This document shows, in pieces, positions 1 through 38,835 of a stretch of 38,835 bases of DNA. The stretch is from assembly GCA_016748015.1 (NCBI GenBank), contig JAAOMT010000454.1:5441-44275 (forward strand). Reading direction: 5' to 3'. The notes beneath the pieces were generated by a model. The model was not told the origin of the DNA. It saw only the letters and a list, made by a program, of their open reading frames with translations, and searched no databases. The position numbers were made by a program, and so were the translations under genes. Positions within the stretch are counted from its first letter, which is position 1. Each line of letters begins with the position of its first letter. The DNA is from Geosiphon pyriformis (taxonomy: Eukaryota > Glomeromycota > Glomeromycetes > Archaeosporales > Geosiphonaceae).

Positions 1-355
1 GAAATTACATTTAACAAAAATTTCTCATTACTTATGTAAATAAAAGCAAAGAAAAATTACAAACACTAGCAGAAACACTAAGAAAAATACAATCACCTAC
101 TTGGAAGAAACCAAAAGTTGTCTCTCTTATACACCTATCATACTATTATATTTCAAGAAATATCATTAACATAATATTAGCAGGCATGTTCACATCAACT
201 GTAAAATCACTGATAGCTAAAATTCTATTTCAGAGTAAACTAAAAAAAGCAAAACTATTGGGAACCTATGACAAGTATTTTGAGGAATTTAATTTATGAC
301 TTACAATGTTATTAGAACATTGGTCACCATTATCACAACTGGATTTTGGAATTAC
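1..355 (+). pseudogene. Gypsy-A gag fragment (N-terminal ORF end)
   Basis: An open stretch from base 15 to the TGA at 297-299 encodes about 95 residues ending in YDKYFEEFNL. The same ending occurs in the other two Gypsy-A copies: FERFNL on the minus strand at 15777 and FEEFKL on the plus strand at 37141. Conserved inner words include TYVNKSK, QSPTWKK and LFQSK. After the stop, nucleotide similarity to 37144-37200 continues to about base 355 (GGATTTTGGAA), where it ends abruptly and LINE sequence begins. It is the first part of gag of an LTR retrotransposon, truncated by the window edge on the left and by the LINE junction on the right. Its function before the capsid domain is not known to me. 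Confidence 0.8.
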
Positions 356-367
356 CAGCCCTTATTT

Positions 368-1993
368 CGGTTTTGTGGTAGGATACCCATGTCTGCCATT
401 CTTGGTAAGTCTAGATTTGTCAGGTTCCTTCCTTCACTCCGGCAATATGGCATTGTCTTTGTTAACCAACTCCGTGATCATTATAGTGCTGTGTTTGACT
501 GATACAAGTTCAAGTGGTAGAAGAGGTTGGACCCCTGTGGCCCGACTCCTGAATGGTTTATGCTTTCTGTCAAGTTCCTGTCTAGTGCGTCTTCTCCTCG
601 TGCCCCTTCTTCTGCTTTGGTTAATGTGGGTCCTTAGAGTATTTTCATTTCTCCTGGCTTTGTGTTAGTTTGTGATCGGCTTTCCCAAGTTCCTTCTAGT
701 AGCATTTCTGTTTATACGGATGGGTCTCTGACACACTTTGGTACCGAGAATTGTGTGGCTGGGACTGGAGTTTTTTTCAGTGACATTGATCTGGATTTGG
801 GTGTTGGAGTTTTGGGTCTGTTGTCTTTTATTTTGGTGGAAATGCAGGCTATTGTGCTGGCACTGGATTGTGTTCTCTGTTCTAGTTTTGTTCATCTGTT
901 CTCTGATAGTCAAGCCACTCTGGATGCCTGCAAGTCGGAATTGGGTTTGGTGCATCCGAATTTTCGCAATTGTTGTTGGGTCAAACACCAGCATATTGTA
1001 AATGTTATTCATGGCAAAAATTTGATGGTTGAATGGCACAAAGTGAAAAATCACTCTGGTGTGATTGAAAATGAACATGCTAATGCTATAGCTGGAACTT
1101 CTTCTTACTCGGGCTGGTTCTTTTCTTCTCATTTGCATGCGCGCTTCTTGTTGGCAGACGGTGGGACTGTTTTTGGCAATTCTAGACATTTTGTTCGCGA
1201 TATTTTTCGTTCCATCAGTTGTGCACACTGGGAGGTTGGTTCTGGTTCTAAATTTCTGCCAGCCAGTTTGTTCGCAGACATTAATTGGTCCTGCTCCTTA
1301 CTGGTATGGCATCTTGATTCACACATGGCTGCTGGCCACACTAGCAGGCCCACAGCAGATGCGCGCAGTTTTTTTATGAAGGCATTGCACCACCAGCTGC
1401 CTGTTACTGTTCATAAATGCCGATATAACAGAAGATACCCCAACGTATTGTGCTTATATTGTGGTGAGGTGGAGACATCAGATCATGCTTTCTCTTGCAA
1501 AGTTAATGACTCTGCGTGTCTTCAGATACTGGATACATGTTCAAGATTTTGGAGGGTGCTTTCTGGCCTGTCTCTCTCTTCTTCCTGCATGCTGCAATTG
1601 TTGTCTTCTTGTGCTTCTGATGTCTCTGTATTTACAGCTTTTTTTAAAGGGTTTGTTTTTAGTGAGTGGCTTCATGAAGCTGTCTCTGTTTTCAAATCTC
1701 ACAAGATTGCTAGTTCAAATATTGTTGAGTTTGTGCATTCCCTTAGTTTTGCTTTTAGGAATAATATTTGGTTGGTTCAGATTAGGCATCGTGTATTCAT
1801 GGAAAAAAATAATCTCATCCCACTTGATAATTCAGTTCCTGTCTTGGTTTCAGACTTGGCTTCTAGGTTTTTGGCTAGTGTCGTTAGGCTACTTGGTGTG
1901 GCTAAAGCTCTTGGCATTCATTTTGGCTTTCGTAAACAATGTTTTTTCTTTTCTGGTGCTGGCAATTCTGTTTTGGTATATATAACTGCGTAG
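368..1993 (+). pseudogene. LINE ORF2 C-terminus: RNase H and zinc motif
   Basis: One frame runs from RFCGRIPMSAILGKSRF at about 368 to the TAG at 1991-1993, broken by TGA and TAG codons near 500-515 and another stop near 634; the last 443 codons are open. An RNase H domain follows: VYTDGSL (about 711), the Glu in LVEMQAIVLALD (about 840), SDSQATLDAC (about 905) and the end motif ENEHANAIAG (about 1070). The fourth position is Asn where the family normally has Asp, so the nuclease is probably inactive. Downstream is a Cys/His cluster, CLYCGEVETSDHAFSC (1450-1500, C-x2-C-x7-H-x4-C), typical of this LINE group. The protein ends SVLVYITA. The RT and endonuclease domains are absent because of 5' truncation. 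Confidence 0.88.
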
Positions 1994-2136
1994 TGTTGTC
2001 CTGATCAGCCTGAGTGGCTGGTCGCATGTAGAAAGAGCATGATTCATACTTAATTTATGTCAATTCTTTGATGTATAGCTTTAGGTAGTGTTAAGATCTC
2101 ATTCATAAAACGTAATAAAAAAAAAAAAAAAAAAAA
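1994..2136 (+). repeat. LINE 3' tail and poly(A)
   Basis: This non-coding tail follows the ORF2 stop. It contains GGCTGGTCGCATGTAG, the hairpin at 2025-2041, and ends with 20 A. The same tail type recurs near 4400-4550 and 5690-5820 on the plus strand, and near 8245-8379 and 11115-11250 on the minus strand. Confidence 0.8.
2025..2041 (+). other. LINE 3' tail hairpin, copy 1
   Basis: CATGT, loop AGAAAGA, GCATG: a 5-bp stem (one G-U pair) closing a 7-nt loop. The geometry is the same in four other tails in this window. It is a candidate recognition element for the LINE reverse transcriptase, by analogy with LINEs that need a 3' stem-loop. Confidence 0.6.
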
Positions 2137-2308
2137 GTTGCAAAAAGTTATAATATTAATTAAAAATAAAAAATTTAAATAAACAATAATTTTAAAAAAC
2201 AAAAAATATATTTAAATTAAGTTATAATTTTTAAAAAAGTAATTATTTTGGTTTTAAAATATTTTTTTTAATTAATAAAAATTATATGCTTTTTGTTTTT
2301 TTAATTTT
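2137..2308. other. AT-rich spacer
   Basis: Low-complexity A/T sequence between the LINE poly(A) and the ORF1-only element. No coding or structural signal is seen. It may hold the 5' leader of the next element. Confidence 0.4.
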
Positions 2309-4408
2309 ATGATTATAATCAGAGCAAAAAGTAAAAAAGCTGTACCCAATATCTTTTTTAAAATATCTAATAAGATTTTAACCAAAAAAGCTCTCTTTAT
2401 TATAAAAGCAATTAAGCAGAATGTTTTAAAAGTCTTTCTCTTACTTAGTAATCATAAAAAGCTGTTTTTAGTAGCTACTAAAGCAATTTTTTTATCTTTG
2501 GCTGGTTTTTTATCAGTCAAAGTTCTTTCAAAGAGACACACTTGGATTAGTTTTAGTATTGTCTTTACTCTAACTAAGAGCCTAAAAGTTTTTAATAATA
2601 GACCAGTAAATAAACTGGTCTTCCTCTTTATAACTTCAATATCTGATGTCTCTAGTATCATTTTTTCAAGAAAAATAATTAAAAAAACCAAAAGTTCAAA
2701 AAAGTGGAAACAGTCACTTGTCTTTGCTATTGTTATACCAAACCTCTTTGTGGTTTTTAATGAGATCTTAGATGAAATCTCTGCTTTATTATCCAGCATG
2801 TTATCCAAAACAGGCCAAAATCAATTACTGACTATATTGTCAAATGTGATGTCTTTTAGCAAATCATTGTCAATTTTAAAAGCAAAGCAATTATCTTCTG
2901 TAATATTATCTGTTCTTGAAAATTGGGCTAATCAGATGGAAATTAATTTATCTCCTTTGGTTTCTGATACTGCTGTTAGTAGTGTTTAAGAAACTATTAC
3001 TAATTATTAAAGATTTGTTGGGTGAGTGGCCTCCACTCTAGTTCCTGATGCTACTTTTAAGATCAAATTGGCTCATGTTAAGGCTGTTTTTTAGTTTGTA
3101 TATGGTTTTTTGAATTCAAAGTCAGTATTAAAAAACAATATAAAGCTTTTCTGTATGGAGTTTGCTTCTTAAAAGTCTTTAGAAACTGCATTTTTGGTTG
3201 AGTTTACAAGCTTTATTCATTTGGTCACTCTTAAAATTACCAAGTTTTTGGTAGTTTCTGAGTTTGGTTTCCCTTTTGCTGCTGTTGTGCTGTATAATAT
3301 GCCTTTAAGTATGTCTGCTGCTAATATTAAGACAGTTTTAAGTATGTTTGGTAATGTTTTCTGTATTGTACTAAAGCCTGCTGGTGTTTGGTAATATGTA
3401 ATTGTTTATTTTCGATTCTACTGTGTTTGTTTTGAATTATTGGTTAGCTTTGGTAGATAAAAATAGTGTTAGGATTTCCCTCTTAATAAATCAAAATAAG
3501 ACTATTCTGTTTTATGATAAGTTTAAGGCCAAGTTGGTCAAACTTTCTTCTAGTTATACAGTTTTTAAAATTAGTAATATAATTTTTCAAGTTGGTGGTC
3601 AGACATGTTTTATTTCTTACTTTTCTGATTCTGGTTGTCATTTTAAGTTTGCTTTGATAATATTGGATGTTATGATTTTTAAGATTAATATATTAAGAAA
3701 GTGTTATATTTGATAGAAAACTCCTAGAAATTGGCACTGCTTTTGGTGCCAAGATTTGAACCATTTAGTTTTGAATTGCAAAGTATCTTTATTTTCTTTT
3801 CTTATGACTTCTAAGATATTTAAACTGCATTTAATCAGTTTTCTATTATATGCTAAAGCCTTTGTTCCTCTGGTTTTTTCTGAATTTTTCTCTTTGGTAG
3901 CTCTTATCTCTTCTTCTGTAATTGTTGAAAATTCTTTAATAACTTTTTGGCTTGTGTTTCTGAAATCTAATTTGGCCAAGTTGTTAGCTTTAGTTAAGTT
4001 TATTATTAAATCTGTTGGTGGTTTGGTGACTGCTTTTGAACAATTTATTAAGAGTGATTTTATGTTAAGCAACTATTTAAAAACAAAGTTAATAAGCTTA
4101 TGATATATTTGAGTACTTTTAGCAATTTGTTAGTAAGTTGAAAAAAATAATAATAGTGTTAAAATCTGAATACAGCATGAAAAATATTGATTTATCTAAT
4201 GATTCTAAAGTTTTAATTGAAGTAAGTAATAAAGTATTTAGTAAATTAATAGCATTTTAGAAATTTGAATCTCTTGATGTTAGGTTTAATTCTTTGAAAA
4301 CAGCTGAGTGGCTTATTGGATTGGTTTTTAGTAGTCTTATTTTATTTAATATAGTTTAAAAGATGTTTTCTTTGAGTAAGTTTTTTTCTAAAATAGCATT
4401 AATATAAT
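2309..4408 (+). pseudogene. ORF1-like protein: RRM-like region and CCHC zinc knuckle
   Basis: One frame reads from the ATG at 2309 to about 3394 with stops at 2987 and shortly after; it then shifts by one base and continues from 3402 past 4100. The N-terminal 220 residues are basic and Ser-rich. An RRM-like part includes AAVVLYNMPLSMSAANIKTV (about 3270-3330) and LKPAGVW (about 3375). A second similar part contains KDSVRI- and FKAKLV-type motifs. A CCHC knuckle, CFWCQDLNHLVLNC, sits at 3738-3779 (C-x2-C-x4-H-x4-C, intact). The C-terminal words KTAEWLIGL (about 4298) and MFSLSKFFSK (about 4362) recur in the minus-strand copy near 11300. It is probably a nucleic-acid-binding ORF1 protein of the retroelement. 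At least two TGA/TAG stops stand where Trp is expected. Confidence 0.7.
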
Positions 4409-4438
4409 ATAATCTGAACTGGCTCAAGTAGTTAGTTA

Positions 4439-4455
4439 CATGTAGAAAATGTGTG
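4439..4455 (+). other. LINE 3' tail hairpin, copy 2
   Basis: CATGT, loop AGAAAAT, GTGTG: the same 5-7-5 layout as at 2025, held by Watson-Crick and G-U pairs after transitions. It belongs to the ORF1-only element. Confidence 0.5.
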
Positions 4456-4532
4456 AACCCTATTTAGCCCTAAAATACTTAGTTTGCTTTTAATTTCTAA
4501 ATAAGAGTTAAGTCTTACTTATTAAAAGCATA

Positions 4533-4549
4533 ATATATATATATATATA
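4533..4549. repeat. (AT)n microsatellite
   Basis: A short uninterrupted TA/AT dinucleotide run at the end of the ORF1-only element tail. It may descend from its A-rich end. Confidence 0.7.
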
Positions 4550-5633
4550 GTTAAGACTAATAAAAATTAAACAATATAATAACAAAAAAATAAATTTAAA
4601 ACTGTGTTATTTATTTTGTTTATGTATATAATTGTTTATAATTTTAAAAATCCTTTAAATAAATCTAAAAAAATTTATATTATAAATTATATATATTATT
4701 ATTATTAATATAATATAAAATATAATTATTTATTTTAAAAATAAAAAAATTTTGAATTAAATTTATTATATTATTTGTGTTTTTAGTAAAAATTAATTTT
4801 TAATGAATTAAATTAAATTTAGTTAAAGATTTTTTAATAAATTCTAAAAATATATGTTTTTTAAAATTAATTAGTCTTATTTTATTAATTTTTATGTCAA
4901 AAAAAATGTTTTTATCTTCTATATAATTATTTTTAATAGTAAATTATAAATTTAAATAGTTGTTTTTGGCCAAATTTTTGGTTATAATATATTTTATTTA
5001 ATGTTTTTTTAATTTATTTCTTTATTAATAAATAAATTTTTTAAAATATATTAAGCTTTTGTTTAATTAAATCTTATTAATATTTTTTAAGTTAGATATT
5101 ATATTTTTATTTGTTGTTTTTTTTCAGTTTACAGCTTTTTTTAATCTTAATTTTTAATTTTAATATGATTTTAGACAATATTTTTAAGAAAACTATTAAT
5201 ATATTGTTTATAAACTTTGGTATTTCTGTTTTTATAATATTTAAGTTAAAATATTTTAAAGCTAAATTAACTAAACTTTCAGATTTTTAATATTGTGTTA
5301 TTAAAATTTAATAAAATATTCTTAAAAATAAGTTATAAATACTCTTTTTTTAATAATTAATTTAATTTAAAAAATTATTATATGCAATATTAAAAATATA
5401 AAAAATATTGTTAAGTAAATTAATATTAATAAATAATATAAAAATAATTAAAATTTAATTATTATAAATTTAAAGACTAAATTAAATTTTAAATTATAAA
5501 TAAATTTAAAAAAATTAAAGTTTTTGTTTTAATTTAAATTTTAGTTATTTAAAATTTAGTATTATAATTATTGTAAACAATAATTTAATTAAATATATAT
5601 ATAAGATTTTAAAAATAAATTGGCTCAAGGATT
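4550..5633. other. AT-rich region, probably an eroded LINE
   Basis: More than 1 kb of almost pure A/T with no usable frame. It runs directly into a recognisable LINE C-terminus and 3' tail at 5634-5820, so it is probably the fully decayed body of that LINE. I cannot identify individual domains. Confidence 0.4.
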
Positions 5634-5820
5634 AATTATTTGTTTTTTGCCAGTATAGTTAGAAATATTTTAGTTAATATAGTTACATAGTATTGTTTTG
5701 ATTGGCTAAGTGGCTGGTTATATATAGCAAATATGTGAATCCTATTTAATTTAGAACTTTAGATAGTTGTATTATATTAGATAGTAATTGGGTTTCACTC
5801 ATAAAATAAAAATAAATAAA
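5634..5820 (+). mobile_element. LINE 3' remnant (copy 2)
   Basis: The end of an ORF2 frame is visible as FFASIVRNILVNIVT and a TAG near 5688, matching the ending FFFSGAGNSVLVYITA of the LINE at 1993. The LINE 3' tail follows, with TGGCTAAGTGGCTGGT (5703-5718), the hairpin position at 5721-5737 and GGTTTCACTCATAAAAT near 5790. It is older and more AT-shifted than copy 1. Confidence 0.65.
5721..5737 (+). other. LINE 3' tail hairpin, copy 3
   Basis: TATAT, loop AGCAAAT, ATGTG: the layout is kept and all five positions still pair as RNA (A-U or G-U), although several C and G have become T and A. Confidence 0.45.
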
Positions 5821-5821
5821 T

Positions 5822-6030
5822 TAATAAATTAATTAATAATTGCTATTTAAATATAAATTTTTTGTTATTGTTTTAAGATTAAATATTAATATTTTTTTAA
5901 ATATATAATTGGCTTAGATAAATAAATTTTTTTTGTTATTTTAGATGACAATTTTAATAAAAATAAATTTAAAAAAGTATTGATTTTATAATAAATAATA
6001 TTACTTATAAAGTAATATAAAAAAAATAAT
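5822..6030. other. AT-rich spacer
   Basis: About 200 bases of A/T-rich DNA between the LINE remnant and Tigger-1. No feature seen. Confidence 0.4.
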
Positions 6031-6031
6031 A

Positions 6032-6058
6032 CAGTCAAATCTTCATAAAAAAACTCTT
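6032..6058 (+). repeat. Tigger-1 left terminal inverted repeat
   Basis: Begins CAGTCAAATCTTCATAAA after TA at 6030-6031. It pairs with 8216-8241 with several mismatches, most of them transitions. Confidence 0.75.
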
Positions 6059-6991
6059 GATAAAAGAACAACTTTTTACAAAAAACATTTTTTTATACAA
6101 CTAATTGATTAATTAACAATTTTTTTTTTATATAAGAATAATCTATAAAAAAACAAGAACATAATTTTATTCAAAATTTATTTAAAATTTATTTTTATAT
6201 AAGAACAAATATTATGTACTAAATGTTAATTAATAATTAGAAATGTATTGAATTGATTTTATTCTAACTTTTTTAAATTGATTTACTTTTTTTGATCTTA
6301 TCTGTTTTCATGTATAGTTACTTAGTCCTTATTTAGATTTGCTAAAACCAAATCTAATATTATTATTATAGGCATATTTTCTAACAGATTTACTAAATTA
6401 TCACAATGTTAAAATCTTTATTTAAAAAATAAAAATAAGCAGCAGTTATAATGATATTTTTTATAAAAAAATTTGTCAATATTCCAAAAATTATTATGGC
6501 ATAAAACATGATAATATTGTAGTTTATTTCAATTATAAATATCCAAAAAGCATGCAAAGTAGTTGAATATTGAAATTAATGAAATCTTAGAAAGATTTAT
6601 TTGACACAAAAACATTAAATTCTATTATTAAACCAAGTTTTAAGTTATTAAGTAGAACAAATAACTGCAGCTACTATTAAATTCAATAATCAACTAATTA
6701 AAAAAAAAGAAAAAAAATTTGTTAAACTTCTTGGTATACACAAAAATAAAATACAATTTTTAAATTAATAGATTCAAAAATTCAAAAAAAAACCAGTTAT
6801 GTATTTACCAATTTTATGATAAAGCAGAAAGTATATCAATTAAAAGTTTATTAGAAGAACAAAAAAAATTAACAATCATTATATCTGAATTTGATTTTGC
6901 TGACATATATAATACTGATAAAACAGAATTATTTTTTTGTATAAAACCAAATCAAATACTTATAAAATATTAAAATACAGGAAAAAAATTG

Positions 6992-7058
6992 GTATATTAT
7001 ATTTACTAATTGTTATCATTATATATTATTGTTATTAAATTAATTGGGTTTTTTATAG
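6992..7058 (+). other. Intron 1 of Tigger-1 transposase
   Basis: GTATATTA...TTTTTTATAG, 67 nt. Removing it joins GKKL to NKSWITI, matching the continuous GTKHDKSRITI of Tigger-2, which has no intron here. Confidence 0.65.
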
Positions 7059-7498
7059 AATAAATCTTGGATTACAATTTTTTTTGCTACAAATTCAACT
7101 GGATCTCATAAATTACAATCTTTAGTAATTGAATATGCAAAAAATTCAAAAAGAAATTAATACTTTTAATCCATCTGTAATTTACAAATTCAATTTCAAA
7201 GTATGGATGTGCTCAAATATATGGAAAGCATGACTTAAATATATAAATAAAAGCTTTTGAATTCAAAATTAGCATATATTACTTTTAGTTAATAATATAA
7301 TTTCACATTATACTTAAATTAGAAAAGATTTATTCCAATTGACCAATATTACTTTGCACTATTTTTTTTCAAATACTATATTACATCTTTAACTAATAGA
7401 TGTTAAAATTATCAAATCTTTAAAAAACAAATATAAGCACTTATATTGTCAACATATTTTATATCAATTTGAACAAAAAATTAATATTAAACAGTTAA

Positions 7499-7570
7499 GT
7501 AATATAATATATACAATATTATTATCATTATATATTATATAATTTTATCTAATATTAATTTATTTTTTAG
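7499..7570 (+). other. Intron 2 of Tigger-1 transposase
   Basis: GTAATATA...TATTTTTTAG, 72 nt, between FEQKINIKQL and the IKQAIDYV block. Boundaries are canonical and fit the family protein. Confidence 0.6.
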
Positions 7571-8093
7571 AAATAAATTAAACATAAAACAAGCAATTGA
7601 TTATGTTGTTCAATCATGGTTTTAAGTAATACCTGTTACAATTCAAAACTGTTGACAAAAAACAGATATTTTTTTCTATAATCAAGAATTAGAAATTTAA
7701 GAATTCAAAAAATCAATTGCTATGAATATATTTAACAATTTACTATCAAATGCACAACAATTGGTCAAAAATTTCGAAGATTATACTATAGCAGTTGATA
7801 AATTATTGACAACTGAAAATTTTCTTGATGATAATAAAATTGTAGATATGGTTTTAGCTGATGTTCAAATTAAAACCAATACAATTAATAACTCGAAAAA
7901 AGAATTAGAAAAATTTTCATCTGCTATAATTACAATTACAGAAGTATATAAAGCATTAAAAAAGATAATTAGATTTAAAGAGCAATTAACAGAAGAAAAT
8001 TTTAGTATAAAAAACCAAAATTTACTTAGAAAAAATTATATAAATATGAAAAATAAAAAAAAATTCTAAAAAACAGTTAACAATTAATTAATA

Positions 8094-8118
8094 TAATAAT
8101 AATAATAATAATAATAAT
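8094..8118. repeat. (ATA/AAT)n microsatellite
   Basis: About eight uninterrupted trinucleotide units shortly after the transposase stop, inside Tigger-1. Confidence 0.75.
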
Positions 8119-8215
8119 TAATTGATTTAATAAATAAATATTGTTTATTTAATAATAATTATAAAACTTTATAATAAAACACTTCTAAAATAGAACATAA
8201 TTTACATGTCCTAAT

Positions 8216-8241
8216 TGTGTTTTTTTATAAAGATCCAATTG
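8216..8241 (-). repeat. Tigger-1 right terminal inverted repeat
   Basis: Reverse complement begins CAATTGGATCTTTATAAA. Its last bases form part of the 8-bp target AATTGTAT used by the minus-strand LINE. Confidence 0.75.
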
Positions 8242-8244
8242 TAT
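8237..8244. repeat. Target-site duplication of LINE copy 3, left
   Basis: AATTGTAT, identical to 10772-10779. It overlaps the last bases of Tigger-1. Confidence 0.8.
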
Positions 8245-8331
8245 TTTTTTTTTATTTACAATTTAATGAGTGTAGCCCAATCACTACCTAATATACAGAG
8301 TCAAAACTATGAACTCCAGCTATATGTGATT

Positions 8332-8348
8332 CATGTGCTTACTACATG
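8332..8348 (-). other. LINE 3' tail hairpin, copy 4
   Basis: On the minus strand CATGT, loop AGTAAGC, ACATG: a perfect 5-bp stem and 7-nt loop. It is preceded by GTGACTGGTCA as in the other tails. Confidence 0.6.
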
Positions 8349-8379
8349 TGACCAGTCACTTGGACTAATCAAAGTAACA

Positions 8380-10771
8380 CTATGCACTTATATGAATAGA
8401 CACCATGTTAAACAAACTGAAAAAAAACAAATAAGCTCTATGAAAACCAAAACTCACTCCAAAAGAATTATCAATACCAATCAACCTAACTATGCCATCT
8501 GACAAACCTCGCTCTAAGCCATAATGAACCAATGACAACACCCCTGAGTTACCAACCAAAATGTTTCTTTCCATGTTAGCCCTGAATCTGGACCTGAACC
8601 CTTACAACTCAGAATAGTAACTTGTACCCACACTTCACACAAAGTCAACCAGAACCTGGGTAGTCTCTTTGTAATTCACAAAAATCTGCACAGCTTCCTT
8701 AAACCATTCTGTCAGCACAAAGCTTTTATAAAGAAGAGCATACAAGCTGACATCAGACATACATGAGAGAAGAGAATCTAAGACCACAAAAGAAGCTAGA
8801 AGACAAAAACCAGCCAAAAACCTCCAAGTTAATACACACTTAAATAGAATCTCCTTACAGGAGATGGATTTCTTGCCACAGGTAAACATGTAATCAGAAA
8901 ACTCAACTTCTCCACATTGTAAACACAAAACTTCAGGGTAGTTTTTGTTATAAAGCCTCTTTTTAATCATGACAAGTAGTCTGCCATATACCACTTTTAT
9001 GAAATAAGAGTGCAAACCAGCCAAATGTCTACTCATAGAACCTGAAAACATACCTGAATCTGGATGCCAGACAGTCATGATTCAAACCTAGTTAACGTCA
9101 CAAATCAAAAAACCACTCAAAATCTTAGAACCAAAATCAACTTCTCAGTGCATGCAATTCATAAATCTAAAAATGTTCCGAACAAAGTGTCAAACGTTGC
9201 CAGAAATCAGCATGCTATTGGTCATTAAAAAGTGTTTATGTATATTAATCAGCAAAAACAGAGAGAAATGAGCAGAAATGCTCGCCAATACATCTGCATG
9301 AACATTACTCAGCACACTGAAGTGTTCTTTGACCTTTAACCAGCTCATAGAAATGTCTTTTTGAACAATTAAATTCGCAATATGTCTTCTCTTCATTCAA
9401 CAACAATTATGAAAATTAGGGCCATCTGATCTTGATTCTGAAACACATGTATCTAAGACAGCTTGGCTGTCCAAGCACACCTCTACTGAACAAAAGAAAG
9501 GTACACACTCCAGCACCAAGGCAACAGTCTGCAACTCAGCCATTGTAGAAGACAATAGACCTATAACTCTAACCCCAATGCCCAACCCAATCTTAGAAAA
9601 AAACATCGCAATACTTCCAGCCACATCAACAGAGCCAAACTTCTTCAAAGAGCCATCTGTGAAAACAGAAATAGAATCTGACCAGACCTCAAGCAAACTA
9701 TTTTTAACAGCAGAAAACTGATCCAAAAGCAAAACATCATTGACATCCACCAAAAAATTGCTATTGAACAGAGTTAACAAAAAAACCTTATCATGCAAGA
9801 ATCTTGACACCAATATAAACCAAAAAGGCACAAGTCCCCTGAGATCCAGTCTCTTCCAATGACAGAATGTTTACTAATTCAGGACTTTATCTTGTTTATC
9901 TAAAAGTCTATCACAGAAAGCTACACTAAATCTTTTTAAAGAACTAACTTGATCATAGTACAAAAAAGGCCCTAAAACACCAAAGACAGGATATTTGCCA
10001 GGACTAAGAAAAGCATTAAGCAAATTATTCATCATAAAAATCTTATTGATTAAAAAAATACACACTATCCCAGCCAGAAAGTTGTTAGAAAGACCAACAC
10101 GCAGCCTTACAGAGAATTGCAGAGAATTAAGAGGGGTCCAGCCCAAAATCTGCAAATCCAGAAAGTGGTACTTAAAAAACTGACCAACAATTCCAGAAGA
10201 ATTAGAAAAACTCATGACAGAAGAAGACTTCCATTTAGCTTGAACTTGTTTAAACATTTTCAGACCATAAAGTAAAGGATAATAGAGCACCTCATTCAAA
10301 AAATCTTAAGACAAACCAGCCTTTGACTTGAAGCCTTTTCTAACCAGACCATTCCAACACTAACAAACAGCAGAAGACACAAAACTAAATTGTGTACAAT
10401 AGTTAACAATAGGCTGAAGTACAGCTAACACCAAATACATGAATTGTTTGTCTGAAATAGCTTTATATAGCATCATATTTGAAAAGAATTTGACATCAGA
10501 CTGAGCTTTAGCCAGGCTGGGCTTGGACAAACCATCAGTTAACAAAAATATACCCAAATACCTATGAGGCACACCATGTTTAGCAATTAAAATAAACAAC
10601 CCACTGATTTTGAAAACAGCATTTCAAACTCTTTGGTTAATAAGAATGGCTACTGTTTTGTCATTATTAATTAAAATATTATTAATTGCAAAGAACTTAC
10701 TAGCAATGTCCAATATAAATTGTGTAGCAGCCTGATTACTCCCAATCCAGATAGTATCATCAACAAAAGCT
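8380..10771 (-). pseudogene. LINE ORF2: RT core end, thumb, RNase H, zinc motif
   Basis: In order on the minus strand: RT catalytic motif FVDD (Val-Asp-Asp at 10756-10764, intact); the RT segment HRYLGIFLLTDGLSKPSLAK (about 10570-10510); connection domain (10299-9874); RNase H with VFTDGSLKKFG (about 9665), the Glu in AELQTVALVLE (about 9540), LDSQAVLDTC (about 9465) and VHADVLA (about 9290, Asp kept); then a Cys/His motif, CLQCGEVEFSDYMFTC, where the family His is Tyr; C-terminus SIHISA. Several stops and frameshifts break the frame (near 10310, 9860, 9080 and 8600). The endonuclease and most of the RT are absent through 5' truncation. Confidence 0.85.
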
Positions 10772-10779
10772 AATTGTAT
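10772..10779. repeat. Target-site duplication of LINE copy 3, right
   Basis: AATTGTAT directly after the truncated 5' end of the LINE. Confidence 0.8.
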
Positions 10780-11114
10780 ATAATATAAATAACAAATCAA
10801 ATATTAAAAGTTAGCAAATAATATAATATTAAAATTTTAAAAAACCAAAAAAAATTTTAAAAATATTAGAAATTTTAATAATAATTTAATAATATATAAA
10901 AATTACTAAAAATTTTAAATTTTTGTATTATAAAAATTTATATTATAATAGTAATTTTAAAAACAAAAAAAAACATTAAATTATTAATTTATTTAATTTA
11001 AAAGTTAATAAATTTAGTATTTAAAACAAAGTTTTTATTTAATAAAAACACAATTATTATTTATAATTAAATTATTTATTAAAATTGTATATATATGTAA
11101 ATTATTTTATTAAT
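10780..11114. other. AT-rich region
   Basis: Over 300 bases of A/T low-complexity DNA right of the LINE insertion. It is presumably the former flank of Tigger-1. No coding signal. Confidence 0.4.
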
Positions 11115-11425
11115 AATTTTTTATTTTTTATTTGCTTAACAAGTGTAGCCCAAAAACAATCTAGTACTATATATCAAAGAAATAATCTAAACTAAATGTT
11201 AATCATGTACTTTCTACACGTAACTAATTATTCAGACCAATTAAGAACACACTATGCTAATGCCACAGAAGAAAACTTATTCAAAGATGACATTTTTTAA
11301 ATGACAGAAAACAAAGTTGTACTGCAAGAAACTAAACCAACTAGCTATTTGGCAATTTTAAAGTGATCAGTTTTAACATTAACAGACTCATGCTCCCAAA
11401 GAAACATTAGATTGGAAATTAATAA
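11115..11425 (-). mobile_element. ORF1-only element tail (copy 2), minus strand
   Basis: Reading the minus strand from about 11425, the frame gives VFLWEHESVNVKTDHFKIAK, then LVGLVSCSTTLFSVI and KMSSLNKFSS. This parallels the ORF1 C-terminus at 4260-4400 (ESLDVRFNSLKTAEWLIGL, then KMFSLSKFFSK). The LINE-type tail follows at once with its hairpin (11204-11220) and GGGCTACACTTGTTAAG. The remainder of the element is missing or unrecognisable to the right. It shows that ORF1 joined directly to the LINE tail is not a one-off. Confidence 0.65.
11204..11220 (-). other. LINE 3' tail hairpin, copy 5
   Basis: On the minus strand CGTGT, loop AGAAAGT, ACATG: a 5-bp stem with one G-U pair and a 7-nt loop. 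Confidence 0.55.
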
Positions 11426-11998
11426 TTACTTATTTTTAATATTAAACTTATTAAAATAATCAATATTAATAGTATTTATTTAAAAAATTTAATAAATTTA
11501 AACCAATAACTTTAATTATAATTATTAACAAAATATTAATTTTTTATTTATTTATTTTTGTATTATTATTATTTTGTTTTTGTTTTGTTATTATTTAATT
11601 AATTAATTAATTTAAAAAAGTGTTAAAATTAAAAGATTAAAAATTGTTTGGTAAAAATATAAAAATAAATATAAGATTAAGTTATTAATAATTGAATTAC
11701 TTATTAAAAAAATAAAAAATACTAGAATAAATTAATCATTATGCCAAAAAAATTTAATACTAAATATTGTTAATTATTACTACTTAAATTTTTGTTTATT
11801 ATACAAAAAACTTAAAAATCTTTTTTTGTTGATTTTTTAGTCACAATAAGAGTTAAAATATATTAAAAAAATAAATTTTTTACATCTTTTTCCTATTTAG
11901 TTTTACAGTTATTTTTTTTAATTTATCTTTGTTTATGGTTATAGAACTAATAAGTTTTTTTTGTTAATAAGTTGAGTTTTGGTTTTGCTAAATTGAAG
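11426..11998. other. AT-rich region before LINE-F
   Basis: Nearly 600 bases of A/T-rich DNA without a supported gene. It may include the 5' untranslated region of the LINE whose ORF1 begins near 12.0 kb; I cannot place its 5' end. Confidence 0.35.
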
Positions 11999-12985
11999 AT
12001 CCATTTTAACACAAAAAAAAACAAGTAAAGAGTATTTACTCTTATAATACTTCCTACAAAAAACCAAAAAAGCTTAATGTTGAAATTAATATAATTAAGT
12101 CATCTGTTGGTTTTTTCAGTTTATTAATTTGTGTATTGATAGTATTAAGCCTGTTAAATTTTAGATAGCAAAGTTATAAGTAAAATAAGTAATATTAATA
12201 AAATCTTAGATGTAGAAAACATAAAAAATACAATTACAGAAAAGACTAGTTATATAAATTTGAATGCTTTAAAAATAGATAATATTATACTTAGAAAGAT
12301 ATATACTAAGACTTATATTTTGAACAGTCAGCCAAAAAAAATTTTTTTTAACAATTTAAATGATAATAATAATAATAATTTTGATACTTCTGGTTCCTAA
12401 GTTTTCTGAATTCAATTATTTATTATTAACTAAATTATATGTCTTAAAAAAACAAAGTTTTAATTCAGCAAAATTTTTTATATTTGATATTAAGCTATCA
12501 ACTGTGTATAAAAAACTTTTAGAAATAAATTAATAACAGTAAAAAAATTTTTTATTACATTGATAGTTTTAAAAAAGTTTTTAATTTCTCAAAATTTCCA
12601 AAAATTATTAAATCATTCTTTACATTTAAATTGAGCTTGAACAAAGTTAAAAAATTAACTGTCAATAAAAAATCTTGGTAAATAATAAAATAAAAAAGAT
12701 AAACAATTATAAAAATTAAGAAATAATTATTAAGGAAATTTTAGTTGATTTTCTTAAATTGGTTATAGAATTAGTTTTTTCTAAATTTGGCAAAATTATA
12801 TCAATTAAGATATAGCTTATTAGTCTTTAACAAAAGACTTTAATAGAATTTAAGTCTGCTAATATTGCTAATTTAGTTTTAATTAAGTGATTAATTTTTA
12901 TGAATAAAAATTCTGTACATATAATTAAAGTTGTTAATAATAAACAAACATAAATGTTTACGAATTAGCATTAGACTTTGCTATA
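11999..12985 (+). pseudogene. LINE-F ORF1, N-terminal part
   Basis: Scattered but collinear protein words remain: SYKKPKKLNVEI (about 12050), INKILDVENIKNTITEKTSY (about 12195), KTYILNSQPKKIFFNNLNDN (about 12310), VKKLTVNKKSW (about 12648), VIELVFSKFGKIISIKI (about 12765) and IEFKSANIANLVL (about 12846). It ends at LLY, where Tigger-2 is inserted in a TA. Frameshifts and stops are numerous. From family knowledge this is the ORF1 nucleic-acid-binding protein of a LINE found in arbuscular mycorrhizal fungi. This subtype differs from the ORF1 at 2309. Confidence 0.65.
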
Positions 12986-13006
12986 CAGTGAACTCTCTTT
13001 ATAGTC
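12986..13006 (+). repeat. Tigger-2 left terminal inverted repeat
   Basis: 21 bp starting CAGTGAACTCTC. TTTATAGTC-like words recur inward at about 13028, 13083, 13112 and 13165, possible subterminal transposase sites. Confidence 0.85.
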
Positions 13007-13187
13007 TTTCTGGTTATAATTACTATCTTTTTATAATCACATTTTTTTAAAAACCAAAACCATTTATATATAATATTATCTCTTTATAGTCACTTTTACT
13101 ATATATATCTTTTTATAGTTCCTATCTCCACAAATATAATAGCAGAATATAAATAATTTTCACTTTCTATAGTCACACTATAATCAT
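13007..13187. promoter_or_regulatory. Tigger-2 left subterminal repeats
   Basis: Several copies of a TTTATAGTC/T-like word (about 13028, 13083-13091, 13112-13120, 13165-13174) follow the terminal repeat. Such subterminal arrays often bind transposase; that role is inferred. Confidence 0.4.
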
Positions 13188-13628
13188 ATGATATTAGATA
13201 TGAACATCAAATGTCATCTTATATTTAATTGGACATGTACAGTTAGGGAAATTTTCCAATTATCAATGGAAATCATTCTTTTTATGGTAGTAAAAAAAAT
13301 TAGAGAAGTTTCTGGAAAGGATTATAGAACACTAAACAAAATTTCTCAAATATTACAACATTCAATTACTCTTCTTTATAAACCACCACTACCATCAGAA
13401 GACAATGATGGAACTATTATATCTGATTTGTTGTTTGTGGGTATTATAAGAGTTTTAATAATAATTGACATATGGTACAGTACTGCTGCTTTTGGTGCTT
13501 TAGAGACTGGTAGTGTTTCAGAGGCTGGTAGTGCTTTGGAGGCTGTTGCTGCAAGTATCGATGAAGTTACTCTGGATAAACTTTGGCTAATAAGATTACT
13601 TTTTCTTTATATTGGAAGAAGAAATTAA
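13188..13628 (+). CDS. Unidentified ORF, 146 aa, inside Tigger-2
   Basis: An open frame of 146 codons whose second half looks compositionally more like coding DNA than its surroundings: an Ala/Gly/Ser/Glu-rich stretch with a short repeat, ALETGSVSEAGSALEAVAAS (about 13498-13557), followed by a hydrophobic end. I do not recognise it. It may be a fragment of an exon or of an older insertion, and its ATG is not supported by other evidence. Another short open stretch, 13612-13803, overlaps its end in a different frame and is equally unidentified. Confidence 0.3.
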   Translation: MILDMNIKCHLIFNWTCTVREIFQLSMEIILFMVVKKIREVSGKDYRTLNKISQILQHSITLLYKPPLPSEDNDGTIISDLLFVGIIRVLIIIDIWYSTAAFGALETGSVSEAGSALEAVAASIDEVTLDKLWLIRLLFLYIGRRN

Positions 13629-14006
13629 CAAATCTACAAGCGAGAATAATGGCCCAATGGAATCCTCCAGGAACAAGTTTTTTAATGGGACATTGCTCAA
13701 GCAAATCAACTGGGAACAGAGTTTGAATTTACTTTTTCTTAAGAAAAAAAATGTGACCAGTAATAAAACTCAAAGCATAAGGATTCTAATATATACCCAA
13801 TAAATATATTTTCACACCAACTTTGACATTTATGATTAAAAAAGGGCTCCATACTAGCAATTATATTCATCATTTGACTAATATTTAGTATTAGCGAGCA
13901 AAAGTTTGACTTATAGTTTTAAAAATGTATTAAAAATCAACTTTTTTAGGACAAATAAATTCATGTTAAATGCTTTTTATAATCCAAACATAATCATGCA
14001 GAATGG
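13629..14006. other. Unassigned Tigger-2 interior
   Basis: Sequence up to the Gypsy-A insertion point. It resumes at 17266 after the retrotransposon. No domain recognised; a weak 63-codon frame at 13612-13803 is the only open stretch. Confidence 0.35.
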
Positions 14007-14486
14007 TGTTACAAGTGATTATTTGGGGTGTTGAATCAAATAACAAACTCATAACTTGGTGCTAAAAGTTATTCGCATTGATGTTATTAATCTAAAGGTT
14101 TTGTATCTGAAGGTTTCAGTTTGAGTTCTTTGTATAATGGACAGAGATTCAATAGTTGTTTTATTTGTAGCTTCCCAAAACCACAGTTTTGTCAATTCTT
14201 CTCTCAGCATGATGACCAGCAATCTTCTGGTAAGTATTCCATATCTTCTGTACATGTCTTATCCTCTTGCAGGGGTCTTTTACCAGGCAATCCTTGATGT
14301 CAGTAATCTAGCACTTTATTCAACCAATTAGTGCACAACAATAAAATCAAAATAAAATAAAGAAAAGAAAAGAAAATAATGAATAAGCCAAGGCAGTTTT
14401 GCAAATTAGTATCCTGTTAATAGCTGTGATTAAGAGCTATTGTTCTAGTGTGTTTAAGTATCAATTACTATCAACATGAAAGGTTG
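14007..14486 (-). repeat. Gypsy-A 3' LTR, 5'-truncated
   Basis: Matches 16406 to about 16890 almost base for base with scattered transitions, ending TGTAACA on the element strand. The match stops at about 14486, where gag sequence begins, marking the internal deletion junction. Confidence 0.85.
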
Positions 14487-15773
14487 GTATTGGTCTTGAT
14501 TCGGGTGATAGTTTGGAGTCTGAAACTGGTGATCGGGGTTTCTATATTGATTTCCCGATTGTGGATTGCTATAAGTATAGCAGTTGGCTCTGATGTGTTC
14601 TTGTTTACCACAGTTGTGGCAGATATGCATCTTTGGCTGCCATGACTGATTGGATGACAATAATAGATGTGACTGATTTTGGAAACGATTCATGTTTTTC
14701 TGATTGTTATGTCATTGAAGAGGTTGATAAATCATGTGATTGTCAGCTAAGTATCCCTCTAATTTCTGATTAATTGAATTACTGAATTGTTTCAATTTGG
14801 AATCCAATTCAGATAATTTATTCATTGCTAGATTCACAGCTTGAGCATGATTAGCTTCTAGTTTAGCTGCTTCAAAATCTCTGGCATATGTGACTACGGT
14901 TAAAAGATTCACTAGGTGCATTGAATGTACTTGTTGTAGAATACTACTGCACAATCTTTTAATAAATTGATTTAAAATCTGTGGCACTGTGAAATAGTTG
15001 GCTTGGATGGCTTGTATTTGGCATAGATTTCTATGGAAGCATCCCAAGTAGGTAGTGACTGCTTTAGTGTCTCCTTGTCTGATTGTTGTAAAGATGTTGG
15101 CTAATTTGTTGATACTATTATTGTTGCTAAAGTACCACAAGAATTCAGTTTTGAATCCATTAAAATTTTGGAATTTAATAGCAAGACTTTGATATCATGC
15201 ATCAGCAGTATTTTGAAGAAAGTAAGGGATCACTTGCATTGCTCTAGCATCATCTCAATTATTGGCTGTAATGGCTTTGGCTATGTCATTTAACCAGACT
15301 TGGGTATTGTTTTCTTCACCATTGAATTTGTCAAGTTTTGCAATGGATGCATAAGCCATTTGTTGTTGCTGTAGTGGTTGAAGTTGAAGTGGTTGTTGTT
15401 GTATGGGTTGTTGAGGTGGTAGTTGAAGTGGCAGTTGTATGGGTTTGGCTATTGGATTAATTGATGGTTGATTGATGATAATTACTGGAAGTAAGTTTTG
15501 TTGATTTATTAAATTGGGGTTTCGATTATCCTGAGTTGATGGTGTCTGAATATTCAGAGTTTTGATTTCCGGATTTTCTGGGTTTAAATTTTGCTGGGTT
15601 TGAAGATTCAGGTTTTCAAATTCCGGGTTTTCAGTGATCAGGTTCTGGTAAGTGAATTCTTAATCTTTAGCTTTTTTTTCTTCCTCTTTTTCTGATTCCG
15701 TTACTTCTCATGGATCAGAAATTTCGAAATCTGGGGGAGGTGGTGGTAATTAAAGTCCTAATGGCATTGATGA
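14487..15773 (-). pseudogene. Gypsy-A gag: capsid and CCHC zinc knuckle
   Basis: Read on the minus strand from 15773: a Pro-rich stretch, a Gln/Pro-rich linker (QPLQLQPLQQQQMAYASIAK near 15370), then a retrotransposon capsid with KLDKFNGEEN, VWLNDIAKAI, DA-stop-YQSLAIKFQNF (TGA/TAG in place of the conserved Trp) and the open part 15140-14712 (FSNNNSINKLANIFTTIRQG). It ends with an intact CCHC knuckle, CHNCGKQEHIRANC (about 14590-14630). In the finished element it would coat the RNA. The frame runs into LTR sequence at about 14486 because pol is deleted. Confidence 0.82.
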
Positions 15774-16385
15774 TCACAAGTTAAATCTTTCAAAATATGC
15801 ACCATATGGTCCTAATAACTCTGTTTTCCTTTGTTTACTTTGGAATGGGAATTGTCCAAATGCTAATGTCATGTTTGATGTGACTGTGCCAGTAGATGTA
15901 ATATTAAGAGTGCTTCCGGATATATAGTGATATGATTGATTAGTTAAGGACTCAATTCTTGTTTTCTTCCAAGTAGATGGTTGTATTCTTTTGAGTGTTA
16001 CTGCTGGTGTTTGCAGTTTTCTTTTGCCTTTGCTCACGTAAGTAATAGAGTATCTTTGCTGTGTGTGGTGTTTAATTTTTTTGTTGATTTCCGTAATGAT
16101 GAAAATGAAATTGTGATTTGTTGGCAGGTTGGTATTTTGAATTAATTCACTATAAAAGACTTCTCTTGCCAATTTGATATTTACTGGTGTTCCTAACAGA
16201 TAGGCAATTTTTTCATTGATGTAAAAATTGAAAGCTGATTCTGCTGATATGTGGTTGTAATTTAATCCCAAATGTTAACAGTAGTATTGAAATAAGGATT
16301 TTGCGAATTCTAGATGGTTTGCTCCTATGTTTTCTGATTCTGCCACTTTTAAATTTGGGTTGGTGTTGGTTCTCTGTTAGATTAT
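15774..16385 (-). pseudogene. Gypsy-A N-terminal gag ORF
   Basis: Two overlapping open frames (16404-16213, then 16271-15774) joined by a frameshift near 16260. The second encodes 165 residues with YVSKGKRKLQ, IQPSTWKK and the ending YGAYFERFNL before a TGA. Homologous to 15-299 and to 36550-37143. No known domain recognised. The capsid follows in the same frame after the TGA, so this may be the first part of a longer gag product. Confidence 0.7.
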
Positions 16386-16405
16386 ACCTTACAGAGAGCA
16401 CCAAA
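16386..16405 (-). promoter_or_regulatory. Gypsy-A primer-binding-like site
   Basis: Directly after the 5' LTR the minus strand reads TTTGGTGCTCTCTGTAAGG. Near-identical words follow the LTRs at 36510 and, on the minus strand, at 33077. Position and TGG start suggest the tRNA primer site; the tRNA is not identified. Confidence 0.55.
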
Positions 16406-17261
16406 TATTACAAGTGATTATTTGGGATGTTGAATTAAATAACAAACCTGTAACTTGGTGCTAAAAGTTATTTGTGTTGATGTTATTAATTTGAAGATTT
16501 TGTATTTGAAGGTTTTATATCTGAAGGTTTTGGTTTGAGTTCTTTGTATAATAGACAAAGATTTAATAGTTGTTTTATCTATAGCTTCCTGAAACTGCAG
16601 TTTTGTCAATTCTTCTTTTGGTGTGATGACTGGCAATTTTCTGGTAAGTATTCTGTATCTTCTGTATGTGTTCTACCCTCTTACAGAGGTTTTTTACTAA
16701 GCAATTCTTGACATCAGTAATCGAATGCTTTATTTAACCAATTAGTACACAACAATAAAATCAAAATAAAATAAAGAAAAAAAAAAAAAATAATGAATAA
16801 GCCAAGATGGTTTTACAAGTTAGTATTTCATCAATAGCTGTGATCAAGAGGTATTGTTCCAGTGTGTTTAAGTATCAATTACTATCAACATAAAGGGTTG
16901 ATAGTAGAATTTGGTTTGAGATACCAAATAGTTATTTATTGTGTTTGGAAGGTTGTTTAGATGAAATCTAAACTGGAAGGTCTGTCTTTTTAGCTTCTAA
17001 TCTTACTGTTATATATACATAATTGAGATTTTTCAATTTCTCAATTCTTCACAACAGGAATTCTGAGATTCCTGGAATCTTGTAATTCTTTTAAGAGAAA
17101 TCCTTGAATTCTGGAATCCTGCAATTCCTTGTAAGAATCTTGTAATTCCTGAAATCTTGCAATTCCTGAGAGGAATCTTGGAATTCCACCTTTTATTACG
17201 TCTACTTCTGATTGGTTAATAACTATGCTAATATATATTCCCTATATTTCTATGAGTAATA
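16406..17261 (-). repeat. Gypsy-A 5' LTR
   Basis: 856 nt, starting TATTACTCATAG (TG changed to TA) and ending CTTGTAATA on the minus strand. It aligns with the plus-strand LTR at 35599-36509 and with the partial LTR at 14007-14486. It contains the GGAATTCC repeat block (about 17050-17190) and a TATA-like run (17010-17017). Confidence 0.85.
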
Positions 17262-17265
17262 ATGG

Positions 17266-17495
17266 AGATTCAGACCTAGACTCAACATATTATGTTTTAA
17301 AAATGCCAATTATAAATGGTAATACACCCAACCCAAAGTAAACAAAACTGTACACAATACAATATATTTCTAACTTTTTAAAGGATATTTATTAGGCTGT
17401 TACACGATTAACTTGATAAGCTTCAAAAACATGATTACTTAAAAGAGGTATTAGAGAGTTAATAATAGGTAATAGTTGTAATTTTATTAACAGAT
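17266..17495. other. Tigger-2 interior right of Gypsy-A
   Basis: About 230 bases without a recognised feature, continuing the host transposon after the ATGG duplication. Confidence 0.35.
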
Positions 17496-18290
17496 TTACA
17501 TTTTTTGATGATCTGTTTTTTTACTTGTTACTGGAATTGGTTTCCAAGTACCTAATAATGTTTTCTTAATTCACTTTGCTTTAAAAAAGTTTATTCTTTT
17601 TATCTATGCAATTTTACTGAATTTTTTCATTTCTTTGCTTAATATCTATTCATGGCCAATATCATGAAAAACACGATTAGAGACATTTGGATTTACAAAC
17701 TGTGTCTTTCTTATCTAAACTCAAAATCAATTTGATTTAGCAATAAAGCTAAGACATATACGAGACCTGTATATTTCACTTTTAGAATATTCGATAACAT
17801 TAAAGAGATTAGTACACAATCTCTTAAATTTGATACAGTTACGTGCTGCAATTTCCCAATGCCATTGTGAAGATGTAAAAAAAATCAACAATTTGAGCAT
17901 TTTGTTAATTTTTTCTAGTATTGCATCATAGCCTTGATGTTGATTTGAAAGTTTAGATTGAGAAATTACAATTTTTTCTTGAATCAGCTTGCAAACTTCA
18001 GGCTTCAATCATAGCCATTGTTTTTTATCAGCAATTTCAATTAATTGGTAAATAGGATGGCACCAAGTAGACTAAATTAGTGCAAACATTCATCTAGTTG
18101 CAAGTTTTAATAAAGACCTATTGAAACAAACTCCAATGTGAAAGTTAATAATTGCTTGTAAATAAAAAAAGACTTGTTCATACTTTAACCTAAATGTGGG
18201 ATCTGTTTTATTTTGGGTCTATTCTAAGTAACCTTCAACAGATAGATTTTTCTTAGAAACAACATATGGCCACATTAATTTGGAAGCCAT
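17496..18290 (-). pseudogene. Unidentified minus-strand gene inside Tigger-2
   Basis: One frame stays readable for about 265 codons from the ATG at 18290 (MASKLMWPYVVSKKNLSVEG) to the TAA at 17496. It is interrupted by about a dozen stops, all TGA or TAG, mostly where Trp or Arg would fit; the clean part is 18008-17727. Words include HPIYQLIEIADKKQW, SNQHQGYDAILEKINKML, SQWHWEIAARNC and RKTQFVNPNVSNRVFHDIGH. I do not recognise a domain. It is transcribed away from the transposase (divergent, about 0.5 kb apart) and lies between the Tigger-2 ends, so it may be a second element gene or a captured host gene. The stop pattern matches that of the transposase. Confidence 0.5.
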
Positions 18291-18806
18291 TGTATGCCTA
18301 TATATATTATATATCAAATTTCATGACTTATAATGATCAGGACATTTTTTAAAAAACTGCAGTTGACTTTCACTCTGATATTTCTGACATTGTGCAAAGT
18401 ATTTTATATCAATATTCTAATTGATATAGACATTGCTGTATTTGGAGGGCTTGACAACATGATATTGTGCTATCTTTTATGCAATTATGTAAGTATACAA
18501 AGGATCAAATTAACAGCTTTTATTATTGATAATCAGTTAGGAGTAAGAGGCAAAAAGTGTCACAGATGCATTATCAAAATTAGGTTTCTTTTTACTGAGA
18601 ATCTGTCATTTGCACTTAGAATCTTACAGTTGAATTAAAACCTTCATTTTTATAATTTGGCTGTTTTTTATAATCTGAGGCACCTCATATAACATGAAAC
18701 ATCTTACATGTCTGATTAGATATAAGGGAAAATGATGTTTGAAACATAAAAGATACATCAATGCATTATAAAAGCAAAATGCAATAAAAAATGTATTCTT
18801 ATTAAC
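18291..18806. other. Divergent intergenic region of Tigger-2
   Basis: About 500 bases between the unidentified gene and the transposase. The 101-codon plus frame at 18333-18638 and the minus frame at 18827-18624 have no recognisable content. It could hold promoters or a first exon. Confidence 0.35.
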
Positions 18807-20358
18807 ATGCCAAAAAATGCGAACCAAAAATGAGCAGTAATCTCATTGGAGACTAAAAAGACTCTCTGTTAGTACAAACTAGAGCATCCTGACTACTCAG
18901 CAAATAGACTTATCGAAATATTTAATCTAAAGATTGACCATTCTACTATAACAAAAATACTCACAAAATCAAACCAATAGATTGAAAAGAATGTATCTGA
19001 CAACTCTGGTCAATTGACAAAGGACAGAAAAGAGATGTTTCCAAAGATAAATAATGCACTGAGAAAATAGATGCTTGGAACACTAGCTACCAACTGCATT
19101 CTTACTGGAAAAATTTTACAAACGAAAACTCTTAAGTTTGCTGAAAAGTTTCCAGAAAAAAATAATTTTAAAGCATCAGATAGTTGGTTAGAAAAGTTCA
19201 AGAAACGTCATAATTTGCACCATATTAAGATGCATGGCAAAGCAAACAGTGCCCTCTTGGAAATTTTACCAGAGAAACAAGAGAAACTGCATGAAATTAT
19301 CAGCGAATATGATCTAAATGATGTTTACAATGCCGATGAGACAGCATTATTCTTTAGAATGCCACCAAATACAACTTTGGTAACAAAATCTATCTCTGGT
19401 ACCAAGCATGATAAGAGTCGAATTACCATACTTCTTGCTTGTAATACAACAGGCAGCATCAAGTTGCAGCCTTTAATTATTGGTAAAGCCATGATGTTTT
19501 CGCAATATTAATATGAATGCACTTCCAATCACTTATCATTACAATACAAAAACATGGATGTGAACTGATATTTTTAGTGAATGACTTAATTTATTAAATG
19601 AAGAAATACGTTGTAAGAAAAAAAAGATTTTGCTATTGCTTGATAATACTGGTCCCCATAATAGAGAATCTTCCATATTATCTAATATTATAATTAGATA
19701 TCTACTATCCAATACAACATCTTATTTGCAACCATTAGATGCAAGAATTATTGTATCTTTTAAGACACAATACTGAAAGTTGTTTCTTTTCCATCTTATT
19801 AATTAGTATGATAGCAAGATTCCAATATCAACAGTAACATTAAAGGATGCGGTTGACTTTCTAATTGATGTATAGTCAGTGGTAACAACAACTACAATCC
19901 AAAAATTTTGGCGTCATATAGAAATTTTAAATAATAGTCAAATGCCAGCCCATTCATTAGATATTGAACAAGAACTCTTACAAGAAGTACAAGTTCTTAT
20001 TGAGCACATTGATATTGATAAGCTATTGGCAATAGACTTCATTAATATTGACAAGTTTGAACCATTATTCACTTATGTCTCAGAAAATAAAATTGTGGAT
20101 CTTATTAACAACAAGTATAGTGAAAATTTTAATGCAAATGAAGATTTAGAAAGTGAAAATGAAGATGAATTTTTGTCTTTGCTATCTATACATCAAGGTA
20201 AAATTGCACTTAAAAATACATTGCACTATTGTAAAGAGCAGTATAGTGAAAAAGTTGATTCAGACTTTTTTAAAACTTTGAGAACATTAATTCATAATAC
20301 TGTTCTCAAAGTTCAAGAAGAGAAAAAACAGTTGCAAATAGATAGCTTTTTTAAATAA
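18807..20358 (+). pseudogene. Tigger-2 transposase (CENP-B-type HTH, DDE)
   Basis: Start taken at the ATG of 18807 (MPKNANQK). An N-terminal helix-turn-helix of CENP-B type follows (HPDYSANRLIEIFNL, HSTITKILTKSNQ), then a Tc5-like DNA-binding part (SDSWLEKFKKRHNLHHIKMH, about 19175). The catalytic core shows VYNADETALFFRMPPNT (about 19325), LLLLDNTGPHN (about 19633) and TSYLQPLDARII (about 19720); all three catalytic Asp are kept. An acidic C-terminal tail is open at 19879-20358. At least five stops replace Trp (for example after TWM, Y and DV), and a frameshift lies near 19860, so no active protein is made. No introns are needed, unlike Tigger-1. Confidence 0.85.
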
Positions 20359-20478
20359 AATATATATAATTAGTTATTATATTATGCATGTGATATATAG
20401 ATCATGTGATAAAATATTGATCATTTTTTATAGTTCTATCTCTCTATAGTTATCACAAATATGCTGACCAAAAAGTGT

Positions 20479-20499
20479 GATTATAAAGAGAGTTTACTG
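20479..20499 (-). repeat. Tigger-2 right terminal inverted repeat
   Basis: Reverse complement starts CAGTAAACTCTC and matches the left end at 19 of 21 positions. Internal TATAGTT words lie at about 20427 and 20445. Confidence 0.85.
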
Positions 20500-21310
20500 T
20501 ATATCTTATTAATTAACACTATTATTCATAATTTTTCTAATTTATTGGCTTTATATAATAAAAAAACTTGTTTCATTGGTCATAATTCAAGTTTATATGG
20601 ATGTAACCAGTATATAATTGTTTTTTTTGCTAATAAAACATTAAAAAAAACTGCTATTAGTTCTATTTTAATGTTTAATAATGTGAATTTGCACTGAATT
20701 AACTTATTATTAGTTTTTTGTTTTTAGTATAAACAATTTGATCATGTTTTTATTATGTATTTTAGTGATAAAAATTTAAGTAGTTATAATAAAAGACCAG
20801 TTTTATTCCAAAATCAAATATATTTGGCCAACATATATAAAATAAAACAGATTACTATAGTCAATCCAATCTTTTTTGGTAAAACTTGGGCTTAAATTGC
20901 CAGTAGCTCTTCATTTTTTTTTGTATAAAATAATTTCTTGAAAATTGGCTTTTTTTAGAGAAAAAACTTTTTTACTAATTATATTAAAGATGAATAAAAA
21001 ATTGCTGTTTTTAAATACAGTTTTACCAATTTTATAGAATAAGTTAATAAATTAATAAAGAGATTGAACATATTTGGGCCAATAATTTTCCAGTTTAGTT
21101 TTAGATGTTAACTATAAATGATCTTTTTATTACAGAATCAAAGAGTAAATACAATAATAAGTAAGAGTTTGAATGTAATTACTAATAATAAAACTGTTAT
21201 AAGAGTAGAATTTTTTAATATATTAATTATTTTCAAATGAAAGAACAATATAAATAATTTGTTAAAAATAGTTATAAGTCTGTTGGTTAAAATAAAAAAT
21301 AAAAGTTTGG
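20500..21310 (+). pseudogene. LINE-F ORF1, C-terminal part (RRM-like and knuckle)
   Basis: The frame resumes after Tigger-2 with LINTIIHNFSNLL, then KKTCFIGHNSS (about 20560) and IIVFFANKTLKKTAISSI (about 20610). A CCHC knuckle position lies near 20718-20760, but two of its Cys codons have become Tyr (TGT to TAT), leaving FDHVFIMY. Then PIFFGKTWAQIASSSS (about 20865, with a stop for Gln) and a C-terminal helical tail to about 21310. Joining LLY before the transposon to LINTIIH after it restores the family order. Confidence 0.65.
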
Positions 21311-21344
21311 GTTCAAATATCTTTACTTAATAATAATTAATCTG

Positions 21345-23044
21345 ATCTAAAAAATAACTACATGTAATATTCTTAATATTAATGTTTTTGCTAAATAAAA
21401 TAATATTGTTTATTAATATGTAGGCTTAAATAACATAATTTTTATTATTATAAAAACAAAATTAAGATTTAATATTAAGTCATAGATTATAAATAAGTTT
21501 GATAAAATCTGGATTTTTATATCTGATTTGAATATGAGTTTTTTTTGGTATTAATATAATAATTATTATAAACAGTTTTTTGGCTTATTATGTTTTAAAA
21601 GTTAATAAAATTCTAGACAAGATTATTTTAATTTAATTTTTGTTTAAAAATAAGCTCTTAGTTATAGTTTTGAAGTTATATATTGATGTTTTTACTAAAA
21701 CTAAATTTTAAACAAAAATTAAAGATCAATTTTTTTATTGTTAAAACAGTTAATTACAATACTTTTGTAGTTTTAGGCAGAAATTTCAATAAGAATAAAT
21801 CCAAAAAAAGTACAAGTTTCAAATTTTGCTTGAATATAAATTTAGTTAATTCATTTAATAAATATCTATTAATTAAAACTTCTATTTAAAACAATTTTAA
21901 AAGTGTTGAAAAGGTAGTAGATTTTGTGTTTGTAAATAAAATCTTAGTTTTTGCAGTTATAAACCATAAAGTTAATAGTATATCTGAGTTTTTTAATATA
22001 AATTACAAAACAGCTTCAGTTTTAGTTAATTTAAGTAGTTTCTTAAATGTTTATCTTAATAAAATTTATAAGTAAATCAATAAAAATTGATAAAAGTTTA
22101 AGATAAAAAATAAAGATAAGATCAAATGAATAAAATTTAAGAGGTGTTTTTTAAACATTAGTATAGTGAATATAATTGTTTAAAAAACAAACAATCATCA
22201 AGATTTTTTGAATTAAAACTGCTTATTGCTAAAATTGTTAAAAAGTTGAATTTAAAAGATCTTTTAAAATTTGGGCATTTTGTTGAAACTTAATTGACTA
22301 TTAATTATATTGAAACTTTTAAAGTAATTAACATAGTTTAAAATAATATAAAATCAAAAAACATTATTAAATATTTGTAAGTAGTTATGAATAAATATCA
22401 AAAATTTAAGTATTATAAGTCAAAAACATTAGAAAATATGATAATTAAAAAGACTATTAAATAACATATAGAGAGTTTTTGCTTTAACAAAAACAAATAA
22501 TAAAAAGTATTCTAAAACAATTTTTTTGCAAAGTTATTTTAGATTATTTAATTGTTGAGAAAAAATTGGTTGTAAAATCTAATAAGATAAAACTTAAAAT
22601 TAATGAAATTATAGAAAAATAAATAAAAAAAGGTTTGTGTTTTTAAGAATGTTTGATTTTTGGTTTTGCCAATATTTGTCTTTGAATTATGTAAATAATA
22701 GTGTATTTTTTGGTGTAATAAAGAAGATTGACATGAATAAATTGGTTTTGATGATTTATGATTTGCTTGGTAATAAAACTGTCATATTCTAAATAAACTT
22801 TGGAAATATTATAGTAAAGTTGTTTTAAAATGTCTTTTGAATTTGTTGAATTTTTGTTTGGTTTTAAATAATGTTCCAGTTTCTTGAAAGAAAATGTGAG
22901 TTTTAATAATTTCTAAGCCTTATAAATAAGATGATATTTTAATTAACATTTAATTTATTGTATTAATTAAGACAGCAAGAAAGATTTTGTTTAAAATTTT
23001 TTAATTAAATTTTTTTTACATGTAATAAATTTGGTGTTCTTTGA
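21345..23044 (+). pseudogene. LINE-F ORF2 part 1: endonuclease and pre-RT region
   Basis: An APE-type endonuclease is recognisable from KFDKIWIFISDLNMSFF (about 21500) and KTVNYNTFVVLGRNFNKN (about 21745). The last is the GDFN motif of such nucleases, with the catalytic Asp replaced by Asn (codon AAT at 21782-21784). Then KKSTSFKFCLNINLVNSF. The linker contains WFSDFD- and IKSVLERPF-like blocks that are heavily eroded (about 22150-22620). The RT N-terminus begins near 22640 (DFWFCQYLSLNYVNN) and reaches CNKFGVL at 23035, where the solo LTR interrupts it. The ORF2 start itself is not certain. Confidence 0.65.
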
Positions 23045-24003
23045 TGTTACCAGAGGTTTTTGGTCTCTTTTCTTGAATATTGTAAATGTCTGTTGGTTGC
23101 AAATTCACGTTTTCTAGAAGTAGTTGAACCTCCAATAACTGAATTTATCTTCAAATTATCTTCTATAATTTGAACTGCTGGGCTTATAAGTGGAATGGCC
23201 AATTCCTTGCCAGTTACTTTATGTAGTTATGTTGTAGTAAATGTCAACTCTTTCCCAGGAATTGCTTATCTGGAAGCTCACTAAAAATGTGTAGTTACTT
23301 TGCTGTGAAAGTCAACTCTTCTACAGGAATCTTGTTTGTAGGCTACCTTAATGATTGTAATAAGAAAAGAAAAATAAAATAAAAGAAATATAAAAGAAAT
23401 AGGATTTTATCAAGGGAAACGTTTTCTATCCAGGCCTGGAGTCACTAACAGTTTACTGAAATTGGTAGCTAATCAATTTCGAAATGTTAGTTGGGTTTTT
23501 GGAGATTTTCTAAGTGCAATAATTAAAGAATTTGATTTTTTGAATTATTTGATATTTATTTCTTTCTGTGTGTATAGGACTGGTTCTAAGTAATAAATCT
23601 AAAGTAAGATACATTTTCTTGAAGAGAAAAGCTCTTCTTTTATACAACTTGTTGTAGTACTAGTCTATGAACTTGCACTTTTTTTCTTTGCTCAAATTTC
23701 GGCGAACTAAAGATACATTTTGATGAACTACAAGTCATTTCACTGAACTATTGATTAATTTGGGTGAATTATTCATAATTTCGGCGAATTTCTGTAAATT
23801 TCGGCGAATTTTAAAATGTTACAAAGTTCAGAGTATTGTGTAATTTGATCATCCTACTTTCTGTTATACTAATTAGATTATTTTAATTGAATCGTGATAT
23901 GTGATAATTGATTAAATAATAAATAATATTAATATACTAATTAATTATAGAAATTATAAGGGTAATTTTATGCTAATTAATAGCTAAAATTCTACTAGTA
24001 ACA
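23045..24003. repeat. Solo LTR-like repeat C, copy A
   Basis: 959 nt bounded by TGTTACCAG and CTAGTAACA, a 9-bp inverted terminus of TG...CA type. An inverted copy lies at 33523-34470. It contains GTCAACTC repeats (about 23250 and 23310) and several GAATTTCGGCGAA-like words (about 23698-23812). It interrupts the LINE-F RT frame. Flanks TTGA and ATAA are compatible with, but do not prove, a 4-bp duplication. No internal genes, so a solo LTR is the likeliest reading. It has kept more G and C than its sister copy. Confidence 0.65.
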
Positions 24004-24173
24004 ATAATAAAAACTTTTTAATATATAAGAATATCTTAACTTAATCTCTTATTTTTACTATTAAGTCAGTTGTTAAAAATGCTCTAAAAAAAATAAGGAG
24101 CTTTAATTAATTTTATGTTTTAATAGAATAATATTATTTAAAAACTAGTTTGCAGCATATTAAAATATGTAAT
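24004..24173 (+). pseudogene. LINE-F ORF2 part 2: RT fingers/palm
   Basis: The frame gives FLIYKNILT, SLIFTIKSVVKNALKKNKEL and LKTSLQHIKICN, collinear with the RT of the same LINE family between the two interruptions. A stop replaces the Trp after KNKEL (TAA). The piece ends in the GTAA(T) target duplication of Gypsy-B. Confidence 0.65.
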
Positions 24174-25170
24174 ATTACAAATATACTTGGTAGAATGTTG
24201 TGATAATGTTTGGTACTCTAAATTAGATAATAAAAAGCTTGAAGTTTTTTATTTTAAATACTTAAAATAAGTCAGTAATATCAGTTTTTAAAGAATTTTT
24301 ACTAATTTTATTTGTAAAATTCTTTTATTATAAGTCACAAAAAAGTGTTTGGCTGTTTGTAGCTTAAATATATAAGCTATTTTCTTTAAGCTAATTGAAC
24401 ACAATTGCTAAGATTTAATGGTGTTTTTTTGTTTTTTTGGTAAGCTAACAAAATAATATTAATATCTAATCTTAGAAAGAGCTTTTTTTTTTACCATATT
24501 ATTACAAAGTTTATTTTTAAACAATTGATTTTACAATATTGTTGCTCCACAAAAAAATATAGAAAAGAAAAAAAAAAAGATAAAAAAAAGAAAAAGAAAA
24601 AAATTAATATTGTTAATTATTATAATCAAAAATTATTAGTTCAAGTTATTATTGTTTAAGAGATTTTATGTTAAAAGCATCTGGCGAAAAACAAAAATAA
24701 AAAACAATTAATTCAGTTTTAAGTACAAAATTTATGAATTATATATAAGTAAGTTTGGGATTTCGAATATTTTTTTTATTTAAAATACTATAAATATATA
24801 AGTAAGATAGATTTAATAAATATGAGTAAAAAAATATATTTTTTATTTTGTTTTTCTTGTCTGTTTGTCTGTTTTTTTTTTGCTAAAACTATTTATTTTT
24901 ATACATATTTCTAGTTTTATAAGATTGTTTTTAATTACTTATTATCACTAACTATTACTTATTATTTTTGTTGTTGCTTTGTTTTTTTATACTATAACTA
25001 GTTATCTTATATTACAGTTAATTATTTTGTGCTATTTTATATTATTATGTATTATCTTAGATTATCTTAAATTATAACATATTATTCTGTATTATTACAT
25101 TTTTTTTTATTATATTTCCCAATCACATTTTTTTTCAATATTTTTTTTTTGGTTTTTTATTTAAATAATA
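24174..25170 (-). repeat. Gypsy-B 3' LTR
   Basis: About 997 nt, aligning first with 33078-33522 and then with 34471-35030. It starts ATTACAAATATACTTGG beside TGTTAAAAATAAACTTGG of the other LTR and ends with AATA (CA changed to TA). An A/G-rich run lies at 24558-24600. Confidence 0.8.
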
Positions 25171-25200
25171 TTATCTCTTTTTTTTAGAATTAAGTTTTTG
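25171..25200 (-). promoter_or_regulatory. Gypsy-B polypurine-like tract
   Basis: On the minus strand CTAAAAAAAAAGAGATAA directly precedes the 3' LTR, the expected place of the plus-strand primer. Sequence decay makes this tentative. Confidence 0.4.
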
Positions 25201-26039
25201 CAAAATTATATGTTTTTTTGTGAAAATTGTTTTTTTAATATAATGTTTAATTGTTGTATTAAGTATTGTTTTTTGTAAGTCTTTAAATTGTTAGTTTGTT
25301 ATTTATTTTATGCTGTTAACTATAATAGTTTTTAGTGCACTATTTAGCAGTATGACTGGACAGTATTTAAAAACTACATATAATTGGTAAACTGCTTTGT
25401 AATATAGTGTTAAGCTGCTTTTTTTTATGAATTTTTCTATTTGTTTAAAAGCTTTTCTGTTGAAAATTTATTTGTTAAAGTTTTTATATAGTATTTTCAA
25501 TTCTAGTTGTTTATTAATTTTAAAGAACCAATAAACTAGTGGAAGTTTTTTTTTCCATATTTTGGAGTTTTTTGGAGTTTATTTTTTTGTTACTAGTTCC
25601 AAATTTAGCTTATTTAAAGCTTTTTTTATTTCTTTAAGCAGATATAGCCATATATCTTTTTTTGATTATTCATAAAGATAAAAATGCTTAATTCTAGTAA
25701 ATTTTTGCCCACTTTTTTTTGTGCAAATTTTTGTATTGTATCTTTTTTTTATTAATTGTAATTTTAATTAGTATTGTGAATTATTAAATTGTTTTAAATA
25801 GTTGTTTTAAAAGTTTTAAAATTTGATCTGAAAAGTTTATGTTAAAAGTTCTATCATTTTTTTTTTGTTGTTTTGGTTTTTATATATACTTAAATTTTTT
25901 AATTTAAATTATTATATATTAATTATGTTTTAATAACAATAATTGGTTTTAGATTTCATAGTATATTTTTTGGTCTAATTAATGTGATTTGTGTTTTTAG
26001 TTGAGATATAAATAATGATAATTTTTAATTAATATAATA

Positions 26040-27400
26040 TATTTTTAGACAATTTTCATGTACTATTTTCTTTAAATTTATTTTTCCAATTGTAATTTGT
26101 AAGTTTTATTGTCTAAAACTTTGTGTATCTTAAATAACCTATCCCATTTTGTGTTAAATTTTTCACTCTATTGTTTTTCAGTTTTAGTACAATGCAATAA
26201 TATTCTGTTTCCAATTTTGAATCAATTAATTGGTCAAATAGACAATTATTATGTCTTTTTTTTTGTTATTTCTGAGCTTTATTAATATTGTTGGCTGTTA
26301 TTCTATAATTGTTTTCCAATTTTTTTATAAGCTAGTATGTTTTTTAATACAAAATAGCTTCAAAATTTATTTTGGTAATTATTTTTGTTAAAAAAAAAAG
26401 ATATTTTTTATTTAATAAATAGGGTGGCTTTTTTTATAAACTAATTCAAATAGTGTAAATTGTGTAATATTTTGCTTTAATATTCAATATGCAAATAGAA
26501 TAGAAATATAAATAAGTTTTATTCTTGTGTATTTTTGTAATTTATTTTTGCTAATGCTTTAAACAGTGTTTAGTTAAATCTTTCTACCAGTCTATTTATT
26601 TGTGAATAATATAATAATAGTAGTAATTGTTTTATTCCAAATTATTGGCTTAGTTTGACTAATATACTATTAACAAAATAAGTTTTTTGGTTAGATAATA
26701 ATTCTTTTGGGCATTTATGTAAGCAAATTAGATCTTAATATATGTATTTGGCTACTGTTTTAGTGTTTGCTACTTGAATAACTCTAATTTTAGGCCATTT
26801 GGTAAAATAATCTATAGTTATAACAATATAATAATTTTCTTTGAATATAATTAAGAGAGAATCAACCAAATTAATTTCAATTTTATCAAATAAATTTCTA
26901 ATTGGAATAGATTAAAATAGTTTTGTGATTCTGATTTCTTCTTTCTATTGACATGAATCATAATTAATAATGTATTCAAAGATATTTTTATATATTATTA
27001 ACCAATAGTATAAATTTATTGTTCTTTTTAGAGTAGTATTTTTGTTAAAATTTTCTGTAGTTAAATCAAAGTACATATTATGTAAAACAGTTTTTTTTTA
27101 TTGTTTTTTATGACTTTTGTGAAATAGTGTGGTTTTGGCATTCTTGATAGTATAGTTAGTTATTTTGAATAAAATAATTACAAGCTTGTTTTTATAAACT
27201 ACTTTGTTCTTATTAAAATAATTTTTTCTTGAACTGTAGTGTTGATAAATACTAGTATAATTGCTAATAAGTAATTGTATTTATAGATCCGAAATTAAAT
27301 TTGTATTATTTTTGACAAACTGTTAGCATTAATATTCTTGGCTCTTTTTTTATAATATACTTTGTATAGAAATTGTTACAAATAAATATTCTATCATATA
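26040..27400 (-). pseudogene. Gypsy-B integrase
   Basis: Minus-strand words: YYWLIIYKNIFEYII with DSCQ of the zinc-binding part (about 27000-26950), EINLVDSLLIIFKENYYIV (about 26880), TIDYFTKWPKIRV (about 26815), LSNQKTYFVN (about 26700) and INRLVERFN (about 26600). The catalytic triad is D,D,E in the family. Here both Asp positions read Asn and only the Glu remains, so strand transfer would be lost. The HHCC motif has also lost a Cys (Tyr). Frameshifts and stops are frequent. The C-terminal part becomes unreadable towards 26040. Confidence 0.75.
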
Positions 27401-29220
27401 TATTTTTTTTTAGTTATAGCTTGCTAAGTAATCAAATGAGTCCTTTGTAATTTGTATATAAGTTAAATAGTTGACAAAAGTAGTGTTTTTAATTTTGTAC
27501 TGTCTAGTAAATGGTAAAATATTTCAAATCTGTTATGCTGTATATTTTTTTTGCTGTACTAGTATTGTAACTAATATAAATAATTGAATGTTTTTAATTG
27601 TCTGGTTTAATTTGTGATAGGACAGCTTTTAATATATTCTTTGAGGCATTTATAGTGACAATAAAGTGTTTATTAAAGTCTGAATAAATCAATATTAGTG
27701 CTTTTATTAAATATTACTTAAGATAAATAAAAGTTTTTTGCTGTTTTTTTCTCTATAAATATAAAACATGTTTTAATAGCAGATAATAAAGTGGCTTTGT
27801 AATGTTTAAAAAGTTCTTAACAAATCTGTAATAATATTCAGTCAGTTCTAAAAATTCTTTTAGTTCTTACAAATTGGTTGGTGTTAAAAAGTTTTTGACT
27901 TTTTTCATTTTATCTAAATCTGGTTTTACTCTATTTTTTTCTATTATATATTCTAAGAATTTTAGTTTAGTCTTTCCAAAAAAACATTTATCCAAATTTA
28001 GCTTTAGTTAACACTTTAAAAGCAATTAAAAACTTGTTGGAGGTGAAGCAGATAGTTATTAAATATTTTAGAAAATACATTGATATTATTCAGATATATT
28101 ATAACTGATTTCTAAAAAATTTCTTTATATATAACATCTATTAAATATTGAAAGATAGCAGAAGTATTGTAAAATTCAAAAAATATTACATTAAATTTGA
28201 AGTTTTGTCTTGCATAATAAATATCATTTTTTTTTGTTTTTGGAATTTATTTCAACTTGCCAATATTTATTGATTAAGTTTAAGAAAGAAAACCATTTTT
28301 TATTCCTTAAGTTATTCAGAATTTCTTAAATAAGAGGAGTCAAATAGCTATCTTTTCAAGTAATACTGTTAAGTTTTTAGTAGCCTATACAAAACTATAT
28401 TTTTTTATTCTTTTTGGTAACCAATACTACTAGAAAGAACCAAAAACTTAATAATTTTTTGATAAATTTATTGTTTAACATTTATTGTACTTTTTGTTTA
28501 ATCAGATTATTGTCTACTGAGATTACTTAATAAACTTATTGTTTAATAAGTCTGACATTTTTTCTGTTGATTTAGTGTTTTATAATATTAGTACATCTGA
28601 ATTTGTTTTTATTGGCAAAGATATTAACATATTGGTTTAAAAGAATTTTAGTTGTATCTGTTATAGTATACTTAAGTTTCTCAAGTTTAGTTTAGTAATT
28701 TTTTCTGGTGTAAATAAGTAGCTTTCTGTTAACAAATTTTATATTTCTAAAATAATATCACAAAATAAGAACAATTGGGTAAAGTCTGAAATAGAGTAAA
28801 GTTTTTTAGAATTTTAAATATTCAGAAAAATAAAACCAATAAGAGTCTTTTTAAAAATTTTAATAATATTTTCAGTGCAATTGTTAATGAAGATTTTAAA
28901 ATATTTGTAAGTTTTAATAAATATATATAAGTTAGCAATGTTTGTTAAAAAACAAATTTCTGAATTAACTTTAAATAATAGAGCTTGATTCTGAATTTTT
29001 TAATTCACTTTTAGAATATACTATTAATATAAAGAAATTAAGTTTTATTTTGTTACTGTTGTCTTTTATAAAATTAACTGGAATATTTTTTTTTTTACTT
29101 GATTCAAACTTTTTAATTCCTTGAACAATAAGACCTAATTTCTTATGTGTAATAATTGAGATTAATTGTTGTATTTTTACAAAAGGCAAGAAGATAACTT
29201 GGGCAATTTTTTCTTGTAAT
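27400..29220 (-). pseudogene. Gypsy-B reverse transcriptase and RNase H
   Basis: RT palm and thumb on the minus strand: FKFNVIFFEFYNTSAIFQYL (about 28200), then Tyr-Leu-Asn-Asn at 28096-28085 in place of the catalytic YLDD box, INVFSKIF and a thumb with LKFLEYIIEKNRVKPDLDKM (about 27960). RNase H remnants follow to about 27400. The only open stretch of note, 29189-28971 (KIQQLISIITHKKLGL, IPVNFIKDN), lies upstream of the RT core and resembles the spacer of related pol proteins. Both metal-binding Asp of the RT box are lost through GAT-to-AAT changes. Confidence 0.75.
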
Positions 29221-30499
29221 TTAATTACATAAGATTTATTAAAATTGTTTTATAATATTATAATAATGTTTTTTGTATATTTTGAATTAATAATTTTTCC
29301 TTTTATGTTGATTTTTTTTTTGTAAGGGTAGATTAAAATTCAATTTAGACCATAATACTAATAAAAATTTCTAAAATTATTTTGAGATCTATTTTTATAA
29401 AAAAATAAGATACTATAACTACAAAAATTAGTTTAGAGTATCTTAAATTAAATCTAATATTGTTTCTATGTGCTTTTTTAAGACATATTTTTTTTGTTGT
29501 TATTACTATATTATTTCAATTTTAATTCTTTAAAAAAATTGGAATAGACAAGATACTATTCTATTTTAGTAGCTTTTCTTGGCTTTTGAACAACATATTT
29601 TTAGCTGTGAACTCATATTTTTTTTGGATTCTGGTAGTTTGAAAATGGAATATAAAGTTTTTGGGGATGAATTAAACAAGAAATTATACTTATTATAATA
29701 TTGAAAATAATAAGAAATTAGACAATAATCACACAATTTTGTATTAAAATTAGCTAGTCTTTGTTTTTGTTTTTTTGGATAAGAGCAAATTCTTAATACT
29801 AGTTTTAGAATATTTTAAGATTATTTGTAAATAAGTTATCTATTTTTTTAATAATTACTAAGATATTCTTTATAATATATATTTTTACAATTATGACATT
29901 CTTCCATTTTACTGTGGCCATGTTTCAAATTTTGTTTTCATTATAAGAATATAAATTCAATCAATTTATTGTTTAACTATAAACTATGGTAAATAGAGTT
30001 TTTTTTTGGGCCCAGTTATTAATTAAAATAGTGTACTGGCAGAATTTGTTACATGTTTTTTCTCTGTTAGAGACATTATTTCATAATACTTTGTTTAATA
30101 AGATTTTATTATATATAAGACATAGTATATTATTCTATTTACTTTGCCATTTTGGTTATTTAAATTATTTCAATACACAAGATTAGCAATAATATCTAGT
30201 AGCAGTTGGTTATACTTTATTATCTCTAATACAAGTATTTATTAAGAATAACTTCTTTCTATAATCAACACTAATTAATTTTAGGAGTTGATAGTATTAA
30301 TTTTGTTAATTCAAAGTTAAGTAGATTAATAAAGTTGTCTAGAATTTCTTTTCAGCTCTTTTTTTTTTCTATATATAAAGTAGTAGTAACTCTGTTCTGA
30401 AATGATCAATCCAAGATAGGTTTTTAAGATTAACTGAAAAGTAGGTTTTTTGAATTTAATTAAGAATTGTTTAAAAATTACTGTTCTAAAATATTTATA
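29221..30499 (-). other. Gypsy-B pol interior, eroded
   Basis: Between protease and RT. Expected to be the protease-RT linker; words are too decayed to assign. The 66-codon plus frame at 29986-30186 lies on the wrong strand and is not supported. Confidence 0.4.
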
Positions 30500-30850
30500 T
30501 ATGGCAATACTTTGGCATATTGTTTATTAAAAGTAATTTAAAATTTTTGTGTATTCCAGTTCAATATAACATAGACTTTAAATAGCCAATTATTTTCGAC
30601 TAAGACTTGATATTAAGTGGCTTCCATAATAAATACTTTTATTAAGATTTGAATATTATTGATTTTGAAAAAAAAATTGTTAATCTCTTTTATTAGTGTT
30701 TTAGTATTCTTATTTGTAGTAATTATTTTAGCTGTGACTGTATGATCTATTTGATAACTTAGTTAATTTATAAGTTGTTTTATGATTATGTTGTCTATAG
30801 ATCTACTGTTAAGTATTAATTTAATATTTATTTATCTTACTCTGGTATTA
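30500..30850 (-). pseudogene. Gypsy-B aspartic protease
   Basis: Minus-strand reading gives LILNSRSIDNIIIKQLINQL (about 30820-30760), which corresponds to the Asp-Ser-Gly-Ser active-site motif of retroviral-type proteases with Asp replaced by Asn (codon at 30810-30808) and Gly by Arg. Downstream words KEINNFFFKINNIQILIKVF and VENNWLFK fit the rest of the fold. Family knowledge supports the assignment; the sequence is degraded. Confidence 0.55.
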
Positions 30851-31439
30851 ATATATATTGCCATAATTGGCTTATTCTAATTAATAACAATTCTACTAAA
30901 AAAATTAACAGTGTTCAAACTGTTAATATTAAATAAAAATATGGTGGCTAGTATATTATCTTTTGTAATAATAACAGAGAGAATTGTATTAGTGGTCTGA
31001 CTAAAGTTAGAGAAAAAAAATTGGTGATTTTAACTATATTTTTTTTTTCTAAAAGTATAGTATTATGAAAATTTGGAGTTTTTATAAGACCAAAATATGA
31101 AGTCTAATTTAAATATTCTGTTTATGTTGTTCAGAGTAATATGTTGCTACAATTTGCTGAATAAAGTGGTCTATTGTTGAGTTGTATCTGATATCTACTG
31201 TTGTTTTACTATTTCTAATTATAGTTAATAGCTTAAAATCTAAAATTGTTATATATTAAAACTTAGTATTAAGGTATTATTTATACTATTACTTATAAAA
31301 ACTAATAATAAATCAAAGATGGTTGAAGTGGATACTTTAGTTGTTAGTATTGTGACAAAAAATATTGAAATCCTATGGCTTAAAGATATTTTGGTTGTGG
31401 TTGATATTAATTTTCTCAGTTTTGATTAGTTAATTTTTT

Positions 31440-33060
31440 TTGGTAATCTTTTATAATATGTTTAGATTTTTGATAATAGTAACAATTATAAGAATCTGAC
31501 TTCTAGATTTGTTGTTATTGTTGTTATTAATTTTATTGTTATTAATAATTACTGGAAATCGTTTTTATGTTATAACAGTTAATAAATTTTAAAGTTTTTT
31601 GCTAAAAATGCCTCAATTTTCTAAGTCAATTTTTCATTTAATTAGATTAGCTTGGCATTAATATCTAATATTCTATTTATGGTTAAGTTGACAGCTTGAA
31701 TATAATTGGCTTTTTGCTTTACTGATTCAAAGTTATAAACAAGTATTACAGCTTTTTATAAGCTATTAAGATGACTAAGTCTAATAAATCAAAGAATAAT
31801 GTTCCTTAGTCCTTTAATAAATTGGTTAAAGGTTTGTTTTAGTGTATAATAGTCTCTTTCAATTGTTTGAATTTAGTAAAAAATTTGATTAAATTGTCTA
31901 AAATAAAATTTTTCTGTTTTATAATACTGAATTGATTTTGTAGTCTAATGAGTATATTAGATTACAGAAGTATTATAGAAAAGCAAGTTTAAAAGCAGCA
32001 AAGTCAGCTGGTTTTTTCTTAAAACTTTGGTATCATGAGCCTGCAGTTCTTATTAAAGAAAATAAAAGAGCTTAGATTGTTTTGGTCTTATTTTAATTAT
32101 TAGTTCTGATTGCTTTTTCAGATTTTACAATTCAGATATATGCATTTTTTTTTACCAGAAAATTTTTTTAGTCTGGTAATGTCTTTGTAAGCCATAATTT
32201 GAGTAATAAGAGTTGGTTTAATTGTTAATAAAGAGAATATTGATAAATATAAGTCTGATTGCTTTGTTGTATTTACAATTAATTGTTTCCTTTTATTAGA
32301 GTAGTCAATAAATTATAGAATAACTGTTCTGTCTAAAGGTATAATAGTTGATTTGTTTAGAAATAATACTAATGATTATGCTTAAAAAAAAATGCTTCTG
32401 CCAAGTTTACTGGCTATTAGGATAAAATTTTCAAACAATAATCTGTATTTTTTTAGAGATTTAATCCAGAAATTTTGGTTATAGTCCCAACAATACAGAA
32501 TTTCAAAAGTTTTTAAAGTTTTTGATTGGATTTTAATAAGTTGATTAAGTAGAATTCTATTTCTGGGTGTTTGGTAATATAAGAAAATTATTAGTAAGAA
32601 AAGTCTTAATTTTTTGTTAACTGTAAATTGAATACTTTTTTGTATAACTTATGTATTTTTATTTTTATTTTTAAATTCTTTAGAATTAGATCTTAATAGT
32701 TGTTTTTTTATTATTTAAAAGTACTAATTTATTATGTATTTTTTAATTTTTTGATCAATTATAAAAAAAATTTTGGCTATTGCTTAAATAATAATTAAAG
32801 TTAAGTATATTAATAATTTTTAATGAATTTGCTTTCCAAGTTTTTTTGTGTCTGTTGTTTGTTCTAATAAGTAGTTAATCTTGACATATACATAATAACA
32901 AAAATTACTCTCTGTAGTAATAGTTTCTAATAATATTTTTAAGTCTTTTTTAAAGTGTTAAAATAATACTTTTCTATATAGTAAGTAATCTTTTTCTATT
33001 GTTTTATAATTATTATTCTTGTGAATTTTGGGGTGCTCTGTTTTTGTAGATTTTATAACC
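31440..33060 (-). pseudogene. Gypsy-B gag: capsid and knuckle
   Basis: The capsid is visible near 32045-31925 as TAGS-stop-YQSFKKKPADFAAFKLAF, aligning with the DA-stop-YQSLAIKFQNFNGFK part of Gypsy-A; the conserved Trp is a TGA here too. A CCHC knuckle position at 31484-31443 reads C-YY-Y-QKSK-H-IIKD-Y: the first Cys and the His remain, while the second and third Cys became Tyr. The N-terminal half (about 32300-33050) is readable only in short words. Confidence 0.65.
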
Positions 33061-33077
33061 TTACAATAAGCACCAAA
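33058..33077 (-). promoter_or_regulatory. Gypsy-B primer-binding-like site
   Basis: Minus strand TTTGGTGCTTATTGTAAGG, directly after the 5' LTR and nearly the same as in Gypsy-A. Confidence 0.5.
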
Positions 33078-35030
33078 TGTTAAAAATAAACTTGGTAAGA
33101 TGTTGTAATAACATTTGGTGTTTTAAATTAGATAATAAAGAACTTAAAATTTTTATTTTAAATACTTAAAATAAGTTGGTAATATTAGTCTTTAAAAAAT
33201 TTTTGCTAATTTTATCTGTGGAGTTTTTTAGTTATAAGGCACAAAAAAATGTTTGGCTGTTTGTGGCTTAAATATATAAGCTATTTTTTCCAAACTAGTC
33301 AAGTCCAGTTACTAAAATCTGGCAGTGTTTTTTTACTTTTCTGATAAGTTAATAAAATAATGTAAATATCCAATCTTAAGGAGAACTTCTCTTTTTTACC
33401 AGACTATCATAAAGTTTATTTTTAGACAATTAATTTTACAATGTTGTTACTCCACAAGAAAATATAAAAAAAAATAAAAATAAAAAAATAAAATAAAATA
33501 AATTAGTATTATTAATTATCATTATTACCAGTGAAATTTCAATTGTAAAATTAGCATAAAATTACTCTTATAAGTTTTATTATTAATTAGTATATATTAA
33601 TACTATTTCAATTATTACTTATTACTTAATTAAATTATTAAATATTACTATTTAATTAATAATCTAATTTGTATAATAGAAATTAGAATAATTAAATTAC
33701 ATAATATTTCGAATTATATAACATTCAAAAATTTGCCAAAATAATAAATAGTTTACTAAAATAGTTAATAGTTTGATAAAATAACTTGTGATTTATTAAA
33801 ATATATTTCTAATTTAACAAAATTATAGCAAAAAAAAAGTTTAAGTTTATAAATTAATATTATAATAAGTTGTATAAAAGAAGAACTTTTCTCTTTAAAA
33901 AAATGTATCTTACTATACATATTTTATTTTTTTCAGAATTATTTTACAAATACAAATTCAAAATAAAAATATATTTTAAAAATCAATTCTTGAAATAATT
34001 ACACTCAAAATTTCCCAAAACTCAACTAATAGTTTGAAACTAATTAGCTATTAATTTTAGTAAAAACCACTAATTACTCCAGATCTGAATTAGAAAACAA
34101 TTCTTTTAACAAAATTTTATTTTTTTTACATTTCTTTTATTTCCTTTTTTTTTCTTATTATAATTATTAAGATAGTTTACAGATGAAATTTTAGTAGAAT
34201 AGTTAACTTTTATAGCAAAATAACTACATATTTTAGTAAGCTTTTAAATAAACAATTTCTTGAAAAGAGTTAATGTTTACTACAACATAACTATACAAAA
34301 TAACTGGCATAAAATTGGCCATTTTACTTATAAGTCTAGCAGTTTAAATTATAAGAGATAATTTAAAGATAAATTCAGTTATCAAAAATTCAACTACTTT
34401 TAGAAACGTAAATTTATAACAAACAGGCATTAATAATATACAAAAAAAAAACCAAAAACTTCTAGTAACATTATAATTAAGAGCAATTAGTTCAAGTTTT
34501 TATTGTTCAAAATGTTTTATGTTAAGAGCATCTGGCTAAAAATAAAAATAAGAGAACAATTTATTTAGTTTAAGCATAAAATTTGTGAATTATATATAAG
34601 TAAGTTTGAGATTTTGAATATTTTCTTTATTTAAAATACTATAAATATATAAATAAGATAGATTTAATAAATATAAGTAAAAAGATATATTTTCTATTTT
34701 GTTTCTTTTGTTTGTTTATCTGTCTTTTTTTTCTGTTATAACTATTTATTTTTATACATATTTCTAGTTTTATAAGATTGCTTTTGATTATTTTTTATTA
34801 TTAACTATTGCTTGCTATTTCTGTTATTGCTTTGTTTTTTTATATTATAATTAATTATTTTATGTTATGGCTAGTTATTCTGTGCTATTTTATATTATTA
34901 TGTGTTATCTTATATTATCTTAAATTATAATGCATTATTCTGTATTATTATGTTTTTCTAAGTTATCATATTTTTTAATTACATTTTTTTTAATAGATTT
35001 TTTTGGATTGGTTTTTTTACTTAGGTAATA
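33078..35030 (-). repeat. Gypsy-B 5' LTR, interrupted by repeat C
   Basis: Two blocks, 33078-33522 and 34471-35030, together match the 3' LTR. Between them is the 0.95-kb repeat C. After removal the join TTAATTA/TTAT/AAT agrees with the uninterrupted LTR near 24615. Confidence 0.8.
33523..34470. repeat. Solo LTR-like repeat C, copy B (inverted to copy A)
   Basis: 948 nt from TATTACCAG to CTAGTAACA, the reverse complement of 23045-24003 over most of its length (for example 34316-34420 against 23100-23200). Flanking TCAT and TTAT fit a 4-bp duplication with one C-to-T change. It is far more AT-shifted than copy A. Confidence 0.7.
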
Positions 35031-35598
35031 GTAATTAGTTTATTAAGTTTTTTGACAATATATAGAAACAGAATTAATAAAGTAATAATTAATTTTGGAC
35101 TTTTAAATAGTTATAGAGTACATAATAGATTAAATTAAGATAAAGTTTTTTCTTTTTTTTTTAGAAAATTTTCTATGATCTTCTTTTGTGTAAAGTTAAG
35201 AGATATAAACACTTGTGTAAATATTGAATTAATACTAAATTTGTGGTCAAGACTGGCAAAATTAAAGATAATGAAGGAAAGACATTATTTTTTACTGTTA
35301 GTGCTTTGTTGATAACACAATTTGGGTTAAGAATTATCAAACTTCTATGCAGTATATTTTAAATATTACTAGTAAGTTTTTTAATATTAATAATATTTCA
35401 ATTAATAATAAAAAAATAGTTGTTATTTCTATTAACCAAAGTATTAAAACTGCTTTGCTAATAATTAGTAACTTGTTTATTTTGATTGTTAAAAAAGATA
35501 AATTGTATAAGTGCTTGAAAATATTTTTATTAACTAAAAATTTTTCTAAGTCTAATATAGCTTAAGCTTATACTAATGTCAGGTTTTTTTTAATGTAA
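35031..35598 (+). pseudogene. LINE-F ORF2 part 3: RT palm with FVDN, thumb
   Basis: The frame continues FIKFFDNIYRNRINKVIINF (about 35041) and SYRVHNRLN, then a TAA where the family has Gln. It passes to the catalytic motif, which reads Val-Asp-Asn at 35308-35316 against Val-Asp-Asp in the copy at 10756, with a one-base deletion just upstream. The open stretch 35347-35565 (SKFFNINNISINNKKIVVIS and LYKCLKIFLLTKNFSKSNIA) aligns along its length with the thumb region of LINE copy 3. Similarity continues to VRFFFN at 35596, where the Gypsy-A LTR starts. Confidence 0.8.
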
Positions 35599-35666
35599 TG
35601 TTATTCATAGAATATAGGAAGTATATTAGCATATAAATTAGCCAATCAGAAGTAGTTATAGTAAAT

Positions 35667-35825
35667 ATGAAGTTCCAGAATTCCTCTCAAAAAAATTACA
35701 GAATTCCAGGAATTTCAGGATTCTTATATAAAGAATTACAGAATTCCAAAATTCCAAAATTTCTCTCAAAAGAAATTGCAGAATTCCAAAAATTCCAGGA
35801 TTTTTGGTGTAAGAAATTAAGAAAT
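35667..35825 (+). repeat. LTR minisatellite of GAATTCC units
   Basis: Imperfect units around AGAATTCCAGGAATTTC and AGAATTCCAAAATTCC repeat along the U3 part of the LTR. The same block, reverse strand, lies at about 17050-17190. The units are palindromic (GGAATTCC core) and sit just upstream of a TATA-like run, so they may be promoter elements. Confidence 0.65.
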
Positions 35826-35843
35826 TGAGGAATCTCAATTATG

Positions 35844-35851
35844 TATATATA
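35844..35851 (+). promoter_or_regulatory. TATA-like box of Gypsy-A LTR
   Basis: TATATATA after CTCAATTATG. Conserved in the other LTR (17010-17017, minus strand), at the downstream edge of the repeat block. Confidence 0.5.
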
Positions 35852-36084
35852 GCAGTAGTATTAGAAGTAGAAAAAACAGACCTCTTCATTTAAATTTGAT
35901 TTAAACAACCTTCCATATTACAAATATCAATAAATAATTATTCACTATCTCAACCTACACTTTACTATTAACTTTTCATGTTGATAGTAACTAATATGTG
36001 AACCACACTAGAACAATAACTCTTGATTATGACTATTGACAAGGTACTAACTTGCAAAATTGTCTTGGCTTATTTTCTTTAGTT

Positions 36085-36125
36085 CCTTTGTCTTTTTTTT
36101 TATTTTTTTTTATTTTTTTTTCTTT
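36085..36125. repeat. Poly-T low-complexity run
   Basis: T-rich run with sparse A, C and G in the LTR. The counterpart in the other copies is the A/G-rich run at about 14340-14375 and 16745-16790 on the plus strand. Confidence 0.6.
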
Positions 36126-36509
36126 CTGTTATTTTATTTTTGTTTATTTTGTTAGTACTAAAAATTGATTAAAAATTAAGTACTGAATTATTGACGTCAA
36201 AGATAGCCTGATAAAAGACTTCAAAGAAAAGGTATAAAATTAAGAATTTAAAGATAGCTTACCAGAAGGGCATCTTTGCCAAATTACCAGCCACCATGCT
36301 AAGAAAAAATTGGATGGAATTGTAATTTTAAGAGGCTACTGAAACACTATTGAATCTCTGTCTATTATACAAAAAACTCTATCAAAACTTTCAGAATCAC
36401 ACATTTTTAGAAATTATACTTTTGGAACTTACCAACATTAATATATTAATTGAACACCAAGTTACAGATTTTTTATTTGATTTGAGATCCCAAATAATTA
36501 CTTGTAACA

Positions 36510-36529
36510 TTTGGTGCTTTCTGTGAAGT
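36510..36529 (+). promoter_or_regulatory. Gypsy-A copy 2 primer-binding-like site
   Basis: TTTGGTGCTTTCTGTGAAG directly after the LTR, matching the sites at 16405 and 33077 on the minus strand. Confidence 0.5.
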
Positions 36530-36549
36530 ATAATCCTACAAAGAACTAA

Positions 36550-37143
36550 CACCAACACACAACCTTCCAAAAGTGGCAAAACCAGAAAGAATAGAAACAA
36601 ACCATTTAGAATTTGCCAAATCTTTGTTTTAACATTACTGTCAACACTTAGGATTAACCAACAATTACCTATCAGCAAAATCAATTTTCAATTTTTACAT
36701 CAACAAGAGAATTTTATATTTGCTAAGAGTACTAATAGAAACCAATTCAGCCAGAAGAAATTTCTACAATAAATTAATTCAAAATACCAGCCTACTAGCA
36801 AATTATAATTTTACAGCAATCTTCACTGAAATCAATAAAGAAATTGAACATTACACTCAATAAAAATACCCAATTACTTATGCAAACAAAGACAAAAAAA
36901 AACTACAAACACTAGCAATAATACCCAAAGAATACAACCATCTACTTAAAAAAAAGCAAGAATAGGATTCCCAACTAATTCATCATATCATTATAAATCT
37001 GGAAGTGCTATTAACATCTCATTAGCAGGCACATCTACATTAAACACAACATCAATATTTGGACAACTTCTATTTCAAAGTAAATAAAAGAAAGCTGAAT
37101 TACTAGGAACCTATGGTGATTACTTTGAAGAATTTAAATTGTG
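36550..37143 (+). pseudogene. Gypsy-A copy 2 N-terminal gag ORF
   Basis: Plus-strand homologue of 15774-16385, with TLRINQQLPISKINFQFLHQ (about 36640), IQPST-stop-KK, ISLAGTSTLN and the ending YGDYFEEFKL followed by TGA at about 37142. Multiple stops and frameshifts. The TGA sits where both other copies also have TGA. Confidence 0.65.
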
Positions 37144-38300
37144 ATTGCTGATGCCATCAGGATTTTGATCACCACTACCTCTACCAGATTTTGGAACCAT
37201 AAGTCTTTAGAAATTAATGGAATTAAAAAAAGAGAAAAATAATAATTAGGAATTTAATTATCAAATCCTGATTATCAAGAACTCCGAAATCAAAACCCTG
37301 AATGTTCAAACTCAACAAAACCCAATTTTAAAAAATCTGGAAATTGAAACCCCAAATTTTCAAACTCCACAAAATCAGACTGATCCAAATCCTGACATTA
37401 ATAATTAACAACACTTACCTCCAGTAATTACTATCAATCTACTATTAGCTGCCATACTACACTAGTTACCACTACCACCTTAAATTCAATTATCATTACA
37501 ATAACAATTTAACTTGGATCTAATGATCTACACTCTAATAACAAAGCTCAAAAAGTTCACAAACAAAGAAGATGATGCCCAAGTATAACTGAATAATGTT
37601 GAAAAAGCCATTGCAATCAACAGGTGGAATGACACCAGAGTCATACAAGTCATTTTATATTTCCTTCAGGATACCACTAACTTGTGGTATTAAAGCTTGT
37701 TCAACAAACTTCAGGATTTCAATACATTCAAGCTTGTATTCTTACAATATTTCAGCAATAATAATAGTATTAATTGCTTAGCCAATACTTTTACTACCAT
37801 TAAGCAAGGAAAAAATGAAGCAGTCACTACTTATTTAGGACACTTCTACAGAAATCTGTGTCAAATTCAGACCATACAGACTGATTATTTCACAGCACCA
37901 CAAATCTTAAACCAATTCATTAGAGGTCTGCACAGTAATATTCTCCAATGCATATGTTCACTGCACTCAGCAGATCTTTAAGCTGCCATTACAAACACCA
38001 GAGATTTTGAAGCAACTGAACTTGAAGCCAACCATGCCCAAGCTGTAAATCTAGTAATGAACAGATCATCTGATTTGAATTCCAAATTAAAGCAATTCAG
38101 TGAATCAATCAATCAAAAATTAGAGAGATATTTAGCTAACAATCAGCAGGCAATTTATTAATCTCCTCAATAATGCAATAATTAAGAAAACTCCAATTGT
38201 GTCCAACATCAATTATGTTTAGTCTCATTAATCAATCAACAGTGGCAATCAAAAATACATGTTTATGACTATTGTAGTAAATATAAATAGACAGAGACTC
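37144..38300 (+). pseudogene. Gypsy-A copy 2 capsid and knuckle remnant
   Basis: In the same frame after the TGA: PLPLPDFG, a Gln/Asn/Pro-rich linker and a capsid with KFTNKEDDAQV, AIAINRWNDTRVIQVILYFL, LWY-stop-SLFNKLQDFN and the open stretch 37697-37981 (FSNNNSINCLANTFTTIKQG, TAPQILNQFIRGL). A coiled part continues with NHAQAVNLVMN and NSKLKQFSESINQKLERYL. The knuckle near 38256-38290 reads HVYDYCSKYK, with the first Cys changed to Tyr and the end lost. Confidence 0.75.
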
Positions 38301-38835
38301 AGCAAAAAACTTTTAATATATTAAGAAAAAAGCTTATTCAAGCTCTAGTACTAATCTATTCAGATCATAAGAAGCCATTTATAATCACAACTGATGTGCA
38401 TGATCAAGCATTAAAAGTGATATTATCTCAGAAAAAACTGGATGGACAAAAACATCCAGTAGCTTACACCAGCAAAAGCTTAAGTTTAGCTGAAAAAACT
38501 ATGGAACTTCAACACTAAAACACTTAGCTATCTATTGGGCTGTCATCAAATAGAAAGAATACTTGAGTTAAAAGTTTAATGTATACACTGATTATAAAAG
38601 ATTGACTTCAATCCAGAAGCAAAAATTTGGAGACAATTACCATACCAGATAGAAAATAGAACTTTTACCATTTAATTATACAGTACACTACAAAAAAAGA
38701 AAAAAAAATGGAAATGCCAATGGTTTGTTGTAAATGAAGCAAATCTAAAAACATTTCAACCCAAAAATATAACAAAAGATGAATATACAAAAATATCAAC
38801 AACTCTAATATTATATAAATATCCAATTGTTTAAG
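38301..38835 (+). pseudogene. Gypsy-A copy 2 RNase H (fused to gag by deletion)
   Basis: After TETQQKTFNILRKKLIQALV (about 38296-38355) comes the Gypsy RT-linked RNase H: SDHKKPFIITTDVHDQALKV (about 38364), ILSQKKLDGQ, HPVAYTSKSLSLAEK, then a frameshift. The end LLPFNYTVHYKK and a degenerate NADAL-type word lie near 38655-38725. The first catalytic Asp (TTD) is kept. No RT palm or protease precedes it: gag joins RNase H directly, an internal deletion. The window ends before integrase. Confidence 0.75.

Follow-up and report, generated by a model that had tools for sequence, protein, structure and literature searches.

A multi-copy ORF1-only LINE family ending in a structured LINE 3'UTR in the genome of Geosiphon pyriformis

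To our knowledge, clearly multiplying LINEs that carry ORF1 only are known mainly from mammals (HAL1) and from Drosophila telomeres (HeT-A). No description of an ORF1-only LINE in a fungus was found among the titles and abstract openings of the literature searched, whose coverage was partial. In the available portions of the sources, HAL1 is described as encoding only ORF1p and as deriving from L1 (PMC5753468), and HeT-A as lacking the enzymes to transpose, forming head-to-tail arrays at telomeres and depending on other elements (PMC5537684). LINEs whose copying requires the 3'UTR, and SINEs with tails in common with such LINEs, are also described (PMC3747384). The words 'autonomous' and 'ORF1' do not occur in the accessible part of PMC11075540.

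The elements analysed here, referred to as half-LINEs, resemble HAL1 in being LINE-like, in encoding the ORF1 protein only and in probably depending on a LINE for the enzyme (PMC5753468, PMC4161310; both in part). Whereas HAL1 is an L1 derivative (PMC5753468), the half-LINE ORF1, which includes a zinc knuckle, shares only 26-29% identity with the LINE ORF1s read and appears to be a lineage apart; the half-LINE ends in a structured 3'UTR that LINEs also have. With HeT-A (and TART/TAHRE), half-LINEs share a non-LTR nature, an enzyme thought to be supplied by other elements and head-to-tail arrays (PMC5537684, in part), but they are not telomere-confined, their 3'UTR is short and target duplications are present. 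SINE/LINE pairs with stringent 3'-tail recognition, for example in eel (PMC3747384, in part), are likewise non-autonomous elements bearing the structured 3' end of a LINE; unlike these SINEs, half-LINEs encode a 708-aa protein that selection has kept. The resident LINE-F and LINE-B elements have an RRM-type ORF1 and a homologous tail, and LINE-F has a pyrimidine-rich leader, but both carry ORF2 (endonuclease, RT and RNase H), which half-LINEs lack.

The window, a stretch of 38,835 nucleotides from contig JAAOMT010000454.1, contains its main half-LINE at 2289-4535 on the forward strand, followed by a short A/T run (Table 1). The ORF1 start codon proposed in a preliminary description of this DNA was confirmed as an ATG at 2309. 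ORF1 abuts the LINE tail without intervening sequence, which bears out the earlier claim that the two meet directly with no endonuclease or RT between them. The reading frame is open over 2279-2989 and is then interrupted by stops and frameshifts, with 10 in-frame stops in 694 aligned codons and a tblastn frame switch near 3411. Identity to the intact ORF1 of L038 (L-numbers denote genome loci that were fetched and read) was 61% over residues 1-370 and 41% over residues 372-605. The 12-base repeat TAATAAAAATTA stands on both sides of the element and is weak alone, as 16% of mispaired flanks score as high.

The ORF1 had also been described as of RRM/CCHC type. This was upheld for the intact relatives by Pfam: in L038 both RRM_1 (E 3.5e-6) and the CCHC zinc knuckle (E 5.4e-5) scored over the curated cut-offs, and in L039 both fell just under them. 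The broken ORF1 pieces of the window gave no RRM and only a sub-threshold knuckle match (E 0.025). Comparison of the half-LINE ORF1 with solved structures returned a single weak match (E 0.006, residues 320-375).

A second junction, noted earlier on the minus strand at 11115-11425, proved real and belongs to a 5'-truncated copy that aligns to half-LINE element positions 1896-2283. Its tail lies in subfamily HLb (group mean identity to LINE tails 70%) and that of the main copy in HLc2 (59%); because the tails belong to different subfamilies, the two copies are separate insertions, as had been supposed. Elsewhere in the window, 12167-12950, 20479-22998, 24015-24173 and 35049-35592 are pieces of one LINE (ORF1, endonuclease, RT), ordered and on the forward strand, and the gaps of about 7.5 kb and 11 kb between them suggest nested insertions.

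Table 1. Half-LINE and LINE features in the window (coordinates count from the first nucleotide of the window)
Feature	Position	Strand	Remarks
5'-truncated ORF2 LINE (RNase H, tail 1988-2126, poly(A))	350..2136	+	Head-to-tail upstream of the half-LINE
Probable 5' target-site duplication, TAATAAAAATTA	2273..2284	+	Followed by 4 extra bases; mispaired fraction 0.16, not significant alone
20-nt pyrimidine-rich 5' leader	2289..2308	+	Start common to the family; younger copies have CTCTTTGTCTCCTTAATTTT, decayed in this copy
Decayed ORF1	2309..4407	+	Stops and frameshifts; 708 codons in intact relatives L038 and L039
CCHC zinc knuckle, CFWCQDLNHLVLNC	3738..3779	+	Read from the translation; Pfam zf-CCHC above the curated cut-off in L038, below it in L039
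3'UTR tail	4404..4535	+	Homologous to LINE 3'UTR; conserved RNA helices (predicted)
A/T-rich 3' end	4536..4557	+	AT repeats instead of poly(A)
Probable 3' target-site duplication, TAATAAAAATTA	4558..4569	+	
Third tail end, short 5'-truncated copy	5668..5822	+	Absent from the preliminary description
ORF2 LINE fragment (RT end to RNase H, tail 8246-8385)	8246..10785	-	
Second half-LINE copy, 5'-truncated (ORF1 C-terminus and tail)	11116..11487	-	Different tail subfamily

The genome searched comprised 124.7 Mb in 406 contigs and was AT-rich in the stretches read. Copy numbers are rough, pattern counts excepted, because the searches score only the best candidates. With window segment 3900-4550 as the query, the best 40 of 515 candidates were scored; the 39 besides the window were 72-78% identical, and 38 of them extended beyond query position 505, where the tail starts. 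Sixteen of the 39 were fetched; ten of these align colinearly with the window between about 2290 and the tail, and six match over less of it. The ten colinear copies have one abrupt start near CTYTTTGTCTYCTTAATTTTATG, with some decay, and unrelated flanks except in the segmental duplicates L006 and L009; a transcript of an active element would be expected to begin at CTCTTTGTCTCC and end at the tail.

Because these matches had been picked by the junction, the test was repeated from the 5' end. The 5' piece 2279-2989 gave 1,166 candidates, of which the best 40 were scored and 16 of the 39 others fetched. The tail was downstream in 15 of these 16 loci, including L031, where an internal insertion precedes it, and no tail was seen in the stretch read at L028. 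A 27-base 5' signature, searched with at most 2 mismatches, gave 291 matches (155 forward, 136 reverse) against 0 for the reversed-pattern control. Twenty exact plus-strand signature matches were sampled and the stretch 2.08-2.60 kb downstream of each was read. The tail was found in 18, at the expected place in 16 and slightly early in two (L056, L070); L059 and L071 had neither tail nor LINE protein match in that stretch. Copies chosen by their 5' end therefore keep ORF1 followed by the tail in both samples and share a common start, which is what the preliminary description had anticipated.

A comparison of ORF2 proteins against 66 half-LINE loci, made up of 46 wider ones plus 20 short 3' pieces, found no ORF2 piece between ORF1 and tail at any of them. 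ORF2 fragments at these loci lay only before the 5' start or after the tail; at L021 one match begins inside the tail and continues into the truncated LINE that follows. Measured from the 5' start to where the tail profile ends, the 39 elements that have both ends span 2,224-2,284 nt, with a median of 2,280. The layout is a 20-nt pyrimidine-rich leader, a single ORF, a 3'UTR of about 135 nt and poly(A), and in L038 a 708-codon ORF starts 20 nt from the 5' end and stops at the tail start. The family is thus multi-copy, with a common 5' start, ORF1 only and neither EN nor RT, as in a half-LINE of the HAL1 type. It is not limited to contig ends, copies lying deep in long contigs (e.g. C330:1791784 of 2.34 Mb). 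The fixed ends, the length and the 291 signature matches support the interpretation offered earlier, that of a replicating non-autonomous family and not a single deletion.

Several loci showed individual peculiarities. The 3' or 5' flanks of L006, L009, L016 and L022 are nearly the same, so these loci lie in segmental duplications. At L022:3212-4300 none of the three forward frames meets a stop for about 350 codons, which probably reflects the insertion of a tandem repeat into the half-LINE. L023 is a mosaic: its first 1.2 kb is nearest the young subfamily (83-89%), and the similarity drops sharply over the 3' part and the tail, a pattern that template switching could have produced.

A mixed profile had first located 26 ORF2-LINE tails. 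A profile made from half-LINE tails alone recovered all 26 (E 7e-31 to 7e-24) and, at E up to 10, matched none of 156 controls (130 shuffled, 26 reversed). The tail was present in three of three LINE-B elements, and L100 was the one exception, without a tail, among 27 ORF2 3' ends looked at. The stop codons of half-LINE ORF1 and LINE ORF2 both sit at the tail start, and the shared part is therefore the LINE 3'UTR. Group-mean identity between half-LINE and LINE tails was 56-70%, against 83% for LINE-F tails among themselves. Pairing each half-LINE tail subfamily with one LINE tail failed across these means, only HLb being somewhat closer (70%) to LINE-F tails.

The tail is predicted to fold into hairpins. 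In 36 aligned tails, the same alignment from which the structure was derived, 93.2% of cells were standard pairs and 123 cells were changed on both sides; neither value was reached in 500 shuffles, and slid versions paired at 34-37%. Counted as pairs, those changed on both sides were not more numerous than in shuffles (16 vs 15.2; 214 of 500). Half-LINE-only (18 of 21) and LINE-only (13 of 15) alignments gave the same two hairpins, at columns 16-23/29-36 and 38-42/50-54, and the same stem at columns 58-66/96-105 or one column less. Half-LINE tails alone did not yield the outer closing stem, which appears only when LINE tails are included. Judged from these alignments, the half-LINE tail and the 3'UTR of ORF2-bearing LINEs are homologous and are predicted to fold alike, with covariation.

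ORF2 LINEs are abundant in the genome, with 6,428 candidates for the RNase H end and 3,777 for a stretch near RT. L113, a possible partner LINE, encodes endonuclease, RT and RNase H. Some open frames of the LINE-B group reach 1,285-1,379 codons; all three LINE-B copies read have at least one break in ORF2, and a completely intact ORF2 was not encountered. All eight autonomous LINEs read have a different ORF1. Half-LINE and LINE ORF1s are homologues (E 2e-26, with 26% identity across 304 aa), at 26-29% identity for five LINE-F and, equally, for three LINE-B elements. For scale, identity to L038 is 63% for L050 and 74% for L051, both half-LINE copies from another subfamily, and LINE-B ORF1s are 41-43% identical to that of L034. 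No autonomous LINE with the half-LINE ORF1 was found among the eight read, the genome search behind them scoring the best candidates only. The LINE-F leader, CTTCTTTCTCTCCTT or in L034 CTCTTTTTCTCCTT, resembles that of half-LINEs, and the LINE-F 5' end gave 232 matches with at most 3 mismatches (control 0).

Because the ORF1s of all eight LINEs are only 26-29% identical to it, the half-LINE ORF1 is read as a separate lineage; these comparisons indicate an independent descent, and not the ORF1 of a resident LINE after recent deletion of ORF2. The comparison made earlier, that the family is to its LINEs what HAL1 is to L1, consequently holds for the way of working and probably not for the origin.

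Zero stops in 708 codons were found in two of 38 aligned copies (L038, L039). The 12 copies of the youngest subfamily differ pairwise by about 9%, about equally at the three codon positions, and C-to-T or G-to-A changes made up 1,113 of 1,432 minority bases; this pattern is one of neutral decay after insertion. Selection was tested by subtracting within-group from between-group differences and by neutral simulation (300 runs). Between subfamilies the net difference was larger at third positions, with a ratio of 1.10-1.63 in six group pairs. Each of ten comparisons with L038 (chosen from 37 possible) showed fewer stops and a higher amino-acid identity than any of the 300 simulations, and the third-position ratio exceeded all simulations in seven of the ten. 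The between-subfamily differences and the simulations show that purifying selection acted on ORF1 in the copies that multiplied and kept it coding between subfamilies.

A short direct repeat of upstream sequence follows the poly(A) of half-LINEs. In a test anchored on the poly(A) end, target duplications of at least 10 bp were found in 14 of 32 elements compared with 23 of 992 mispaired flanks, and of at least 12 bp in 7 of 32 compared with 6 of 992; they were absent altogether in 9 of the 32. The duplications looked for in the preliminary description are thus present in part of the family. An edge test that required contact of the duplication with the 5' start gave no signal (mean 4.82 vs 4.71). 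In the 14 elements with at least 10 bp, a mostly A-rich gap of 2-25 bases separates the upstream copy from the 5' start, and the base immediately 5' of the start is A in 33 of 39. The filler between upstream duplication and 5' start was observed to vary between copies (L038-L051, L072-L091) from 2 to about 30 mostly A-rich bases, perhaps untemplated bases from 5'-end joining. Features of target-primed reverse transcription products were found: a poly(A) or A-rich 3' end, target duplications of variable length and, at window 11116-11487, a 5'-truncated copy with an intact 3' end.

Neighbouring tails were counted around the half-LINE ends. Within 300 bp upstream of 63 5' ends, 14 same-strand tails end (one of them, L072, weak, and some loci being segmental duplicates) and none on the opposite strand. 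Around 56 3' ends, 9 facing and 2 other tails lay within 300 bp. The contrast between facing and other tails is biased, since a neighbour that faces away has its tail a whole element off. In all, the 35.7 kb examined within 300 bp of half-LINE ends contained 23 neighbouring tails that face the end, compared with 4 tails in about 39 kb further out. Half-LINEs adjoining the tail of another LINE were observed at window 1988-2289 and at L006, L013, L020, L022, L024, L031, L039, L044, L081, L082 and L087; at L036, outside the 63, a half-LINE begins right at a LINE poly(A).

Taken at the level of sequence, half-LINEs form a retroposed ORF1-only family of fixed length, kept coding, with poly(A), target duplications and a LINE 3'UTR at the end. 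The explanation we favour, with a probability of about 0.88, is a replicating non-autonomous half-LINE made of the leader, an ORF1 of its own that encodes an RRM and a zinc knuckle, and the structured 3'UTR of the resident LINEs; the ORF2 protein of a LINE would copy it in trans. ORF1 protein translated from the transcript would coat that same RNA. An autonomous LINE would contribute the ORF2 protein, comprising endonuclease, RT and RNase H, which would recognise the shared tail fold and copy the RNA into A/T-rich sites by target-primed reverse transcription. The best reading of how the element works is therefore by analogy with mammalian HAL1 or Drosophila HeT-A, the enzyme presumably being supplied in trans.

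Among the alternatives, a rare autonomous LINE with the same ORF1 and an ORF2 may exist or have existed recently, the short copies being its repeated internal-deletion products. HAL1 did arise from its parent LINE (PMC5753468, in the part available), and just eight autonomous LINEs were read, in searches that score best candidates only. Such a source is nevertheless improbable, given that all eight have another ORF1 at 26-29% identity, that the short copies have one length and one junction at the stop codon and that no ORF2 piece lies inside any of the 66 loci searched. Poly(A) and target duplications would equally be expected of retrocopies of a host RNA-binding gene that had acquired a LINE tail and whose protein has no role in copying; the homology of ORF1 to LINE ORF1 (E 2e-26), a 5' leader similar to that of LINE-F and an ORF1 that stayed coding across subfamilies make this very unlikely. 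That the copies are independent deletions of full LINEs, alike by chance, is scarcely credible: non-autonomous internal-deletion elements are known for R2 (PMC3414825, in part), but here junction, 5' end and length are constant across subfamilies about 25% different, ORF1 is of a different lineage, and the common ends and the count of the 27-base signature speak against it.

Beyond the favoured reading of a non-autonomous element copied in trans, a wider arrangement can be put forward tentatively, and is rather doubtful as a whole. LINE replication in this genome may be split between LINEs that bear the enzymes and elements that have ORF1 alone and make an RNA-packaging protein of their own, diverged and under selection, with one structured tail uniting the two and each landing preferentially at the A-rich 3' ends of the other. 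If such landing occurs, it would build head-to-tail clusters in chromosome interiors, as HeT-A does at telomeres. Half-LINEs may also explain repeated RRM/zinc-knuckle genes that annotation could mistake for host genes. With a large family, an ORF open from end to end in some members, an independent ORF1 under selection and a shared folded tail, it can be asked directly why a borrower of ORF2 keeps an ORF1 of its own, and whether the ORF1 protein acts in cis on the RNA that encodes it.
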